Source of the DNA: Agromyces mediolanus
GTDB taxonomy: Bacteria; Actinomycetota; Actinomycetes; Actinomycetales; Microbacteriaceae
Direction of reading: 5' to 3'
Length of the DNA: 64,000 nt
NCBI RefSeq assembly: GCF_023715325.1
Contig: NZ_JAMBNX010000009.1
Span: forward strand, 1 to 64,000
The notes beneath the pieces are model-generated. The model searched no databases. It was not told the DNA's origin and worked only from the letters and a program-made list of their open reading frames with translations. A program made the translations under genes and the position numbers. Shown here piece after piece: positions 1 to 64,000 of this stretch (position 1 is the stretch's first letter; each line of letters begins with the position of its first letter).

Positions 1-1
1 G

Positions 2-421
2 CTACTGCGCGCGGCGCTCGAACCAGCGGCCGTGCAGCTCGATGACGTCGATACGCACCCAGCGGTCCTTCTGCTCCGGGGCCCACGGCTCGATGCCGAG
101 GCGCTCGGCCGCGGCCACCTCACCCTGCCGGTCGAACTCCCGCGCCGCACCCTTCGCCACCACGCTGAACGCCTCACGCTCGGTGAAGCCGTCGACCTGG
201 AACGCGACCCGGTCGCGGATGGTGAGCTCGAGGAGCTTCGTGCCCGGCGCGGTGCGGAACACGATCGACGTGCCGTCGACCTTGTGGTTCACCGGGAAGA
301 TGTCGACCTCCCCGGCGACGGCGAGCGCGACGCGGCCGTACGGCGCCTCGCGGAGCCGCTGCCAGCACTCCTCGTCGCTCAGATGCCGGGTCGGGTGCCG
401 TTCGTCGACCTGTTCGCTCAT
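2..421 (-). CDS. Pyridoxamine 5'-phosphate oxidase-like (split barrel) flavin-binding family protein
   Basis: A 139-residue protein, complete at the window edge because its TAG stop is bases 4 to 2. The pattern of an early Arg-x-Ala (GRVALAV, about residue 29), FRTAPGTKL near residue 56 and VAFQVDGF near residue 72 is that of the small PNPOx-like split-barrel proteins that bind FMN, F420 or heme in actinobacteria. These are typically 130-150 residues, so the length fits. The cofactor and substrate cannot be told from sequence. It is divergent from the RidA gene across a gap of about 130 bases. It could equally be a general nitroreductase-like or F420-dependent protein; the fold call is firmer than the function. 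Confidence 0.8.
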   Translation of the reverse strand: MSEQVDERHPTRHLSDEECWQRLREAPYGRVALAVAGEVDIFPVNHKVDGTSIVFRTAPGTKLLELTIRDRVAFQVDGFTEREAFSVVAKGAAREFDRQGEVAAAERLGIEPWAPEQKDRWVRIDVIELHGRWFERRAQ

Positions 422-548
422 GTTCCGAGGCTAGGCCGATCGGCTCGGCCGAGCCAGAGCCGGGACGCGTGATCGAGCGCGCTCGGCGGGTCGGACGGAT
501 GCCTCGTCGGCGGTGCCCGATGTCGGTGGCGGCGGGCACACTCGGAGC

Positions 549-938
549 ATGACGAAGCCGATACAGATCGATCCGCCCCAGCTCTTCCGCAGCCCGGCCT
601 TCGCGCAGGGCATGCTGGCCCCGGCCGGCCCCGTGCTCTACGTCGGCGGCCAGAACGGCACCGACGCCGAGGGCGCCCTGCTGAACGGCCTCCGCGCCCA
701 GACCGAGCAGGCGCTGCGCAACGTGCTCGCGGTGCTCGCCGAGGTAAGCACCGACGCCGAGCACGTGGTGAAGCTCACGATCCACCTCGCCCCCGGCATC
801 GACCCCGCCGATGCGTACGCCGCGACGCGCGAGGTCTGGGGCGACCACCGCACCGCGGTCACCGTGCTCGCCGTCGCCCCGGCCCGCCCCGGTGCCCTCG
901 TCGAGATCGACGCGATCGCCGCGGTGCCCGCCCGCTGA
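549..938 (+). CDS. RidA/YjgF family enamine/imine deaminase
   Basis: A 129-residue protein, starting at the ATG that gives MTKPIQ; an upstream in-frame ATG at 513 would add 12 residues with no family match. RidA proteins hydrolyse reactive enamine/imine intermediates released by PLP enzymes. The family pattern is visible: GQNG near residue 38, a long helix holding AQTEQALRNVLAVL, VVKLTIHL near residue 76, the substrate-carboxylate Arg in DHRTAVTV, and the terminal VEIDAIA strand. Length matches the family (about 125-135). It stands alone between a divergent split-barrel gene and a convergent GNAT. Confidence 0.88.
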   Translation: MTKPIQIDPPQLFRSPAFAQGMLAPAGPVLYVGGQNGTDAEGALLNGLRAQTEQALRNVLAVLAEVSTDAEHVVKLTIHLAPGIDPADAYAATREVWGDHRTAVTVLAVAPARPGALVEIDAIAAVPAR

Positions 939-1018
939 GCCGCGGTGCAGAACCCGGCACGAGCCCGACCCCGTTCAGCTCGAAGAACGCCGCTGCACGA
1001 TCGCGAGTCCGCCCGCGC

Positions 1019-1498
1019 TCACAGCGCGAGCTTGAACCCCACGTGGGATGCCTCGAAGCCGAGCCGCTCGTAGAAGCGGTGGGCGGCATCGCGGCGCGCG
1101 TCGCTCGTGAGCTGCACGAGCCGGGCGCCGCGCTCGCGGGCGTGCTCGACCGCCCACTCGATCATCGCGGCGCCGATGCCGCCGCCGCGCAGCGGCTCGG
1201 CGACGCGCACCGCCTCGATCTGCATCCGGGTCGCCCCACCGCGAGAGAGCCCCGGAATGAAGCTGAGCTGCATCGTGCCCACGATCGCCCCGCCCGGGCC
1301 CTCGACCACGACGAGCAGTTGCGAGGCATCCGCGTCGATGACGTCGAAGGCCCGCAGCGCGGCGGCATCGTCGCTGCGCGACTCCTCGCGGCGCAGCACG
1401 TCGCCGGCGAGCAGCGCGAGGATCGCCTCGACGTCGTCACGCCGCGCACGACGCAGCGAGGAGCGGGAACCGGATGCCTCGATGGTGGTGAGCGTCAC
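1019..1498 (-). CDS. GNAT family N-acetyltransferase
   Basis: A 159-residue single-domain acetyltransferase from a GTG start. The acetyl-CoA loop is seen as EPLRGGGIGAAMIEWA near residues 101-116, preceded by the beta-4 strand MQIEAVRVA and followed by the conserved helix and AAHRFYERLGF near the C-terminus, where the Tyr is the usual general acid. Substrate unknown. The start is uncertain: GGGAGG directly abuts this GTG, leaving no spacer, so a leaderless mRNA or another start is possible. It is followed upstream by the FBP gene in the same direction, with a gap of about 45 bases. Confidence 0.82.
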   Translation of the reverse strand: MTLTTIEASGSRSSLRRARRDDVEAILALLAGDVLRREESRSDDAAALRAFDVIDADASQLLVVVEGPGGAIVGTMQLSFIPGLSRGGATRMQIEAVRVAEPLRGGGIGAAMIEWAVEHARERGARLVQLTSDARRDAAHRFYERLGFEASHVGFKLAL

Positions 1499-1545
1499 CC
1501 TCCCACGATGCCACGTACCGAAGCATCCCGCCCGACCGCCCGAGC

Positions 1546-2034
1546 TCAGTCCGCCGTGACCGCGCGGACGAAGCCGGCGACGTTCTCCCGCAGCGCCTGG
1601 ATGCGGCGCTCGCGCGCGGCCTCCACGTCGAAGCCGAGGTACGCGACCGGCGGCCGCTTCCTGACGTTCTTCGAGCACTGGAAGTCGGCGCAGACGAGCG
1701 TGCCGACCGTGTCGCCGCGGCGGCCGGCCTGGCCGCCGCGCTTCGCGACGTAGAAGAGCACGTCGTTCGGCAGGTGCACGTCCTCGCACCACGCGCACTG
1801 CGGCCGGGAGCGCAACCGCCCCTCGGCCCGGCGCAGCATGATGCCGACGGGGCCCGATTCACTCTCGGCGACCGCGTACGCGACGAGCGGGAGCTTGGGG
1901 TCGCGCCAGCCGAGGAAGTCGAGGCGATCCCAGTCGAGCTCGGCGAAGCCGGGCGGCAGGGTGAGGGAGGCGCGCTCGCGCACGCTGGCGTTGACGAAGG
2001 AGGCGCGGATCTGCGCCTCGCTCAGGGAATGCAT
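1546..2034 (-). CDS. FBP / FusB-like elongation factor G-binding treble-clef zinc-finger protein
   Basis: A 162-residue protein from the ATG giving MHSLSEAQ. The C-terminal half has four Cys spaced as a treble-clef zinc site (C80, C83 in CAWC; C115, C120 in CADFQC), the layout of the FBP C-terminal domain shared with staphylococcal FusB/FusC, which bind EF-G and rescue it from fusidic acid. The N-terminal helix-rich half (FVNASVRERASLTLPPG) fits the same family. Actinobacterial members are chromosomal and common; a role in fusidic acid tolerance is not shown, and ribosome or EF-G recycling is inference. Confidence 0.8.
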   Translation of the reverse strand: MHSLSEAQIRASFVNASVRERASLTLPPGFAELDWDRLDFLGWRDPKLPLVAYAVAESESGPVGIMLRRAEGRLRSRPQCAWCEDVHLPNDVLFYVAKRGGQAGRRGDTVGTLVCADFQCSKNVRKRPPVAYLGFDVEAARERRIQALRENVAGFVRAVTAD

Positions 2035-2240
2035 GATGAAGTGACCTTTGTCTGCGTGGCGCCCGGAAGCGGGCGACCGGAAGCGGATGACCTCGGCGCG
2101 CGGGCGCGCCGGACCGCGGCCCCTCCTGCTCGCGCGCGGAGGAACCGGGGGCGGGGTCACCTGATCGCGGCGCGTGGGGCGCCGGAGACCTCCTGGATGC
2201 AGACGGAACGAAGCACGAGGTCGAGTGTACCCGTGCGAGC

Positions 2241-3344
2241 TCAGCGATCGGCGTAGCGGTCGAGGAAGTCGATCGTCTGCACGAAGGCCTCCTGGGCCTC
2301 GTCGAGCTTGAAGTGGAACTGGTATTCGTGCGGGAGCTTCGGCTCGTGGTCGGCCGGCCAGAACAGCTCCGTCGTCTCGACGCCGGCGTCCTGCAGCGCC
2401 TTCGACATCGGCACGGACTCGATCCAGGTGAGTGCGTCGCCGTTGCCGCCGCTGATGAACGTGGGCGGCAGCTCCTCGGTGACGAAGTCGATGGTCGACA
2501 TCGTGCTGCCCGCGTAGTCGCTCGACCAGTTCTTCGTGCCGGTGTAGGCCCAGAGCGCGACCTTGAGCCCCCACTGCCCGATGCCGTTCAACTCGGCCAT
2601 CGCGGGCAGATCGTAGACACCGCAGTTCAGGACGAGTGCCGACAGTTGTCCGGGCTCCAGCGCGGGCTCGATGCCGAGGAGGTTCGCGTACTTCTCGTTC
2701 GTCGTGAGCACCGCGAGCTGGCTCGCGAGCTGCGCCCCGGCCGAGTCGCCGGCGAGCACGAGGTGATCGGGATCCACGCCGTACTCCTCGGCGTTCGCGA
2801 CGAGGTAGCCGAGGGTGTCGTTCAGCTGGTTCACCGCGGTCGGGTAGGTGGCCTCGGGGGCGACGGTGTAGTCGACGCCGATCGCCGTGTAGCCGTGGCT
2901 CGCGATGAGGCTGAGGTAGGGGGCGACGTGCTCCTTCGATCCCGAGATCCACGCCCCGCCATGGATCCAGACGACCGTGGGGTGCGCGCCCGTGGCCCCG
3001 GCGGGCGTGAACACGTCGAAGCCGGTCCCCGGCCCGCCCGCGACGTCCGTCGCCTGGTCGAGCCGCGCGTCGACCGGGCCGGCGGGCTCGGGACCGTACT
3101 CGAGCATCTCCTGGACCGTCGCCGCGCCGCCCTGCTCGAACACCGAGCGGATGAGCATGGCCGAGGGCCAGGGCGTCGCCGAGGTGATGCCCGTGACGGC
3201 GATGATCGCGAAGGCGGCGAAAAGCCCAGCGAGCGTCCATCGCCGCGCGCGGCGCGAGAGCGGCGGTCGCCGCCCGAGGACGGCGGCGTCCGGGTCGGCG
3301 GCGTGACGGACGGTGGTTGAGTCGGTGCGCGGTCGACGGGTCAC
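2241..3344 (-). CDS. Membrane-anchored alpha/beta hydrolase (HSL/BD-FAE-type carboxylesterase)
   Basis: A 367-residue protein with an Arg-rich N-terminus, one hydrophobic segment at about residues 37-57 (signal anchor) and an extracytoplasmic alpha/beta-hydrolase domain. The oxyanion motif HGGAW is at residues 128-132 and the nucleophile elbow GDSAG puts Ser201 as nucleophile. Asp303 (SGGNGD) and His333 (PADHEPK) complete a plausible triad. This is the arrangement of hormone-sensitive-lipase or feruloyl-esterase-like enzymes acting on small esters. It is transcribed alone, convergent with nothing, and preceded by the strong hairpin that ends the SDR gene. Substrate unknown. Confidence 0.85.
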   Translation of the reverse strand: MTRRPRTDSTTVRHAADPDAAVLGRRPPLSRRARRWTLAGLFAAFAIIAVTGITSATPWPSAMLIRSVFEQGGAATVQEMLEYGPEPAGPVDARLDQATDVAGGPGTGFDVFTPAGATGAHPTVVWIHGGAWISGSKEHVAPYLSLIASHGYTAIGVDYTVAPEATYPTAVNQLNDTLGYLVANAEEYGVDPDHLVLAGDSAGAQLASQLAVLTTNEKYANLLGIEPALEPGQLSALVLNCGVYDLPAMAELNGIGQWGLKVALWAYTGTKNWSSDYAGSTMSTIDFVTEELPPTFISGGNGDALTWIESVPMSKALQDAGVETTELFWPADHEPKLPHEYQFHFKLDEAQEAFVQTIDFLDRYADR

Positions 3345-3380
3345 GCCTCACATGCTGGCAGGCGGGCCGCGCTCACCCGC

Positions 3381-3423
3381 GCGGCGCGCCGGAGCCGTGG
3401 GGGAAGCGGCTCCGGCGCGCCGC
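3381..3423 (-). terminator. Strong hairpin after the SDR gene
   Basis: Arms at 3381-3397 and 3407-3423 pair over 17 bases around a 9-base loop, with core GGCGCGCCGGAGCCG. It lies 29 bases past the SDR stop and upstream of the esterase gene. No T tract follows, as is usual in high-GC actinobacteria. Confidence 0.65.
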
Positions 3424-3451
3424 CGCGGTGGTGGCGTGCGGCGACTCGCGA

Positions 3452-4465
3452 CTACTGCACCGACCAGCCGCCGTCGCTCGGCAGCACTGCGCCGTTGATG
3501 TTCACCCCGTCGTCACTCAGCAGGAAGGTGATCGAGGCGGCGAGCTGCTCCGCCGTCGCGATCGTCGGGATCTGCTGCTGGAACGGGGTGAGCCGGGCCT
3601 GCCCGGCCTCCGAGACGTGCGGCGGGAACGGGATGCCGGTGGCGACGCCGCCCGGGGCGACGGCGTTCACCCGGATGCCCTGCGGGCCGTACATGAACGC
3701 GGCGCTGCGGGTGAGGCCGACGACACCGTGCTTCGACACCGTGTAGGCGTTGCCCGAGGCGTTGCCGCGGATGCCGGCCTCGCTCGCCACGTTGACGACC
3801 GAGCCGCGACCAGCCTCGACCATGCCGGGCAGCACCGCGCGGGTGAGCTTGAAGACGCCCGTGAGGTTGATGCCGATGACGCGGTCCCAGATCGCGTCGC
3901 TCGTCTCGGCGAGCGGCGAGAAGTCGTCGTTCACGCCGGCGACGTTCGCGAGGCCGTCGATGCGACCGCCCGCCGCGGCGACGACGCGGTCGATGTCGTC
4001 CTGCTTCGTGACGTCGGCGGCGACCGCGACGACGCGCCCCTCGGGGGCGGAGGCCGCGAACTCCTCGAGGCGCTCGGCGGAGATGTCGACGGCGACGACC
4101 CGGCCCCCCTCGCGCACGATGCGCGAGGCGGTGGCCCGGCCGATGCCGGAGGCCGCGCCGGTCACGACGATGGTGCGGCCGTCGAAGCGGCCGGGCGTGA
4201 TGCGCTCCTGCCAGCCGGATGCCTCGGCGTCGTCTTCGGGCATGACGCCGCCGTTCGCCTTGAGTACGAGGTCGTCGATGACGGACTGCGGCAGCTGCCC
4301 CTGGCTGAGGGCGACGAGCTGCTGCAGCGGGAGCCCCTTGATCGGGGCGAGGGTGTCCTCCGAGGCGCCGCTCGCGGCGAGCAGGCCGCGCACGAGGGGG
4401 CCGCCCTCCGGGTGCTCGAGCCACTGCTCGATCGAGCTGTTCGCGGTCAGGGGGTGGTGCGACAT
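3452..4465 (-). CDS. Short-chain dehydrogenase/reductase with N-terminal extension
   Basis: A 337-residue classical SDR. The cofactor motif TGAASGIG is at residues 102-109, VAVDIS after beta-2 suggests NAD preference (acidic residue), and the catalytic set is Ser228, Tyr241 and Lys245 (YTVSK). About 95 residues precede the Rossmann domain, an unusual helical extension (LAPIKGLPLQQLVALSQGQLP) absent from ordinary 250-residue SDRs. The start is supported by AAGGAG 10 bases upstream. It is divergent from a TetR gene, with a double palindromic operator between them, so the TetR very likely represses it. The substrate is unknown. Confidence 0.88.
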   Translation of the reverse strand: MSHHPLTANSSIEQWLEHPEGGPLVRGLLAASGASEDTLAPIKGLPLQQLVALSQGQLPQSVIDDLVLKANGGVMPEDDAEASGWQERITPGRFDGRTIVVTGAASGIGRATASRIVREGGRVVAVDISAERLEEFAASAPEGRVVAVAADVTKQDDIDRVVAAAGGRIDGLANVAGVNDDFSPLAETSDAIWDRVIGINLTGVFKLTRAVLPGMVEAGRGSVVNVASEAGIRGNASGNAYTVSKHGVVGLTRSAAFMYGPQGIRVNAVAPGGVATGIPFPPHVSEAGQARLTPFQQQIPTIATAEQLAASITFLLSDDGVNINGAVLPSDGGWSVQ

Positions 4466-4518
4466 CGGGGTCTCCTTCTTCGGTCCCAGGCGCGTGATCT
4501 CGCGTCTCGTTCAGAATA

Positions 4519-4552
4519 TCCGACATTTGTTGGAAAACCGACGAATGTCGGA
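4519..4552. promoter_or_regulatory. Double TetR operator between divergent SDR and TetR genes
   Basis: Two 15-base arms (TCCGACATTTGTTGG and CCGACGAATGTCGGA) are inverted around AAAA with two mismatches. Each arm is itself a dyad of the form CCGAC-N4-GTYGG, so the site looks like two dimer sites side by side. It is in the 129-base divergent promoter region, where a local TetR would control both genes. Confidence 0.75.
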
Positions 4553-4594
4553 AATCTCCCAGCCCTCGCGCCGTGGAGCTGGCAGAATCGCACG

Positions 4595-5161
4595 GTGGAT
4601 GCACGAATCGAACGGACCAGGCGGGCGCTGCAGGGCGCGCTGCTCGAACTCGCCCGCGAGCGGCCGTACGACGAACTGAGCATCAGCCTCATCGCCGAAC
4701 GCGCCGGCGTCAACCGGAGCAGCTTCTACCAGCACTACGGCGACCGCGACGAACTCCTCGCCGACGCGCTCGACGCCGCCGCCGAGGCCGCCGGGGCGAA
4801 CGCCCCCGAGCTCGAGCTCGTCCCGACCGGCCTGCCGCCGGAGGGCATGGCGCACTTCCTCGCCCACTTCGCCGACCACGCCGAGCTGTACCGCCGGGCG
4901 CTCGGGCCGCGCGGCTCCGCGCTCGTCGTCGCCCGGCTCCGCGGCCGGGTCGCCGCGCTCGTGCGCGAGGGCGTCGCCCGCACGCACTCGCACGCCTTCG
5001 ACGAGATGCCCATCGAGGTCGCGGCGGCCGGCCTCGCCGGCTCGATCGTGGGCGTCATCACGGCCTGGCTCGAACTCGACCCGTTGCCCGACGTCGAGGT
5101 CGCCGCCGAGTGGCTCTGGCGCATGGTGCTCGGCCCGGGCGACACCCGCGAGCTGCCGTAG
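4595..5161 (+). CDS. TetR family transcriptional regulator
   Basis: A 188-residue regulator from a GTG start (VDARIERTRR). The N-terminal HTH is clear: ALLELARERPYDELSISLIA, then ERAGVNRSSFYQHYGDRDEL at about residues 37-56. The C-terminal ligand domain is variable and lacks recognisable specificity. It is divergent from the SDR at 3452-4465 and separated by the inverted CCGAC-N4-GTYGG operator, so autorepression and control of the SDR are likely. The next gene downstream (GNAT) starts 47 bases later. Confidence 0.88.
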   Translation: MDARIERTRRALQGALLELARERPYDELSISLIAERAGVNRSSFYQHYGDRDELLADALDAAAEAAGANAPELELVPTGLPPEGMAHFLAHFADHAELYRRALGPRGSALVVARLRGRVAALVREGVARTHSHAFDEMPIEVAAAGLAGSIVGVITAWLELDPLPDVEVAAEWLWRMVLGPGDTRELP

Positions 5162-5208
5162 CGCCGGTTGGCCGTCCCGTTGTCGGCGGCGGGTGCCAGA
5201 CTCTGCGC

Positions 5209-5784
5209 ATGGGGATCGAAGTCCGCCCGGCCGACGTGTTCGACGACGTCGCCGCCGTCATCGGGCCGAAGAAGCCGACGTCGAACGTGTGCTTCTGCCT
5301 GAGCTACCGCCTACTCTCCTCGAACGAGAACGTGTCGCTGAAGGGGCCGGCGCGCTCCGCCAGAGTGCGCGAGCTCTGCGCCCAAGACCCACCGCCCGGG
5401 GTGCTCGCCTACGACGGCGACGAGCCGGTCGGCTGGGCCGCGGTGCACCCGCGTGCCGACACGAGTTTCGCGAAGAACCGGCGCATCCCGCACGTCGACG
5501 AGCTCGAGGTCTGGTCGGTGTGGTGCTTCCGCGTGCGCCCCGGCCACCGCAAGCAGGGCCTCGTGCACCACCTGCTCACCGGGGCGGTCGAGTTCGCCCG
5601 CGAACACGGCGCACCCGCGATCGAGGGCTATCCCGTCGACAACCGGGGCGAGAAGGTCGACCTGACCATGGCCTACGTCGGCACCCGCGCGGTGTTCGAG
5701 GCGGCCGGCTTCGAGAAGGCCGCCGACACGCAGTCGGTGCTGTCGGGCCATCCTCGCGTCATCATGCGGCTCGACCTCAGCTGA
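5209..5784 (+). CDS. GNAT family N-acetyltransferase
   Basis: A 191-residue protein. The CoA-binding region is VWCFRVRPGHRKQGLVHHLL near residues 103-122 (R-x-x-H-R-K-x-G variant of the GNAT loop), after GWAAVHPRAD, and the C-terminal part has the usual helix and AGFEKA strand. The N-terminal segment NVCFCLSYRLL resembles a group of actinobacterial GNATs that carry a Cys-rich strand. Substrate unknown. The 3' end overlaps the convergent decarboxylase by eight bases. Confidence 0.82.
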   Translation: MGIEVRPADVFDDVAAVIGPKKPTSNVCFCLSYRLLSSNENVSLKGPARSARVRELCAQDPPPGVLAYDGDEPVGWAAVHPRADTSFAKNRRIPHVDELEVWSVWCFRVRPGHRKQGLVHHLLTGAVEFAREHGAPAIEGYPVDNRGEKVDLTMAYVGTRAVFEAAGFEKAADTQSVLSGHPRVIMRLDLS

Positions 5785-7327
5785 GCGCGAGCTCCCGAGC
5801 AGCCGCGAGGGCCACGTCGTCGTCGGCATTGGCCTCGTCGGCGTCCGCCTGCCCGTGATCGGCGCGCACGACGCGCAGCACCGAGAGCGCCGGGTCGGCG
5901 GCACCCCGCACGTGGCCGCCGGGCATGGCCGCGATGCGGCGCAGGAACGTCACCACCTCCGCGGTGATGCGCTCACCCGGCAGCACGTTCGGGATGCCGG
6001 GCGGGTACGCCGCGAGCGAGTCGGTCGACACCCGGCCGATCGCCTGCTCGATCGGCACGGCCTCGCCCGGGGCGAGGAAGGCGTCGCGCGGGCGCATCAC
6101 GAGCGGCCCGGGCGTGGGCAGCGCGAGGGCACCGGCGCGCGCGACCGTGGCTGCTCCGGCCGCGGGCTCGACCGCGGGGATCGCGTGCAGCGCCGCGACG
6201 ACGCGGTCGACGTCGGGCACGGCGCCCGCGCCGAGCACGGCGACGACGGCCGAGTCGGTCGAGATCTCGAAGGAGACCCCCTCGTGCTCGAGCCGCTCAC
6301 GCACCGCGTGCCCGTTCAGCCCGGCCGCGCCGACGTCGATCGAGACCCGCAGGGGGTCGACCGCGACGATGTCGTCGAAGCGGCCGAAGCCGTCGCTCAC
6401 GATCCCGAAGCGCCCGTGGGACCGCACCGCCTCGCGCAGCCGGTCGGCGGCCTCGATCGAGGAGCCGATGCGGGCCTCGCCGTGCTCGATGCTGTCGCGG
6501 GCGAGGTCGAGTGAGGCGAGCAGCAGCGCGCTCGTGCTCGTCGACTGGGTGAGTGCGAAGGCGCGCTCGAGCAGCGGCTCGAGCTCCGCGGCGAACGGCC
6601 CGTCGGCGAGGTGCAGCATGGCCGACTGGGTGAGGCTACCGGCCAGCTTGTGGGTGCTCGAGACGACCAGGTCGGCGCCGAGCGCGAGCGGGTTCTCCGG
6701 CAGCGCCGGGTGGAAGCCGAAGTGCGCGCCCCAGGCGGCGTCGACGATGAGCGGGGCGCCGACCGCGTGCGCGGCCTCGGCGAGCGCGGCCACGTCGGCG
6801 ACGGCACCGAAGTAGCTCGGGGAGATGAGGTAGACGGCCTTCGGGCGGGCCTCGCCGCGCTCGATCGCCGCGCGCAGCGACGCGGGCGAGACGCCGTGGT
6901 TGATGCCGAGCACCGGGTCGATCGTCGGCGAGACGAAGGCGGGCACGAGCCCGGCGAGGATGATGCCGTCGATGAAGGAGGAGTGCGCGCTGCGCTGGGC
7001 GAGCACCGGGGCCTCCGCCGCGCGGAAGGAGCCGAGAGCGATGGCGGCCATGCGGTTCGCCTGCGAGGCGCCGTTCGTGAGGAACCAGGTGCGCTTGGCT
7101 CCCCAGGCACGGGCCGCGAGCCGCTGCGCCTCGTCGAGCGCGTTGCCCGGCCCCTTGTCGAGGCCGGAGAGCAGCGGCGTCACGTCGTGCCGCAGCAGCT
7201 CGGCCCCGAAGTACTCGGCGAGCGCGGGCGCCGCCTGCGCGTCGGCGCCGTGCCCGGGCACGTACATTCGCACCCGGTCGTCGCGGGCGGCGTACTGGGC
7301 GAGGGCGTCGGCGTAGGGGGCGGTCAT
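5777..7327 (-). CDS. Orn/Lys/Arg decarboxylase family PLP enzyme
   Basis: A 516-residue fold-type I PLP enzyme. YVPGHGAD near residue 22 corresponds to the PGHKxG motif of the family, WFLTNGASQANRMAA near residue 82 holds the phosphate-binding residues, DAAWGAHFG near residue 195 the PLP-nitrogen Asp, and SSTHKLAGSLTQ near residue 222 the Schiff-base Lys. A C-terminal subdomain (PGIPNVLPGER) is also as expected. The length is that of the short, response-regulator-less group (480-520). Whether it decarboxylates Arg, Lys or Orn is not decidable. It is divergent from the LysR gene at 7411, its probable regulator. Confidence 0.85.
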   Translation of the reverse strand: MTAPYADALAQYAARDDRVRMYVPGHGADAQAAPALAEYFGAELLRHDVTPLLSGLDKGPGNALDEAQRLAARAWGAKRTWFLTNGASQANRMAAIALGSFRAAEAPVLAQRSAHSSFIDGIILAGLVPAFVSPTIDPVLGINHGVSPASLRAAIERGEARPKAVYLISPSYFGAVADVAALAEAAHAVGAPLIVDAAWGAHFGFHPALPENPLALGADLVVSSTHKLAGSLTQSAMLHLADGPFAAELEPLLERAFALTQSTSTSALLLASLDLARDSIEHGEARIGSSIEAADRLREAVRSHGRFGIVSDGFGRFDDIVAVDPLRVSIDVGAAGLNGHAVRERLEHEGVSFEISTDSAVVAVLGAGAVPDVDRVVAALHAIPAVEPAAGAATVARAGALALPTPGPLVMRPRDAFLAPGEAVPIEQAIGRVSTDSLAAYPPGIPNVLPGERITAEVVTFLRRIAAMPGGHVRGAADPALSVLRVVRADHGQADADEANADDDVALAAARELALS

Positions 7328-7352
7328 GCCTCGATCCTCCTCCGGACCGCTT

Positions 7353-7396
7353 CGATACGGAATAGCGGGTAGGCTGCAGATCTCGATACTGAGTAT
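7353..7396. promoter_or_regulatory. Probable LysR-type operator pair
   Basis: The 83-base divergent region holds two related elements 31 bases apart: CGATACGGAATAG near 7353 and CGATACTGAGTAT near 7384, the second containing the perfect dyad ATACT-G-AGTAT (7386-7396). About three helical turns between half-sites is what LysR regulators use for recognition and activation sites. Confidence 0.5.
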
Positions 7397-7410
7397 GGAG
7401 GTGAGCGACG

Positions 7411-8301
7411 ATGCTCGATCTGCGCCAATTGCGCGCCCTGCTGGCGGTCGACGAGCACGGCTCGCTCGCGCAGGCGGCGCGCGCGCTCGACTGGAGCCAG
7501 CCCACCGTGTCCCACCACCTGGCGGCCCTCGGGCGGGTCAGCGGCGCTCCGGTCATCGCGAGCGACGCGTCGGGCACCCGGCTGACGGAGGCCGGCCGGT
7601 CCTGGCTGCCGCACGCGGTCGCGATCGTCGAGCGGGCGGACCGGGCGCTCGCCGAGGTGCGCGACGCGGTCGAGACCGGGCGGCGCACGGTGCGCTTCGG
7701 GGTGTTCCCCACGGCGGCCGCTCGGCTCCTCCCCCAGCTCGTGCGGGCGCTCGACGGTCGAGGATGGCGTGTCGAGGCGTTCGAGGCCGAGCTCGACGTC
7801 GTCGAGGCGGCGCTCGCGCGATTGGCGCTCGACGCGGCGGTCGTCTACGCCACCCCGGGCGAGACGCCGCACGCGATGCCGGGCCTCACCCGCACGAGGC
7901 TCTTCACCGAGCGTTTCTCGCTCGTGCTCCCGGCGGGGCATCCGCTCACCGAAGGCGGCCCGGTCCCGCTTCGCGCGCTCGCCGACACGCCCTGGATCAT
8001 CGGCACGAAGGACGACGACCCGGTGGATGCCGCGTTCCGGGCCGCGGCGCGACGGGCCGGATTCGAGCCGGAGATCGGACCGCGGAGCGACGACTACCGC
8101 GTGGTCGTCGAGTACGTCGCGGCCGGCCTCGGGGTCGCACTCGTGCCGGAGCTCGCCCTGCCGGTGTGGCGCGACGACCTCGTGCTCGCCGCGCCGGCCG
8201 GGCTCCGGCTCTCGCGCGAGGTGTCGCTCGTGACCGCGGCGACGATGGACCCGGCACTCCGCGAGGAGCTGTCGGCGGCGCTCGGCGCGGGCGCGGCCTA
8301 G
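7411..8301 (+). CDS. LysR family transcriptional regulator
   Basis: A 296-residue regulator. The N-terminal winged HTH reads MLDLRQLRALLAVDEHG then SLAQAARALDWSQPTVSHHL (residues 17-36). The effector domain starts near residue 90 (RTVRFGVFPTAAARLLP) and includes the typical DDYRVVVEYVAAGLGVAL segment. GGAGG lies 10 bases before the ATG. It is divergent from the Orn/Lys/Arg-type decarboxylase, which is its likely target. Confidence 0.92.
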   Translation: MLDLRQLRALLAVDEHGSLAQAARALDWSQPTVSHHLAALGRVSGAPVIASDASGTRLTEAGRSWLPHAVAIVERADRALAEVRDAVETGRRTVRFGVFPTAAARLLPQLVRALDGRGWRVEAFEAELDVVEAALARLALDAAVVYATPGETPHAMPGLTRTRLFTERFSLVLPAGHPLTEGGPVPLRALADTPWIIGTKDDDPVDAAFRAAARRAGFEPEIGPRSDDYRVVVEYVAAGLGVALVPELALPVWRDDLVLAAPAGLRLSREVSLVTAATMDPALREELSAALGAGAA

Positions 8302-8322
8302 CGGCGCCGGGCGTGTTGCCCG

Positions 8323-9312
8323 CTACAGCACCGCGCCGATCATCGCCTCGCCGAGCGGCGTGCGCAGGTGCAGCACGCTCGCGCCCTCGCGGCGGCTCGC
8401 GACGAGCCCGGCTCCGCGGAGGACCGCGAGGTGGTGCGAGGCGGTCGAGACGGCGAGCCCGGCGTCGGCCGCGACCTGGGAGGTGCTGCGGGCGCTGTGC
8501 GCGGAGAGCAGGATGCCGGCGCGCGCGGGGCCGAGCAGCGCCCCGAGCGCGGCTTCGATGGATGCCGGGTCGCGCGCCCAGCGTTCGGTGACCCCCTGCG
8601 CGGGGTAGAACACGGTCGGCTGCGCCGGCGGCTCGGTGAGCACCATGCAGCCGAGCGAGCCCATCACGGAGGGCACGAGCACGAGCCCGCTCCCCCGGCA
8701 GTCGAGCGCTTCGCGGTGCAGGCGCAGCTGCACGCGCACCGCGCCCTCGCTCCAGCGCACGGAGGGGTGCAGCCCGTCGATCATGCTCGCGAGCCCGGCG
8801 CTCGCGACGCGGCGCGAGCGCACGGCGATATCGGCGCGCAGGATGCGTTCGAGCTGCGGCCACACGGGGGCGAGCACGGCCGCCCAGACCGCGTCCCAGG
8901 CGTCGGCGATCATCGCGCGGGCCCGCTCGGGTGCGGCGATCATGCGGCGGAGCGCGGCCTGCCTGGCCCCGTCGGAGCGCGCCACCATCTTCTCGAGGTC
9001 GACGAGCATCGGCGCGATCGGCGCCCGGCGGATGGCCTCGACCTCGTCGACGGGGTCGAGGTCCCAGGCTGGGTCGCTCGTCAGGAAGTCGGGCAGGTAG
9101 CCGTCGACGCCGATGAGCACGGCGAGGAGTTCGAAGGGCTCTCGCGGCAGGCGCTCGCGCACGGCTCGCAGCCAGCCCCACTGCAGCGGATGCTCCGCCG
9201 GTCGCTGCAGCACGCGCACCGCGTGCGCGAGCTCATGGCCGGGCGAGACGCCGAAGCGGATCGCGGAGACGTCGCCGGGCGCGAGCCGGAAGTCCACGAA
9301 GTTTCGATCCAC
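8323..9312 (-). CDS. ArsR-type winged-helix regulator with DUF5937-like N-terminal domain
   Basis: A 329-residue protein with the DNA-binding domain at the C-terminus: SAHSARSTSQVAADAGLAVS, then TASHHLAVLRGAGLVASRRE (about residues 272-311) is an ArsR-type HTH followed by a beta-hairpin wing. The first 230 residues (RFGVSPGHELAHAVRVL, TVFYPAQG) match the layout of the long ArsR-like regulators with DUF5937, common in actinobacteria. No metal-binding Cys pair is seen, so a metal-sensing role is unlikely. It may autoregulate; the signal is unknown. Confidence 0.82.
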   Translation of the reverse strand: MDRNFVDFRLAPGDVSAIRFGVSPGHELAHAVRVLQRPAEHPLQWGWLRAVRERLPREPFELLAVLIGVDGYLPDFLTSDPAWDLDPVDEVEAIRRAPIAPMLVDLEKMVARSDGARQAALRRMIAAPERARAMIADAWDAVWAAVLAPVWPQLERILRADIAVRSRRVASAGLASMIDGLHPSVRWSEGAVRVQLRLHREALDCRGSGLVLVPSVMGSLGCMVLTEPPAQPTVFYPAQGVTERWARDPASIEAALGALLGPARAGILLSAHSARSTSQVAADAGLAVSTASHHLAVLRGAGLVASRREGASVLHLRTPLGEAMIGAVL

Positions 9313-9403
9313 ATCGAAACACTACCGAGCACGGATGCCGCGGGCGGAAGCTCAAGGCAGGGCATCCCGCACCGCCCACCACCGATCTCCTGAGGAGTAC
9401 CGC

Positions 9404-9694
9404 ATGTCGTTCCAGGCCTACCTCGACAACATCGAGACGAAGACCGGGCTGACGCCCCGCCAGTTCCTCGAGCTGGCCCACGAGCGGGGCTTCGACGAGA
9501 CCACGAAGGCCACGCCGATCGTCGCCTGGCTGAAAGCCGACTACGGCCTTGGCCAGGGCCACGCCATGGCGCTCGTACACGTCATCACGAAGGGGCCGCA
9601 GATCAGCCAGAAGCACGTCGGCACCGACGGCGCGCACCGCGACGCCACCGACACGCTCTGGCTCGACGGCAAGGACACGAACCCGAACGGCTGA
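9404..9694 (+). CDS. DUF4287 domain protein
   Basis: A 96-residue protein, complete, with TGAGGAG 8 bases before the ATG. The sequence FQAYLDNIETKTGLTPRQF followed by KATPIVAWLKADYGLGQGHA is the signature of DUF4287, a small helical domain of unknown function found widely in actinobacteria, sometimes joined to DUF5655. The family has no established biochemical role. Here it stands alone after the divergent ArsR-type gene. The terminal KDTNPNG tail is outside the domain. Confidence 0.85.
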   Translation: MSFQAYLDNIETKTGLTPRQFLELAHERGFDETTKATPIVAWLKADYGLGQGHAMALVHVITKGPQISQKHVGTDGAHRDATDTLWLDGKDTNPNG

Positions 9695-9820
9695 GTTCAC
9701 CGGGCATTCACCGGCGCACTCCCGACCGTCCTCCTTCGGCTCCTAGCTTCGCTCTGGCGCTGCGGTCCCGACGCCCGCTTCCACAGCTCGGGCGGCCCGG
9801 CGCCAGACGGAGGACACGCG

Positions 9821-10948
9821 TTGAAGAAGCACTACGCACTCGGGGCGCTCGCCCTGTCGACCGCGGTCGTGCTCGGCCTCGCCGGCTGCGCCGGCGGCTC
9901 GGCCGACGCCGCGGGCGGCGACAGCGGGACGGATGCCGCGACGGCCACGAGCCTCGCCGACTTCGGCGACCTCGCCGCACTCGAGGAGGCCGCGAAGGCC
10001 GAGGGCCAGCTGAACGTCATCGCGCTGCCGCGCGACTGGGCGAACTACGGCGAGATCCTGGACCTCTTCGCCGAGAGGTACCCGGAGATCACGATCAACG
10101 AGGCCTCCCCCGACGCGTCCAGCGCCGAGGAGATCCAGGCCGCCGAGACGAACGCGGGCCTCGACACCGCGCCCGACGTGTTCGACGTCGGCCTCACGGT
10201 CGCCCTGCAGAACACGAAGCAGTTCGCCCCGTACCAGGTCGCCACCTGGGACGACATCCCCGCCGAGCTGAAGGAGCCCTCCGGCCTCTTCGTCGGCGAC
10301 TACGGCGGCTACATGTCGATCGGCTACGACTCGGCGAAGTTCGCCGAGCCGACGAGCCTCGACGCCCTGCTCGGCGCCGACTACAAGGGCGCCGTCGCGA
10401 TCAACGGCGACCCGACCCAGGCGGGTGCCGCGTTCGCCGCCGTGGGCCTCGCGACCGTGCAGTCGGACGGCACGCTCGACGACTTCCAGCCCGGCATCGA
10501 CTTCTTCCAGCAGCTCAACCAGGCCGGCAACCTGCTGAAGGTCGACGTCACCACCGCGACGGTCACCTCGGGCGAGACCCCCGTCGTCTTCGACTGGGAC
10601 TACCTGAACGCCGCGCACACCGCCGACAACCCGAACTGGAAGACCGTCATCCTGCCCGGCACCGGCTACGCCGGGTACTACAACCAGGCCATCAACGTGG
10701 ACGCCCCGAACCCTGCGGCGGCCCGCCTCTGGCAGGAGTTCCTCTACAGCGACGAGGTGCAGAACCTCTGGCTGAAGGGCGGCGCCCGTCCGGTCCGCGC
10801 GGAGGCCATGGCCGACGCCGGCACCATCGACCAGAAGCTCTTCGACGCGCTCCCCGAGGCGCCGGAGGACACGGTCGTGCCGACCGAGGAGCAGTCGACG
10901 AACGCCGGCACGCTGCTCGGCGAGAAGTGGGCTGCGGCGGTCGGCTGA
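9821..10948 (+). CDS. ABC importer substrate-binding lipoprotein (polyamine/iron/thiamine type)
   Basis: A 375-residue lipoprotein from a TTG start with GGAGG 8 bases upstream. The signal peptide ends in a lipobox LAGC with Cys23, followed by a Gly/Ala/Ser linker. The mature part reads as a type II periplasmic binding protein (LNVIALPRDWANYGEILDLF, YGGYMSIGYDS, DWDYLNAAH), the cluster D/F proteins for spermidine, putrescine, iron(III) or thiamine. It heads a tightly packed operon with two permeases and an ATPase. A putative link to amines comes only from the EctB-like transaminase downstream. The exact ligand is not decidable. Confidence 0.85.
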   Translation: MKKHYALGALALSTAVVLGLAGCAGGSADAAGGDSGTDAATATSLADFGDLAALEEAAKAEGQLNVIALPRDWANYGEILDLFAERYPEITINEASPDASSAEEIQAAETNAGLDTAPDVFDVGLTVALQNTKQFAPYQVATWDDIPAELKEPSGLFVGDYGGYMSIGYDSAKFAEPTSLDALLGADYKGAVAINGDPTQAGAAFAAVGLATVQSDGTLDDFQPGIDFFQQLNQAGNLLKVDVTTATVTSGETPVVFDWDYLNAAHTADNPNWKTVILPGTGYAGYYNQAINVDAPNPAAARLWQEFLYSDEVQNLWLKGGARPVRAEAMADAGTIDQKLFDALPEAPEDTVVPTEEQSTNAGTLLGEKWAAAVG

Positions 10949-10950
10949 AC

Positions 10951-11877
10951 ATGACCGTCGCCGCTCCCGCGGCACCGCTCGTCGACGCCGCCGGGACGGA
11001 GGAGCTCCCTCCGCCCCGGCGGCGCGTCGGCTCCGGCGCCGCCGCGGTGCTCGGGCTCGTGCCCTTCGCCGCCTACCTGCTGATCTTCCTCGCCCTGCCG
11101 ACGATCGTCACCGTCGCGAGCGGCTTCGTCGACGCCGACGGGAGCTTCACGCTCTCGAACGTCGCCGCCCTCGCGGATCCCGTGATCGTGCAGACCTTCG
11201 CGAACTCCGCCTGGCTGTCCGCGCTCACCGCCGCAGGCGGGGCCCTCATCGGCGCGCTCGCCTGCTACGCCATGGCCGGGCTCCCCGCGACCGGCCGCAC
11301 CCGCCGGCTCGTCGACGCCGCGAGTGGCGTGCTCGCCCAGTTCGGCGGCGTCATGCTCGCCTTCGCCTTCATCGCGACAATCGGCCTGCAGGGCCTCGTC
11401 ACGCTCACCCTGAAGGACCGCTTCGGCATCGACCTCTTCGCCGAGGGCGCCTGGATCTACGCGCTGCCCGGGCTGATCCTCCCCTACCTCTTCTTCCAGG
11501 TGCCGCTCATGGTGATCACCTTCATGCCCGCGATGGGCGCGCTCCGCCCGCAGTGGGCCGAGGCGAACCTCACGCTCGGCGGCACCCGCACGGGCTTCTG
11601 GCGCCACATCGGCATCCCCGTCCTCGCGCCGTCGTTCCTCGCGAGCCTGCTGCTGCTCTTCGCGAACGCCTTCTCCTCCTACGCGACCGCCGCGGCCCTC
11701 GCGAGCCAGGGCTCGCAGATCGTGCCGCTGCAGATCCGCACCGCGCTCACGAGCGAGACGCTCCTCGGCCGGGAGAACCTCGCCGGCGCGCTCGCGCTCG
11801 GCATGATCGTGGTGATGGCGGTGACGATGTCGCTCTACGCCCTCGTGCAGCGCCGCGCCGCCAGGTGGCAGCGATGA
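10951..11877 (+). CDS. ABC transporter permease (PotB type)
   Basis: A 308-residue inner-membrane protein with about six transmembrane helices, beginning after a short Pro-rich N-terminus (first helix near residues 30-55, VLGLVPFAAYLLIFLALP). The EAA loop that contacts the ATPase is visible as EANLTLGGTRTGFWRHIGIP near residue 205. It starts two bases after the binding-protein stop and ends by a 4-base overlap with the second permease, so translation is coupled. Confidence 0.9.
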   Translation: MTVAAPAAPLVDAAGTEELPPPRRRVGSGAAAVLGLVPFAAYLLIFLALPTIVTVASGFVDADGSFTLSNVAALADPVIVQTFANSAWLSALTAAGGALIGALACYAMAGLPATGRTRRLVDAASGVLAQFGGVMLAFAFIATIGLQGLVTLTLKDRFGIDLFAEGAWIYALPGLILPYLFFQVPLMVITFMPAMGALRPQWAEANLTLGGTRTGFWRHIGIPVLAPSFLASLLLLFANAFSSYATAAALASQGSQIVPLQIRTALTSETLLGRENLAGALALGMIVVMAVTMSLYALVQRRAARWQR

Positions 11878-12734
11878 ACGCCCGTGGCTTCGCCCCGCAC
11901 CCCGCGGTGCGCTGGGCCATCGGGCTCGTCGTCATCGTGCTCTTCGCGATCCCGATCGTGTCGATGGCCGAGTACACGCTCCGCGACGCGACGACCGGCG
12001 GCCACTCGCTCGTGCACTGGTTCGACCTCTTCGACCCGGCGAAGGCCGGCACCTACCGCCCCATCTGGACCGGCCTCGGCAACTCGCTCGTGCTCGCCGT
12101 CGTGACCGTCGCGATCGTGCTGCTGCTCCTCGCGCCGACGATGGTGCTCGTCGAGCTGCGCTTCCCGAAGCTGAAGCGGCCGTTCGAGTTCCTCGCCCTC
12201 CTGCCGATCTCGATTCCCGCGATCGTGCTCGTCGTCGGTCTCGCGCCGATCTACCTCGTCATCGGCCGCACGATCGGCACCGGCATCTGGCCGCTCGCCT
12301 TCGCCTACGGGGTCACCGTGCTGCCGTTCGCGTACCGCGCCATCCAGGCGGCGATCGACGCGACCGAGCTGCGCACCCTCGCCGAGGCGGCCCGCTCGCT
12401 GGGGGCGGGCTGGCCAGCCGTGCTGCTGCAGGTGTTCGCGCCGAACCTGCGAACGGGGCTCCTCGCCGCCTCCCTCATCTCGGTCGCGGTCGTGCTCGGC
12501 GAGTTCACGATCGCCTCCCTGCTGAACCGGCAGAACCTGCAGACGGCGCTCGTCGTCGTCGGCAAGCAGGACCCGTACGCCTCGGTGATCCTCTCCCTGC
12601 TTGCGCTCGCCTTCGCCTTCGTGCTGCTCGTCGTCATCGGGCGGATCGGCGGCGGCACCCCCCGAGCCCGGCGCACCGGCCGCACCGCCCGCACCGCGCC
12701 CGCCCCCACCCGACCCCCGAAGGACCAGCCATGA
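11874..12734 (+). CDS. ABC transporter permease (PotC type)
   Basis: A 286-residue permease with about six helices, first at residues 15-35 (VRWAIGLVVIVLFAIPIVSMA). The cytoplasmic EAA loop is AEAARSLGAGWPAVLLQVF near residue 175. The C-terminus is a Pro/Arg/Thr-rich tail of about 25 residues. It overlaps both neighbours by ATGA. With the preceding permease it would form the heterodimeric channel of the importer. Confidence 0.9.
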   Translation: MNARGFAPHPAVRWAIGLVVIVLFAIPIVSMAEYTLRDATTGGHSLVHWFDLFDPAKAGTYRPIWTGLGNSLVLAVVTVAIVLLLLAPTMVLVELRFPKLKRPFEFLALLPISIPAIVLVVGLAPIYLVIGRTIGTGIWPLAFAYGVTVLPFAYRAIQAAIDATELRTLAEAARSLGAGWPAVLLQVFAPNLRTGLLAASLISVAVVLGEFTIASLLNRQNLQTALVVVGKQDPYASVILSLLALAFAFVLLVVIGRIGGGTPRARRTGRTARTAPAPTRPPKDQP

Positions 12735-13810
12735 CCGACACCGCCATCGCGACCGCCGACAACGCGATCCTCGCCGGGGCCCGAACCGGCTCCGCCGTCG
12801 CCTTCGAGGGGGTCGTGAAGGACTACGGGCAGACGCGCGTGCTGCACGGCCTCGATCTCACGATCCAGCCCGGCGAGTTCGTCTCCCTCCTCGGCCCCTC
12901 CGGCTGCGGCAAGACGACGGCGCTGCGCGTGCTCGCCGGGCTCGAGCGCGCGAACGGCGGCACCGTGCGCATCGGCGGCGCCGACGTCTCGGCGGTGCCG
13001 ACGAATCGGCGGGACCTCGGCATGGTGTTCCAGGCGTACTCGCTCTTCCCGCACCTCGACGTCACCGCGAACACCGCCTTCGGGCTGCGGATGCGGAAGG
13101 TCGCGAAGCGGGAGGCCGCCGAGCGGGTGCGCGACGCCCTCGCGTTGGTCGGGCTCGAGGGATACGGCGACCGCTACCCGCACCAGCTCTCGGGCGGCCA
13201 GCAGCAGCGCGTCGCCCTCGCCCGCGCGCTCGTCACGGAGCCCCGGGTGCTGCTGCTCGACGAGCCCCTCTCGGCGCTCGACGCGAAGGTGCGGGTCGCG
13301 CTGCGCGACGAGATCCGGCGCATCCAGCTCCGGCTCGGCATCACCACCGTGTTCGTCACCCACGACCAGGAGGAGGCCCTCGCCGTCTCCGACCGGATCG
13401 CGGTGATGAACGCCGGCCGCATCGACCAGATCGGCACGCCCGAGGAGCTCTACCTGCGCCCGGCGACGGCGCACGTCGCCGAGTTCGTCGGCCTGTCGAG
13501 CGTGCTGTCCTGCACCGTGTCGGGTGGCGTCGCCGAGGTGCTCGGCATCCGCCTGCCGACCGTCGGCGAGCGGGCGGACGGCCCGGCCGAGGCGTTCGTG
13601 CGGCCAGAGAACGTGCGGCTCGGCGGCCCGATCGCCGCCGTCGTGCTCGAGAGCACCTTCCTCGGCAGCGTGCGGCGCACCGTGCTCCGCACCGAGGGTG
13701 GGCAGCTGCTGCGCATGCAGCACTCGGTGAGTGAACGGGTCGAGTTCGGCGAGCGGGTGACGCTCGGCCTCGAGCCCGCGCCCGTCGCGGTGCGCTCGCG
13801 AGAGGGATGA
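12731..13810 (+). CDS. ABC transporter ATP-binding protein (PotA type)
   Basis: A 359-residue ATPase. Walker A GPSGCGKT at residues 55-62, Q-loop VFQAYSLFPH, signature LSGGQQQR, Walker B VLLLDEPLSALD and the switch His in VFVTHDQEEA are all intact. The last about 100 residues (EAFVRPENVRLGG onward) form a TOBE-type regulatory domain, as in PotA, FbpC and UgpC. Fourth gene of the importer operon; the next gene starts 80 bases later and may be read through. Confidence 0.92.
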   Translation: MTDTAIATADNAILAGARTGSAVAFEGVVKDYGQTRVLHGLDLTIQPGEFVSLLGPSGCGKTTALRVLAGLERANGGTVRIGGADVSAVPTNRRDLGMVFQAYSLFPHLDVTANTAFGLRMRKVAKREAAERVRDALALVGLEGYGDRYPHQLSGGQQQRVALARALVTEPRVLLLDEPLSALDAKVRVALRDEIRRIQLRLGITTVFVTHDQEEALAVSDRIAVMNAGRIDQIGTPEELYLRPATAHVAEFVGLSSVLSCTVSGGVAEVLGIRLPTVGERADGPAEAFVRPENVRLGGPIAAVVLESTFLGSVRRTVLRTEGGQLLRMQHSVSERVEFGERVTLGLEPAPVAVRSREG

Positions 13811-13890
13811 GGCGGGGCGCGTGCTCTCAGGCGGAGGCTCTAGGCTCGGAGCACCGCCTTCCGTCGATCCCGCAGAGGAGTCCGTCCGCC

Positions 13891-15165
13891 ATGAGCGATG
13901 CCGCGAACCTTGACGTCTTCACCCGCCGCGAGTCCGAAGTGCGCGGCTACGTGCGCGCCTTCCCGACCGTGTTCGACCGTGCGAGCGGCTCGACCATCGT
14001 CGACGCCGACGGGCGCGAGTACCTCGACTTCTTCGCGGGCGCGGGCGTGCTGAACTACGGGCACAACAACCCGGCGTTCACCGAGGCGCTCATCGCCGAG
14101 CTCGAGCGCGGCGGCATCATGCACGGCCTCGACATGGCCACCTCCTCGAAGCGCGCCTTCATCGAGGCCTTCGAGCGGCTCGTGCTCGAGCCCCGCGGAT
14201 TCGACTACAAGCTCCAGTTCACCGGCCCGACCGGCGCGAACGCCGTCGAGGCCGCCCTCAAGGTCGCTCGCCAGGCGACCGGCCGGCAGACGGTCGTGGC
14301 GTTCACGAACGCCTTCCACGGGCTGAGCCTCGGCGCGCTCGCCGCGACGGGCAACAGCCACTACCGCGGGGCCGCCGGCGTCGGCCTCGACGATGTCGTG
14401 CGCCTCCCCTACGACGGCTACCTCGGCGCCGGTGTCGACACGCTCGACCTGCTCGAGAAGATGCTCGACGACCCGGGCTCGGGCCTCGACCTGCCCGCCG
14501 CCGTCATCGTCGAGGCGGTGCAGGGCGAGGGCGGCATCAACGTCGCGAGCGTGCCGTGGCTGCAGCGTCTGCGCGCGATCACGGCGGAGCGCGGCATCCT
14601 GCTGATCCTCGACGAGATCCAGGCGGGCGTCGGCCGCACCGGAACCTTCTTCGCCTTCGAGGCCGCGAACATCGTCCCCGACCTCGTGACCGTCTCGAAG
14701 TCCATCTCGGGCTCCGGCCTGCCGATGTCGCTCGTGCTGCTGCGCCCCGAGGTCGACGTCTGGCAGCCCGGCGCACACACCGGCACCTTCCGCGGCAACA
14801 ACCTCGCCTTCGTCACCGCCCGCGTCGCGCTCGAACGCTACTGGGCCGACGGCGCATTCATGGACGACGTCGACCGCACCTCGGCACTACTGCGCGGCGA
14901 GCTCGAGGCGATCGCGGCGGAGCACTCCGAGCTCGCGCTGCGCGTCCGGGGCCGCGGCCTCATGTACGGCCTCGTCTGCGAGCTCGACCGCGGCCTCGCC
15001 GGGCGCATCTCGAAGGCGGCGTTCGCGCGGGGCCTCGTCATCGAGACCTCGGGCGCGCACGACGAGGTGCTGAAGTTCCTGCCGGCGCTGACGATCACCG
15101 ATGCGGAGCTGCGCCGCGGCCTCGAGATCGTGCGTGAGAGCCTCGCGGAGGCGAAGGGGAAGTAA
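13891..15165 (+). CDS. ectB: Diaminobutyrate--2-oxoglutarate transaminase-like class III aminotransferase
   Basis: A 424-residue class III PLP aminotransferase that closely resembles EctB: HGLDMATSSKRAFIEAF, QFTGPTGANAVEAALKVAR, LDEIQAGVGRTGTFFAFE, TVSKSISGSGLPMSL (PLP Lys) and GTFRGNNLAFVTA. EctB makes L-2,4-diaminobutyrate from aspartate semialdehyde, the first step to ectoine. The ATG at 13891 has AGAGGAG 10 bases ahead; a longer frame from 13807 has no family support. Neither ectA nor ectC lies nearby, so this copy is an orphan. Beside an amine-type importer, a catabolic transaminase role is possible. Confidence 0.8.
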   Translation: MSDAANLDVFTRRESEVRGYVRAFPTVFDRASGSTIVDADGREYLDFFAGAGVLNYGHNNPAFTEALIAELERGGIMHGLDMATSSKRAFIEAFERLVLEPRGFDYKLQFTGPTGANAVEAALKVARQATGRQTVVAFTNAFHGLSLGALAATGNSHYRGAAGVGLDDVVRLPYDGYLGAGVDTLDLLEKMLDDPGSGLDLPAAVIVEAVQGEGGINVASVPWLQRLRAITAERGILLILDEIQAGVGRTGTFFAFEAANIVPDLVTVSKSISGSGLPMSLVLLRPEVDVWQPGAHTGTFRGNNLAFVTARVALERYWADGAFMDDVDRTSALLRGELEAIAAEHSELALRVRGRGLMYGLVCELDRGLAGRISKAAFARGLVIETSGAHDEVLKFLPALTITDAELRRGLEIVRESLAEAKGK

Positions 15166-15166
15166 C

Positions 15167-15199
15167 CCGGGTGCGCGGGACGAACGCCCGCGCACCCGG
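15167..15199. terminator. Hairpin between convergent transaminase and secreted-protein genes
   Basis: A 13-base-pair perfect stem (arm CCGGGTGCGCGGG) with a 7-base loop begins two bases after the transaminase stop and precedes the stop of the opposing gene at 15231. It can end transcription from both sides. Confidence 0.65.
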
Positions 15200-15230
15200 C
15201 GCTACTCCACGTGGAGCGCGGCCCCATTCG

Positions 15231-15689
15231 TCAGGTGTCCAGGCCCGGGCGCTCGACACTGCTCCGCGGAATCGGCTCAGTGAGCGTCGGCACGGTGGCC
15301 GCGTCATATCTGCCGCCGCAGTCGAGCGTTCCTCCGTACCCGGCGGTGATCAGCCCCGTCCGATCGGGCGGATTCATCGATGCTCCAGAGCTCCCGGCTA
15401 CACAGCCCCACTGTCCGGCCACCGCCTCCCATGGCACTCGGTCCCACCATGCGGCGCGCTCCTTCCAGTACGCGTTCCGTTCGGCGACCGACTGGCCGAA
15501 ATCGACGCTCCTCGGTTCCGGGTCCGCTGCGAGAAATGCCACGAGTTCGTCTTCGTAGCGCGCCTGGTCGGCAGACGATATCGGCGCCGCAACCCGCTCC
15601 TCCGTCGGTTTCCCGGACATCGCGACCAGTCCGCCCGCGGCGGCCAATGCGAGGAGCCCGACACCACACGAGGCAATCCATCGGTTCAT
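15231..15689 (-). CDS. Secreted Trp-rich protein, short paralogue of the neighbouring gene
   Basis: A 152-residue protein not recognised by family. Residues 1-25 form a Sec signal-like segment (GVGLLALAAAGGLVAM). A central motif NAYWKERAAWWDRVPWEAVA begins at residue 72 and is followed by GQWGC (Cys96) and Cys124 in YGGTLDCGG, giving two Cys about 28 apart that could form a disulfide. The next gene has the same motif with N72, W81-W82, VPW 85-87 and C96 at identical positions, so the two are tandem duplicates. The C-terminus here is short and unrelated to that of the longer copy. Codon use is less GC-biased than in the flanks. Function unknown; an exported effector or surface protein is inference. 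Confidence 0.6.
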   Translation of the reverse strand: MNRWIASCGVGLLALAAAGGLVAMSGKPTEERVAAPISSADQARYEDELVAFLAADPEPRSVDFGQSVAERNAYWKERAAWWDRVPWEAVAGQWGCVAGSSGASMNPPDRTGLITAGYGGTLDCGGRYDAATVPTLTEPIPRSSVERPGLDT

Positions 15690-15702
15690 GATTCGACGCT
15701 CC

Positions 15703-16488
15703 TCACATCAACGCGCAGTGCCGACCATAGGTGGCGCTTCCCGCCATGAATGCGGAAGAGAAGCGGCCGCTGTAGGCGGCGCTCCCAGTCGCGTACCAGG
15801 TGGCGAACAGGCCACCGGTCCCGAGAGTCCCGAGCGCGATCTGGCTGCCGTTGACGCAGGACCCTGTGCCAGGCACACTGCCCAGCCGAGCTCGACCCGT
15901 AAGTGTCTTGTTGAACCCGTTCTGGAAGCTCGCCGTCAGGGTCGGACTCCCGCTTGCTGGACGAGTCAGGCAGTAATTGTCGCCGCCCGGAAGGTCGCAT
16001 TGCTGAACAGCGAAGGTGCTCGCCCCTTGAGCAGCGTCCATCGCGTACACAGCCAGCCGTGCAGTTCGGGGTTCCGGGATCCCAACTGAACCGAGTTCAA
16101 ATGACTCCAGCTCACCACTGCAGTTCGCCACGCCTCCATATTGTGCGCTCACCGCGCCATTGGCGGACTCCAAAAGCTCCACGCTGGTTTCCCCAGCCTC
16201 GCACCCCCACTGCGCCGCCACCGCATCCCATGGCACACTGCTCCACCAGTCGTGCATCTCTCGCCAGTACGCGTTCCATTCAGCCTGAGGGGCCCCAGTA
16301 CTCGGGGCGCTGGGCTCGGGGTTCGCGGCCCGAAATGCCGCAACCCGTTTCTCTGCATCTCGTTCGCTTGCACCCCAGATACGCTCGACCCCACCCTCCG
16401 GGCCACCTCCCACCCCGAGGCCCAGCCCGATCGCCAGTGCCGCACCAACAACTTTCCCCCACATGGCTCCCCAACCCTTCAGCGTCAT
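15703..16488 (-). CDS. Secreted Trp/Cys-rich protein, long paralogue
   Basis: A 261-residue exported-looking protein. The hydrophobic segment GKVVGAALAIGLGLGVGG at residues 11-28 is the signal region. The family core NAYWREMHDWWSSVPWDAVA starts at residue 72, then AQWGC (Cys96) and Cys123 in YGGVANCSG. An extra domain of about 110 residues follows with five more Cys, including CDLPGGDNYC and PGTGSC, and repeated small/aromatic residues (ATWYATGSAAYSGRFSSAF). The start at 16488 was chosen because it aligns the motif residue-for-residue with the shorter paralogue; a start at 16518 adds ten residues. It lies 13 bases upstream of the short copy. Function unknown. Confidence 0.62.
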   Translation of the reverse strand: MTLKGWGAMWGKVVGAALAIGLGLGVGGGPEGGVERIWGASERDAEKRVAAFRAANPEPSAPSTGAPQAEWNAYWREMHDWWSSVPWDAVAAQWGCEAGETSVELLESANGAVSAQYGGVANCSGELESFELGSVGIPEPRTARLAVYAMDAAQGASTFAVQQCDLPGGDNYCLTRPASGSPTLTASFQNGFNKTLTGRARLGSVPGTGSCVNGSQIALGTLGTGGLFATWYATGSAAYSGRFSSAFMAGSATYGRHCALM

Positions 16489-16584
16489 CGCATGTTCCAC
16501 CGCAGCGTGCGGCGTCAATATCGACGGTACATCGGGATACCAAAAAGGGTACTCTTTTCACTCCTTCGGAGGTAGCATTCGAGC

Positions 16585-16794
16585 ATGGATTCGGACCGGA
16601 ACGAGGGTGGCGGCATCCCGCCGTCGAATGAGCCGCCGTTCCAGGCCGTCAGCCCGAACCTCGATCGCTTCTCGCGCTCGTCACTCGCCCCGGGCACGCT
16701 GAGCCGTCGCCGCATCGTGCGCACGGGCATCGCACTCGGGGCGCTGCTGCTCGCCATCGTCGCGGGCGTCAGCTGGTGGATCGCGCTCGGCTGA
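16585..16794 (+). CDS. Small single-pass membrane protein, unknown
   Basis: A 69-residue protein with a polar, Pro/Ser-rich N-terminal half and one transmembrane helix near the C-terminus (GIALGALLLAIVAGVSWWIA, residues 48-67) preceded by Arg residues (SRRRIVR), so an N-in orientation is expected. GGAGG occurs 12 bases before the ATG, slightly far. It is divergent from the long secreted Trp-rich gene. No family recognised; it could belong to the same locus or simply be an orphan small protein. Confidence 0.5.
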   Translation: MDSDRNEGGGIPPSNEPPFQAVSPNLDRFSRSSLAPGTLSRRRIVRTGIALGALLLAIVAGVSWWIALG

Positions 16795-16822
16795 GCGAGC
16801 CACGCTCGCCAGTCGCGCGGCG

Positions 16823-17272
16823 TTAGGCCTCGAGCCCGGTATCGCTCAGATGGCGCGCGCCGTGGCTCAGCACCTTCACGACGACGCCGCGGCGGCGGAG
16901 CTCGGCGAGCGTGCGGAGCTCTTCGTCGACGTCGCGGCCGAGGGCGTGCACGGTGGCGACGACGAGCACGTCGCCGCCCTTGAGCGTGCCGAAGAACCGG
17001 GCCAGCCGCTGCTCCCACGACTCCGACAGGTTCTCGGGCGCGGGGTGGCGGAAGTCGGAAATGGCGACGCCGAAGTGCGTGAGGTCGTCGCGCTGCTCGA
17101 CGATCGAGGGCATGTCGTCGCGCGAGACGACGAGGCCGACGAGTCGGGAGCCCGCGGGGCGGGCCATCCACCAGCGCCCGTCGCGCTGGAGCTCGACGAA
17201 GCAGTCGGGGCATTCGATGGCGGCGTGGATCGCCTCGGCCTCGGCCATGGATCCCGTGTTCGTCTCGCTCAT
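16823..17272 (-). CDS. Degenerate serine-recombinase N-terminal domain protein
   Basis: A 149-residue protein whose C-terminal two thirds resemble the catalytic domain of resolvases: VGLVVSRDD aligns with the YARVSTDDQ active-site strand, and GGDVLVVATVHALGRDVDEE with the GDTLVV..DRLGRS segment. The Ser is kept, but the Arg before it and the first Arg of DRLGR are lost, so recombination activity is unlikely. There is no HTH DNA-binding domain. The N-terminus carries ECPDCF, half of a possible zinc ribbon. Such short proteins recur in Microbacteriaceae (from memory); a repurposed or decaying resolvase is inference. Confidence 0.6.
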   Translation of the reverse strand: MSETNTGSMAEAEAIHAAIECPDCFVELQRDGRWWMARPAGSRLVGLVVSRDDMPSIVEQRDDLTHFGVAISDFRHPAPENLSESWEQRLARFFGTLKGGDVLVVATVHALGRDVDEELRTLAELRRRGVVVKVLSHGARHLSDTGLEA

Positions 17273-17339
17273 CGCGCGCTCCTCGTCAGTGTCGACCCTC
17301 CTTCCAGGGTACGGCCTTCCGCCGACACGGGGAGAGGCA

Positions 17340-17996
17340 TCAGGGTGACCGTTGACACCTAGTTGTAGAAGCGGTCACCGGGGTCTGGGCCTTCGCCTTG
17401 AGCTGCGCTTCATCCGAGGCGCTCAGCTGCGCTTGGGTGAACACCTCGAAGTACGGCAGCCACAAGCTGGCCGGGTCGCTCGTGAACGTCTCCACCCAGA
17501 CCTGCTCGGAAGGCGGATCACTGATCGAGTAGCCCTGCGCGATCAGACAGTCCCGTGTTCCGACTTCACGCGCGTACCGCTCACGAATCGCGCTCTCGGT
17601 CATCTCAGGGACCGGGTAGTTCAGCTCAACCTGAGCCTGGCACTCGCCGAAGTCCTCCTCGTACTGATCCGATTGCGCGGCGGGGATCTCGCCGCTCATG
17701 CTGCCGTCGTCTGCGACCGTGAGGTTCACCCATCCGGCGTCGACCATGCACTCGTGCATGGCTTGACTGAGGACCTGCGAGACAGTCCGCCCGCCGAGCA
17801 GGCCCTCGGCGTCGACCTCGCTCAAGTAGCCGGCGTCCGCCCCGCCACTCGATTCGGTCGAGCCGCCTTCAGCCGTCGAAGCCCCGCCGGAGCAGGCGGC
17901 GAGGAAGACCGCACCGCACGCGATCACTCCCGCGACGGCGGAGCGGAACGCAGCGCGATCTCCCATGGCCGTCTTCAGCCGCACGATGCGGAGCAT
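17340..17996 (-). CDS. Lipoprotein of unknown function
   Basis: A 218-residue lipoprotein. The signal sequence AVAGVIACGAVFLAAC ends in a lipobox with the lipidated Cys35 and is followed by a Gly/Ser-rich linker. The mature part has spaced Cys in MHECMVDAGW, DFGECQAQ and TRDCLIAQGY, which could form disulfides. No family was recognised. The start is uncertain: ATG at 17996 or at 17966, neither with a good ribosome site. It is divergent from the ABC efflux operon at 18111 and shares its lower-GC codon use, so it may work with it. Confidence 0.6.
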   Translation of the reverse strand: MLRIVRLKTAMGDRAAFRSAVAGVIACGAVFLAACSGGASTAEGGSTESSGGADAGYLSEVDAEGLLGGRTVSQVLSQAMHECMVDAGWVNLTVADDGSMSGEIPAAQSDQYEEDFGECQAQVELNYPVPEMTESAIRERYAREVGTRDCLIAQGYSISDPPSEQVWVETFTSDPASLWLPYFEVFTQAQLSASDEAQLKAKAQTPVTASTTRCQRSP

Positions 17997-18110
17997 ACCG
18001 ATGCCGTGAGACCCACATTTTCCCCGATTCTCTCCTGCCGGGCGTCGATGCCATGGCAGTCGAAACATAACGCCTGGTTGGATTGTTTGCAATGGCCTAT
18101 GCTCGACGCC

Positions 18111-19199
18111 ATGGCCGAACCGCAGTCGGTGAACCGACGCCCGAAGTGGGGACCGTGGGTGGCGGGTGGGGCGCTTGGGATCCTGGCGGGGGCGGCGATC
18201 GGTTGGGCCGGGTCCGTCGTGTTCGCCCCCGGCGACGATCTCCTCGAGGAGACTCCCTACACGTACATCGAGCTCACGGACGGCGAGGTCGGGTCTTCGA
18301 TCTCACTCAACGCCGTTGCTGCATGGAAGGCGATGCCGGCAGGCACGAATCAGTCGTCCGGCACAGTGACCTCGGTCGATCTCGCAGGCGGCGCCGCAGT
18401 GAACGGTGGAGAGGTGCTCTACCGGGTCGGGCTGCGACCAGTCGTTGTCGCTGCGGGCAGTGTCCCGGCGTTCCGCGCGCTTGAAATCGGCACGAATGGC
18501 GAAGACGTTCAGCAGTTGCAGGCGTTTCTCGCGTCCGAAGAACTGTACTCAGGACCACAGGACGGCGACTTCGGCTGGCGTACCGCGCAAGCCGTCCACG
18601 AATGGCAAGCGCAGCTCAGCGTCGAAGACGACGGAGTGGTGCGCCTGGGCGATCTGGTCTTCGTCCCCCAGCTGCCGGCTCGACTCGCCTTGGATCCTAA
18701 GGTGATCTATCGCGGCGCAGCGCTCGGCGGCGGCGAGCAAGCGATTTCCGGCCTCGCACCGGAGCCTTCCTTCGAGATCCCAGTGGCCAGTGCGCAGGCC
18801 GCGCTCATTCCAGTGGGTACGAGCGTTCAGATCAGCGCCGGCGACGCAAGCTGGTCGGCAATCGTCTCCGAACAGACACCTGCGAACGAAGGGGACGAAG
18901 TGCGCCTCGCACTCGTTGGCCCGAACGGCGGCTCGATCTGTGGGGACGCATGTGCCGAAATCCCGACGGACGGGCAGAGCCGCTTCCCTTCCGAGGTCGT
19001 GACTCAGGCGCCGGTACGGGGAGTCGTGGCGCCAACGGCAGCGCTCATCTCCAGCCCGGACGGGGAGGTCGGTGTCGTCGACCAGGACGGTGTCACGCAC
19101 AAGGTCTCGGTACTGGCATCCGCCAAGGGGATGTCTGTGGTCGAAGGCGTGTCTGCGGGCACGCGGGTACGCATTCCCGCATCGGCGGAGTCGCGATGA
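18111..19199 (+). CDS. Membrane-fusion adaptor with peptidoglycan-binding domain (ABC efflux component)
   Basis: A 362-residue protein with an N-terminal membrane anchor at about residues 15-38 (VAGGALGILAGAAIGWAGSV). A PG_binding_1 domain spans about residues 120-170 (ALEIGTNGEDVQQLQAFL, then GPQDGDFGWRTAQAVHEWQ). It is flanked by HlyD/MacA-like beta segments (SGTVTSVDLAGGAAVNGGEV; VAPTAALISSPDGEVGVV). Such adaptors occur in actinobacterial MacAB-like exporters of peptides or drugs. ATG at 18111 or 18099 are both possible. It overlaps the ATPase gene by four bases. Lower-GC codon use than the surroundings suggests acquisition. Confidence 0.82.
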   Translation: MAEPQSVNRRPKWGPWVAGGALGILAGAAIGWAGSVVFAPGDDLLEETPYTYIELTDGEVGSSISLNAVAAWKAMPAGTNQSSGTVTSVDLAGGAAVNGGEVLYRVGLRPVVVAAGSVPAFRALEIGTNGEDVQQLQAFLASEELYSGPQDGDFGWRTAQAVHEWQAQLSVEDDGVVRLGDLVFVPQLPARLALDPKVIYRGAALGGGEQAISGLAPEPSFEIPVASAQAALIPVGTSVQISAGDASWSAIVSEQTPANEGDEVRLALVGPNGGSICGDACAEIPTDGQSRFPSEVVTQAPVRGVVAPTAALISSPDGEVGVVDQDGVTHKVSVLASAKGMSVVEGVSAGTRVRIPASAESR

Positions 19200-19846
19200 C
19201 GAGTCCCCCAGCTCGGCTGACCGCTCGAGCGCTCTCGTTCAGATACGACGCTGCCGTGCCACTGCTGGAGGATTGGACCTCAGCGTTCGAAGCCGGCGAG
19301 GTGGTCGGCGTGACAGGGCCGTCCGGGCGTGGAAAATCAACGCTCCTGTATCTGCTCGGGCTGATGCTTCGTCCGTCGCACGGTGAAGTCCTGCTGGACG
19401 GGGAGCCCGTTCACGCCGCGCCTGATCGGGCTCGAGCGCGCCTTCGTGCCCACCGGTTCGGCTTCGTGTTTCAGGATGCGGCGCTGGACCAGTCTCGGAC
19501 CGTCCTCGACAACATCCTCGAGGCTGCACTCTACCGCGGCGACGACCTCGCAACGGCAGCGCAGCGTGCGCGGGAGCTCATGGATCGCTTCGGTGTCGGA
19601 TTGCGCCCGACGGCCAGACCCGGTCAGCTCAGCGGTGGGCAGGCGCAGCGGATCGCCCTGTGCCGAGCGCTGCTCGGCGATCCGGCAGTGTTGCTGGCCG
19701 ACGAGCCAACGGGCAACCTCGACGCGGAGTCTTCGGACCTGGTGATCGAAGCCCTGCACGATCAGGCTGCGCGCGGCGCGACGGTCATCGTGGTCACGCA
19801 CGACCCCACCCTGGTCGAGCGATGCGATCGGCAGCTCACGCTGTGA
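19196..19846 (+). CDS. ABC transporter ATP-binding protein (MacB/LolD type)
   Basis: A 216-residue ATPase with Walker A GPSGRGKS at residues 41-48, signature LSGGQAQR, Walker B VLLADEPTGNLD and switch His in VVTHDP. Note Arg instead of Gly or Cys at the fourth variable position of the P-loop, which is tolerated. The DEPTGNLD form places it in the LolD/MacB/FtsE group that works with FtsX-like permeases, matching the next gene. It overlaps the adaptor (ATGA) and the permease (GTGA) genes. Confidence 0.88.
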   Translation: MTSPPARLTARALSFRYDAAVPLLEDWTSAFEAGEVVGVTGPSGRGKSTLLYLLGLMLRPSHGEVLLDGEPVHAAPDRARARLRAHRFGFVFQDAALDQSRTVLDNILEAALYRGDDLATAAQRARELMDRFGVGLRPTARPGQLSGGQAQRIALCRALLGDPAVLLADEPTGNLDAESSDLVIEALHDQAARGATVIVVTHDPTLVERCDRQLTL

Positions 19847-20964
19847 CGGCCGTCCGTTCCGGGCCTAGCCGACCGCAGATCTTCCGCGAAGCGCTCGCCT
19901 CGGCACTCGCGGCTCCGGTCACCTCCCTTCTGACGCTCATCATGGTCGCCGGGATGTGCACGGCGGTCCTGCTCACGTCGGGGCGAACCGTCGGCGCCGA
20001 GCAAGCCGTCGTGAGCTCGATCGATTCAGCTGGCACCCGATCCATCGTCGTGCGAGCCGAAGTCGGCGCCGGCTTGGATACGTCGATGCTTCGGCGACTG
20101 GAGACGCTCGACGGGATCGCCTGGTACGGAGGATTCGGCCCCGCCAGCGATGTATGGAACGCCGCGTTCCCCGGCGGGAACCCGGTCGCCATTCGGATGG
20201 CGTACGGACCGGACTGGTCCGATGCCGGCGTGCCCGCAGGCGCCACCGACGGTGGATCCGCCTACGCGTCCCCCGAGGCGCTCGCGGAACTCGGCATGTC
20301 CCACGCCTTCGGCCGCCTGACGGGCGCAGGCGGCCAGGGTTTCACGGTCGCCGGACACGTCGACACTCCGGCGCACTTGGATTTCCTCCAACCACTCCTC
20401 ATCGCGCCTCAAGGGATTCCAGACCGCGATCGAGAGACGGAACTCTCCCTCCTCGTCGTAGTGGCGGAGCGCCCGGATCTCGTCGCCCCGGTCGCGGATG
20501 CAATCACGGCGATGCTGGCCGCAGACGACCCGGGCAAAGTCACGGTCGAAACCAGCGAAGAGCTCGCCACCCTTCGCGCGATGGTCGAGGGTCAGTTGGG
20601 CTCATTCGGTCAGGCGCTCACCGCCGGCATTTTCGGGATCACCGGCGCACTCACTGCGGCGATCCTGTACGGCATCGTCATGATGAGGAGGAAGGACTAC
20701 GGCCGTCGACGAGCCCTCGGCGCGAGCCAACGGCTCATCGTGAGTCTGCTTCTCGTTCAGACGCTGATCCTCGCCCTCACGGGCGCGTTCCTCGGGACGT
20801 GCGTCTCGATCCTCGTCCTCGGCCTCAGTTCAGACCCGCTTCCACCGACGACGTACCTGTTCAGCGTCGGCATTCTCTCGGTGGCCGTCGCAGTGCTGGC
20901 GAGCCTCATCCCCGCCATCGTCGCGTCTCGGCGCGAGCCGATTGCGGAGCTGAGGGTTCCCTAG
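19843..20964 (+). CDS. FtsX-like ABC permease (MacB-type membrane subunit)
   Basis: A 373-residue permease from a GTG overlapping the ATPase stop. One helix near residues 20-42 (APVTSLLTLIMVAGMCTAVL), then an extracytoplasmic domain of about 200 residues, then three helices from residue 260 onward (GIFGITGALTAAILYGIV; LLVQTLILALTGAFLG; VGILSVAVAVLASLIPAI). This is the four-helix FtsX/MacB topology. The ATPase-contact loop RRKDYGRRRALGAS after the second helix is typical. With the adaptor and ATPase it should form a mechanotransmitting exporter; the cargo is unknown. Confidence 0.86.
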   Translation: MTAVRSGPSRPQIFREALASALAAPVTSLLTLIMVAGMCTAVLLTSGRTVGAEQAVVSSIDSAGTRSIVVRAEVGAGLDTSMLRRLETLDGIAWYGGFGPASDVWNAAFPGGNPVAIRMAYGPDWSDAGVPAGATDGGSAYASPEALAELGMSHAFGRLTGAGGQGFTVAGHVDTPAHLDFLQPLLIAPQGIPDRDRETELSLLVVVAERPDLVAPVADAITAMLAADDPGKVTVETSEELATLRAMVEGQLGSFGQALTAGIFGITGALTAAILYGIVMMRRKDYGRRRALGASQRLIVSLLLVQTLILALTGAFLGTCVSILVLGLSSDPLPPTTYLFSVGILSVAVAVLASLIPAIVASRREPIAELRVP

Positions 20965-21014
20965 CGCGCACCGCCCTCGCGACCTGACCGGCGCGGGAGC
21001 GTGTTCGCCGGGAC

Positions 21015-21818
21015 TCAGTGCGAGTCGGCGAGGAACTCGGCCGCGCCCTCGCGGAAGACCCGCGAGCCCGGCGCGTTGAAGTGGTGCCGCCCGGGCACCT
21101 CGAGGAAGCTCGCGGCCGGGGTCGCCTCGGCGAGGCGTCTCGACTGCGGCAGGATGGCGTCCTCCGACCCGGTCGCGAAGAGCACCGGCTGCCGGGGCGG
21201 CCGGGCCGGGTCGGGATCGGCGTCGCCGCCCGCCATCCCCTCGGCGAGGGCGATGAGCGCCAGCAGGTCGTTTCCGGGCACCCGCTCGGCGAGGGAGACG
21301 TAGCTGCGGGTCACCCGGTCTTCGACGGGGGTGCCGCGCTCGGCGTAGGCACGTGCCTGCTCGGTCTTCAGCCGGGCGAGCGGGCGACCGTCGGGGATGC
21401 CGCCGAGCACCGCCCGGGAGACGTGCTCCGGGGCCTGAACGGCGAGCTGCCAGCCGACGCGAGCGCCGAGCGAGTAGCCCGCGTATCGCACGCCGTCGAG
21501 GAGGTACGTGTCGAGCACGGTCACGAGATCGGCGACGAACGCCGACATGCGGTACGCCTCCGGGTCGTGCGGGTGCCCGCTCGCGCCGTGCCCGCGCTGG
21601 TCGATGCCGAGCACCCGGAACCCCGCGCCGAGGAGCTCGCGCACCCAGCCCGTCTCGACCCAGTTGTCGCGGCAGCTCGAAGCGAAGCCGTGCACGCAGA
21701 GCACGGTGGGCGCGTCCTCGTCGCCCCAGGAGTAGGTGGCGATCCGGGTGCCGTCGGGGGCGAGCACGAACTGGGGCGCGGGGAGCTCGGTGCGCGCCGG
21801 CACCGTGGCGTCGGTCAT
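21015..21818 (-). CDS. Alpha/beta fold hydrolase
   Basis: A 267-residue cytoplasmic hydrolase. HG of the oxyanion region is at residues 43-44 (LCVHGFASS), GYSLGA gives the nucleophile Ser116, GSEDAI gives Asp220 and GRHHF gives His245 or His246. GIDQRGHGASG near residue 71 is typical of the MhpC/haloperoxidase-like group. Substrate unknown. It overlaps the bifunctional-nuclease-domain gene upstream by four bases and is convergent with the ABC permease. Confidence 0.86.
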   Translation of the reverse strand: MTDATVPARTELPAPQFVLAPDGTRIATYSWGDEDAPTVLCVHGFASSCRDNWVETGWVRELLGAGFRVLGIDQRGHGASGHPHDPEAYRMSAFVADLVTVLDTYLLDGVRYAGYSLGARVGWQLAVQAPEHVSRAVLGGIPDGRPLARLKTEQARAYAERGTPVEDRVTRSYVSLAERVPGNDLLALIALAEGMAGGDADPDPARPPRQPVLFATGSEDAILPQSRRLAEATPAASFLEVPGRHHFNAPGSRVFREGAAEFLADSH

Positions 21819-22372
21819 CCTTGGAAATCCTCCGGGTCGACGTCGTCGAGGAAGCGCTTGAACTCCTCGAGCTTCGCCTCGTCGGCAGCGGACGGCGGAG
21901 CGTCGGGATCGTCGACGGATGCGGCATCCGCCTGGTCCTCGTCGTCGTCCGCGCCCGCGGTGAGCGCCGCGGGGATGGCGGCGTCCTCGAAGACCGACTC
22001 GTCGACCACGATCTCGGCGCCGGCCCGCACGGCGAGCGCGATCGCGTCGCTCGGCCGGGCGTCGACGAGGCGCGGTCCGTTCGGCGTGACGAGGGTGAGC
22101 TCCGCGTAGAAGGTGCCGGCGTCGAGCTTCGTGATCTCGGCCCGGGCGATGCGGGCCCCCAGCAGATCGATGAGCGTGGTGGTGAGATCGTGGGTGAGCG
22201 GGCGCGGCGTGTGCTCGTCGTTGATGGCGACGAGGATCGAGTTCGCCTCCTGCGCGCCGATCCAGATCGGCAGTACCTTCGGTTCCCCCGGCCCGTCGAC
22301 GAGCGGCCGGAGCAGCACGAGATGCTGCCCCGCCTGATCGAGCGCGACCCCGAGCACGCGCATCATGATCAT
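21815..22372 (-). CDS. Bifunctional nuclease (BFN, DUF151) domain protein
   Basis: A 185-residue protein starting at MIMMRVLGVA, with GGGAGGGGAGG 7 bases upstream. The BFN domain covers residues 1-130: VLPIWIGAQEANSILVAI, then RPLTHDLTTTLIDLLGARIA, RLVDARPSDAIALAVRAGA. BFN proteins are widespread in actinobacteria, with reported RNase/DNase activity for the plant founder; the bacterial role is not settled. A C-terminal acidic tail (about 45 residues rich in Asp, Glu, Ala) follows. It is translationally coupled to the hydrolase. Confidence 0.9.
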   Translation of the reverse strand: MIMMRVLGVALDQAGQHLVLLRPLVDGPGEPKVLPIWIGAQEANSILVAINDEHTPRPLTHDLTTTLIDLLGARIARAEITKLDAGTFYAELTLVTPNGPRLVDARPSDAIALAVRAGAEIVVDESVFEDAAIPAALTAGADDDEDQADAASVDDPDAPPSAADEAKLEEFKRFLDDVDPEDFQG

Positions 22373-22493
22373 GCCGCCACCTCCCCTCCCATGGTAGGCG
22401 GCGGCGTGCGGATGCGGTCGGGTCCCTCCCGGTTCCGCCCGGGATGCGCCGAGATGGCAGGGTCCGTCGGCACGGCGGGCGCGACGCCGGGGC

Positions 22494-23123
22494 TCAGCGC
22501 CCCAGGCGGATCCACGCGAGCGCGGCGTCGACCGCGTCGGCGGGGTCGCCCGGCGCGTCACCATCGGCCCAGCCGCGGAGGGCGGAGAACGTCGCGGCTT
22601 CGTAGGCGGCGGCGAGCGCGGCGCAGACCGCGGGCCCGGCCCCGGGCAGCCGCTCGGCGAGGTGGGCGGCGAGGCGGGCCGTCCACATCCGGTTGGCGGC
22701 CGCGGCGGTGGCGACGAGCTCGGGCTCGGCGGCGATGAGGCGGAACCAGGCGGCGGCGCTGCGTCGCACGTGCACGTCGTGCGAGACAGAGGCGACGATC
22801 GCCCGGCGGACGGCGGCGGCCGCGTCGGGCTCGTCGCGGAGCTCGACGATCGCCTGCTCGAGCCGCTCGTTCGCGGCCTCGACGCCGGCCCAGGCGATGC
22901 GGTCGCGGGTGCCGAAGTGGCGCATCAGGGTGCGGGCGCTGACACCGGTCGTCTCGGCGAGCTCCTTCCAGCCGGTCTCGGCGTAGCCGTGCTCCGACCA
23001 GAGCAGGAACGCCGCCTCGGTGACGGCCCCGACGTCGACGACGCTGGGGCGGCCACGGCCTCGTCCGGCTCGGCCGACGGCCTCCGCAGAGGCATCCGCT
23101 CTGCTCGTGCCTGCCGATTCCAC
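22494..23123 (-). CDS. TetR family transcriptional regulator
   Basis: A 209-residue regulator from a GTG with GGAGG 5 bases upstream. After a 25-residue basic N-terminus (GRAGRGRGRPSVVDVGAVTE), the HTH reads LLWSEHGYAETGWKELAETT then GVSARTLMRHFGTRDRIAWA. The ligand domain shows no special feature. It is divergent from the SDR at 23214 across 90 bases that include an imperfect inverted repeat, so it probably represses that gene and itself. Confidence 0.9.
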   Translation of the reverse strand: MESAGTSRADASAEAVGRAGRGRGRPSVVDVGAVTEAAFLLWSEHGYAETGWKELAETTGVSARTLMRHFGTRDRIAWAGVEAANERLEQAIVELRDEPDAAAAVRRAIVASVSHDVHVRRSAAAWFRLIAAEPELVATAAAANRMWTARLAAHLAERLPGAGPAVCAALAAAYEAATFSALRGWADGDAPGDPADAVDAALAWIRLGR

Positions 23124-23149
23124 GCGATCCTCCCCGTCCCGACGATTAT

Positions 23150-23175
23150 TGGCGTATCGTGTCAAATATACGGCA
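23150..23175. promoter_or_regulatory. Candidate TetR operator in divergent TetR/SDR promoter
   Basis: TGGCGTAT (23150-23157) and ATACGGCA (23168-23175) are inverted with one mismatch around ten bases, in an AT-richer stretch between the two genes. This is the expected place and size for the adjacent TetR. Confidence 0.45.
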
Positions 23176-23213
23176 TCACCCCCGCCGTCACGTGAAATCG
23201 GAAGGACTTCCCC

Positions 23214-24014
23214 ATGACTCGCACCTACGTCGTGACGGGCTCGGCCTCCGGCATCGGCGCCGCCACGAAGGGCGCGCTCGAGGCCGCGGGTCACCGCGTC
23301 ATCGGCATCGACCTGCGCGGCGCCGACATCGAGGCCGACCTCTCCACGACCGAGGGCCGCGCCGACGCCGCCGCCCGGGCGCTCGAGCTGGCCGGCGGCG
23401 TCGTCGACGGCGCCATCGCCTGCGCCGGCATCTCGGCCCCGGTCCCCGCCACCATCTCGGTGAACTACTTCGGCGTCGTCGAGCTGCTCACCCGCCTCCT
23501 GCCCGGGCTCGCGAAGTCCGACGCGCCGCGCGCGGCCGTCGTCTCCTCGATGGCGTCGTTGCAGCCGAACTCCCCCGAGCTCGTGGCCGCCGCGCTCTCG
23601 GGCGACGAGGCCGCCGCGGTCGCCGTCGCCGGCGAGCTCGCCGCGCAGGGCCCCGAGGTCGGCTACCTCGTGTACCCCTCCTCGAAGCGCGCCCTGTCGC
23701 GCTGGGTGCGCCGCGCCTCGATCAGCCCCGAGTGGGCCGGCGCCGGCATCCCGCTGAACGCGGTCGCCCCCGGCACGGTGCTCACGCCGATGACCGCCGG
23801 GCTCCTCGAGACGCCCGAGGGGCGGGCGATGGTGGATGCCGCGGTGCCGATGCCCCTCAACTCCCACCAGCCGCCCGAGTCCATCGCGAACCTGCTCGTC
23901 TGGCTCACGAGCGAGCAGAACACGCACCTGGCCGGCCAGACGATCTACTGCGACGGCGGCGCCGACGCGACGCTCCGCGGCGACGACATCTGGTCCTGGA
24001 ACGACCCCGCCTGA
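23214..24014 (+). CDS. Short-chain dehydrogenase/reductase
   Basis: A 266-residue SDR with TGSASGIG at residues 8-15, GIDLRG after beta-2 (Asp, hence probable NAD use), Ser111/112, and catalytic Tyr154 and Lys158 (YPSSK). The insertion between beta-5 and the active-site helix (NSPELVAAALSGDEAAA) resembles 3-alpha-hydroxysteroid dehydrogenase-like SDRs. GGAAGGAC precedes the ATG. Its expression is probably set by the divergent TetR. It is followed 12 bases later by a long palindrome. Confidence 0.88.
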   Translation: MTRTYVVTGSASGIGAATKGALEAAGHRVIGIDLRGADIEADLSTTEGRADAAARALELAGGVVDGAIACAGISAPVPATISVNYFGVVELLTRLLPGLAKSDAPRAAVVSSMASLQPNSPELVAAALSGDEAAAVAVAGELAAQGPEVGYLVYPSSKRALSRWVRRASISPEWAGAGIPLNAVAPGTVLTPMTAGLLETPEGRAMVDAAVPMPLNSHQPPESIANLLVWLTSEQNTHLAGQTIYCDGGADATLRGDDIWSWNDPA

Positions 24015-24025
24015 CCCGCGCCTCT

Positions 24026-24067
24026 CCCCGAGTTGCCCGACTTTCATGAAAGTCGGGCAACTCGGGG
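24026..24067. repeat. Dispersed covarying palindrome, copy 1 (42 bp)
   Basis: A perfect palindrome centred at 24046/24047 with the shared core CGACTTTCATGAAAGTCG and outer arms CCCCGAGTTGC/GCAACTCGGGG. It lies between the convergent SDR (stop 24014) and GntR (stop 24094) genes, so it could act as a two-way terminator. See the other copies at 28011, 29606 and 35574. Confidence 0.9.
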
Positions 24068-24093
24068 GTGGGGGTGGGGTGGACGGAGCGGGC

Positions 24094-24861
24094 TCAGCCG
24101 CCGATGGCGCGCACGAGCGTCGTGCTGATCGCGTCCTCGCGGAACGCGAGCTCGGCGCAGCTCACCGTCTCGCCCGTGTCGGAGATGGCGAGCTGCCGCG
24201 TGCGCAGCTGTGGCGCGCCCGCCTCGCGATCGAGGAGCCGCGCGGTCTCCTCGTCGCAGGCGACCGCCCCGAGCGTCGACTCGTACTTCACGATGCGCGC
24301 GCCGTTCAGGCGGAGGAACCGCGGCAGGTCCATGCCGAGATCCGCGAGCTCGGTGGGGTTCAACCGCCCGCCCGGCAGCTCGAGCGGCAGGAAGTCCCGC
24401 ATCACCATCGCGGGCGCGCCGTTGATGGCCAGGGTGCGGGTGACCCGCCAGAGCTTGCCGTCGGCACCGAGCCGTTCCGGCGCGAGCGCCTCGGCCACCC
24501 ACTCCGGCGGTGCGAGGTGGTCGACCGCGAAGGCCGCGAGGCTCGCCTCCCGACCGCTCGCGTCGATCTGCCCCGGCAACGAGCCGATCTCGTCGAGGGC
24601 GACATAGATGCGCCGGAACGGGCCGGCCGAGGCATCCCGCTCCCGCGCCGCGATGAAGGTGCCCGCGCCCCAGCGGCGCACGATGGCCCCCTCGTACCAG
24701 AGCCGGTCGAGCACCTCGCGCACCGTGACCCGGCTCACCCCCGCGAGCTCGGCGAGCTCCGCCTCGCTCGGCAGCCGCTCGCCGGCGACCCCCTCGTCGA
24801 GCAGCGCGCGGATCGCGGCTTCGGCGGCGGTGACCTTGCTCGAGGCGGGCATGGCTCCCAT
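24094..24861 (-). CDS. GntR family regulator with UTRA ligand domain
   Basis: A 255-residue HutC-subfamily regulator. The N-terminal winged HTH spans about residues 10-75 (LPSEAELAELAGVSRVTVRE, LDRLWYEGAIVRRWGAGTF), and the UTRA effector domain fills residues 95-250 (PERLGADGKLWRVTRTLAIN, CAELAFREDAISTTL). It ends the sulfatase/MFS block on the same strand, 19 bases after the sulfatase stop, so it may be cotranscribed. The paired AGAGGTAT elements near 27.8 kb are candidate operators. MGAM or the internal MPASS could be the start. Confidence 0.88.
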   Translation of the reverse strand: MGAMPASSKVTAAEAAIRALLDEGVAGERLPSEAELAELAGVSRVTVREVLDRLWYEGAIVRRWGAGTFIAARERDASAGPFRRIYVALDEIGSLPGQIDASGREASLAAFAVDHLAPPEWVAEALAPERLGADGKLWRVTRTLAINGAPAMVMRDFLPLELPGGRLNPTELADLGMDLPRFLRLNGARIVKYESTLGAVACDEETARLLDREAGAPQLRTRQLAISDTGETVSCAELAFREDAISTTLVRAIGG

Positions 24862-24880
24862 TATCCCGGGGGGCCGCCGC

Positions 24881-26428
24881 TCACCACGCCCCGATGCGGT
24901 ACAGCTCGCGCGGCGAGTTCGGGAACCCCTCGGCGATGATGAGCTCCGTCAGCCGGGTGAAGAGCTCGTCGCGGGTCGTCCGCCAGGCGGGATCGGCGGC
25001 GAGGTTCCGCTGCTCGTCGGGGTCGTCGACGAGGTCGAAGAGCTGCTCGCCGCCACCGTCGGGGTAGTACGTGAAGCGGAAGCGCTCCGTGCGCACCGTG
25101 CGCGCCCACGACGAGGTCCGTGCCTCGACGTGGCTGTTGTTCGACTGGATGTACACGGCGTCACGGGCGGATGCCTCGGCCGAGTCGCCGCCCGTCCGGC
25201 CGAGCACGCTCGGCAGGAGCGAACGGCCGTGCAGCATCGGCAACCGCCGCTCCCCCGCCCGGGTGTGCTGCGGCAGCGTCGGCGGCTCGACGCCGGCCCA
25301 GTCGTACACGGTCGCGGCGAGGTCGGTGTGCTCGGCGAGCTCGGCGCGCGGCCCCGGCACGGCGCCGGGCGCGGCGACGACGAGCGGCACCCGGATGCAC
25401 GGGTCGTAGTGCCGCTCCCACTTGCCGACGAGGCCCTGGTCGTGCAGCAGTTCGCCATGGTCGGAGGTGAACAGGAACAGCGCCCCCTCGAGCCGCCCCG
25501 CCTCGGCGAGCGCGCGCCGCACCCGACCGAGTTCGTGGTCGAGGTGCGCGAGGTCGGCGAAGTAGAGCTGCCGCTGCCGGCGCCAGTCGCACTGGGCGTA
25601 GCTCGGCTCGCGGTAGCGCTCCTGGGCGAAGTACGGGATCGGTCGCTCCGCCCACTCCGCCGGGACGGGCTCCGGGATGGCGTCGACCTCGACCCGGTCG
25701 ACGAACTCCGCGGGCGGGGCGAAGGGGTTGTGCGGCTGCACATAGGAGATGTGCGCGAAGAGGTCGCGCTCGCCTCCGTCCGCGATGAACGCGCAGGCGT
25801 GGTCGGTGATCCACGCCGTCTGCGAGACCTCGGCGGGGAACGGCAGCTCGTACGCCTCGCCGGTCGACTCGGGGAAGCGCTCCTGGGCGGCGAGGATCCG
25901 CGCGCGCAGGTCGACGTGCTCGGGGCCGTAGTCCAGGAGGTCCTCGGACATCGTCATCCACACCGTCGAGAGGGCGGCCTCGTAGTGCTCGGGGTGCTCC
26001 CGCTCGACCCAGTCGATCCACTCGCCGGCCCGCAGGTCCTCGGTGTTCGCGACGACGTCGTAGCCGTAGACCGTGTAGTCGGGGGCGAGCTCCTCGAGCT
26101 GCGTGACGTGGTGCAGCTTGCCGAAGGCGCCGGTGCGCCAGCCCGCCCGCTGCAGCCCGCGCATGAACGTGGGCACCTCAGGATCGAGGTCGTAGCCGCA
26201 CTCGGTGACCCCGTGGCTCACGTTCGCGAGGCCGGTGGCGATGCTCGCCCGGGACGGGCTGCACACGGGGTTCGTGCTGAACGCGTTGCGGAAGGTCGCG
26301 CCCTCGGCCTGCAGCGCGTCGAAGTGCGGCAGTTCGACGATGCCGTCGCGGGCGAGCTCGAGCCACTTGGCGGCGAGCTGGTCGACCATGAGGAGGACGA
26401 TCGTGCGCGGGGCGGTGGGGCGGGTCAT
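24881..26428 (-). CDS. Type I sulfatase (arylsulfatase family)
   Basis: A 515-residue sulfatase without a signal peptide, hence cytoplasmic. The active-site signature VCSPSRASIATG puts the formylglycine-forming Cys at residue 56 (C-x-P-S-R). Metal ligands are seen in MVDQ (Asp16) and TSDHGELLHD. GKLHH near residue 150 is also typical. The family cleaves sulfate esters; alkyl, choline or phenolic substrates are possible. No formylglycine-generating enzyme is encoded in the window, so maturation must come from elsewhere. It overlaps the MFS gene upstream by ATGA, suggesting that carrier brings in the sulfated substrate. Confidence 0.88.
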   Translation of the reverse strand: MTRPTAPRTIVLLMVDQLAAKWLELARDGIVELPHFDALQAEGATFRNAFSTNPVCSPSRASIATGLANVSHGVTECGYDLDPEVPTFMRGLQRAGWRTGAFGKLHHVTQLEELAPDYTVYGYDVVANTEDLRAGEWIDWVEREHPEHYEAALSTVWMTMSEDLLDYGPEHVDLRARILAAQERFPESTGEAYELPFPAEVSQTAWITDHACAFIADGGERDLFAHISYVQPHNPFAPPAEFVDRVEVDAIPEPVPAEWAERPIPYFAQERYREPSYAQCDWRRQRQLYFADLAHLDHELGRVRRALAEAGRLEGALFLFTSDHGELLHDQGLVGKWERHYDPCIRVPLVVAAPGAVPGPRAELAEHTDLAATVYDWAGVEPPTLPQHTRAGERRLPMLHGRSLLPSVLGRTGGDSAEASARDAVYIQSNNSHVEARTSSWARTVRTERFRFTYYPDGGGEQLFDLVDDPDEQRNLAADPAWRTTRDELFTRLTELIIAEGFPNSPRELYRIGAW

Positions 26429-27789
26429 GCGGTGGGTCCTCCGATGGATTCGCGGATGGCGGGCGAGTCGTGGGCCGCTTCACGGCGCACCACGCGGGGG
26501 GCGATGAGCGTGCAGACGATCATGAGCACCGTGAGCACGCCGAGGTAGAGCGAGACCGAGGTCGTCGTGCCCGTGGCCCCGGTGAGGCTCGCGGCGATGA
26601 GCGGGGTGAGCCCGCCGCCGAGGACGGCCGCGATCTGGAAGCCGAGCGAGATGCCGGTGTACCGCACCCGCGCGGGGAACAGCTCGAAGAAGAGCGCGGC
26701 CTGCGCCCCGTACGCGACGCCGCCGAGCGCCCCCACGACGGGCATGACGGCGAGGATGAGCGGCACCGATCCGGTCGCGCCGACCCCGAACATGAGGAAC
26801 GGGGCGACGAGGATGAGCACGGCGCCGACGAGGTAGGCGCGGGTGCGCCCGAGACGGTCGGAGAGCCAGCCGCCGAGGAGGGTGGCGAGCAGGTAGCCGG
26901 CCGCGGCGACGAGGTTCGCGAGCGTCGCCGTCGCCGGCGCGATCTGCATCTGGTTCACGAGGTACGAGACGAAGAAGACGCCCTGCGTGAAGCCGAACGC
27001 GGCGACCGAGATGTACATGCCGATGGCGACGAGCACCATGCGCCAGTGCTTGCGCAGCGTCTCGAGCACGGGCACCTTCGGCGGGGCTGCGACGGTCTCG
27101 GCGTCGCGGTCGCGGTCGGCGTCGCGGTCGCGGAAGGCGGGTGACTCCTCGATCTTCGATCGGATGATGAGCCCGACGGCGACGAGCACGACGCTGAACA
27201 GCAGCGGGATGCGCCAACCCCAGGCGTCGATCTGCTCGGGCGTGAGCAGCACGAAGAGCAGGGTGACGACGCCGGTGGACAGCATGATGCCGAGGCCGCT
27301 GCCGGTCTGCACGGCGGAACCGAAGATGCCGCGGCGGCGCTCCGGAGCGGATTCCATCATGAGGGTGATCGCCCCGCCCCACTCGCCGCCGATGCCGAGC
27401 CCCTGCACGAAACGCAGCAGCACGAGCAGCACCGGCGCGAGCGCGCCGACCTGCGCGTAGGTCGGCAGGAGGCCCATCAGCATCGTCGCGACGCCCATGG
27501 TGAGCAGGCTCGCGACGAGCATGGGCTTGCGGCCGATCCGGTCGCCGAAGTGGCCGAAGACGATGCCGCCGATGGGGCGGGCGAGGAAGCCGACGGCGAA
27601 GGTCGTGAACGCGAGGAAGGTGCCGAGCACCGGGTCCTCGGCGGAGAAGAACAGGCGGCCGAAGACGACGGCGGTGAGCGTTCCGTAGACGTTGAAGTCG
27701 TAGAACTCGATCGCGTTGCCGACGACGGTCGCGGCGGTGAGCCGGGCCATCGGGGTGCGCGAGCCGGGGGAGGCGAGCTGGCTGGTCAC
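26425..27789 (-). CDS. MFS transporter, metabolite:H+ symporter (MHS) family
   Basis: A 454-residue carrier with about 12 membrane helices. MHS hallmarks are NAIEFYDFNVYGTLTAVVFG in helix 1 and the loop GHFGDRIGRKPMLVASLLTM between helices 2 and 3, with PTYAQVG and GEWGGA after. A longer central loop (about residues 220-245, rich in Asp/Arg) is cytoplasmic. It is coupled to the sulfatase by a 4-base overlap, so uptake of the sulfatase substrate is the simplest reading. Its promoter region carries the two AGAGGTAT elements. Confidence 0.88.
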   Translation of the reverse strand: MTSQLASPGSRTPMARLTAATVVGNAIEFYDFNVYGTLTAVVFGRLFFSAEDPVLGTFLAFTTFAVGFLARPIGGIVFGHFGDRIGRKPMLVASLLTMGVATMLMGLLPTYAQVGALAPVLLVLLRFVQGLGIGGEWGGAITLMMESAPERRRGIFGSAVQTGSGLGIMLSTGVVTLLFVLLTPEQIDAWGWRIPLLFSVVLVAVGLIIRSKIEESPAFRDRDADRDRDAETVAAPPKVPVLETLRKHWRMVLVAIGMYISVAAFGFTQGVFFVSYLVNQMQIAPATATLANLVAAAGYLLATLLGGWLSDRLGRTRAYLVGAVLILVAPFLMFGVGATGSVPLILAVMPVVGALGGVAYGAQAALFFELFPARVRYTGISLGFQIAAVLGGGLTPLIAASLTGATGTTTSVSLYLGVLTVLMIVCTLIAPRVVRREAAHDSPAIRESIGGPTA

Positions 27790-27812
27790 GGAATCTCCTT
27801 CGATTCGAACCG

Positions 27813-27828
27813 AGAGGTATAGACGTCT
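27813..27828. promoter_or_regulatory. Candidate GntR operator 1 (AGAGGTATAGACGTCT)
   Basis: This 16-base element, 24 bases before the MFS ATG, matches 27893-27908 at 14 of 16 positions. GGTATAGAC resembles sites used by HutC/UTRA-type GntR regulators. The GntR gene at the end of this gene block is the obvious candidate protein. Confidence 0.45.
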
Positions 27829-27892
27829 TGTGCAGGCCGAGCGTAAGCGCTTCCGAACACGACGTCAAGACCGATTCGCTCGGGCCACTGAA

Positions 27893-27908
27893 AGAGGTAT
27901 GGATGTCT
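27893..27908. promoter_or_regulatory. Candidate GntR operator 2 (AGAGGTATGGATGTCT)
   Basis: Direct repeat of the element at 27813, exactly 80 bases further from the MFS start (about eight helical turns). Between them lies GTAAGCGCTTCC (27843-27854), which contains the AAGCGCTT core often bound by LacI-family proteins. Confidence 0.42.
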
Positions 27909-28010
27909 CCGCGTCGCGCCGCCCGCACGCAGAGGGGCGCGGCATCCGATCGGATGCCGCGCCCCTCGTGTGCGCCTGGCCGGCCGCGCCGCAGCCGGGC
28001 CGCCCTCGAA

Positions 28011-28048
28011 CCGAGTTGCCCGACTTTCATGAAAGTCGGGCAACTCGG
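28011..28048. repeat. Dispersed covarying palindrome, copy 2 (38 bp)
   Basis: Perfect palindrome centred at 28029/28030, same core CGACTTTCATGAAAGTCG, outer arms CCGAGTTGC/GCAACTCGG. It starts 15 bases past the stop of the MFS gene at 28064. Confidence 0.9.
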
Positions 28049-28063
28049 GGGTGGGGCCGGGCC

Positions 28064-29542
28064 TCAGGCCTTCGAGAGCCCGTAGATCGGGCTCTTCGCC
28101 TGCTCCGCCTCGTGGTCCGGGCCGAGCGGGATCCCGCTGCGGTCGCGCAGCAGCAGGCTCGCGACGAGCCCGAGCAGGGTCATGCCCGCGAGGTACCAGG
28201 TCACCGACATCGTGGTCCCGGTCGCGTCGACGAGCGCCGTCGCGATCGAGGGCGCGAACGCCCCGCCGAGGATCGCGCCGATCGCGTACGAGATCGAGAC
28301 GCCGGAGAAACGGATCGACGCGGGGAACAACTCCGAATAGAGCGCCGCCTGCGGGCCGTAGGTGAAGCCGAGGCCGATCGTGAGCACCGCGAGACCGAGG
28401 AACAGCAGGCCCACCTCCCCCGTGTTCACGAGCGGGAACAGCGCGAACACCCCGCCGAGCTGCAGCACCCAGCCGATGAGGTACGTCGTGCGGCGGCCGA
28501 TGCGGTCGCTCAGCCAGCCGGCGAACCAGGTCGACAGCAGCCAGGTCACGGCGGAGCCGGCGACCGCCCAGAGCACTGGGCCGCGCTCGAGGCCGATCGG
28601 GCCCTCGGGGTTCGTCGCGTAGTTCTGGATGTAGCCGCCGGTCGTCATGTAGCCGACCGCGTTGTTGCCGGCGAAGACCAGGGCCGCGATGAGCACGAGC
28701 AGCAGGTGCTTGCGGAAGAGCTGGATGATCGGCATCCGCGTCTGCTCCTTGCGGTCCGCGATCTCGACGAAGACCGGGCTCTCCTCGACGCTGCGGCGCA
28801 CGTAGTAGCCGATCAGGATGAGCACGACGCTGAGCAGGAACGGGATGCGCCAGCCCCACTCGAGGAACGCGTCGCCCGGGGCGATGACCGCCATCAGCGC
28901 CATCGTGCCCGAGGCGAGCAGGAGCCCCAGCGGCACCCCGATCTGCGGCGAGGCCCCGAAGAGCCCGCGCTTGGACCTCGGCGCGTGCTCGACGGCCATC
29001 AGCACCGCGCCGCCCCACTCGCCGCCCGCGGAGATGCCCTGCACGACGCGGAGCAGGATCAGCAGGATCGGTGCCGCGACGCCGATCGCGGCGTAGGTCG
29101 GCAGGAGGCCGATGAGGGCGGTGGCGACCCCCATCAGGATGAGCGTCAGCATCAGCACGAGGCGGCGGCCGTACTTGTCGCCGAGGTGCCCGGCGAGGAA
29201 CGCTCCGAACGGGCGGAACAGGAAGCTGATGCCGACCGTGAGGAACGACAGCAGCGTGCCGACGCCGGGGCCGGCGGGAGCGAAAAACAGCTCGCCGAAG
29301 ACGAGGCCGGCGGCCGAGGCGTAGATGAAGAAGTCGTACCACTCGACGGTGGTGCCGACGACCGTGGCGAAGACGACCCGCCTGCGGTCGCCGGCCTGGG
29401 CGATGGTGCCCGTCGGGGTGAACCCCGGAGGCTGTTCTGCTGCGCTCATGGCCGACTCCTTCGTCTGATCAGGGGCTCGGTGAGCGAGCGCCGCACGATC
29501 ACCGAGGGCGGTCGCGACGAGGGGGTCGTCGACGACCGGCAT
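28064..29542 (-). CDS. MFS transporter, MHS family (second copy)
   Basis: A 492-residue carrier of the same family as its neighbour, about 12 helices. VVGTTVEWYDFFIYASAAGL is helix 1, and GHLGDKYGRRLVLMLTLILM the conserved loop after helix 2. The two carriers differ throughout, so they are paralogues rather than a recent duplicate. It lies alone in its unit, with a palindrome at each side (28011 and 29606). A polar tail of about 20 residues ends the protein. Substrate unknown. Confidence 0.87.
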   Translation of the reverse strand: MPVVDDPLVATALGDRAALAHRAPDQTKESAMSAAEQPPGFTPTGTIAQAGDRRRVVFATVVGTTVEWYDFFIYASAAGLVFGELFFAPAGPGVGTLLSFLTVGISFLFRPFGAFLAGHLGDKYGRRLVLMLTLILMGVATALIGLLPTYAAIGVAAPILLILLRVVQGISAGGEWGGAVLMAVEHAPRSKRGLFGASPQIGVPLGLLLASGTMALMAVIAPGDAFLEWGWRIPFLLSVVLILIGYYVRRSVEESPVFVEIADRKEQTRMPIIQLFRKHLLLVLIAALVFAGNNAVGYMTTGGYIQNYATNPEGPIGLERGPVLWAVAGSAVTWLLSTWFAGWLSDRIGRRTTYLIGWVLQLGGVFALFPLVNTGEVGLLFLGLAVLTIGLGFTYGPQAALYSELFPASIRFSGVSISYAIGAILGGAFAPSIATALVDATGTTMSVTWYLAGMTLLGLVASLLLRDRSGIPLGPDHEAEQAKSPIYGLSKA

Positions 29543-29605
29543 CCATGATGATATACGATTTCAGATTTCTTCTCGACCCAGCCCGCGCGCGAACCGCCGC
29601 ACGCG

Positions 29606-29647
29606 ACCAGGGTTGCCCGACTTTCATGAAAGTCGGGCAACCCTGGT
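29606..29647. repeat. Dispersed covarying palindrome, copy 3 (42 bp)
   Basis: Perfect palindrome centred at 29626/29627 with core CGACTTTCATGAAAGTCG. Its outer arms are ACCAGGGTTGC/GCAACCCTGGT, different from copies 1 and 2 yet still complementary. It starts 20 bases past the stop of the aldolase gene. Confidence 0.9.
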
Positions 29648-29667
29648 TCTGAGGCCGGAGGAGCGGC

Positions 29668-30333
29668 TCAGGCGTGGTGCAGGGCGGCGAAGTGCTCCGG
29701 AGGGAACGTCGTCGAGGTGTCCCCCAGCAGCAGCGCGCGGTACGTCGTCGTCGCCGCCTCCTCGAGGTTCAGCGCGCGACGGAACGCCATCGCGACCGAG
29801 TCGCCGAGCGCCGAGCAGCCGTGGTGCCCCATCACGATGCAGTCGTGCTCGCGCGCCTGTTCGGCGGCCCTGTCGGCGAGCTCGTCGGAGCCGTTCGGGT
29901 AGAACGGCGTGCGGCCGATCGAGCGCACGTAGTACGCGTGATCGAGGGTGATCAGCCGGATGTCCCGGCCGAGCGCGTCGAGCAGCACCGCGTGCTGCGG
30001 GTGCACGTGCACGACCGCGTGCACATCGGGGCGCACGGCGTAGCTGCGCTGGTGCAGCTTCCACTCGCTCGACGGCCGCGCGCCGGCGAGCACTTCGCCG
30101 CCGAGCGTCATGACGGCGAAGTCCTCGGGCGTCAGCCGGTCGAGCCAGGTACCGGCGCCGGTCACGACGAAGCGGTCCTCGTCGATCCGGGCCGAGAGGT
30201 TGCCACCCGAGGCGAGGGCGAGCCCGCGGGCGACGATGTCGGCGCCCGCGCCGCTGAGCTCGGCGACGAGGTCCCTGGTGCGGGCGTCTGCGGAGGAGGG
30301 AGAGGCGGCCTGCGAGGCGGTGGCTCCGGTCAT
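29668..30333 (-). CDS. Class II aldolase/adducin family protein (L-fuculose-phosphate aldolase-like)
   Basis: A 221-residue zinc aldolase. The motifs SGGNLSARIDEDRFVVTGAG (residues 42-61), EWKLH with the catalytic Glu, and HVHPQHAVLL with two zinc His are in family order; a third His lies in GHHGCSALG. Such enzymes cleave fuculose-1-P, ribulose-1-P or erythrulose-P to dihydroxyacetone-P and an aldehyde. It overlaps the polyol permease gene by ATGA and sits in a cluster with a FGGY kinase, which would supply a phosphorylated ketose. The precise sugar is unknown. Confidence 0.85.
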   Translation of the reverse strand: MTGATASQAASPSSADARTRDLVAELSGAGADIVARGLALASGGNLSARIDEDRFVVTGAGTWLDRLTPEDFAVMTLGGEVLAGARPSSEWKLHQRSYAVRPDVHAVVHVHPQHAVLLDALGRDIRLITLDHAYYVRSIGRTPFYPNGSDELADRAAEQAREHDCIVMGHHGCSALGDSVAMAFRRALNLEEAATTTYRALLLGDTSTTFPPEHFAALHHA

Positions 30334-31616
30334 GCGGGGATCCTCTCGGGGGTCGGGAAGGCGCCGAGCCCGTCCTTCGGCGAGCGCAGCAGGAAGGTCA
30401 GGCCGAAGCCGACGAGGTACAGCGAGGCGATGATCCAGACGGTGCCCTGGATGCCGATGGGTGTGACGAGACCGGCGATCACGGGGCCGACGAACTGGCT
30501 GAGTCCGGCGCCGAGGTTCAGGATGGCGACGGCCGCCGCCTTGTGCTGCGGGGCGAGCAGCGGCACGATCGCCGAGAGCGGCACGAACATGCCGAGCGCG
30601 AGGCCGTAGACGATCGCGATGGCGATCGTGATGCCGAAGTTCGGGCCGATCGCCGTCGGCACGTAGTAGAGCGCGAGCACCGTGACGAAGCAGCCGATGC
30701 CGCCGGCCCAGGCGACCACGTTGACGCGGCCGATCCAGTCGGCGAGGTAGCCCGAGATGAGGTTGGCGGCGACGTTCGCCGCCAGCATCGTGCCCCAGAT
30801 GGCCTGCCACTCGGCGAGGCCGAAGCCGACGTCGCGCACCATGTACGTCGTGAGGAAGACCACGAAGGCGTAGAACGAGAGCGTGTTGATGATGCGTACG
30901 ACGCCGCCGACGCCGACCTTCGGGTTCGACGCCACGATCGTGATGCTCGAGACGACGCCCTTGACGCTGTTCGCGAGCGTCACCTTCTGCGTCACCGGGT
31001 TCCGCAGCAGGACGAGCACCATGAGCCCGCCGACGACGACGAAGGCGAGGGCCATCCAGAGGGTCGCAAGTTCGCCGATGAGCGGGATGACCGCACCGGC
31101 GAAGTAGGAGCTCAGCACGCCGAGGCCGAGCGTCGAGAAGAACCAGTACCAGCCGACCGCGCGGCCCATGACCTGCTCGTCGGTGCCGATGGTGATCCAG
31201 ACGAGGAAGCCGAAGGCGAACATCGGGTAGCCGAGGCCGCGGATGCCGAAGGCGAGGAGCATGATGCCGTAGTTGCCGCCCATCACGCCGAAGACGAGGA
31301 ACACGAGCTCGAACACCACCCAGATGGCGAAGCCCAGCATCATCACCCGCTTCGGCCCCCAGGCCTCGGCGAGCGCGCCGCTCAGCCAGGCGGCGACCGC
31401 GACGACGATGCCGTAGACGGCCCAGAGCGTCGCGACCTGCCCGGCTTCGAAGCCGAGCTCGTCGAGGTAGGGCGACAGGAAGCCGGCCTCGATGCCGTCG
31501 CCGATCATGAAGATCGTCAGGGCGACGAAGCCCCAGGCGAGCGGGCGGGCGATGCCCTGCGTGCGGAGCAGTCGGCCGAACCGGGTCTCGGTGCCGGCCG
31601 TGGGGGTGGCGGTCAT
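30330..31616 (-). CDS. MFS polyol permease (RbtT/DalT/CsbX-like)
   Basis: A 428-residue carrier with about 12 helices. The N-terminal stretch WGFVALTIFMIGDGIEAGFL is characteristic of the polyol permease family that includes ribitol (RbtT) and D-arabinitol (DalT) carriers. The ATG at 31616 was chosen for GAGGAG 7 bases upstream; an upstream ATG at 31631 is weaker. It is first in its unit and coupled to the aldolase. The divergent SorC-type gene and the TTGTTCACA element upstream point to sugar-induced control. Confidence 0.85.
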   Translation of the reverse strand: MTATPTAGTETRFGRLLRTQGIARPLAWGFVALTIFMIGDGIEAGFLSPYLDELGFEAGQVATLWAVYGIVVAVAAWLSGALAEAWGPKRVMMLGFAIWVVFELVFLVFGVMGGNYGIMLLAFGIRGLGYPMFAFGFLVWITIGTDEQVMGRAVGWYWFFSTLGLGVLSSYFAGAVIPLIGELATLWMALAFVVVGGLMVLVLLRNPVTQKVTLANSVKGVVSSITIVASNPKVGVGGVVRIINTLSFYAFVVFLTTYMVRDVGFGLAEWQAIWGTMLAANVAANLISGYLADWIGRVNVVAWAGGIGCFVTVLALYYVPTAIGPNFGITIAIAIVYGLALGMFVPLSAIVPLLAPQHKAAAVAILNLGAGLSQFVGPVIAGLVTPIGIQGTVWIIASLYLVGFGLTFLLRSPKDGLGAFPTPERIPA

Positions 31617-31675
31617 GGATGGACTCCTCATTGAGTGCGCAGTCGGGCTGCGGTACTTCGGGGGATCATGTACAT

Positions 31676-31684
31676 TTGTTCACA
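31676..31684. promoter_or_regulatory. Candidate SorC operator half-site TTGTTCACA (permease promoter)
   Basis: TTGTTCACA occurs in the AT-rich divergent region and is followed by AACAATGAAC, giving an inverted GTTCA/TGAAC pair. The same nine bases occur before the kinase gene (35447). Half-sites of the form TGAACAA are known for the DeoR/SorC family. Confidence 0.5.
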
Positions 31685-31797
31685 ACAATGAACTTCTGCT
31701 CAGTCATCATCCGGCGAAGCCGTGCGCCTGTCAAGCCCGCCCGAGACTGAGGCCGGCGCGACGGTCGCGCCGGGACCTGGCATGGGAGGATGACGGC

Positions 31798-32712
31798 ATG
31801 CTCTTGGGTCGCGTCGCACGCATGTACTACGAGCACGGATTGACGCACCAGGAGATCGCCGACACGCTCGGTGTCTCCCGCATCCGCGTCACGCGACTCC
31901 TCGCCGAGGCCCGCGAGACCGGCGTGGTCGAGATCATCGTGCACGTCGAGGAGTCGCTCTTCGCCGACGACGAGCGCGATCTCGCCGCCGCGTTCGGGCT
32001 GCGCCAGGTCTGGATCTCCCCCAGCGTCGCCGACGAGCAGAAGGCCGCGCGCGCCTTCGCGAGCGTGGGCGCCGAGGCGCTCGCCGCGAAGCTCGAGCCC
32101 GACGCGGTCGTCGCCCTCGGCCTGTCGACGGCCGTCGCGCTCGTCGCCGAGGAGTTCCCCGACCACCCCCTCGCCGCGAGCTTCGTCCCGGTGGCCGGCA
32201 GCGTGAGCGGGCTCGTCAACGGCGCCAACCCGCACGAGCTCGCCCTCGCCTTCGCGCGGCGCACGAACGGCCGGGCGTTCCACCTGCCCGCGCCCCTGCT
32301 CGCCGCCTCCCCGGAGGCGGCTGCGGCCTCGCTCGCCGACCCGGGCGTGCGCGGGGTGCTCGAGCTCGCCGCCCGCGCCGACACCCTCGTCGCCGGCATC
32401 GGCGGCACGGCGCGCGGCCAGGGGCTCCTGCTCTCCTCGCTGGGCGACGCCGAGCGCGAGCGGCTGCTCGCCGACGGCGCGGTCGGCGACCTCGCCGGAC
32501 GGTTCTTCGACGCCGACGGCGACGCCGTCCACGGCGCGCTCGACGCGCGGGTCGTCGGCCTCGGGCTCGACGAGCTGCGGGCCATCCCGAACCGCCTCGG
32601 CATCGCGCGCGGCGAGACGAAGCTCGCGGCGCTGCGCACCGCGCTCGAAAGCGGGCTCGTGAATCTGCTCGTCACGGACTCCGACACGGCGAAGGCGCTG
32701 CTCGCCGACTGA
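31798..32712 (+). CDS. SorC/DeoR-type sugar-binding transcriptional regulator
   Basis: A 304-residue regulator from the ATG with GGGAGGA 7 bases ahead. The N-terminal HTH is MYYEHGLTHQEIADTLGVSR, then IRVTRLLAEARETGVVEI (residues 9-46). The effector domain (residues 60-300) matches the sugar-binding SorC family: ALGLSTAVALVAEE, FVPVAGSVSGLVNGANPHEL, VAGIGGTARGQGLLL. It binds phosphorylated sugars in known members. Divergent from the polyol permease, it is the probable regulator of both halves of the cluster. Confidence 0.9.
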   Translation: MLLGRVARMYYEHGLTHQEIADTLGVSRIRVTRLLAEARETGVVEIIVHVEESLFADDERDLAAAFGLRQVWISPSVADEQKAARAFASVGAEALAAKLEPDAVVALGLSTAVALVAEEFPDHPLAASFVPVAGSVSGLVNGANPHELALAFARRTNGRAFHLPAPLLAASPEAAAASLADPGVRGVLELAARADTLVAGIGGTARGQGLLLSSLGDAERERLLADGAVGDLAGRFFDADGDAVHGALDARVVGLGLDELRAIPNRLGIARGETKLAALRTALESGLVNLLVTDSDTAKALLAD

Positions 32713-32760
32713 GCGCGCACACCGGGGCGCCGCGCTCAGCCGGCTCCTCCGGCATCCGCG

Positions 32761-33774
32761 TTACGCCGCCCGCTCCGCGAGCGCGCGCGCGTTCGCGACG
32801 CCGGGCACCTGCTCCCCGGCGAGCCAGCTCCGCAGCGCGGCCGCGGCGATCCGGGAGTGCTCGGCGATCACGTCGTCGGAGGCGCCCGCGATGTGCGGGG
32901 TCATCGTGACGTGCTCGAAGGAGAACAGCTCGGAGTCGCGCGGCAGCGGCTCCTCGTAGAAGACGTCGAAGCCGGCGCCGGCGATGCGCCGCTCGCGCAG
33001 CACCTCCATGAGCGCGGCCTCCGCGACGATGGCGGCCCGGCCGGCGTTGACGAGGAACGCGCTCGGCTTCATGAGCGCGAGCTCTCGGGCGCCGATCAGG
33101 CCCTCGGTCTCGGGCATGAGCGGCACGTGGACGGTCACGATGTCGGCGCTCGACATGACCTCGTCGAGCGGGGCGATGCGCGCCTCCTCGCCGAAGGCGT
33201 CGGCGGGCAGGAACGGGTCGTAGACGAGCACGTCCATGCCGAAGCCGCGGGCCCGGCGGACCATCCGCCGCCCCACCGCTCCCCCGCCGAGCACGCCGAG
33301 CGTGCGCCCGCCGAGGCCGATGCTGCGGAAGCGCTCGTACGGTTCGAACACGTCGTCGGCGGTCCAGTTGCCCTCGCGCAGCCAGCGCTCGGAGGCGCTC
33401 ACGTGGCGCACGGTCGCCATCAGCAGCGCGAAGCTCAGGTCGGCGGTCACCTCGGCGTTGCGACCGGGCGTGGTGATCACGGGGATGCCGCGGGCGGTGC
33501 AGGCGTCGAGGTCGACGTTGACGGGCTTCGCGCGGCAGGAGACGACCGCTTTCAGCGCCGGCGCGAGGGCGAGCGTCGCCTCGTCGACGACGTCGAGCTC
33601 GGCGATGATCACCTCCGCGCTCGCGAGCTGCGCCGCGAGCCCACGGTCGGCCGCGGCCAGGGAGGCGCCGTCCATCGTCGCCTCGACGAGCTCGACGTCG
33701 AAGGCGTCGGCGAGCGCGGCTGCGACGCCCTCGTCGAAGGCGGCGGTCACGAGGATCTTCGGTCGGTGGGTCAC
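32761..33774 (-). CDS. D-isomer-specific 2-hydroxyacid dehydrogenase
   Basis: A 337-residue NAD-dependent dehydrogenase. The Rossmann motif LGVLGGGAVGRRMVRRARGF is near residue 158, with Asp in LVYDPFLP as the NAD-selecting residue. The catalytic set appears as Arg in VNAGRAAIV, Glu in YEEPLP and His in TPHIAGAS. Substrates of the family include glyoxylate, phosphoglycerate and 4-P-erythronate. It follows the kinase gene in the same direction and probably belongs to the same unit, handling an acid or aldehyde-derived product of the cluster. Confidence 0.87.
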   Translation of the reverse strand: MTHRPKILVTAAFDEGVAAALADAFDVELVEATMDGASLAAADRGLAAQLASAEVIIAELDVVDEATLALAPALKAVVSCRAKPVNVDLDACTARGIPVITTPGRNAEVTADLSFALLMATVRHVSASERWLREGNWTADDVFEPYERFRSIGLGGRTLGVLGGGAVGRRMVRRARGFGMDVLVYDPFLPADAFGEEARIAPLDEVMSSADIVTVHVPLMPETEGLIGARELALMKPSAFLVNAGRAAIVAEAALMEVLRERRIAGAGFDVFYEEPLPRDSELFSFEHVTMTPHIAGASDDVIAEHSRIAAAALRSWLAGEQVPGVANARALAERAA

Positions 33775-33792
33775 GGGGCTCCTCCTCGGAGT

Positions 33793-33832
33793 GGGTCGGT
33801 GGGTCGGTGGGCCAGCGGGTCGGTGGGTCGGT
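33793..33832. repeat. Short tandem repeat, five 8-base units of GGGTCGGT
   Basis: Units at 33793, 33801, 33817 and 33825 are exact; the third (33809) is GGGCCAGC. It fills the gap between the kinase stop and the dehydrogenase start. Next to it a 16-base unit GGCGGATGCYTCAGCC is repeated twice (33849-33880) and runs into the kinase stop codon. Both are prone to length change. Confidence 0.75.
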
Positions 33833-33874
33833 GATCGAGGTGCGGGGCGGCGGATGCTTCAGCCGGCGGATGCC

Positions 33875-35410
33875 TCAGCCGGCGAGCCGCGCCGACGCGG
33901 CCCGGAGCCGGCGGAGCGCCGGCCAGTGCGGGCGCATGGCGTCGCGGACGGCGAGGAAGTCGCCGTACGCCTCCGCGTACACGGCGGAGCGTTCGGCATC
34001 CGGCGCGAACACGCTCGTATCGGGCGCGAGGGCCTCGACGGCCGAGGCCAGATCCTCCGCGTGCCCGGAGGCGACGAGGGCGAGGCTCGCGACCCCGCGG
34101 GCGCCGACCTCCGGCGCGTCCTGCCGGACGATCTCGCGACCGGTCACGTCGGCGAGGATCGCGCAGAGCAGATCCGACTCGGAGCCGCCGCCGCACACGA
34201 GCAGCGCGCCCGCCACGCCGAGCACGTCGAGGCTCTCGCGCAGCGAGAACGCGATGCCCTCGTAGCCGGAGCGCAGCAGCTCCGCCGGGGTCGTCGTCAC
34301 GCTCATGCCGTGCCAGGAGGCGGAGGCGGCCGAGTCGAGGAACGGGGCGCGCTCGCCGCTCGGCGACCCGTACGGCAGATAGAGGACGCCGCGGGAGCCG
34401 GCCGGCACCGCGGCGGCCTGCCGCTCGACCTCGGCCCAGTGGTCGAGCGTGAGCCCGAGGGTGGCGCGCACCCAGTCGAGGTTCGGCGTGCCGGTCATGG
34501 GTGCCATCGACTCGAGGACCTGCGTGCCGCGCCCCGTCGAGAGCACGATGCCGGCGTCGCTGCGCACGTGCGCGCGGCTCGGCTGGTTGACCCCGACGAA
34601 GCCGGTGGTCCCGAGGATCGCGTAGCCCTGGCCGTCGCCGATGGCACCGAGCCCGACGCCGGCGGCTGCGGTGTCGACGAGGCCGACGGCGACGGGCGTG
34701 CCCTCCGGCAGGCCGAGCTGGGCGGCCGCGGCGGCGGTCACCCGACCGGCGAGCGACTGCGGATCGCGCACCTCCGGCAGCCCGGCCCGGATGTGCTCGT
34801 GCCCGAGCGCCTCCACGAGCTCGGCCGAGTAGCGGCCGGTGGCGGTGTCGAGGTAGGTGCGGGAGGCCTCGCTCGGATCGGTCGCGATCTCGCCGGTGAG
34901 CCGGTAGCGCAGCCAGTCCTTGCAGTTCAGCTGGTGGGCGAAGCGCTCGCGGGTCTCGGGCTCGGCCTCGAAGAGCTCCTCCGCGAGCAGCGGCAGCGCG
35001 CCGGCGAACAGCGGGGAACCGGTGGCGCGACGGACCGCCTCGGCGCGGCCGTCGGCACGCCAGATCTCGAGCCGCTCCGTCGCGCGGCCGTCGAGCCAGA
35101 GCGCGGCGGGCCGCACAGGTCGCCCCTCGACGTCGACGAACCAGGCGCCGTCGCCCTGGCCGGTGAGGCCGATCGCGAGGATCTCAGGGTCGTCGTCGGC
35201 GCGCACCTCCTCGAGCACCGCGGTGATCGTGGCGGCCGCGGCATCCCAGATCCGGTCCAGCTCGGCCTCCGCGCCGCCGCGGGAGTCCCGCTCGATGTGC
35301 ACGCTCGATCTGGAGACGCCGGCGATCGTGCCGTCGAGGCGGAAGGCGACGGTCTTCACCGAGGTGGTGCCGGCGTCGATTCCGAGAACAATCGGGGTGC
35401 GTCTCTGCAT
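33875..35410 (-). CDS. FGGY family carbohydrate kinase (xylulokinase-like)
   Basis: A 511-residue sugar kinase. The N-terminal phosphate motif GIDAGTTSVKTVAF (residue 10 on), LTGQGDGAWFVD with the substrate region, GLVDTAAAGVGLGAIGDG, and the C-terminal adenosine motif LLVCGGGSESDLLCAILAD are all present, along with VTGREIV and ARGVASLA. FGGY kinases phosphorylate xylulose, ribulose, fuculose, erythritol or AI-2; the substrate here is not fixed. Its promoter has TTGTTCACA like that of the permease, so it is probably under the same SorC regulator. Confidence 0.88.
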   Translation of the reverse strand: MQRRTPIVLGIDAGTTSVKTVAFRLDGTIAGVSRSSVHIERDSRGGAEAELDRIWDAAAATITAVLEEVRADDDPEILAIGLTGQGDGAWFVDVEGRPVRPAALWLDGRATERLEIWRADGRAEAVRRATGSPLFAGALPLLAEELFEAEPETRERFAHQLNCKDWLRYRLTGEIATDPSEASRTYLDTATGRYSAELVEALGHEHIRAGLPEVRDPQSLAGRVTAAAAAQLGLPEGTPVAVGLVDTAAAGVGLGAIGDGQGYAILGTTGFVGVNQPSRAHVRSDAGIVLSTGRGTQVLESMAPMTGTPNLDWVRATLGLTLDHWAEVERQAAAVPAGSRGVLYLPYGSPSGERAPFLDSAASASWHGMSVTTTPAELLRSGYEGIAFSLRESLDVLGVAGALLVCGGGSESDLLCAILADVTGREIVRQDAPEVGARGVASLALVASGHAEDLASAVEALAPDTSVFAPDAERSAVYAEAYGDFLAVRDAMRPHWPALRRLRAASARLAG

Positions 35411-35446
35411 GGGCCCATCCGAACATTAGTACGCGTGTTTGATCGA

Positions 35447-35455
35447 TTGTTCACA
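35447..35455. promoter_or_regulatory. Candidate SorC operator half-site TTGTTCACA (kinase promoter)
   Basis: Lies 37 bases before the kinase ATG inside TTTGATCGATTGTTCACAG, identical over nine bases to the site at 31676. On the kinase strand it reads TGTGAACAA in both places, the same orientation relative to each gene. Confidence 0.5.
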
Positions 35456-35526
35456 GCGTACCCCGTCCGGCCCGATCGGTCCAATACCGCCCGGTCCCAC
35501 CCCACCCGAGAATCGCGAGCCGCACC

Positions 35527-35580
35527 CAGAGCCGGAGCCTCACACAGAGCCGGAGCCCCACACAGAGCCGGAGCCTCACA
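35527..35580. repeat. Three tandem 18-base repeats running into a palindrome
   Basis: Units CAGAGCCGGAGCCTCACA at 35527, 35545 and 35563; the middle one has C for T at its 14th base. The last seven bases of unit 3 (35574-35580) are already part of the outer left arm of the long palindrome. The 308-base stretch 35411-35718 holds no gene: only this repeat, the SorC-type site, the palindrome and a small hairpin. Confidence 0.85.
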
Positions 35581-35627
35581 CCAGGGTTGCCCGACTTTCA
35601 TGAAAGTCGGGCAACCCTGGTGTGAGG
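35574..35627. repeat. Dispersed covarying palindrome, copy 4 (54 bp)
   Basis: The longest copy: perfect over 27 base pairs, centred at 35600/35601, core CGACTTTCATGAAAGTCG, outer arm CCTCACACCAGGG. It lies 92 bases past the stop of the PAP2 gene and upstream of the kinase. Confidence 0.9.
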
Positions 35628-35642
35628 ACGCCGCTCAGAAGC

Positions 35643-35659
35643 GCGGGGGTCACCCCCGC
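35643..35659. terminator. Small GC hairpin after the PAP2 gene
   Basis: GCGGGGG and CCCCCGC pair around TCA, about 60 bases beyond the phosphatase stop. No T tract. Confidence 0.35.
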
Positions 35660-35718
35660 TTCGCCGACCTCACGGGGTTCGACCCCGACCGCGCCAGTTC
35701 GGCCTGGTTGCGCCACCT

Positions 35719-36339
35719 CTAGCGGCGCGACGATGCCGAAGTGGCGCTGACGCGCGCCCGCAGCAGCCACCAGGCCACCGTCACGACGAGCACGCCGAGC
35801 AGCGCCCCGGCGGCGACGTCGTGCGGGTAGTGCACCCCCTCGAGCACGCGGGCCGCCGCGGCGACGACCGCGAAGACGAGCGCGAGCCACACGGTGATCC
35901 GACGGTCGGCGACGAGGGCGATGACGGTCGCGAGAGCGAAGGCGACGGTCGCGTGGTTCGAGGGGAACGACCAGTCCCCCGGCGGCGGGCAGTCCGCCGC
36001 GAGCCCGCTCGTCCAGCACGGCCGCCCCTGCGCGACGAGCACCTTGAGGCCCTCGCTCGCGGCGTAGGCGAGCGGCACCGCGGCACTCGCGACGGCGAAC
36101 CGCAGCAGCTGACGCCGATCCCGCCGACGCAGCAGGCGGACGGCGGCGAGCAGCCAGAGCGCGCCCAGCAGTGCGAGCGCGACGAGCGTCAGGGCGCCGA
36201 TGCCCGGCAGCGCCGCCGCTCCGGCGGCCGCCTCGTGCAGCAGCACCGACAGGCTGCCGGGGACGGGCAGGAGCAGGATCGTCGCGGCGAGCGCGAGCAG
36301 CAGGGCGGCGGGCAGGAAGAGCGGATGGCGCAGCGACAT
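35719..36339 (-). CDS. PAP2 family membrane phosphatase
   Basis: A 206-residue integral membrane enzyme with about five or six helices. The three phosphatase motifs are present: KVLVAQGRP (K-x6-RP), PSNHATVAF (PSGH-type, with Asn for Gly) and RVLEGVHYPHDVAAG (SR-x5-H-x3-D). Between motif 1 and 2 is a Cys pair (RPCWTSGLAADCPPPGDW). The family dephosphorylates undecaprenyl-PP or phosphatidic acid outside the membrane. The ATG at 36339 was preferred because upstream in-frame sequence is Arg-rich and lacks a ribosome site. Confidence 0.85.
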   Translation of the reverse strand: MSLRHPLFLPAALLLALAATILLLPVPGSLSVLLHEAAAGAAALPGIGALTLVALALLGALWLLAAVRLLRRRDRRQLLRFAVASAAVPLAYAASEGLKVLVAQGRPCWTSGLAADCPPPGDWSFPSNHATVAFALATVIALVADRRITVWLALVFAVVAAAARVLEGVHYPHDVAAGALLGVLVVTVAWWLLRARVSATSASSRR

Positions 36340-36539
36340 GGACCTCGACCGTACGCGGCCGATCCGGCGGCGACATCCGTCCAGAGTCGGCCCGGGCATC
36401 ATCCGCTGGAACGACAACCGACGCGGCGTCCCCGAGCCCGCGCCCGCCGGGGCGCCCGAACCTGTGGGACCGGTGATCGGAATCGGCCCTCAGCGGAAAG
36501 TGGTCCGGGCCCGGCCGGTCGGTTTGTTAGCGTGAACGG

Positions 36540-37328
36540 ATGGACGAACTCCTCGAACCCGTGCTCGCCCACCTCGATCGCGCCGACCCTGGTGAGTTCG
36601 CCGGCGTCTACCTGTACGGCTCGTCCGTGTCGGGCGGCCTCAGGCCCGACAGCGACATCGATCTCCTGGTGCTGACGAGGCGCTCGCTGACGGCCGTCGA
36701 ACGCGAGGAGCTGACCCGCGTGCTGCTCGACTCCTCGGCCTGGTCGGGGCACGCCGAGACGCTCCCCGAGGCGGCGGAGGGCCGCTCACTCGAACTCACC
36801 TGCGTCGTGATCGGGGCGGATGGCCGCTGGCCCGAGCCGGCGGTGCACGACTATCAGTTCGGCGAGTGGCTGCGCGCCGACATCCTGGCCGGGGCGCTGC
36901 CGGAGCCGACCGACGACCCCGACGTGCCGATCCTGCTCGCCACCGCGCAGACCGCGCACCGCGTGCTCCGCGGCGCACCGCTCGCCGAGGTCGTCGAGCC
37001 TGTGCCGATGACCGCGCTCACCGAGGCCATGCTCGGGATCATCCCCGACATCCTCGAGGAGATCGTCGGCGACGAGCGCAACACGCTGCTCGCCTTCGCC
37101 CGCATCGTCACGACCCTGCGCACGGGGGGCGAGATCGTGCCGAAGGATGTCGCGGCCACCGCCGTGGCGGCGACGCTCCCGCCTGCCGAGCGGGCGCTCA
37201 TGGACCGCGCGAGGGACGGCTACCTCGGTGTCGCGCCCGACGACTGGACGGGGCTCGGCGAGGAGGTCACCGCGCTCTCGCACGCGCTCGCGCGGCAGGC
37301 GGCGGAGCTGGCCGCTCGCGCGGACTGA
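36540..37328 (+). CDS. AadA-like aminoglycoside nucleotidyltransferase
   Basis: A 262-residue protein. The nucleotidyltransferase motif LYGSSVSGGLRPDSDIDLLV (residues 24-43) carries the two metal-binding Asp, and the C-terminal helical DUF4111 domain follows (YQFGEWLRADILAG; DERNTLLAFARIVTTLRTGG; VPKDVAA). Length and layout equal those of AadA, which adenylylates streptomycin and spectinomycin. Chromosomal relatives with unproven activity are common in actinobacteria, so resistance is an inference. It stands alone; no integron or transposon signs are seen, and codon use equals its neighbours. Confidence 0.82.
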   Translation: MDELLEPVLAHLDRADPGEFAGVYLYGSSVSGGLRPDSDIDLLVLTRRSLTAVEREELTRVLLDSSAWSGHAETLPEAAEGRSLELTCVVIGADGRWPEPAVHDYQFGEWLRADILAGALPEPTDDPDVPILLATAQTAHRVLRGAPLAEVVEPVPMTALTEAMLGIIPDILEEIVGDERNTLLAFARIVTTLRTGGEIVPKDVAATAVAATLPPAERALMDRARDGYLGVAPDDWTGLGEEVTALSHALARQAAELAARAD

Positions 37329-37402
37329 GCGCCGGCGCCGGATCGCCGCGCACGGGCGGGCCGCCCGTGCGCCCACCCTCCCCCTCGACGCTCCTTCGTA
37401 AT

Positions 37403-37420
37403 TGACTGAAAATTCAGTCA
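37403..37420. promoter_or_regulatory. TetR operator TGACTGAAAATTCAGTCA before NCS1 permease gene
   Basis: Two perfect 8-base arms inverted around AA, 43 bases before the permease ATG. The stretch is much more AT-rich than its flanks. The TetR gene just downstream of the permease is the likely binder; TGACTGA-type sites are common for this family. Confidence 0.65.
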
Positions 37421-37462
37421 GTGCTACCGTCGCACCCGGACAACGACGTTTCGAGGAGCAGC

Positions 37463-38944
37463 ATGAGCAGCGCGACATCAGAGGCGGCGGCATCGACCGC
37501 CTCCCCCGCCCCAGCTGACGGGTTCGGCCGAGTGGAGCGCGCGGGTGTCGACTTCGTGCCGCTGTCGGAGCGGCACTCGACCCCCGGCAACCTCTTCCGG
37601 GTGTTCGTCGGCGGCAACCTCGCGCTGTCCGTCGTGATCTTCGGCTGGCTGCCGATCACCTTCGGCCTGAGCTTCTGGGAGGCCATCGCCTCGAGCGCGA
37701 CCGGACTCGTCATCGGGCTCGTGCTGATGATCCCGATGACACTCCTCGGCGCGCGCACCGGCACGAACAACCCCGTCTCGAGCGGCGCCCACTTCGGCAT
37801 GCGCGGCCGACTGCTCGGCTCGACCCTCACGCTGATCTTCGCGATCGCCTACGCGGCCATCGCGGTCTGGACCTCCGGCGAGGCCCTGGTCGCCGGCGCG
37901 CACCGCCTCTTCGGCACCCCCGAGAGCGACACCGCGTTCCTCATCGGATACTCCGTCATCGCGATCGAGGTCGTGCTGATCGCCCTCTACGGCCACGGCA
38001 CCATCGTCGCGCTGCAGAAGTTCATCATCCCGATCGCGGCCGTGCTACTGATCCTCGGCGTGATCGCCTTCGCCCCGTCGTTCGATGCGGGCCGCTCGAC
38101 GGGTGAGTACCTACTCGGCGACTTCTGGCCGACGTGGCTGTTCGCCGTCACGATCTCGATCGGCGGCCCGCTCTCGTACGCACCGTCGATCGGCGACTAC
38201 ACGCGGCGCATCTCCCCGAAGCGCTTCAGCGACCGCCAGGTCGCCCTCGCCACCTGCGCCGGCGTGTTCCTCGGGCTCTTCGCGACCGCGGCCTTCGGCG
38301 CTTTCACCGCCAGCACCTTCACGGAGCTGTCCCCCTCCTACGTCGCCGATCTCGTCGCCGCCGCCCCCTCCTGGTACCTCGTCCCGCTCCTGCTCCTCGC
38401 GATCCTGGGCGGGTTCGGCCAGGGCGTCATCAACGTCTACGCCAGCGGGCTCGACCTCGAGTCGATCGTCCCGCGGCTGAACCGCACGCAGACGACGCTC
38501 ATCACCTCCGGGATCGCCGTCGTCGTCATGTACCTCGGCGTCATCGCCACCGATGCGATCTCCTCCATCACGGCGATGACGGTCGTGCTCAACGCGTTCG
38601 CCGGCCCCTGGGTGATCGTCAACGGCATCGGCTTCCTGGTCGCTCGCCGCGGCCGGTACGACCCCGTGGCGCTCCAACGCTTCGGGCTCGGCATGAGCGG
38701 AGGCCGCTACTGGTTCTGGCACGGCTGGAATCCACGCGCGATCGTGCCGTTCCTCGCGGGCTCGCTGATCGGACTGCTCACTGTGCAGAACGAGCTGTAC
38801 GACGCCCCGCTCGCGAACCTCGCCGGCGGCCTCGACCTCAGCCTCCCGCTCTCGATCGCGGTGGCGGGCGGCCTGTATTTGCTCGCCCTGCGACTCTGGC
38901 CTGAGACTGGGGTCGATGACGGTGTGCCCGGAGCGGGCGAGTGA
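37463..38944 (+). CDS. NCS1-type cytosine/purine permease
   Basis: A 493-residue carrier with about 12 helices, from the ATG with GAGGAG 6 bases upstream. Family marks are VERAGVDFVPLSERHSTPGN before helix 1, FVGGNLALSVVIFGWLPITF, SSGAHFGMRGRLLGS, and PSIGDYTRRISPKR after helix 6. NCS1 carriers import cytosine, purines, hydantoins, thiamine precursors and the like with H+ or Na+. The TetR gene follows by 28 bases, forming a self-regulated unit with the palindrome at 37403. Confidence 0.88.
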   Translation: MSSATSEAAASTASPAPADGFGRVERAGVDFVPLSERHSTPGNLFRVFVGGNLALSVVIFGWLPITFGLSFWEAIASSATGLVIGLVLMIPMTLLGARTGTNNPVSSGAHFGMRGRLLGSTLTLIFAIAYAAIAVWTSGEALVAGAHRLFGTPESDTAFLIGYSVIAIEVVLIALYGHGTIVALQKFIIPIAAVLLILGVIAFAPSFDAGRSTGEYLLGDFWPTWLFAVTISIGGPLSYAPSIGDYTRRISPKRFSDRQVALATCAGVFLGLFATAAFGAFTASTFTELSPSYVADLVAAAPSWYLVPLLLLAILGGFGQGVINVYASGLDLESIVPRLNRTQTTLITSGIAVVVMYLGVIATDAISSITAMTVVLNAFAGPWVIVNGIGFLVARRGRYDPVALQRFGLGMSGGRYWFWHGWNPRAIVPFLAGSLIGLLTVQNELYDAPLANLAGGLDLSLPLSIAVAGGLYLLALRLWPETGVDDGVPGAGE

Positions 38945-38972
38945 GCCGCGAGTTCGGCAGACGGGGGCGGAC

Positions 38973-39593
38973 ATGACGGAGCTGGACGCACGCGAACGGA
39001 TCCTGCAGGCGTGCCGCCGTGAGATCGCCACGCACGGGGTGCGGGGGCTCCGGGTGCAGCGAGTCGCGAAGGACGCGGGCGTCTCCCTCGGGCTGGTCTA
39101 CTACCACTTCGAGGACCGCGCCGGCCTGCTCAGCGCGACCATCGACGCGGTGAACGAGGCGGTGCAGACGCGGCAGCCCGAGTTCACTCCGTCGCAGGCG
39201 GGACGCGACGCCGTCGCCGAGCTCCTCGCCGCCGAGTTCGGCGACGAGGCGGGCACGCGCGAGGATTCCGTGGTCTGGAACGAGATCCGCGCGATCGCCG
39301 TCTTCGAGCGGGAGCTGCAGGAGGCGCTCGGCACCACCACCCGCGCCTGGGAGGCGCGGCTCGCGGCACCGCTCGCCCGTTCGGGCGTCCCCGACTCGGC
39401 GATCCCGGCGACGGCAACGCTCCTCACCGCCCTCGTCGAGGGCTTGTCGAGCCGTTGGCTGAGCGGGCAGCTCGACACGTCGACGGCCCAGCAGCTGGTC
39501 CGTTCCGGTTCATCCGCGATCCTCGATGCAGCCGTCGACGCGGCCGGACGGACGAGCGCGCGCGAGCGCGAGGGCTCAGCGAGCCGGAACTAG
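38973..39593 (+). CDS. TetR family transcriptional regulator
   Basis: A 206-residue regulator. The HTH reads ILQACRREIATHGVRGLRVQ, then RVAKDAGVSLGLVYYHFEDR (residues 10-49). The C-terminal domain is Ala-rich helical with a WNEIRAIAVFERELQEAL helix seen in BetI-like members. It is downstream of, and probably cotranscribed with, the NCS1 permease, and should act at the TGACTGAA/TTCAGTCA palindrome before that gene. Confidence 0.88.
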   Translation: MTELDARERILQACRREIATHGVRGLRVQRVAKDAGVSLGLVYYHFEDRAGLLSATIDAVNEAVQTRQPEFTPSQAGRDAVAELLAAEFGDEAGTREDSVVWNEIRAIAVFERELQEALGTTTRAWEARLAAPLARSGVPDSAIPATATLLTALVEGLSSRWLSGQLDTSTAQQLVRSGSSAILDAAVDAAGRTSAREREGSASRN

Positions 39594-39640
39594 GCTGATC
39601 CTGCACTTCGAGTGCGGACACCGGGTGAAACGGAGTGCGT

Positions 39641-40579
39641 GTGCGGGAGGTCTCTCGTGGCGGCATCGCGCTCTCCGTCGCGCTCGGGCTCGTCGCCGGC
39701 TACGTCGACGCGGTGGGCTTCATCGAGACCGGCGGACTGTTCGTCTCCTTCATGAGCGGCAACTCGACGCAGGCCGGCGTCGAGCTCTGGGAGGTCGGCT
39801 CCGCCGAGGCGCTGCTGCCGCTCGGACTCGTCGCCGCCTTCGTCGTCGGCGTCGCCCTGGGCGGTGCGCTGGGCGCGCATGGCACGAGACGCGCCTGGAT
39901 CATCGCCGCGGCCGCGGCCGCCGTCGCGGGGACCGCCGCGCTCGGCCTCGCCGCCCCGGGCACGGGATGGCGGTTCGGGCTGCTCGCCGCCGCGATGGGG
40001 GCGCTCAACACGCTGTACCTCGCCGAGGGCCGCGCTCGCGTCGCGATCACGTACGCGACCGGCACGCTCGTGAGCCTCGGCCTCGCGCTCGCGGCGCTCG
40101 TCACCGGGCGGTCCCGGACCGCGTGGCGACGCCCCCTGCTGCTCTGGGGCTCGCTCGCGGGCGGCGCCGTCATCGGCGCCGCCGTGCATCGCGGACTCGT
40201 CGGGTTCTCGCTTCTGCCGGCAGCCGCCGGGCTCACGGCGATCGCGATCATGATCGCGGTCGCGCAGGCGCGGCGGGCCGACTCCGCCTTGCCGTTCACC
40301 TCCAGATCCCCCACCACCGGCTCGGCCTCGCAGTCAGCGGACCCCGTTGCTGCCGACTCACGCCCAGCGGCTGATGTCTACCCCGTTGCGGTCGAACGGG
40401 ATCGTCGTACCGTGGCCGAGGTGAAAGCCACGATCATTGCCACGAACCCGAGCAGCGACGAGCAGCGCACCTTCGAGGCGGAAGCGCCGGATCAGGCGAC
40501 CGCCGAGGCCGCCGCGCGAGCGAAGGCGCCGAAGGGCTGGGCGACGGCAAGCGCCCAGCAGAAGCCGCCGCGCGGCTAG
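39641..40579 (+). CDS. DUF1275 (YoaK) membrane protein with extra C-terminal domain
   Basis: A 312-residue protein, GTG start with GGAG 5 bases upstream. Residues 1-215 are the DUF1275 domain with six or seven helices: VALGLVAGYVDAVGFIETGG, FVSFMSGNSTQAGVEL, ALNTLYLAEGRARVAITYAT, then TGTLVSLGLAL. Family members are usually 210-250 residues. Here a further 90 residues follow: a Ser/Pro/Ala linker and then KATIIATNPSSDEQRTFEAE with APDQATAEAAARAKAPKGW, which looks like an independent small alpha/beta domain. A GTG near 40411 or 40422 could start it as a separate gene, but it is in frame. Confidence 0.8.
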   Translation: MREVSRGGIALSVALGLVAGYVDAVGFIETGGLFVSFMSGNSTQAGVELWEVGSAEALLPLGLVAAFVVGVALGGALGAHGTRRAWIIAAAAAAVAGTAALGLAAPGTGWRFGLLAAAMGALNTLYLAEGRARVAITYATGTLVSLGLALAALVTGRSRTAWRRPLLLWGSLAGGAVIGAAVHRGLVGFSLLPAAAGLTAIAIMIAVAQARRADSALPFTSRSPTTGSASQSADPVAADSRPAADVYPVAVERDRRTVAEVKATIIATNPSSDEQRTFEAEAPDQATAEAAARAKAPKGWATASAQQKPPRG

Positions 40580-40628
40580 CCGGAGGTTCACTCCCCTCAG
40601 CGCGCCGCCTCGACGTCGGCGCGGGGGC

Positions 40629-40820
40629 CTAGTTCTCCTCGGGCGGGCGAGGCACGGGCTGGGCACGACGCGGTGCGACGCGCGCCCTGGTTTCCTCGTT
40701 GTAGCCGCCGCGGTGCCAGTGCTCGGCGTTCGCGTTCTTCCACCGCTCACCGCGGAGGACTGCGGCGGATGCCGACGGCGGCGCGAGGCCCGTGGTCTCG
40801 TCGTACGGAGTGTTCGTCAT
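40629..40820 (-). CDS. Small hypothetical protein
   Basis: A 63-residue polar protein beginning MTNTPYDETTG. It contains LRGERWKNANAEHWHRGGYN and ends in a Pro/Arg-rich tail. No family recognised and the ribosome site is weak (CCGGAG directly before the ATG); an upstream ATG at 40844 adds eight residues. It is reported because the composition is unlike a shadow frame and no gene covers the opposite strand. Confidence 0.4.
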   Translation of the reverse strand: MTNTPYDETTGLAPPSASAAVLRGERWKNANAEHWHRGGYNEETRARVAPRRAQPVPRPPEEN

Positions 40821-40950
40821 CTCCGGAGTATGGTCGCTCAACATGTGCGCGCTCACAGCTCGGTGCCCGTGCGGTTCCGGAGCACCGCCGGTCGCTCGGG
40901 GCCTGTCAAGGGTGTCGAAGGAGCGGTGCGGTCGGGCGTAGCGTGCTCGC

Positions 40951-41259
40951 ATGGGAACTCTGATCTACGCGTCCGGCCAGGTCGACATTCCCGACCGCCC
41001 CCTCGACGCCCTCCAGGATCTCCTCATCGATCGCCTCGACCGCGGCGAGCGCTTCACGCTCACCCTGCAGAGTCAGTCCATCGGCGAACGATCGTTCCCG
41101 TGCGCACCGGAGCTGGAGCTCGCGTTCCGATTTCGCGACAACCACGCCCCGAACCTGGGACGCGCGCGACTCTCGCCGACCGACGGCACGGTCGACGACA
41201 GCCTGTACTTCGTGCCCGGACCCCGGCTTGCCCAGGCGCCGAGGATCGTCGAACCCTAG
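40951..41259 (+). CDS. DUF7882-like small protein (diverged copy)
   Basis: A 102-residue protein that starts MGTLIYASGQVDIPDRPLDA and continues LIDRLDRGERFTLTLQ. The order of elements matches the DUF7882-type protein encoded at 41338-41718 (MGTLYYGDAQTPIGIEDR; LVTKLRRNESFTLSW; a strand AFRFRDN versus RFVFNEP). It is shorter and lacks the second Trp/Arg-rich part. The two genes are convergent, separated by 78 bases. Function unknown; members are sometimes labelled ATP-dependent DNA ligase in databases without support. Confidence 0.65.
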   Translation: MGTLIYASGQVDIPDRPLDALQDLLIDRLDRGERFTLTLQSQSIGERSFPCAPELELAFRFRDNHAPNLGRARLSPTDGTVDDSLYFVPGPRLAQAPRIVEP

Positions 41260-41337
41260 CCGGAGGCGCAGGCCGGTTTCCCGGACGGCCTCGAGCGCGT
41301 CGGGGCGCCTGGCGAGTTCAGCCCGGGCTCGCGGAGC

Positions 41338-41718
41338 TCAGGCTTCGGCGGTCTCGACCGCTTGCACATCGGCGCCGACCTGCACCGGCTGCCCGGCCAC
41401 GGTCGGCACCGCTTCCAGATCGAGATGCTCCGGCACGAGCTCGATACCGCCCGTGGTGTTCGCGGACCGCATGAGGTCCTCGAGCCAGCGGGGGTTCAGC
41501 TCCGGCCGCTCCGGTTCGTTGAACACGAAGCGCAGCGGGATCGCCGGATGCATCCAGAGCGTCTCCCGGCCGCGCGGTTCATCATCATGGTGCAGCCACG
41601 ACAACGTGAAGCTCTCGTTGCGACGGAGCTTGGTGACGAGAACCACCTTCAGGTGCGCAAGCATGCGGTCCTCGATTCCGATCGGGGTTTGCGCGTCCCC
41701 GTAGTACAGCGTGCCCAT
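41338..41718 (-). CDS. DUF7882 family protein
   Basis: A 126-residue protein: MGTLYYGDAQTPIGIEDRML, AHLKVVLVTKLRRNESFTLS, WLHHDDEPRGRETLWMHPAI and PLRFVFNEPERPELNPRWLE. This is a small family that recurs in Microbacteriaceae genomes, often in several copies (from memory). No catalytic residues are known. The last 25 residues are an acidic/Val tail. Its convergent neighbour at 40951 is a diverged relative. Confidence 0.75.
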   Translation of the reverse strand: MGTLYYGDAQTPIGIEDRMLAHLKVVLVTKLRRNESFTLSWLHHDDEPRGRETLWMHPAIPLRFVFNEPERPELNPRWLEDLMRSANTTGGIELVPEHLDLEAVPTVAGQPVQVGADVQAVETAEA

Positions 41719-41796
41719 ACTCCAGACCGTAACCCATTCCCGCGGGACGTTCGACGCATGGGGACGATCGGCGCGGGCGGCACGTTCTGCGGACCT

Positions 41797-42327
41797 TCAG
41801 GAGCAGGCCGACCGTCCCGCCGTCTCGCTCGCGTGCGCGCCGCCGAGCGGCTCGCGGAAGCCCTGCCAGAGGTAGGTGTCCTTGCGCACCTCCAGCACCG
41901 TCAGGGTCTCGAGGTCGGAGATGCCGTGGATGCGGCGGATGTCGTGGAGGACGATGTTGCCGAGTGCAGCCGCGTCGGGGGCGAACACGTCGAGGATGAT
42001 GTCGTAGTAGCCGAGCGCGCAGGCGACGTACATGATCTGCGGGTGGTCGGCGAGCTGCTCGGCCACGCGCGAGACGGGGACTCCTGCGACGCGGATGCCG
42101 ATGTGGGCCTCGATGCCGCCGATCTTCGTCTCGTCGTACATGCCGGAGACGTAGATCACGCCGAGGGAGACCAGGCGGTTGTAGCGCTGGCGGATGGTCG
42201 GCTCGGAGTAGCCGATGCGCCGGCCGATCTCGGCGAAGGAACGGCGTCCGTCGACCCGGAGCTGATCGATGATCTCCAGGTCGAGGTCGTCGAGGGAGAG
42301 GCTCCGCTGCTGGTGTCTGTCGAGCAC
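41797..42327 (-). CDS. Lrp/AsnC family transcriptional regulator
   Basis: A 176-residue regulator. N-terminal HTH: LDDLDLEIIDQLRVDGRRSF then AEIGRRIGYSEPTIRQRYNR (residues 11-50). The C-terminal RAM (ACT-like) domain spans residues 70-150 (GIRVAGVPVSRVAEQLADHP, YYDIILDVFAPDAAALGNIV). A 20-residue tail follows. Lrp proteins form octamers and sense amino acids. It is downstream of nrdF on the same strand, separated by a hairpin, so it is probably its own unit. Confidence 0.9.
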   Translation of the reverse strand: MLDRHQQRSLSLDDLDLEIIDQLRVDGRRSFAEIGRRIGYSEPTIRQRYNRLVSLGVIYVSGMYDETKIGGIEAHIGIRVAGVPVSRVAEQLADHPQIMYVACALGYYDIILDVFAPDAAALGNIVLHDIRRIHGISDLETLTVLEVRKDTYLWQGFREPLGGAHASETAGRSACS

Positions 42328-42443
42328 GGAGTCAGCGTAGTGGAGCCCTCATCATCCCGTCGGAGGCGGAGGCGCCATCGGGCAGAGCGTGGGCGGGGGC
42401 CCAGACCGCGCGAGACGCGGCTGAGCCCCCATCGAGGAACCGA

Positions 42444-42464
42444 ATCGAGAGAAACGCTCTCGAT
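42444..42464 (-). terminator. Hairpin after nrdF
   Basis: ATCGAGAG and CTCTCGAT pair over eight bases with loop AAACG, nine bases past the nrdF stop. It marks the end of the nrdHIEF operon. Confidence 0.55.
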
Positions 42465-42472
42465 CTGGGATT

Positions 42473-44268
<1,796 letters not shown>

Positions 44269-44274
44269 GTGCGA

Positions 44275-46380
44275 TCACAGCGTGCAGCTGACGCAGAGCT
44301 CCAACTCGGTGCCTTCGAGGGCCATCTGCCGCAGGCGGATGTAGTAGATGGTCTTGATGCCCTTCTTCCACGCGTAGATCTGCGCCTTGTTGATGTCGCG
44401 GGTCGTCGCGGTGTCCTTGAAGAAGAGCGTGAGCGAGAGGCCCTGGTCGACGTGCTGCGTCGCCGCGGCGTAGGTGTCGATGACCTTCTCGTAGCCGATC
44501 TCGTACGCGTCCTGGTAGTACTCCAGGTTGTCGTTCGTCATGAAGGCGGCCGGGTAGTACACGCGCCCGAGCTTGCCCTCCTTGCGGATCTCGATCTTCG
44601 AGGCGATCGGGTGGATCGACGCCGTCGAGTTGTTGATGTACGAGATCGAGCCGGTCGGCGGCACCGCCTGCAGGTTCTGGTTGTAGATGCCGTGCTCCTG
44701 GATCGAGGCCTTGAGCTCGCGCCAGTCGTCCTGCGTGGGGATGTGCACGCCCGAGTCGGCGAACATGCCCGCCACCTTCTCGGTCGCCGGCACCCACTCC
44801 TGCTCGGTGTACTTGTCGAAGAACTCGCCCGAGGCGTACTTCGAGTCGGCGAAGCCGTCGAACACCTCGCCGCGCTCGATCGCGATCCTGTTCGAGGCGC
44901 GCAGCGCGTGGAACAGCACCGTGTAGAAGTAGATGTTCGTGAAGTCGACGCCCTCTTCCGAACCGTAGAAGACGCGCTCGCGAGCGAGGTAGCCGTGCAG
45001 GTTCATCTGGCCGAGGCCGATGGCGTGCGACTTGTCGTTGCCGTCCTCGATGGAGCGCACCGAGGTGATGTGGCTCTGGTTCGACACCGAGGTGAGGCCG
45101 CGGATTGCGGTCTCGACCGTCTTGCCGAAGTCGGGCGAGTCCATCGTGAGGGCGATGTTCAGCGAGCCGAGGTTGCAGCTGATGTCCTTGCCGATGACGT
45201 CGTACGACAGGTCTTCGTGGTACGTCGTCGGCGTGTTCACCTGCAGGATCTCGCTGCACAGGTTCGACATGTTGATGCGGCCCTTGATCGGGTTCGCCTT
45301 GTTCACCGTGTCTTCGAACACGATGTAGGGGTAGCCCGACTCGAACTGGATCTCGGCGAGGGTCTGGAAGAACTCGCGCGCGTTGATCTTCGTCTTCTTG
45401 ATGCGGGCGTCGTTCACCATGTCGCGGTAGTTCTCGGTGAGCGGCACATCGCCGAAGGGCTTGCCGTAGACCTTCTCGACGTCGTACGGCGAGAAGAGGT
45501 ACATGTCCTCGTTGTTCTTCGCGAGCTCGAAGGTGATGTCGGGCACGACGACGCCGAGGGAGAGCGTCTTGATGCGGATCTTCTCGTCGGCGTTCTCGCG
45601 CTTGGTGTCGAGGAACCGCATGATGTCGGGGTGGTGCGCCGAGAGGTACACCGCGCCGGCGCCCTGACGCGCGCCGAGCTGGTTGGCGTAGCTGAAGCTG
45701 TCTTCCAGCAGCTTCATCACGGGGATGATGCCGGAGGACTGGTTCTCGATCTGCTTGATCGGCGCACCCGACTCGCGGATGTTCGAGAGCAGCAGGGCCA
45801 CGCCGCCGCCGCGCTTGGAGAGCTGCAGCGCCGAGTTGATGCCGCGGGCGATCGACTCCATGTTGTCTTCGATGCGGAGGAGGAAGCAGGAGACGAGCTC
45901 GCCGCGCTGCGCCTTGCCCGTGTTGAGGAAGGTCGGCGTGGCCGGCTGGAAGCGGCCGGCGATGATCTCGTCGACGAGGTCGAGCGCGAGCTGCTCGTCG
46001 CCGCGGGCGAGCCCGAGCGCGGTCATCACGACGCGGTCCTCGAAGCGCTCGAGGTAGCGCTTGCCGTCGAAGGTCTTCAGCGTGTAGCTCGTGTAGTACT
46101 TGAACGCGCCGAGGAAGGTCTCGAAGCGGAACTTCTTCGAATAGGCGAAGTCGTTGAGCTTCTGGATGAACTCGAACGAGTACTGGTCGAGCACGGCCTG
46201 CTCGTAATACTCCTTCTCGACCAGGTAGTCGAGCCGCTCCTTCAGCGAGTGGAAGAAGACGGTGTTCTGGTTGACGTGCTGCAGGAAGTACTCGCGCGCC
46301 GCCTCGCGGTCCTTCTCGAACTGGATCTCGCCGTTCGGGCCGTAGAGGTTCAGCATGGCGTTGAGGGAGTGGTAGTCCAT
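44275..46380 (-). CDS. nrdE: Class Ib ribonucleotide reductase large subunit NrdE
   Basis: A 701-residue catalytic subunit that reduces ribonucleoside diphosphates. The start [17 protein letters not shown] matches the usual NrdE N-terminus; a TTG at 46446 would overlap nrdI and add 22 residues without homology. [14 protein letters not shown] holds an active-site Cys, SDICNLGSLN-type [11 protein letters not shown] the Asn/Cys region, and [16 protein letters not shown] the conserved P-loop-like segment. The terminal ELCVSCTL is the redox-shuttle Cys pair serviced by NrdH. It follows nrdI by about 30 bases. Confidence 0.95.
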
Positions 46381-46412
46381 TCCGCTCGACCCCCGGGGCG
46401 CCTCGATCAGAG

Positions 46413-46832
46413 CTACGCCGTCAGTCGTTGCTGCTGTGCTTGCCAAAATGCGTCCAATCCCTCGTCGACGGCGCGAACGTCGTCTGGTGTTCCGAATACT
46501 TCAAATCGATAGAGATGCGGCACGGCGCACTTGGCGGCGATGATGTCGCCGGCCAGGCAGTAGCCCGTGCCGAAATTGGTGTTGCCGGCGCCGATGACGC
46601 CGCGGATGAGCGCCCGGTTCGCCGGGTCGTTCAGGAAGCGGATGACCTGCTTCGGGACGGCGCCATTGCCGTCGCCTCCGCCGTAGGTCGGAACGACGAG
46701 CACGAACGGCTCGTCGGCGCGGAGCGGCTCGTCGCGGGCGAACAGCGGGATACGGTCGGCCGGACGACCGAGCTTCTCGATGAACCGCTGCGTGTTGCCC
46801 GAGACGCTCGAGAAGTAGACCAGGTTCGTCAT
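46413..46832 (-). CDS. nrdI: Flavodoxin-like NrdI
   Basis: A 139-residue flavoprotein that supplies the oxidant for assembling the manganese-tyrosyl radical in Nrd[17 protein letters not shown] is the FMN phosphate loop, [20 protein letters not shown] and [14 protein letters not shown] are the further FMN-binding loops typical of NrdI. The ATG at 46832 has GGGAGGG immediately upstream; an ATG at 46877 extends into the gap with no homology. Codon use at its 3' end is less GC-rich than in nrdE. Confidence 0.95.
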
Positions 46833-46889
46833 GTTCCCTCCCTCACGTCGTGCACGGCCGGATCTCGTGGAGCTCACCGACCGCCATGA

Positions 46890-47123
46890 CTACGCGAGGC
46901 GGGCGGCCAGCTCGTCGATCTTGTCGGGGCGGAAGCCCGACCAGTGACCCTCGTCGGTGATGACGACCGGGGCCTGCAGATACCCGAGCTCCTTGACCTG
47001 CGCGAGGGCCTGCTCGTCGACAGAGAGGTCGAGCACTTCGTACTCGATGCCCTTGCTGTCGAGGGCGCGATACGTCGCGTTGCACTGGACGCAGGAAGGC
47101 TTGGTGTAGACCGTGACCGTCAT
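46890..47123 (-). CDS. nrdH: Glutaredoxin-like electron donor NrdH
   Basis: A 77-residue redoxin with the active site CVQC at residues 11-14 and the conserved APVV cis-Pro segment and WSGFRPDKI motif of NrdH, which is reduced by thioredoxin reductase and in turn reduces NrdE. First gene of the operon; the promoter region upstream (47124-47435) has NrdR-like and DnaA-box sequences. Confidence 0.96.
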   Translation of the reverse strand: MTVTVYTKPSCVQCNATYRALDSKGIEYEVLDLSVDEQALAQVKELGYLQAPVVITDEGHWSGFRPDKIDELAARLA

Positions 47124-47187
47124 GGTTTCCCCTCGTTCTCTCGAGCCCCTCGGGGAGCTCGCCCCCGGTTTCTAGCTGGTGTCTTCG

Positions 47188-47249
47188 ATACTACATCTTG
47201 TGTTCCCCCAGCGGGGCAGCCACAACATGCTGTAGTTACATCCGTGTAG
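47188..47249. promoter_or_regulatory. NrdR-box-like repeats before nrdH
   Basis: Three related elements lie in a row: ATACTACATCTTGTGT (47188), CACAACATGCTGTAGT (47221) and GTTACATCCGTGTAGT (47234). Each shows ACTACA or its complement TGTAGT facing a TGT/ACA half. NrdR represses nrd operons through tandem 16-base boxes about three turns apart; the first two are 33 bases apart. The match to the known consensus is partial. Confidence 0.42.
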
Positions 47250-47258
47250 TTATCCACG
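47250..47258 (+). promoter_or_regulatory. DnaA-box-like TTATCCACG, copy 1
   Basis: Eight of nine bases match the DnaA box TTATCCACA. It lies about 130 bases upstream of the nrdH start, with a second copy three bases away. Confidence 0.55.
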
Positions 47259-47261
47259 GGG

Positions 47262-47270
47262 TTATCCACG
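47262..47270 (+). promoter_or_regulatory. DnaA-box-like TTATCCACG, copy 2
   Basis: Same nine bases as copy 1, with a 12-base start-to-start distance (about one helical turn), so two DnaA molecules could bind side by side. Confidence 0.55.
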
Positions 47271-47326
47271 GGATTTCCCCAGGTCGACCAACTCGGATCA
47301 GCGGAAATCCGCCCTTTCGACCCCTG

Positions 47327-47335
47327 TTATCCACA
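47327..47335 (+). promoter_or_regulatory. Consensus DnaA box TTATCCACA
   Basis: Exact consensus. A weaker inverted match, TGTGGACAG, follows at 47362. The 312-base gap between nrdH and the acyltransferase holds no gene, only these sites, the NrdR-like boxes and a hairpin. Confidence 0.6.
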
Positions 47336-47398
47336 ACGTCTGCCGCCTCGGAAAAAGTCCTTGTGGACAGTCACCCCGGCGTGTCGCGGCGTGTCGCC

Positions 47399-47420
47399 GA
47401 GCCCCAAGTTCTTGGGGCTC
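47399..47420 (-). terminator. Hairpin after the acyltransferase gene
   Basis: GAGCCCCAAG and CTTGGGGCTC pair perfectly around TT, 16 bases past the acyltransferase stop. Confidence 0.55.
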
Positions 47421-47435
47421 TCACCGAGCCGACCC

Positions 47436-48848
47436 CTACATCTGGTGTTGTGGGATCAGCTTCCCACCGACCACCGACATTCCGGCCCCGACACGCGCCG
47501 TGAGCGCTGCACGTCCGTGCATCCGGGGCGGCCGCGCGCCGAGCAGCGCCACTCCGAGCAGCGCGAGCGAGACGAGGGCCGGCGCCGGGGCGAAGCCGAC
47601 GACGAGCGCGGTGCCGACGCCGAGCACGCCGGCGGGCACGGCAAGCCAGGCCGGCACGCGCGGCAGCTCCTCGGCGAGCGCCCGCGCCCGCGGCATCCGC
47701 CCCGCCCCGCCGTCGCCGTCGCGACCCGAGGCGCGCGAGCCGCGCTCCCAGCCGGCGAAGGCGCGCACCGCGAGCGCGGTCACGGCGGCGGCGCCGAGGA
47801 GCCAGAGCGGCCGGGTCGCCCACCAGTCCGCGCTGAGCGGCTCGGGCAGCGCGAGCCCGAACGTCGCGTTCGCCGCGAGCAGGCCCGCCGCGAGCAGCAC
47901 GAAGGCGGGCAGGTGCCAGAGGTACATGGTCATCCCCCACTCCCCGAAGCTCGCGACGAGCTTGGCCGGGCCGCGGCGCTCCGCCCAGCGGCCGAGGGGG
48001 CGCCGCACGAGCGAGAAGAGCGCGAGCTGGGCCGTGCCGAGGAGCACGAGGCAGATCGTGGGCGGGTTGAGGTTCTGCAGCAGGTCGGGCGTGTACGGGC
48101 CGGAGAGCGTGATCGCCAGCAGGCCGCCGAGCGCGCAGAGCGCGAGGCGCAGGCGGGTCGCCACCGGCATCCGGTCGACCGTGCCGTCGGCGAGGAGGAA
48201 CCCGAGCTGCTGCATGGCGAGCCACACGAACGCGAGGTTCAGGAACCCGAGCGCCTCGACGCCCGTGCTGAAGCGCACCGCGTCCACCGCGACGACGGTG
48301 CCGACGAGCGCGCCGATCGTCAGGCCCGGACGCCACTCGTGCAGGCGCACCATGAGCGGCACGAGCGCGGAGACGCCGAGGTAGACGGCGAGGAACCAGA
48401 GCGGCTGGCCGATGCGGAACGAGGCCGTCTGCACGATCTCGGCCGGCACCCCCGCCGCGGCGAGCGCCGCGAGCGCGAGCCCAACGACGACGACGAGCGG
48501 CACGGCGGGACGCACGAGCCGCGTGATCCGGTCGCGCACGAAACTCGCGGCGTCGGTGCCGCGAGCCCGGCGGCGCTGCCACGCGGTCCAGCCGGAGAAG
48601 CCGCCGATGAGGAAGAAGAGCGGCATGATCTGCACGATCCAGGTGGTCGGGGCGAGCAGGTCCCAGCCCTCGAGCGCGTTCTCCAGCACCGGCCCTGCGG
48701 GGCCGACGCTCACGCCGACCATCATCGCGTGCAGCAGGAACACGACGGCGAGGCATCCCGCCCGTGCCGCGTCGATCGCCGTGTCGCGCGCGGGCTTGGC
48801 GCCCGTCGCGGTACGCCCTGCGGCGCTCGCCTCGATCGTCGCGTCCAT
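47436..48848 (-). CDS. Acyltransferase family 3 membrane protein
   Basis: A 470-residue integral membrane protein with about ten or eleven helices. The N-terminal DTAIDAARAGCLAVVFLLHA with its His, then IMPLFFLIGGFSGWTAWQRR, is the Acyl_transf_3 signature; SFGEWGMTMYLWHLPAFVLL near residue 300 is the second conserved block. Such proteins O-acetylate or acylate exported carbohydrates, lipids or peptidoglycan. It is separated from the response regulator by 188 bases that hold a perfect palindrome also present before the sensor kinase, suggesting it is a target of that two-component system. Confidence 0.86.
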   Translation of the reverse strand: MDATIEASAAGRTATGAKPARDTAIDAARAGCLAVVFLLHAMMVGVSVGPAGPVLENALEGWDLLAPTTWIVQIMPLFFLIGGFSGWTAWQRRRARGTDAASFVRDRITRLVRPAVPLVVVVGLALAALAAAGVPAEIVQTASFRIGQPLWFLAVYLGVSALVPLMVRLHEWRPGLTIGALVGTVVAVDAVRFSTGVEALGFLNLAFVWLAMQQLGFLLADGTVDRMPVATRLRLALCALGGLLAITLSGPYTPDLLQNLNPPTICLVLLGTAQLALFSLVRRPLGRWAERRGPAKLVASFGEWGMTMYLWHLPAFVLLAAGLLAANATFGLALPEPLSADWWATRPLWLLGAAAVTALAVRAFAGWERGSRASGRDGDGGAGRMPRARALAEELPRVPAWLAVPAGVLGVGTALVVGFAPAPALVSLALLGVALLGARPPRMHGRAALTARVGAGMSVVGGKLIPQHQM

Positions 48849-48936
48849 CGGGATCCCCTCCGCCGGCGGTCCGTCCCCCGGCTCCCCGCAGGCTATGGAC
48901 GCGGTACCGCGCGGAGCATCACCCGCTGGACCGGTT

Positions 48937-48964
48937 CGTGCCCCCTACCGCGGTAGGGGGCACG
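48937..48964. promoter_or_regulatory. Response-regulator operator, perfect palindrome CCCCCTACCGCGGTAGGGGG
   Basis: The 20-base core extends to a 28-base perfect palindrome, 89 bases before the acyltransferase start. The related site at 51101 precedes the kinase gene. Downstream bases toward each gene are also alike (CGAAC, then GCGGG.GATGC), so whole promoters seem related. Confidence 0.7.
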
Positions 48965-49036
48965 GGGCGGCGGATGGGTCGACGGACGGATGCGGGCGAC
49001 GGATGCCGCCGCGGGACGAGACGCGCGCCGAGCCGC

Positions 49037-49708
49037 TCAGCGGGCGGGCGAGACGAGGCCGGTGTCGTACGCGAAGACGACGGCGTGCACCCGGTCGCGG
49101 AGCCCGAGCTTCTGCAGGATCTTGCTCACGTGCGTCTTCACCGTCTGCTCGGCGATGAACAGCTCGGCCGCGATCTCCTGGTTCGAGCGTCCCCGGGCGA
49201 TCCGCACGAGCACCTCGCGCTCGCGCTCCGTGAGCGCCGAGAGCAGATGCTCGTCGACGGGCCGCGCGGGCGCCTGCTTCGCCACGTCCTCGATGAGCCG
49301 TCGGGTCACGCTCGGCGCGAGCAGCGCCTCCCCCGCCGCGATCACCCGCACCGCGCGGGCCACCTCGTCGGGCAGGGCGTCCTTCAGCAGGAAGCCGCTC
49401 GCCCCGGCGCGCAGCGCCTGGTACACGTACTCGTCGATGTCGAAGGTCGTGAGCATCAGCACCCGCGGCACATAGTCGCTCGACCGCGGCGGGGTCTGCA
49501 GGGCGCGCGTGGCCTCGATGCCGTTCACCCCGGGCATCCGCACGTCCATCACGACCACGTCCGGCCGCAGCTCGTGCGCGAGCCGCACCGCCTCGGCGCC
49601 GTCGGAGGCCTGGCCGACGACCTCGATGCCGGGCTGCGCGTCGAGCACGGCGGCGAAGCCGGCGCGCACCATGGCCTGGTCGTCGGCGACGAGCACGGTG
49701 ATGGTCAT
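49037..49708 (-). CDS. NarL/LuxR family response regulator
   Basis: A 223-residue regulator. Receiver domain at residues 1-120 with acidic pair Asp9-Asp10, phosphoacceptor Asp55 (VVMDVRMPG), Thr in MLTTFD and Lys in FLLKDALP. The LuxR-type HTH is at residues 155-215: LTEREREVLVRIARGRSNQE then IAAELFIAEQTVKTHVSKIL. It overlaps the kinase gene by ATGA. The palindromes before the kinase and acyltransferase genes are the natural candidates for its binding sites. Confidence 0.93.
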   Translation of the reverse strand: MTITVLVADDQAMVRAGFAAVLDAQPGIEVVGQASDGAEAVRLAHELRPDVVVMDVRMPGVNGIEATRALQTPPRSSDYVPRVLMLTTFDIDEYVYQALRAGASGFLLKDALPDEVARAVRVIAAGEALLAPSVTRRLIEDVAKQAPARPVDEHLLSALTEREREVLVRIARGRSNQEIAAELFIAEQTVKTHVSKILQKLGLRDRVHAVVFAYDTGLVSPAR

Positions 49709-51048
49709 CCGGCGGTTCCTCCAGCGGCGGGTGGTGCGGCGACGGGCAGCACGGCGGCGACCCGGAAGCCGCCCGACTCGGTCGGCCCCGTCTCGATCGT
49801 GCCACCGACGAGCCGCGCGCGCTCGCGCATGCCGAGGAGGCCGTGTCCGGCGTCGCCGTCGGGACGCCCGGCGCCGGCCCGCTCGCGGCCCGCGGCGTCG
49901 GCGGCCGGCGTGTTCACGATCTCCACGAGGAGGCGCGTCGCGTCGCCGTGCACCTCCACGGCGGCCTCGGCGCCCGGCGCGTGGCGCAGCACGTTGCTGA
50001 GCGCCTCCTGCACGATGCGGTAGGCGGCCTGGCCGACCGCGGTCGAGACGGGGGCGGTCGTCACGATGCGCGCGTCGACGACGAGCCCGGCGCGGCGCAC
50101 GCTCGACACGAGGGGTCCGATCTCGGCGAAGCCCGGCTGCGGGGCGGTCTCAGCCTCGGCATCCGGATCGCGCAGCACCGCGAGCAGCTCCCGCATCTCG
50201 GCCATCGCGGCCCGGGCGTTCGCGGCGATCTCGCCGAACTCGGCCGTCGCGGCCTCGTCGAGGCCGCTCAGCCGGTAGGGCGCACTCGTGGCCTGCACCT
50301 GCACGATCGACATGCGGTGGGCGACGACGTCGTGCAGTTCCCGGGCGATGCGGGTGCGCTCCTCGGCGACGAGCCGGCGCTCGTGCTCGGTGGCGCTCGT
50401 CCGCCGCTCCGCCTCGAGCGTGTCGGCGACCCGCCCGCGCAGCACTCGGACGAGCCAGGCGAGCCCGAGCACCCCGGCGCTCACCGCGGCGCCGGAGACG
50501 AAGCTCGCCGCGATCGTCGACGGCTCCTCGGCGCGTGCGGGCGGCAGCACCGCGGCGATCGAGCCGAACACGGTGCCGCCCCAGAGCACCACCGCCGGCA
50601 GGAAGCGGCCGCGCAGGGCCAGGATCACGAGTCCGGCGCAGAGCGCGAGCAGCATCGGCACGCTGATCGGCCAGGGCGCGCCGGGCGGCGGCACCGCGAG
50701 CGCGAAGAAGGCCGCCTGTCCGCCGAGGCCGGTGATCGCACCGGGCCATGCCCAGCGCATCGCGAGCGGGAGGCTGCCCGCCGAGAGCAGCGCGACCCCG
50801 AAGGCCGCCGCGACGGGCACCCCGTAGAGCGACGCCGACACCGGCACCATGACGGAGAAGAGGGCGACGGCGACGAAGATGACCGAGAACCAGCTGAGCA
50901 CAAGGTCCGGCCAGGCATCCGTCTCGGTGAGGCGCGGACGACGGCGCACGGTCACGGCCGGTGCGGGCGGCGCCTCCGCGGCGGCCGCGACGAAGCCCTC
51001 CGGAGGCGGGGGCGCCTGCGGAGCAGCGGGAGCGGCTGGGTCGGTCAT
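49705..51048 (-). CDS. NarL-type sensor histidine kinase (HisKA_3)
   Basis: A 447-residue kinase with five or six N-terminal membrane helices (about residues 45-215) and no large extracellular loop, so it may sense a membrane state. The phosphoacceptor segment ERTRIARELHDVVAHRMSIV is a HisKA_3 motif with the His in ELHD. The C-terminal ATPase shows a DGDAGHGLLGMRERARLVGG box (G2-type) and GFRVAAVLPV at the end. The N-box region is AYRIVQEALSNVLRHAPGAE. It is first in its operon; the operator at 51101 is 53 bases upstream. Confidence 0.92.
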   Translation of the reverse strand: MTDPAAPAAPQAPPPPEGFVAAAAEAPPAPAVTVRRRPRLTETDAWPDLVLSWFSVIFVAVALFSVMVPVSASLYGVPVAAAFGVALLSAGSLPLAMRWAWPGAITGLGGQAAFFALAVPPPGAPWPISVPMLLALCAGLVILALRGRFLPAVVLWGGTVFGSIAAVLPPARAEEPSTIAASFVSGAAVSAGVLGLAWLVRVLRGRVADTLEAERRTSATEHERRLVAEERTRIARELHDVVAHRMSIVQVQATSAPYRLSGLDEAATAEFGEIAANARAAMAEMRELLAVLRDPDAEAETAPQPGFAEIGPLVSSVRRAGLVVDARIVTTAPVSTAVGQAAYRIVQEALSNVLRHAPGAEAAVEVHGDATRLLVEIVNTPAADAAGRERAGAGRPDGDAGHGLLGMRERARLVGGTIETGPTESGGFRVAAVLPVAAPPAAGGTAG

Positions 51049-51100
51049 GGGTTCATGCTCGCATCGCGGGCCGTGCAGGGCATCCCCCGCCGGTGGTGTT

Positions 51101-51128
51101 CGCGCCCCCTACCGCGGTACGGGGGGCG
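51101..51128. promoter_or_regulatory. Response-regulator operator before the sensor kinase gene
   Basis: CGCGCCCCCTACCGCGGTAC plus GGGGGGCG forms a 28-base palindrome with two mismatched pairs, and shares CCCCCTACCGCGGTA with the site at 48937. Position fits autoregulation of the two-component operon. Confidence 0.65.
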
Positions 51129-51136
51129 GCCACGGT

Positions 51137-51721
51137 TCAGCCCTTCGCGGCCTTCGCGGCCTTCGCCTGCGCCTTCATCTCCTGCTTGTGCGCTCGCACC
51201 TTCTGCAGCGACTCGGGACTCACGATGTCGGCGACCGAGGCGAAGCTGCCTGCCTCGCCGTACGCACCGACCGCCTCGCGCCAGCCCGGCGCCTCGAGCC
51301 CGCACTGCTTGCCGAGCAGCGCGAGGAAGATGCGCGCCTTCTGCTCGCCGAAGCCCGGCAGCGCCTTCAGCCGCTTCAGCACCTCGGCGCCGCTCGGCTC
51401 GCCGCGGGTCCAGATCTGGCTCGCGTCGCCGCCCCACTCGGACTCGACCGCGGCCGCGAGCTGCTGCACGCGACCGGCCATCGATCCGGGGTAGCGGTGC
51501 ACCGCCGGGGTCTGCGTGAAGACCTCGACGAGACGCTCCGGGTCGGTCGCTGCGATCGTCGCCGGGTCGATCGAGCCGAGCCGGTCGCGGATCTTCTCCG
51601 GACCGGCGAAGGCGGTCTCCATCGCGACCTGCTGGTCGAGCAGCATGCCCGTGAGCAGGGCGAACGGGTCGTTCGAGAGCAGCTCGTCGGCCGACTGCTC
51701 CCCCGTGATGTGCAGTGCCAT
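51137..51721 (-). CDS. HhH-GPD base-excision DNA glycosylase family protein
   Basis: A 194-residue protein from the ATG with GGGAGG 8 bases upstream. PFALLTGMLLDQQVAMETAF near residue 20 is the glycosylase helix; the HhH is LKALPGFGEQKARIFLALLG near residue 130. The region VHRYPGSMAGRVQQLAAAV is also typical. There is no iron-sulfur Cys cluster. The catalytic Asp of the GPD motif is not obvious after the HhH (KQCGLEAPGWREAVG), so base-removal activity is uncertain. The C-terminus is a Lys/Ala repeat (AKAAKAAKG). Confidence 0.82.
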   Translation of the reverse strand: MALHITGEQSADELLSNDPFALLTGMLLDQQVAMETAFAGPEKIRDRLGSIDPATIAATDPERLVEVFTQTPAVHRYPGSMAGRVQQLAAAVESEWGGDASQIWTRGEPSGAEVLKRLKALPGFGEQKARIFLALLGKQCGLEAPGWREAVGAYGEAGSFASVADIVSPESLQKVRAHKQEMKAQAKAAKAAKG

Positions 51722-51851
51722 GCCCCCATCCTCCCACCGCCCGCGGCGATAGGGGATGGCGGATGTCGGCGGATCGTGCTCGGATGGCCCCGTCGGAGGC
51801 CTCCGGCGAATCACGATCCCACCCGCATCCCGCGAACCAGGAGGAGGCATC

Positions 51852-52238
51852 ATGCCGCTCGAAATGGACGTGAAGATCGAACTCATCCACGTGCCCGTCA
51901 GCGACGTCGACCGCGCGAAGGCGTTCTACGTCGACCAGTGCGGCTTCATCGCCGACCACGACGTGCAGGTCAGCGAGACCCTGCGCTTCGTGCAGCTGAC
52001 CCCGCCCGGCTCGGCCTGCTCGATCGCCTTCGGCGAGGGGCTCGGGGCGACGCTCGCCCCCGGCTCGCTCGACGTCATGCAGGCGGTCATCCCCGACGCG
52101 GATGCCGCGCTCGAACAATTGCGGGCGGCCGGGGTCGACGCACAGGGCGTCGACGAACAGGCCTGGGGCCGTTTCGTGACGTTCCGCGACCCCGACGGCA
52201 ACCTCTGGACCCTGCAGCAGCTGCCGCCCCGCGACTGA
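51852..52238 (+). CDS. VOC family (glyoxalase/bleomycin-resistance-like) protein
   Basis: A 128-residue protein with GAGGAGG 6 bases before the ATG. Two beta-alpha-beta-beta-beta units are visible: IELIHVPVSDVDRAKAFYVD in the first half and AVIPDADAALEQLRAAGVDA then FVTFRDPDGNLWTLQQLP in the second. His14 and a late Glu/Gln could bind metal, though the final position is Gln (LWTLQQ) where metalloenzymes have Glu. Lyase, dioxygenase or drug-binding roles are all possible. Confidence 0.84.
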   Translation: MPLEMDVKIELIHVPVSDVDRAKAFYVDQCGFIADHDVQVSETLRFVQLTPPGSACSIAFGEGLGATLAPGSLDVMQAVIPDADAALEQLRAAGVDAQGVDEQAWGRFVTFRDPDGNLWTLQQLPPRD

Positions 52239-52264
52239 TCACCGGCATCGGGCGCACGGCCCTC

Positions 52265-52313
52265 GTCGGCGTCCGGCGGTGGACCGGGACATCGCCCACC
52301 CCCGGACGCCGAC
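52265..52313. terminator. Long hairpin between convergent VOC and sugar-binding protein genes
   Basis: GTCGGCGTCCGG (52265-52276) pairs with CCGGACGCCGAC (52302-52313), one C-C mismatch follows, and GGTGG/CCACC continues the stem; 17 pairs in all with a 13-base loop. It lies between convergent stops at 52238 and 52397. Confidence 0.65.
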
Positions 52314-52396
52314 GGCCCCCGCCCCTTCCGGAGCGGGAGCCGTCTGCGGGCTTCGGGTCTGCCCCGGCATCCCTCAGGACGCCGTCGCCGATCCGA

Positions 52397-53518
52397 TCAG
52401 CCGGCCTGCTTGACGATGTCGAGCAGGTTCGGGTTGTTCGCGTACGCCTCCGCCGCGTTCTCCTTGGTCACGATGACCGGAGCGAGGAGGTACGCCGGCA
52501 CGACCTTCACACCGTTGTCGTACTGCTCGGTGTCGTTGACCTCGACGTCTTCGCCCTTCTGGAGCTGCTGGATCATCTTGATCGTCTGCTCGACGAGGAG
52601 CGAGGTGTCCTTGTTGATGGTCGAGTACTGCTCACCGGCCATGATCGACTTCACCGACTCGACCTCGGAGTCCTGACCGGTCACCGTGATCTTCGAGATG
52701 TCCTTGCCGGCCTGCTTCGCCGAGGTGATGATGGCGCGGGCGAGGGTGTCGTTCGGCGAGAGCACGCCGTCGATGTTCGCCGAGGTGTAGTTCGCGGCGA
52801 GGATCGAGTCCATGCGGCTCTGCGCGTTCTCGGCCTTCCAGCCCTGCGTCGCGGTCTGCTGGATGTCGGTCTGCCCCGAGGCCACGACGAGGGTGCCGTC
52901 GTCGATCTTCGGCTGCAGCACCTTCATCGCGCCGTTGAAGAACACGGCCGAGTTCGCGTCGTCCGGCGAGCCGGAGAAGAGCTCGATGTTCCACGGCGCC
53001 TCGTGGCCCGAGCGGGCCGCGAGCCCGTCGAGGAGCGCCTGCCCCTGCAGCTCGCCGACCTTGAAGTTGTCGAACGCGACGTAGTAGTCGACGTTCGGCG
53101 TGTTCTCGATGAGCCGGTCGTAGGCGATGATCTTCACGCCCGCGTCGGCGGCCTGCTGAAGCTGGGTGCCGAGCTGCTTGCCGTCCTTCGCGCCGATGAC
53201 GATGACCTTCGCGCCGTTCGTCACCATCGCCGAGATCTGGTTCTGCTGCTCCGCCACGGTGTTCGAGGCGGGCGCGTACTGCACGTCGGGGTTGAAGCCG
53301 GCCGCCTTCAGGCCGTCCTCGAAGAGCCCGCCGGCGAGCACCCAGTTCTCGCTCGTCTTGTCAGGGAGCGCGATGCCGATCGTGGCGTCCGCCGCGAAGC
53401 CGGCCGCACCGGTGGCACCGTCGCTGCTCGATCCGCCGCCGCGGTCCGAAGAGCAGCCGGCGAGCGCGAGCGCTGCCGCCGCGGCGACCGCGGTGGCTGC
53501 GAGAGCGATCTTCTTCAT
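52397..53518 (-). CDS. Sugar ABC importer substrate-binding lipoprotein (ChvE/MmsE type)
   Basis: A 373-residue lipoprotein: signal peptide with lipobox LAGC (Cys22) and a Ser/Gly linker. The mature protein is a type I periplasmic sugar-binding protein: IGIALPDKTSENWVLAGGLF, VIVIGAKDGKQLGTQLQQAA, VDYYVAFDNFKVGELQGQAL, GVLSPNDTLARAIITSAKQA. This follows the multiple-monosaccharide-binding (ChvE) group that recognises xylose, galactose, glucose or arabinose. It is last in the operon after the ATPase and permease genes. A 100-base gap before it may hold an extra promoter. Confidence 0.9.
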   Translation of the reverse strand: MKKIALAATAVAAAAALALAGCSSDRGGGSSSDGATGAAGFAADATIGIALPDKTSENWVLAGGLFEDGLKAAGFNPDVQYAPASNTVAEQQNQISAMVTNGAKVIVIGAKDGKQLGTQLQQAADAGVKIIAYDRLIENTPNVDYYVAFDNFKVGELQGQALLDGLAARSGHEAPWNIELFSGSPDDANSAVFFNGAMKVLQPKIDDGTLVVASGQTDIQQTATQGWKAENAQSRMDSILAANYTSANIDGVLSPNDTLARAIITSAKQAGKDISKITVTGQDSEVESVKSIMAGEQYSTINKDTSLLVEQTIKMIQQLQKGEDVEVNDTEQYDNGVKVVPAYLLAPVIVTKENAAEAYANNPNLLDIVKQAG

Positions 53519-53618
53519 TGATCAGTCACTTTCTCTTGGTGTCCCGGGGCGGCTGCCTCGAGAGGGGGAGGTGCAGTTTCCGGCATCCGCCGCGGCCTGG
53601 GCGGCGGCGGATGCCGGG

Positions 53619-55013
53619 TCAGAGCCGGGCGACGTCGCGGGGCTCGGACGATTCGTTCGTGCCGGAGCTCGGCACGACGGCGGGCGGTTCGGTCGGCCCC
53701 TGTTCCTCGAGGCGGGCGCGCCGGCGGCGCGTCCAGAGGCCGAGGATGGACGGCCGGCCCTGGCTCTTGCTCCACACGTCGACGCCGACGGCGAGGAGCA
53801 GGACCATGCCCTTGATGATCTGCACCCAGTCGGCGCCGACGCCGAGCAGCTGCAGGCCGTTGTTCAGGAACGCCATCACCAGGCCACCGACGATGGAGCC
53901 GATGACGGTGCCGATGCCGCCGGAGACGGCGGCGCCGCCGATGAAGACGGCCGCGATGGCGTCGAGCTCCCAGCCGTTGCCGTCCTGGGGGCCGGAGGCG
54001 GTGGAGCGGGCGACGAAGATCATGCCGGCGAGCGAAGCGAGGACCGACATGTTCATCATCACGAAGAAGTCGACGCGGCGGTCCTTCACGCCCGAGAGCG
54101 TCGCCGCGAGCCGGTTGCCGCCGACCGCGTAGATGTGGCGGCCGAAGACGGTGCTGCGGGTGATGAAGGAGTACAGGATGACGAGGAGCACCAGGATGAT
54201 GCCCGAGATCGGGAAGCTCGTGCCGGGGCGGCCGGTCGCGAAGAGCCAGGCGGCCCAGAGGATGACCCCGGCGAGCAGCACGATCTTCACGATGCTGACC
54301 CAGAGCGGTGCCTGCGGCGAGCCCATCTTCTTCTGCACGCTGCGCAGCCGCAGCTCGGTGAAGACGATCCACGCCGCGCCGAGCACGCCGAGCGCCATCG
54401 TCGCGTAGTTGAAGGCGGAGCCGGCCACATCAGGCAGGTATCCGGCGCCGATGTAGGTGAACTCGACGGGCACCGGCGTCGTGGTCGACTGACCGATCCA
54501 CTGGTTGCCGCCGCGGAAGATGAGCATGCCCGCGAGGGTCACGATGAACGCCGGCACGCCGACGTAGGCGACCCAGAATCCTTGCCAGGCGCCGACCGCG
54601 GCGCCGACGAGGAGGCCGAGCACGATCGCGAGCGGCCAGGGCAGGTTCCACTCGGACATGGCCTTCGCGACGATGATGCCGGTGAACGCCGCCACCGAGC
54701 CGACCGAGAGGTCGATGTGCCCCATGATGATGACCATCACCATGCCGATCGCGAGGATCAGGATGTAGCTGTACTGGTTCACGACGTTGATCAGGTTCGT
54801 CGAGGAGAGGGTGAGGCCCGTCCCCTTGATGAGCCACGTCAGCAGCTGGAAGAGCCCGATGATGACGACGAGGCTGCCGAGGATGCCGAACTGACGAAGC
54901 GTCGATTGGCCGTTGCCGAACATCTTCCGCAGGTCGGCGAGGCCGCCGCGCTTCTCGGGCGTTGCGCCGGTCGTCGTGGCGCCCGTCGGGGTCGCGCCGG
55001 TCGGAGTGGTCAT
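53619..55013 (-). CDS. mmsB: Multiple-monosaccharide ABC transporter permease (MmsB/GguB type)
   Basis: A 464-residue permease with about ten to twelve helices. The N-terminus has an unusual Thr/Gly/Pro repeat ([19 protein letters not shown]). Family marks are [40 protein letters not shown] and [20 protein letters not shown]. It is longer than RbsC-type permeases, as is usual for GguB/MmsB. The ATG overlaps the ATPase stop by four bases. A polar C-terminal tail of about 40 residues follows the last helix. Confidence 0.88.
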
Positions 55014-56557
55014 GCGTTCGCCTTCTTCTTCGCGGAGGTCATGCTGCGCATGAGCGCCTCCGGGGTCGCCTCGGAAACGGGCAGGTTGTCGGTGATGCGG
55101 CCCTCGAAGACCGTGTAGATGCGGTCGGCGATGCCGAGCAGCTCCGGCAGCTCGCTGGAGATGAGGATGACGCCCTTCCCCTGTGCGGCGAGCTGCTGGA
55201 TGATCGTGTAGATCTCGTACTTCGCCCCCACGTCGATGCCGCGGGTGGGCTCGTCGAGGATCAGCAGGTCGGGGTCGGTGAACATCCACTTGGCGAGGAC
55301 GACCTTCTGCTGGTTTCCGCCGGAGAGCTTCGCGACGCCCATGTCGACACTCGGCGACTTGATGCGCAGCTGCTTCCGGTAGCTCTCGGCTACCTGCGAC
55401 TCCTTGAACTCGTCGACGACGTCGAGCCGGGAGATCTTGCGCAGCTTCGCGGAGACGATGGAGCGCTTGATCGTGTCGAGCAGGTTCAGGCCGAGCACCT
55501 TGCGGTCCTCACTCACGTAGGCGAGGCCGTGGTCGATCGCGGACTCGACGTCCTTCAGCACGATCTCCTTGCCGTCTTTCACGATCGTGCCGGCGAGGTA
55601 GGTGCCGTAGGAGCGGCCGAAGATGCTCATCGCGAGCTCGGTGCGCCCGGCGCCCATGAGCCCCGCGAGCCCGACGATCTCGCCGCGACGCACCTCGAGG
55701 TTCGAGCCCTTGGCGACGAGCCGCTCGGGCACCTGGGGGTGCTGGATCGTCCAGTCGCGCACCTCGAAGAACACCTCGCCGATGTGCGGCGTGCGGTCGG
55801 GGTAGCGGCTCTCGAGCGAGCGGCCGACCATGCCGCGGATGATCCGGTCCTCGTCGACGTCGCCGCCGTGCACGTCGAGGGTCTCGATGGCGTGGCCGTC
55901 ACGGATGATCGTGATCGCGTCGGCGATCTGCTCGATCTCGTTGAGCTTGTGGCTGATCATGATCGACGCGATGCCGCGGCCCTTCAGGCCGAGGATGAGG
56001 TCGAGCAGGTGCTGCGAGTCGTCCTCGTTCAGGGCCGCCGTCGGCTCGTCGAGGATGAGCAGCTTCACGTCCTTGGCGAGCGCCTTGGCGATCTCGACGA
56101 GCTGCTGCTTGCCGACGCCGAGGTGCTTGATCTGCGTGTCGGGGTCCTCGGAGAGGCCAACTCGGGCCAGCAGGTCGAGGGCCTTCCGCTTCGCGGCCGG
56201 CCAGTCGATCCGGCCGCCGCGGGCGATCTCGTTCCCGAGGAAGATGTTCTCGGTGATCGACAGCTCGGGGATGAGCGCGAGCTCCTGGTGGATGATCGCG
56301 ATGCCGGCGTGCTCGCTCTGGCGGATGTCCCGGAACTGCACCTCCTCGCCGCGGAAGAAGATCTCGCCGGTGTAGGTGCCGTGGGGGTACACGCCGGAGA
56401 GCACCTTCATCAGGGTGGACTTGCCTGCGCCGTTCTCGCCGCAGATCGCGTGGATCTCGGCGGGCATGACGGTGAGGGAGACGTCGCTCAGCGCCTTCAC
56501 CCCGGGGAACTCCTTGGTGATGGAGCGCATCTCCAGGATGGGCGGCGGCGCGCTCAT
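55010..56557 (-). CDS. mmsA: Multiple-monosaccharide ABC transporter ATPase (MmsA/GguA type)
   Basis: A 515-residue protein with two ATPase halves. First: [16 protein letters not shown] Walker A near residue 39, [17 protein letters not shown] as signature, [15 protein letters not shown]. Second: [15 protein letters not shown] in place of Walker [29 protein letters not shown]. The degenerate second P-loop is normal for RbsA-like ATPases. The start at MSAPPP was chosen because the LacI-type operator at 56647 lies upstream of it; an ATG at 56677 would place the operator inside the gene. Confidence 0.92.
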
Positions 56558-56646
56558 CGGCTGCCCGCTCGGGCGCTGGTCGTCATCGACGGAATCACTG
56601 ATCTGGACCTCGGTGTCAGGGTGTGCTGCTGCGTGTGACGTGATCG

Positions 56647-56660
56647 TGTGACCGTTCACA
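56647..56660. promoter_or_regulatory. LacI-type operator TGTGACCGTTCACA before mmsA
   Basis: Near-palindrome with a CG centre, typical of LacI-family sites. It differs from the site before the regulator gene (TGTGCACGTTCACA) at two bases. It lies 90 bases upstream of the chosen mmsA start. Confidence 0.65.
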
Positions 56661-56728
56661 TCGACACCATGCTGCATCCGCGGGGCGGGCGTGTCAAGCC
56701 GATGCGCAGAACGGGCGCGGTGTGCCGC

Positions 56729-57769
56729 TCAGCGCGCGGAGGGCGCCGGGCGCACCGCGACGGGCGCGGTCGAGCCGCGCACCACGAGCCGCGGCACGAT
56801 GTCCTCGACCTCGATCCGCTCGGCGCCGTGCACCTGGTTCAGCAGCAGCGCGACGGCCCGGCGGCCGATCTCGTGGAAGTCCTGGTAGACGGTCGTGAGG
56901 GTCGGCGCGACGTGCTTCGCCACCGGGATGTCGTCGAAGCCGACGACGCTGACGTCGCCCGGCACGTCGAGCCCGGCGTCGCGGAACGCGTGCATGAGCC
57001 CGATCGCCATCTCGTCGTTCGCGGCGAACACGGCGGTGAAGTCCCGCCGTCGCACGAGCTCGCTGCCCGCGTAGTAGCCGAAGTCGGCGGTCCAGTCGCC
57101 GAGGATCGGCGGATGCAGCCCGAGCTCGGCGTCGTCGATCGCCTCGAGGAAGCCGCGCATCCGCGCCTCGGCCTCGATCCAGTCCTGCGGCCCGGCGAGG
57201 TGCACGATCTCGCGGTGACCGAGTCCGATCAGGTGTTGCGTCGCACGCCGGGCGCCCGTCACCTGGTCGACCGAAAGCGCGAGGTGGTCGCGCCGGCCCG
57301 TCGACTGGAGGCTCACGAAGGGCACGCCGATCGACGACGCCGCGAGCACCTCGAACACGCGCACCTGGGGCGCGATCACGACGAGCCCCTCGATCGCCTG
57401 CAGCATCAGATGCTCGATCGCGTCGGCGATGCCCGCGGGCGAGGTGTCGGCGAGGTTCGCGGTGTTCACGTGGTAGCCGTGCTCGCGGGCGGCGTCCTCG
57501 ATCGCCGCGATGCTCGTCGCCGGCCCGTACGTGGTGCTCAACGCGGCGAGCACGCCGATCGTGTTGGAGCGACTGGTCACGAGGGTGCGGGCGGCGCGGT
57601 TCGGCCGGTACTGCAGCGTCTCCATCGCCTGCAGCACGCGCTCGCGCGTCTCGGGGCGGATGCTCGGGTGATCGTTCAGCACGCGGGACACGGTCTGGTG
57701 CGAGACCTCGGCCAGGCGCGCGACATCGCGGATGCTGGGCGCACGCCCGCGGTCCTGGGGAGGAGACAC
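56729..57769 (-). CDS. LacI family transcriptional regulator
   Basis: A 346-residue regulator from a GTG. The HTH and hinge helix read PSIRDVARLAEVSHQTVSRV then LNDHPSIRPETRERVLQAM (residues 11-50), and the sugar-binding core is IGVLAALSTTYGPATSIAAI through VSVVGFDDIPVAKHVAPTLT. It is upstream of and parallel to the importer operon. TGTG-N6-CACA-type sites before both transcription units indicate autoregulation and control of mmsA-mmsB and the binding protein. The start leaves the operator at 57786 outside the gene. Confidence 0.92.
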   Translation of the reverse strand: MSPPQDRGRAPSIRDVARLAEVSHQTVSRVLNDHPSIRPETRERVLQAMETLQYRPNRAARTLVTSRSNTIGVLAALSTTYGPATSIAAIEDAAREHGYHVNTANLADTSPAGIADAIEHLMLQAIEGLVVIAPQVRVFEVLAASSIGVPFVSLQSTGRRDHLALSVDQVTGARRATQHLIGLGHREIVHLAGPQDWIEAEARMRGFLEAIDDAELGLHPPILGDWTADFGYYAGSELVRRRDFTAVFAANDEMAIGLMHAFRDAGLDVPGDVSVVGFDDIPVAKHVAPTLTTVYQDFHEIGRRAVALLLNQVHGAERIEVEDIVPRLVVRGSTAPVAVRPAPSAR

Positions 57770-57785
57770 TGTTCGCCGATCCGAA

Positions 57786-57799
57786 TGTGCACGTTCACA
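57786..57799. promoter_or_regulatory. LacI-type operator TGTGCACGTTCACA before the lacI-type gene
   Basis: One mismatched pair short of a full palindrome, CG centre, 17 bases upstream of the regulator's GTG. Binding here would block its own transcription. Confidence 0.65.
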
Positions 57800-57851
57800 T
57801 CCACTGTCGCATCCATTATGCACGGCTCGCTCCCGGCGTACAGATCGGCGA

Positions 57852-57864
57852 TGTGACAGTCACA
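57852..57864. promoter_or_regulatory. Palindrome TGTGACAGTCACA upstream of the LacI gene
   Basis: Perfect six-base arms around a single A, 53 bases beyond the operator at 57786. Its spacing differs from the LacI-type sites (odd length, no CG centre), so it may be a second operator or a CRP/GlxR-like site (TGTGA-N3-TCACA is shorter than the GlxR consensus TGTGA-N6-TCACA). Confidence 0.4.
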
Positions 57865-58042
57865 ACGGGCGATCGAATCGAATCGACCAGCGACGAGCGG
57901 ATGAGAGCGCGTTCATTGAATCGCCGCGGGGACATTCGGGGAGCTCTTACAGATCCCGGCGGCTTCACCTCCGCGGATGCTGACCGCACTCCACCGCGCG
58001 GCGCGCGGGAGCCGGGCGAGCAACGCGCTGCCAGGGGTTTCT

Positions 58043-58048
58043 TATAGT
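58043..58048 (+). promoter_or_regulatory. Possible -10 element TATAGT
   Basis: The stretch 57865-58147 holds no gene. The only feature I see is an AT-rich patch (TTTCTTATAGTGTTTTTACC) with TATAGT about 100 bases before the broken secreted-protein gene. No clear -35 element. Confidence 0.3.
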
Positions 58049-58147
58049 GTTTTTACCTCAGGGTGTAACGCAATGCCCCGAAGTGGAAACACCTCTCCAG
58101 ACGGGCCGAAACCACTCGGCTCGACCGCACAGGCAGGAGCCCACTCC

Positions 58148-58799
58148 GTGAACACACCCCGAACGACCGTACTGGTTGCAGCCCTCGCGATCGCCTTCAT
58201 CGTGCCGTCGGCCCCCCGCCCAGGCGGAGGAAGTCGTCGACCCCCGACTGAGGGAATTCACGAGTGCCATCGGCGTCGGCGAGAGCATCGAGAGCGAGCT
58301 GCAGGACCTGGTGGATGACCTCACCGTCTCGGAACGGGAGGAGTTCCTCGCCGCCGCAGCCGAAGATCCCCTCGCCGTGATGGAACTCACTCCCATCTCG
58401 CCGGCGGAGATCGACTCGATGCCCATCGCCGTATCAGAACCCCCGGCCGTGCAGGGGTACGCGACAGCGAACCGTCGCCTCAACACCGCGAACCAGTCCT
58501 ACAAAGTCAGCGCGCTCGGGATCCAAACGGGCACCTTCAGCCTCCGCTACCGCTTCGAGTCGAACGGGACCGCTGTGACTCGGAACGTCGAGTGCACAGC
58601 GTGGTGGTCCGGGTTCTCCGGATTCGCGTCGATCTCGTCCACCGCGAAGCAGTGGATCTCCGGCGGCAAGGGCACCTGCATTGGAACCCACCGGATGTCG
58701 GTCCTCGTGAAGGGGAGCATGCTGACGGGTGTCAAGGAACAGGGCCTCAGCTACAACGGCAAGCCGGCGCTGCTCCGCAACTACATCAAGAACCTCTGA
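58148..58799 (+). pseudogene. Secreted protein gene with a one-base frameshift in the signal peptide region
   Basis: Reading from the GTG at 58148 (AGGAG 8 bases upstream) gives VNTPRTTVLVAALAIAFIVP, a good signal peptide, but the frame then runs into nonsense. From the next frame the mature protein continues as AEEVVDPRLREFTSAIGVGE to the stop at 58797-58799. Removing one C from the run of six at 58212-58217 joins both parts as IVPSAPAQA-EEVVDP, a textbook AxA cleavage site. The mature part (about 190 residues) has two Cys (VECTAWW, KGTCIGTH) and is not recognised by family. Either a real or phase-variable frameshift or a sequencing error. A small membrane protein gene follows 7 bases later. 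Confidence 0.75.
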
Positions 58800-58806
58800 G
58801 GGGGCC

Positions 58807-59103
58807 ATGACCACCGCTACACGCTCGCCGATCACCCTGCCCCAACCTCGAGACTGGGCGATCGCCGCCGCTCTGCTCGGCTCCGCCGCCGCCGCACTGG
58901 TGACCGCGCTCGGGCTGCTCCTCGGCGGGCTCGCACTGGTCTTCGCGATCCTCCGGCTCAGGCGGCGGCCGCCGCGCACCGCGATCATCCTGTTGAGCGT
59001 AGCGATCGCCGTGTGGCTCGTCGTCATGATCGTGAGCGTGGCCGCCGGAATCGCGGCGACCACGCAGAGCGGAACGCCCGAGGTCGTGCTCGAGACATCC
59101 TGA
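58807..59103 (+). CDS. Small membrane protein, unknown
   Basis: A 98-residue protein with GAGGGGG just before the ATG. Two or three hydrophobic segments: WAIAAALLGSAAAALVTALG with LLLGGLALVFAIL (residues 16-50), a basic turn RLRRRPPRT, and AIILLSVAIAVWLVVMIVSV (residues 60-80). No family recognised. It is 7 bases downstream of the frameshifted secreted-protein gene and surely cotranscribed, as a possible membrane partner (for example immunity or anchoring; inference only). Confidence 0.65.
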   Translation: MTTATRSPITLPQPRDWAIAAALLGSAAAALVTALGLLLGGLALVFAILRLRRRPPRTAIILLSVAIAVWLVVMIVSVAAGIAATTQSGTPEVVLETS

Positions 59104-59133
59104 GCGGCGGGTGCGCCAGCTCCACCCCGCTCA
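59101..59133. terminator. Hairpin overlapping two convergent stop codons
   Basis: TGAGCGG (59101-59107) and CCGCTCA (59127-59133) pair, with GGTG/CACC inside. It includes the stop codons of both the small membrane protein and the MFS gene. Confidence 0.4.
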
Positions 59134-60561
59134 GCTCACGGCGGCCGGGCGCACCCGCGAGGCGAGCAGCACGGCGACCACCGCGATCGCGAGCGCCACC
59201 GCGAAGTCCGGAGCGAAGCCGCCCCAGACCACCGCGCTCGAGACGAGCGCCGTGATGGCGAGCGCGATCGAGGCGCCGAGGGACTCCGCGATCGACAGCG
59301 CGGCGCTGTTGAAGCCCTGCGCAGACACCGGCGACAGGCTCAGCACCGCGACCGAGAAGCGCGGGTACATGAACCCCATCGCGCCGCCCGCGAGCGTCCA
59401 CGCGACGAAGGCGATCGCCGGGTGCAGGTGCAGGGCCGCGACCGCGAGCACCACGGCCAGCGCGACCACGAGCAGCGTCGAACCGGTGACGACGGCCCGC
59501 ACGTTCGAGATGCGGTCGCCGAGTCGGCCCTGCAGCCAGGAGGCGGCCGCCCAGCTCACGCCGGCCCCGGTCAGCACCGCTCCGGCGAGGCTCGGCTCGA
59601 AGCCGTAGTCCTCGATGAAGAGGTAGGGCAGGTAGATCTCGCTGCCGAAGAACGCCCCCGCGACCACGAGGCGCATGAGGACCGTCGCGGGCAGGCCGCG
59701 CGCGGCGCGCAGCGTGCCGGCCGGGAGCAGCGGACGCACCGCCACGATCACGACCACGACCGAGAGCGCCGCGACGACCCAGCGCAGCGGCGAGTCGAAC
59801 TCCTTCGCGAGCGACACCCCGAGGGCGGCGGCGGCGGTGAGCACCGCCCAGCCGACCCGCGACGGGCTCCAGCGCACCGCGGGGTCGCCCTGCACCTTCG
59901 AACGGGCGCGGAGGAGGGGCGGCAGCAGCATCGCCGTCGCGGGGATCACGATCGCGATCACGCCGAGGAAGACCCAGTGCCAGCTCGCCTGCTCGGCGAC
60001 GAACCCGGCCATGGCCGGGCCCACGATCGAGGGGATCACCCACGCCGCCGCGAAACCGGCGAAGACCCTCGCGCGGATCGCCTCGGGGTACACCCGGCCG
60101 ACGATCACGTAGAGCGGCACGATGACCGCGGCGCCCGCGATGCCGTGCACGAAACGGCCGACGATGAAGACGGTCATGTCGGTCGCGGTCCCGGCGATCA
60201 CGAGCCCGACGACGAAGAGCACACCGGAGGTGAGCAGTGACGGCAACGGGCCGTTGCGGTCGGTCCAGTTCCCGGCGATGACCATGCCGATGATGCCCGC
60301 GGCGAGCGGCACGGCGAAGGCGAGCGCGTAGAGCGTCTCGCCGTCGAGGTCGCGGGCGACGAGCGGCATGATCGTGGTGACGGCCATCGCCTCGAACGCC
60401 GCGAGGAAGATGAGCGCGAACATGCCGACCGAGAGCCAGCGGTACGGCCGGGCCAGCGGGCCGCCGACGGGCGGCGCGAGCACCGCCGGCCCTTCGCTCG
60501 CGGTCGGCTCGATCGGTGCCGCAGGGCGAGGGTCGGTGTCGGGGCTCGGGGAATCGCTCAC
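59131..60561 (-). CDS. MFS transporter (drug:H+ antiporter-like)
   Basis: A 476-residue carrier with about 12 to 14 helices after a 40-residue Pro/Ala-rich cytoplasmic N-terminus. FEAMAVTTIMPLVARDLDGE after helix 1, GNWTDRNGPLPSLLTSGVLF in loop 2-3 and VGRFVHGIAGAAVIVPLYVI in helix 4 follow the QacA/EmrB-like pattern. GIIGMVIAG lies in helix 2. The middle of the protein (LLRARSKVQGDPAVRWSPSR) is the cytoplasmic loop. Cargo unknown. It stands alone. Confidence 0.85.
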   Translation of the reverse strand: MSDSPSPDTDPRPAAPIEPTASEGPAVLAPPVGGPLARPYRWLSVGMFALIFLAAFEAMAVTTIMPLVARDLDGETLYALAFAVPLAAGIIGMVIAGNWTDRNGPLPSLLTSGVLFVVGLVIAGTATDMTVFIVGRFVHGIAGAAVIVPLYVIVGRVYPEAIRARVFAGFAAAWVIPSIVGPAMAGFVAEQASWHWVFLGVIAIVIPATAMLLPPLLRARSKVQGDPAVRWSPSRVGWAVLTAAAALGVSLAKEFDSPLRWVVAALSVVVVIVAVRPLLPAGTLRAARGLPATVLMRLVVAGAFFGSEIYLPYLFIEDYGFEPSLAGAVLTGAGVSWAAASWLQGRLGDRISNVRAVVTGSTLLVVALAVVLAVAALHLHPAIAFVAWTLAGGAMGFMYPRFSVAVLSLSPVSAQGFNSAALSIAESLGASIALAITALVSSAVVWGGFAPDFAVALAIAVVAVLLASRVRPAAVS

Positions 60562-60595
60562 TTGATCGACCCTAGGACTTCAAGGCCCCTTGAGG

Positions 60596-61561
60596 TCAAC
60601 CGGCCGCGCCGGGACCCGGGACCGGGAGCTCGGCGAAGGCCCGCACCGGGAAGGTGCCGAAGCCCTCGATCCGCGGCGGCACCGCGGTGAAGCGCGCGCC
60701 CCGGGCGGGCAGCCGGTCGAGACCGGCGAGGTGTTCGACGACGTGGATGCCGGCGGCGAGCAGCAGCGAGTGCGCGGGCCGCTCCCCCCGCCCCTCGGTG
60801 TCGTCGATGTTCAGCGAGTCGATGCCGACGAGCGCGACCCCCGACTCCGCGAGGAACCGTGCGCCCGCTTCGCTCAGGAACGGCGCACCGACGGCGTACT
60901 CCGGGGTGCCGAAGTGCCGGCTCCAGCCCGTGTGCAGCAGCACCGCGGCACCCGCGAGCTCCGCGGCCGTGCGCTCGAAGCAGACCTCCGCGGGGATGCC
61001 GCGCTCCGCGGCATCCGCGAGGTGCAGCACCTGAGCCGGGAGCCCGACGAGTGTCGCGAGCTCGAGCGAGGCGAGGTCGCCGCCGTCCGCGTAGCGGTGG
61101 AACGGGCTGTCGAGGTAGGTGCCCGTGTTGCCCGCCATCGTGATCACGTCGATCGCGAACTCCGTGCCCGGCGCGTACACCGCCCGCGAGGCGGCGCGCG
61201 TGAGGTGCGGCGCGATGCTCGGGGCCGGGATGCCGGGGTAGGTGACGAGGCCGGCGCGGATCGGGTGGCTGAGATCGACGAGGCGCGACCCCCGGTCGGC
61301 GGATGCCTCGGTCGGCGGAGTGCCGTTCGAGGCATCCGTCGCGATGCCCCGCGAGCCCTTGTGCGCCTCGGCGACGATCTCGAACGCGGGGAACTCGACC
61401 GAGCCGACGAGCGCGAGCCCGAGATGCCGCACGAGGAGTTCGGCGACCGCGGCCTCGCCGACGTCGAGGCCCGGCACGTCGAGCCGGAAGCCGCGGGCGC
61501 TCAGCCCGCCGCCGTTCACGAAGGCGATCTCGGCGTCGAAGACGGCTCGGTACTCGGTCAT
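60596..61561 (-). CDS. Cyclase (kynurenine formamidase-like) family protein fused to an N-terminal domain
   Basis: A 321-residue protein. Residues 1-72 form a separate domain (FVNGGGLSARGFRLDVPGLD; LVGSVEFPAFEIVAEAHKGS). The PF04199 cyclase domain starts near residue 90 (SRLVDLSHPIRAGLVTYPGI). The metal motif is GNTGTYLDSPFHRY where the family has H-x-G-T-H-x-D-x-P-x-H: the first two His are Asn and Tyr, so the usual metal site is altered. ALVGIDSLNIDD and EHLAGLDRLP are typical. The gene overlaps the APC permease by ATGA, so the permease probably imports the substrate, perhaps an amide or cyclic compound. Confidence 0.82.
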   Translation of the reverse strand: MTEYRAVFDAEIAFVNGGGLSARGFRLDVPGLDVGEAAVAELLVRHLGLALVGSVEFPAFEIVAEAHKGSRGIATDASNGTPPTEASADRGSRLVDLSHPIRAGLVTYPGIPAPSIAPHLTRAASRAVYAPGTEFAIDVITMAGNTGTYLDSPFHRYADGGDLASLELATLVGLPAQVLHLADAAERGIPAEVCFERTAAELAGAAVLLHTGWSRHFGTPEYAVGAPFLSEAGARFLAESGVALVGIDSLNIDDTEGRGERPAHSLLLAAGIHVVEHLAGLDRLPARGARFTAVPPRIEGFGTFPVRAFAELPVPGPGAAG

Positions 61562-62949
61562 ACGCGCTCCTCCACTGGGTGCACTGGTTCGGATCCCGTG
61601 TCGCCGGGCCGCGGGTCGGGATCGTTCTGGCGCGGGTGCCGTCGCGAGCGCACGCGCCGCACGACGGTCACCGTCAGCGCGGCCGCGGCGAGCAGTGCCG
61701 GCACGACGAGATTCGTCCCGGCGAGCACGAGCAGGCCGGCGGTGAGCACGGTCGCGACGACCGCGAGCCACCAGCCCACGCTCCAGCGGCGCAGGAGCAG
61801 CGTCGCCGCGAGCATGCCGACGAAGTAGATCGCGACCATGTTGCTCGTGTGGATCAGGATGAACCCGCCGAGCGCGCCGCCGTTCGCGACGACGAGCACG
61901 AAGTACGCGAGCGAGACGACCCCGGTGAGGGCGAGCGCGCGCCTGGGCACCTGTCCCCCCGCGGCACCCTTCGCGAAGAAGCGGGGCAGATCGCCGTCGC
62001 GGCCGAGCGCGGCGCCGAGATTGCCGAAGGCCGGCAAGTAGGCGTTCATGACTCCGACGGTGACGATCACGGCGATCGCCGCGACGATGGCCGGCCCGAT
62101 GCCCGGCAGCACGACGTCGACGAGGTCGATGAGCGGCACCACGCCCTGCCCGGCGCGCTCGCCCAGCACGCCGACGGTGACGAACTGCAGCGCGAGGTAG
62201 CCGACGCCGACCACCACGATGGCGATGGCGGTCGCGATCGGGATGACCCGACGGGGGTCGCGGAACTCGCCGGCGATGTGCGTGCCGACCTCCCAGCCGG
62301 CGAACGCCCACACGAACAGGCTGATCGCCGTGCCGACGCCGGCCCAGCCGTTCGGCAGGAACGGGGTGAACGAGGCCGCCTCCACGTGCGGGAACGTCAG
62401 CGCGACGACCGCGACGACGACCGCGAGCAGCAGCGCCGTGAGCACGAGCTGCACCCAGCCGGCGACGCGCACGCCGAACCAGCTGACGACGTACGGCGGC
62501 ACGAAGATCGCGGCGGCGATGAGCGGCACGGCCGAGCGGTCGACGCCGAGGGCGGCGACCACGTACTCGCCGCAGAGGAGCGTGACGACGGGGGCGCCGA
62601 CGCAGACGCCGAAGTAGAACCAGTACCCGGTCATCCTGGCGACGGTGTCGCCGAGCGCGCGACGGGCGTAGCTCGCGACGCCGCCGGGATCGGGGAAGCG
62701 GGCGGCGAGCGCCGCGAACGTCCCGGCGAGCGGGATCGACAGCACGAGCACGGCGGCGACGGCGAGCACCGAGGCCGGTCCGGCCGCGGCGGCGGCGAGG
62801 CCGGGGAGGGCGAGGATGCCGGTGCCGAGCACGCTCGCGATGTAGAGCGCCGTGCCCTGCCCGAGGCCGAGGGTGCCGTGGCCGGGGGCCGGGGTCTCCG
62901 GTGCGGTCGCGGGGTGCTGCGTCGAGGTCACCCGCACAGTCTCGCGCAC
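61558..62949 (-). CDS. APC family amino acid permease
   Basis: A 463-residue carrier with about 12 helices. Helix 1 carries ALYIASVLGTGILALPGLAA with the GTG(I/V)L substrate loop, and WAFAGWEVGTHIAGEFRDPR is the conserved loop after helix 6. The C-terminal tail is polar. Three in-frame GTG codons (62949, 62934, 62928) could start it; none has a clear ribosome site. It is translationally coupled to the cyclase-family gene. The promoter has an 8-base inverted repeat (62967-63001). Confidence 0.86.
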   Translation of the reverse strand: MRETVRVTSTQHPATAPETPAPGHGTLGLGQGTALYIASVLGTGILALPGLAAAAAGPASVLAVAAVLVLSIPLAGTFAALAARFPDPGGVASYARRALGDTVARMTGYWFYFGVCVGAPVVTLLCGEYVVAALGVDRSAVPLIAAAIFVPPYVVSWFGVRVAGWVQLVLTALLLAVVVAVVALTFPHVEAASFTPFLPNGWAGVGTAISLFVWAFAGWEVGTHIAGEFRDPRRVIPIATAIAIVVVGVGYLALQFVTVGVLGERAGQGVVPLIDLVDVVLPGIGPAIVAAIAVIVTVGVMNAYLPAFGNLGAALGRDGDLPRFFAKGAAGGQVPRRALALTGVVSLAYFVLVVANGGALGGFILIHTSNMVAIYFVGMLAATLLLRRWSVGWWLAVVATVLTAGLLVLAGTNLVVPALLAAAALTVTVVRRVRSRRHPRQNDPDPRPGDTGSEPVHPVEERV

Positions 62950-62966
62950 GAGGCATCCGCCCGCAC

Positions 62967-63001
62967 TGGCAGGAATGACACCATCAGTACATATCCTGCC
63001 A
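62967..63001. promoter_or_regulatory. Inverted repeat TGGCAGGA / TCCTGCCA before the APC permease
   Basis: Perfect eight-base arms separated by 19 bases in an AT-richer stretch, 18 bases before the permease GTG. The spacing suits a dimeric or tetrameric regulator; no regulator gene is adjacent inside the window. Confidence 0.5.
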
Positions 63002-63033
63002 AGCTCCGGCCGCTCAAGCGGATCGGCGGATGC

Positions 63034-64000
63034 CTACAGCCGCGCGAGCGTCTGGTCGATGTCGGCGAGCAGGTCGTCGACGTCCTCGATGCCGACCGAC
63101 AGCCGCACGATCGAGGCCGGCACCTCCGCCTCCGTGCCGCGCACCGAGGCGTGCGTCATCTCCGAGGGGTAGTTCACGAGCGACTCGACGCCGCCGAGCG
63201 ACTCGGCGAGCTGGAAGAGCTCCGTCGACTCCGCGAAGCGGCGCGCCGCTTCGCCGCCACCGGCGAGCTCGATCGAGAGCATGCCGCCGAAGCCCGACAT
63301 CTGGCGACCGGCGAGCTCGTGACCGGGGTGCGACTCGAGGCCCGGGTAGTACACACGGGCGATCCCCGCGTGCTCCTCGAGCCTGCGGGCGATCGCGAGC
63401 GCGTTCTGGCTGTGCCGCTGCATGCGGATGCCGAGCGTTTTGATGCCCCGCGAGGTGAGGAACGCGTCGAACGGGCCCGACACGGCCCCCGCGGCGAACT
63501 GGGTGAACTGCACCCGCTCGTGCAGCTCGTCACGGCCGGGCGCGAAGACGACGGCGCCGCCGATCACGTCGGAGTGCCCGCCGAGGTACTTCGTGGTCGA
63601 GTGCACGACGACGTCGGCGCCGAGCGCGATCGGCTGCTGCAGCGCGGGGCTCGCGAAGGTGTTGTCGACGACGACGAGGAGGCCCGCCTCGTGGCCGAGC
63701 CCCGCGAGCGCGGCCACGTCGGAGATCTTCATGAGCGGGTTCGACGGTGTCTCGATCCAGAGCACCTTCGTCGCGCCCGGCTCGATCGCGGCGCGCACGA
63801 GGTCGAGGTCGCTCGTGTCGACGGTCGAGTGGCGCACGCCCCAGGCGCCGTGCACCCGGCGGATCAGCCGGTGCGTGCCGCCGTAGACGTCGTTGCCGAT
63901 GACGACGTGGTCGCCGGGGGCGAGCACGGTGCGCAGCAGGGCGTCCTCGGCGGCGAGGCCCGACGCGAAGGACAGTGCGTGCGCGCCGCCCTCGAGCGCA
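63034..64000 (-). CDS. metB: Cystathionine gamma-synthase-like PLP enzyme, 5' end beyond the window
   Basis: The C-terminal 322 residues are present; the frame stays open to the window end. The trans-sulfuration family is clear: ALEGGAHALSFASGLAAEDA, GDHVVIGNDVYGGTHRLIRR, VVVDNTFASPALQQPIALGA (PLP-nitrogen Asp), DVVVHSTTKYLGGHSDVIGG with the Schiff-base Lys, and the C-terminal LGGVESLVNYPSEMTHASVR. The last segment fits cystathionine gamma-synthase; gamma-lyase (MGL) cannot be excluded. Reaction: O-succinyl- or O-acetylhomoserine plus cysteine to cystathionine. Confidence 0.9.
   Translation of the reverse strand, partial: ALEGGAHALSFASGLAAEDALLRTVLAPGDHVVIGNDVYGGTHRLIRRVHGAWGVRHSTVDTSDLDLVRAAIEPGATKVLWIETPSNPLMKISDVAALAGLGHEAGLLVVVDNTFASPALQQPIALGADVVVHSTTKYLGGHSDVIGGAVVFAPGRDELHERVQFTQFAAGAVSGPFDAFLTSRGIKTLGIRMQRHSQNALAIARRLEEHAGIARVYYPGLESHPGHELAGRQMSGFGGMLSIELAGGGEAARRFAESTELFQLAESLGGVESLVNYPSEMTHASVRGTEAEVPASIVRLSVGIEDVDDLLADIDQTLARL

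Follow-up and report, generated by a model that had tools for sequence, protein, structure and literature searches.

Homopolymers are a classic place for sequencing errors, and the tracts used for phase variation are commonly seven to eight bases or more in length. The described systems closest to the locus presented here fall in several areas of bacterial genetics. In slipped-strand phase-variable genes, as in Neisseria, Campylobacter and Cutibacterium acnes, a poly-C or poly-G homopolymer lies near the start of an exported-protein gene. For actinobacteria, the tract search in C. acnes took lengths of more than six and reported 54 polymorphic tracts, 96% of them G or C and some disrupting genes, among which HPT_10, mostly six bases long, does vary (PMC4746626); a similar search in Gardnerella took tracts of eight or more and reported variable ones (PMC11287997). 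Poly-C and poly-G are, according to PMC2831843, generally under-represented in genes. A frameshift in a C run may also be read through, as CCC-C is a +1-prone site for tRNA-Pro: CCC-CGU has been studied, with shifting of up to 1% quoted for the second codon in E. coli, and the native UGG tRNA-Pro in vitro is described as shifting rather by two bases with little +1 product (PMC4519876). At the level of gene gain and loss, a CIME is defined as an integrated element with attL and attR and without integration and transfer genes, and the repeats of tyrosine recombinases are quoted as 8-60 bp (PMC5704250). Finally, Lmo2686/Zea of Listeria monocytogenes is described as a small exported RNA-binding protein (PMC6907008).

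The locus analysed here lies in a 64,000-nt stretch of Agromyces mediolanus, hereafter the window, and touches on each of these systems. It comprises an exported-protein gene (gene 1), interrupted by one base in a C run, and a membrane-protein gene (gene 2) directly behind it. Like a recent frameshift pseudogene, or singleton frame transition, it combines a one-base homopolymer step with intact relatives and no further decay, whereas it differs from the ordinary case in that the gene 1 family has undergone three or more losses, with the neighbouring gene retained.

Frame break in the exported-protein gene

The window is on contig 89 of a 4.04-Mb draft assembly of 89 contigs (genome G000), which carries a single copy of gene 1. 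Reading on the forward strand from the GTG at 58148 gives a basic start, a hydrophobic stretch and, beyond a six-C run at 58212-58217, an arginine-rich tail; frame translation of 58148-58318 thus yields a signal peptide followed by an out-of-frame tail, 56 aa with a stop. The mature part, 192 codons, is open to its stop in another frame on the same strand (58221-58799), with helices predicted in an acidic part, a seven-strand beta domain in a basic part and two cysteines. As the signal peptide and the mature part occupy separate frames around the six-C run, the frame break proposed by the first-pass annotation holds. A ribosome site, AGGAG at 58135-58139 (forward strand, read by eye), leaves eight bases before the GTG and fits that start, as had been suggested, and the first start listed for the mature frame, TTG at 58176, gives no signal peptide by eye.

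The same annotation had placed the step at a single C within 58212-58217 and had called for comparison with the homologous gene. The syntenic gene in relative G030 is one base shorter, and two aligners both put the extra window base at 58212, the first C of the run, although its exact position inside the run is arbitrary. In all six other copies that keep a signal peptide (G030, G093, G401, L009, L010 and L011) the peptide is in frame with the mature protein, so that the gene of the window is frameshifted relative to its intact orthologues and the proposed one-base step agrees with the relatives. The signal peptide of gene 1 and its AxA cleavage site were read by eye; a simple hydropathy scan found an N-terminal hydrophobic segment in five of the six other signal-bearing copies, L011 being the exception.

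Gene 2 (58807-59103, forward strand) encodes a 98-aa membrane protein with two long hydrophobic segments in a hydropathy scan. The pair is flanked on the left by a LacI-family regulator on the reverse strand (56729-57823; alignment and domain check), the DNA of which is conserved in G003 and G030, and on the right by an MFS transporter, also on the reverse strand (59131-60561), which has matches in 55 of the 60 genus genomes (E 1e-30 or better).

Distribution of gene 1

Gene 1 is rare. Matches were found in 3 of 199 relatives (G000, G093, G030), in 4 of 398 family genomes when G093 served as the query (G000, G093, G401, G491) and in 2 of 60 genus genomes (G000 and G030). In searches of the order and of the phylum, 396 genomes each, only the window's own gene 1 was matched, with at most seven first-look candidates scored per genome, so that weak members could be missed. 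A search of genome contigs with an alignment returned 29 stretches and three relatives, in Leifsonia shinshuensis (L009), L. virtsii (L010) and Leifsonia sp. C5G2 (L011); with the window protein alone it returned 69 pattern stretches and no relative. Viral contigs gave 34 stretches, none of them a gene 1 relative, and plasmids and phages held no gene 1 match. The G491 protein is identical to the L. shinshuensis copy. A second G491 match, weak (E 9.2e-4) and inside a 712-codon frame, was dropped. In G093, G401, L009, L010 and L011 the gene is whole, at 211-256 residues, with its signal peptide in frame and gene 2 directly after it.

Comparison to curated families gave little by way of a name. 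Pfam had no match for the window protein or for the four-protein alignment set; NCBIfam gave two weak families over four aligned gene 1 proteins (best E 0.019), PHROGs one weak family for one of six gene 1 proteins, and PADLOC nothing for three secreted proteins. Judged by sequence, gene 1 appears to be a rare Microbacteriaceae family of exported proteins that carries no Pfam or NCBIfam name.

Origin of the frame break

We consider the break to be probably a recent slippage mutation in a dispensable exported-protein gene, that is, the ordinary loss of an optional gene and not an on/off switch. One C would have been gained in the signal-peptide region, the most probable mechanism being slippage of the C run during replication. 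A ribosome starting from the GTG at 58148 would then make the signal peptide and 33 foreign residues before stopping, and since this frame ends in foreign residues and a stop, mature protein would presumably no longer be exported; gene 2 is intact. That the break is recent is suggested by a mature frame that has not decayed, which keeps 27 of the 41 residues invariant in the other five sequences and has no internal stop. In the same test the intact G093 copy keeps 27 of 43, and the three Leifsonia copies and G401, which are closer to each other, keep 27 of 27-29. The mature frame thus looks undecayed, and this fits a recent break and fits an error equally well.

Indeed, the six C at 58212-58217 may stem from misassembly or represent a minority state. 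That the organism's gene is intact and the draft gained one C in a homopolymer, through sequencing or assembly, is possible but disfavoured, and we regard it as fairly improbable while still to be taken seriously. The draft state of the assembly, with its 89 contigs, the homopolymer site and the undecayed mature frame would all be compatible with such an error, and singleton frameshifts confirmed by BLASTp are, according to PMC3711429, expected to be sequencing errors rather than genuine indels. The quality of the surrounding sequence argues against it. When composition-called genes of 100 aa or more were compared over 164 kb of the contig, none of the 94 G030 genes with a match was frame-split, and 88 were full length in one frame. 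For G003, 77 of 90 matched genes were full length and three were split; two of these three are also split in G030, and at the third G030 and G003 disagree too. C or G runs of five or more were free of indels in 160 of 166 comparisons with G030 or G003. Gaps that were not triplets were seen against a relative in 11 of 54 called window genes, with those in five genes summing to a multiple of three each time; the other six were rejected as frame breaks, being judged doubtful calls or gaps near the end of the called gene. Other candidates were likewise set aside: 11 relatives' frames split in the window, together with 15 rows from the reverse comparison, were judged to be non-gene frames, and a split frame at 9780 was judged on closer look to be antisense of a gene.

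The first-pass annotation had gone further and read the homopolymer in the signal peptide as a site of phase variation. Of its overall interpretation, the one-base step in a C run that breaks a secreted gene is borne out by the in-frame relatives, whereas phase variation is not supported. Slipped-strand mispairing that adds or removes a C and so toggles export on and off would suit a homopolymer located towards the 5' end of a gene for an exported protein, and variable G/C tracts are on record for the actinobacterium C. acnes (PMC4746626) and for Gardnerella (PMC11287997). Compared with such genes, the run here is short, at six C lying below the lengths given for the searches in both of those studies. 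Nor is it kept in orthologues: the aligned place in G030 holds three C at most and no run, and no C or G run over five occurs in the first 105 nt of the six other signal-bearing copies. CCCCCC and GGGGGG runs are scarce in the window rather than in excess, nine against a shuffle mean of 57.4, and poly-C and poly-G are under-represented generally (PMC2831843). Four other six-base C or G runs lie in called window genes, by composition-only gene calls, and the frames of these are open. As HPT_10 of C. acnes varies, variation of a six-base tract is not impossible, and on balance we hold phase variation of gene 1 to be very unlikely.

A little exported protein might still be made by ribosomal +1 frameshifting, as the GTG frame reads TCG GCC CCC CGC and so has a slippery CCC-CGC (a motif of the kind in PMC4519876) in frame at the step ahead of an undecayed mature frame, and low-level leakage there is possible; but the six other signal-bearing copies are read in one frame and conserve neither motif nor step, so that CCC-CGC is no evolved recoding site, the UGG tRNA-Pro favours a two-base shift with little +1 product and the quoted 1% concerns another position and organism (PMC4519876), which makes this explanation highly improbable as well.

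Gene 2 and repeated loss of gene 1

A six-C frameshift by itself is ordinary, and the interest of a probable slippage loss here lies in its company. We see an exported family that has no Pfam or NCBIfam name and has a fixed membrane partner, is rare and patchy, is bracketed by repeats in several genomes and is decaying one-sidedly. Gene 2 comes after gene 1 in all seven gene 1-bearing loci, and a gene 2 search of 299 family genomes gave six matches that reached E 1e-6; in three of these (G087, G240 and G246) there was no whole gene 1 in the 1.5 kb on each side. The state of gene 1 varies between these places. In G030, at the same site as in the window, the signal peptide and the C-terminus are kept and 420 nt are missing between them; in G240 gene 2 is preceded by the last part of gene 1, which carries a frame change; G087 has just the last codons of gene 1 (read by eye); and G246 has no trace of gene 1 beside gene 2. 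Over ten gene 2 loci, with L009 and G491 taken as one, five retain a whole gene 1 and the other five have it broken, as a remnant or not at all, and gene 2 is open in all ten. Because G087 and G240 belong to one genus, we count the separate losses of gene 1 in the family as at least three, of which the break in the window would be one. Three of the ten loci were found via the gene 2 search, which makes an open gene 2 there partly a matter of ascertainment, and short genes survive longer by chance; the retention of gene 2 is for these reasons suggestive only.

Substitution patterns do not favour one gene over the other. Against G030, dN/dS is about 0.46 for the shared parts of gene 1 and about 0.47 for gene 2, compared to 0.13 for the MFS neighbour, and amino-acid changes fall below a rough neutral simulation for both (P 0.0035 for gene 1, P 0.0075 for gene 2). 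Both genes thus seem to be under weak constraint, and since this is shared by gene 1, selection does not set gene 2 apart. Between G087 and G240, gene 2 was not distinguishable from neutral (P 0.135). Its Pfam and NCBIfam matches were weak, all under curated cut-offs, and a single weak PADLOC match was found (E 0.0035). Ten of twelve gene 2 matches in the genus were discarded as general membrane likeness, at E 1.3e-4 or weaker compared with 1e-35 for G000/G030. As a separate observation, in G087 (L067, 944-1770) gene 2 and the last gene 1 codons lie about 450 nt behind a tRNA-Leu; in L010 another tRNA-Leu precedes the intact pair.

Empty site and flanking direct repeats

The stretch holding the gene 1-gene 2 pair (57916-59128, from alignment) has a counterpart of only about 120 nt in G003, where the window has 1.2 kb; the MFS protein of G003 is 95% identical to that of the window. 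The pair is absent at the G003 site and is an optional piece of the genome. In four of the ten loci (G030, L010, L011 and G401) it is flanked by direct repeats derived from the end of a neighbouring gene. The G030 repeat is 85-88 nt long at 93% identity and derives from the MFS 3' end, its copies at L003 1181-1265 and 1923-2007 bracketing the pair, and recombination between these 85-nt copies would remove the pair. The L010 repeat is 29 nt at 100%, from the tRNA-Leu 3' end and nine bases beyond, and those of L011 (141 nt, 97%; domain checked) and G401 (183 nt, 90%) come from the 3' end of a Dyp peroxidase gene. The window, L009, G093, G087, G240 and G246 have no such flanking repeat. Identity and length were used to score repeats because E-values proved unusable, with 49 of 400 random controls reaching 1e-7. 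On this basis, 3 of 400 random places showed repeats of at least 29 nt with 87% identity or higher, the cut-off having been picked after the repeats were seen and the control stretches (400 and 600 nt) being smaller than most locus stretches.

G030 also has a second insert of 698 nt (L057 13969-14739), which has no gene pair and starts 10 nt before the same 17-mer that lies upstream of the window's gene 1. It is set between 38-nt copies (86.8%, just under the repeat cut-off) of the end of a metallo-beta-lactamase-fold gene, and at this site G003 has one repeat copy and no insert. Elsewhere, alignment blocks show about 6 kb in G030 and about 11 kb in G003, at window positions 36415-36482, that have no counterpart in the window.

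The pair may, as repeats bracket it in four of ten loci, be the cargo of a small losable cassette. The arrangement recalls a CIME as outlined in PMC5704250, in that the direct repeats take in a tRNA or protein gene end, the gene is left whole and no recombinase is seen inside. It differs from that description in spanning only 0.7-1.3 kb, in having repeats of 29-183 nt that are mostly imperfect and mostly longer than the 8-60 bp quoted there, and in that no repeat is present at the window copy; a single crossover of a small circle would be expected to look the same. A wider reading, which we put forward as tentative and would not yet favour, is that Microbacteriaceae harbour a family of tiny integrase-less cassettes of 0.7-1.3 kb whose insertion sites are the 3' ends of tRNA and protein genes, which duplicate the gene end and which bring with them an exported protein that has no name, together with its membrane partner. 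The window frameshift would then be one step in a repeated inactivation of the exported protein during which the partner, perhaps an immunity protein, is kept.

Predicted fold and possible function

The six gene 1 proteins share an acidic front and a basic back: the N-terminal 60 residues, counted after a signal cut placed by eye, have a pI of 4.1 and the C-terminal 110 a pI of 9.6-10.4, and two cysteines are present. Structure models of the window protein (pLDDT 59) and of the L010 protein (pLDDT 73) show helices followed by seven long strands, with a linker in between that is poorly predicted. For both, the best structural match was PDB 4K15, Lmo2686/Zea of L. monocytogenes, at Z 7.9 (rmsd 3.6, 98 aligned) for the model of pLDDT 73 and Z 7.0 (rmsd 3.6, 88 aligned) for that of pLDDT 59, where a Z under 8 may reflect only a common arrangement. 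The next matches below 4K15 had Z of 5.0 and 5.5, and among the matches listed the VIA rows other than 4K15 stood at 5.5 or less. For neither model did Foldseek find a match that reached E 0.001, and a PDB sequence search returned nine antibody light chains (E 0.015 to 0.024) and no sequence match to 4K15. The gene 1 family is like Zea in being a small exported protein whose beta domain matches it best in both models, and unlike it in its additional helical part, which is acidic, and in the membrane gene next to it, with no sequence match between the two.

Conceivably, the acidic part keeps the basic domain covered until the protein has been exported. The function we consider most likely, very provisionally, is antagonism: gene 1 could encode an exported protein of bacteriocin type, and gene 2 its partner in the membrane or the protein that confers immunity, given that gene 2 is open at loci that have lost gene 1. 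Should gene 2 indeed confer immunity, the pair would make up a new, small system of antagonism, some of whose immunity genes are orphans. If it does not, the locus would still point to very small gene cassettes coming and going at the ends of actinobacterial genes.

Upstream hairpin and 17-mer

An inverted repeat upstream of gene 1 (58047-58092, forward strand) forms a predicted 46-nt hairpin that is conserved in G030 (z -4.1 in the window, -3.4 in G030). It is overlapped by a 17-mer, AGTGTTTYYACCTCAGG, at 58046-58062. Allowing up to one mismatch, this 17-mer was found in 2 of 60 genus genomes, both of them carriers of the pair, with no control matches, and G030 has it once more elsewhere. A 17-mer regulon was considered and rejected, since the one-mismatch matches in the 60 genomes mark only the two pair genomes; at two mismatches in three genomes, the reversed control yielded as many matches as the 17-mer (5 and 5). 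Not even the copy in the window was recovered by a strict inverted-repeat pattern, and sigma-70 and terminator scans gave nothing. On contig 4 of G000 (L072, 1501-2482), a match with two mismatches, which is at chance level, lies about 60 nt before a gene encoding a small, apparently exported protein of 140 aa with no Pfam match, and this gene is followed by a lipoprotein-like gene.
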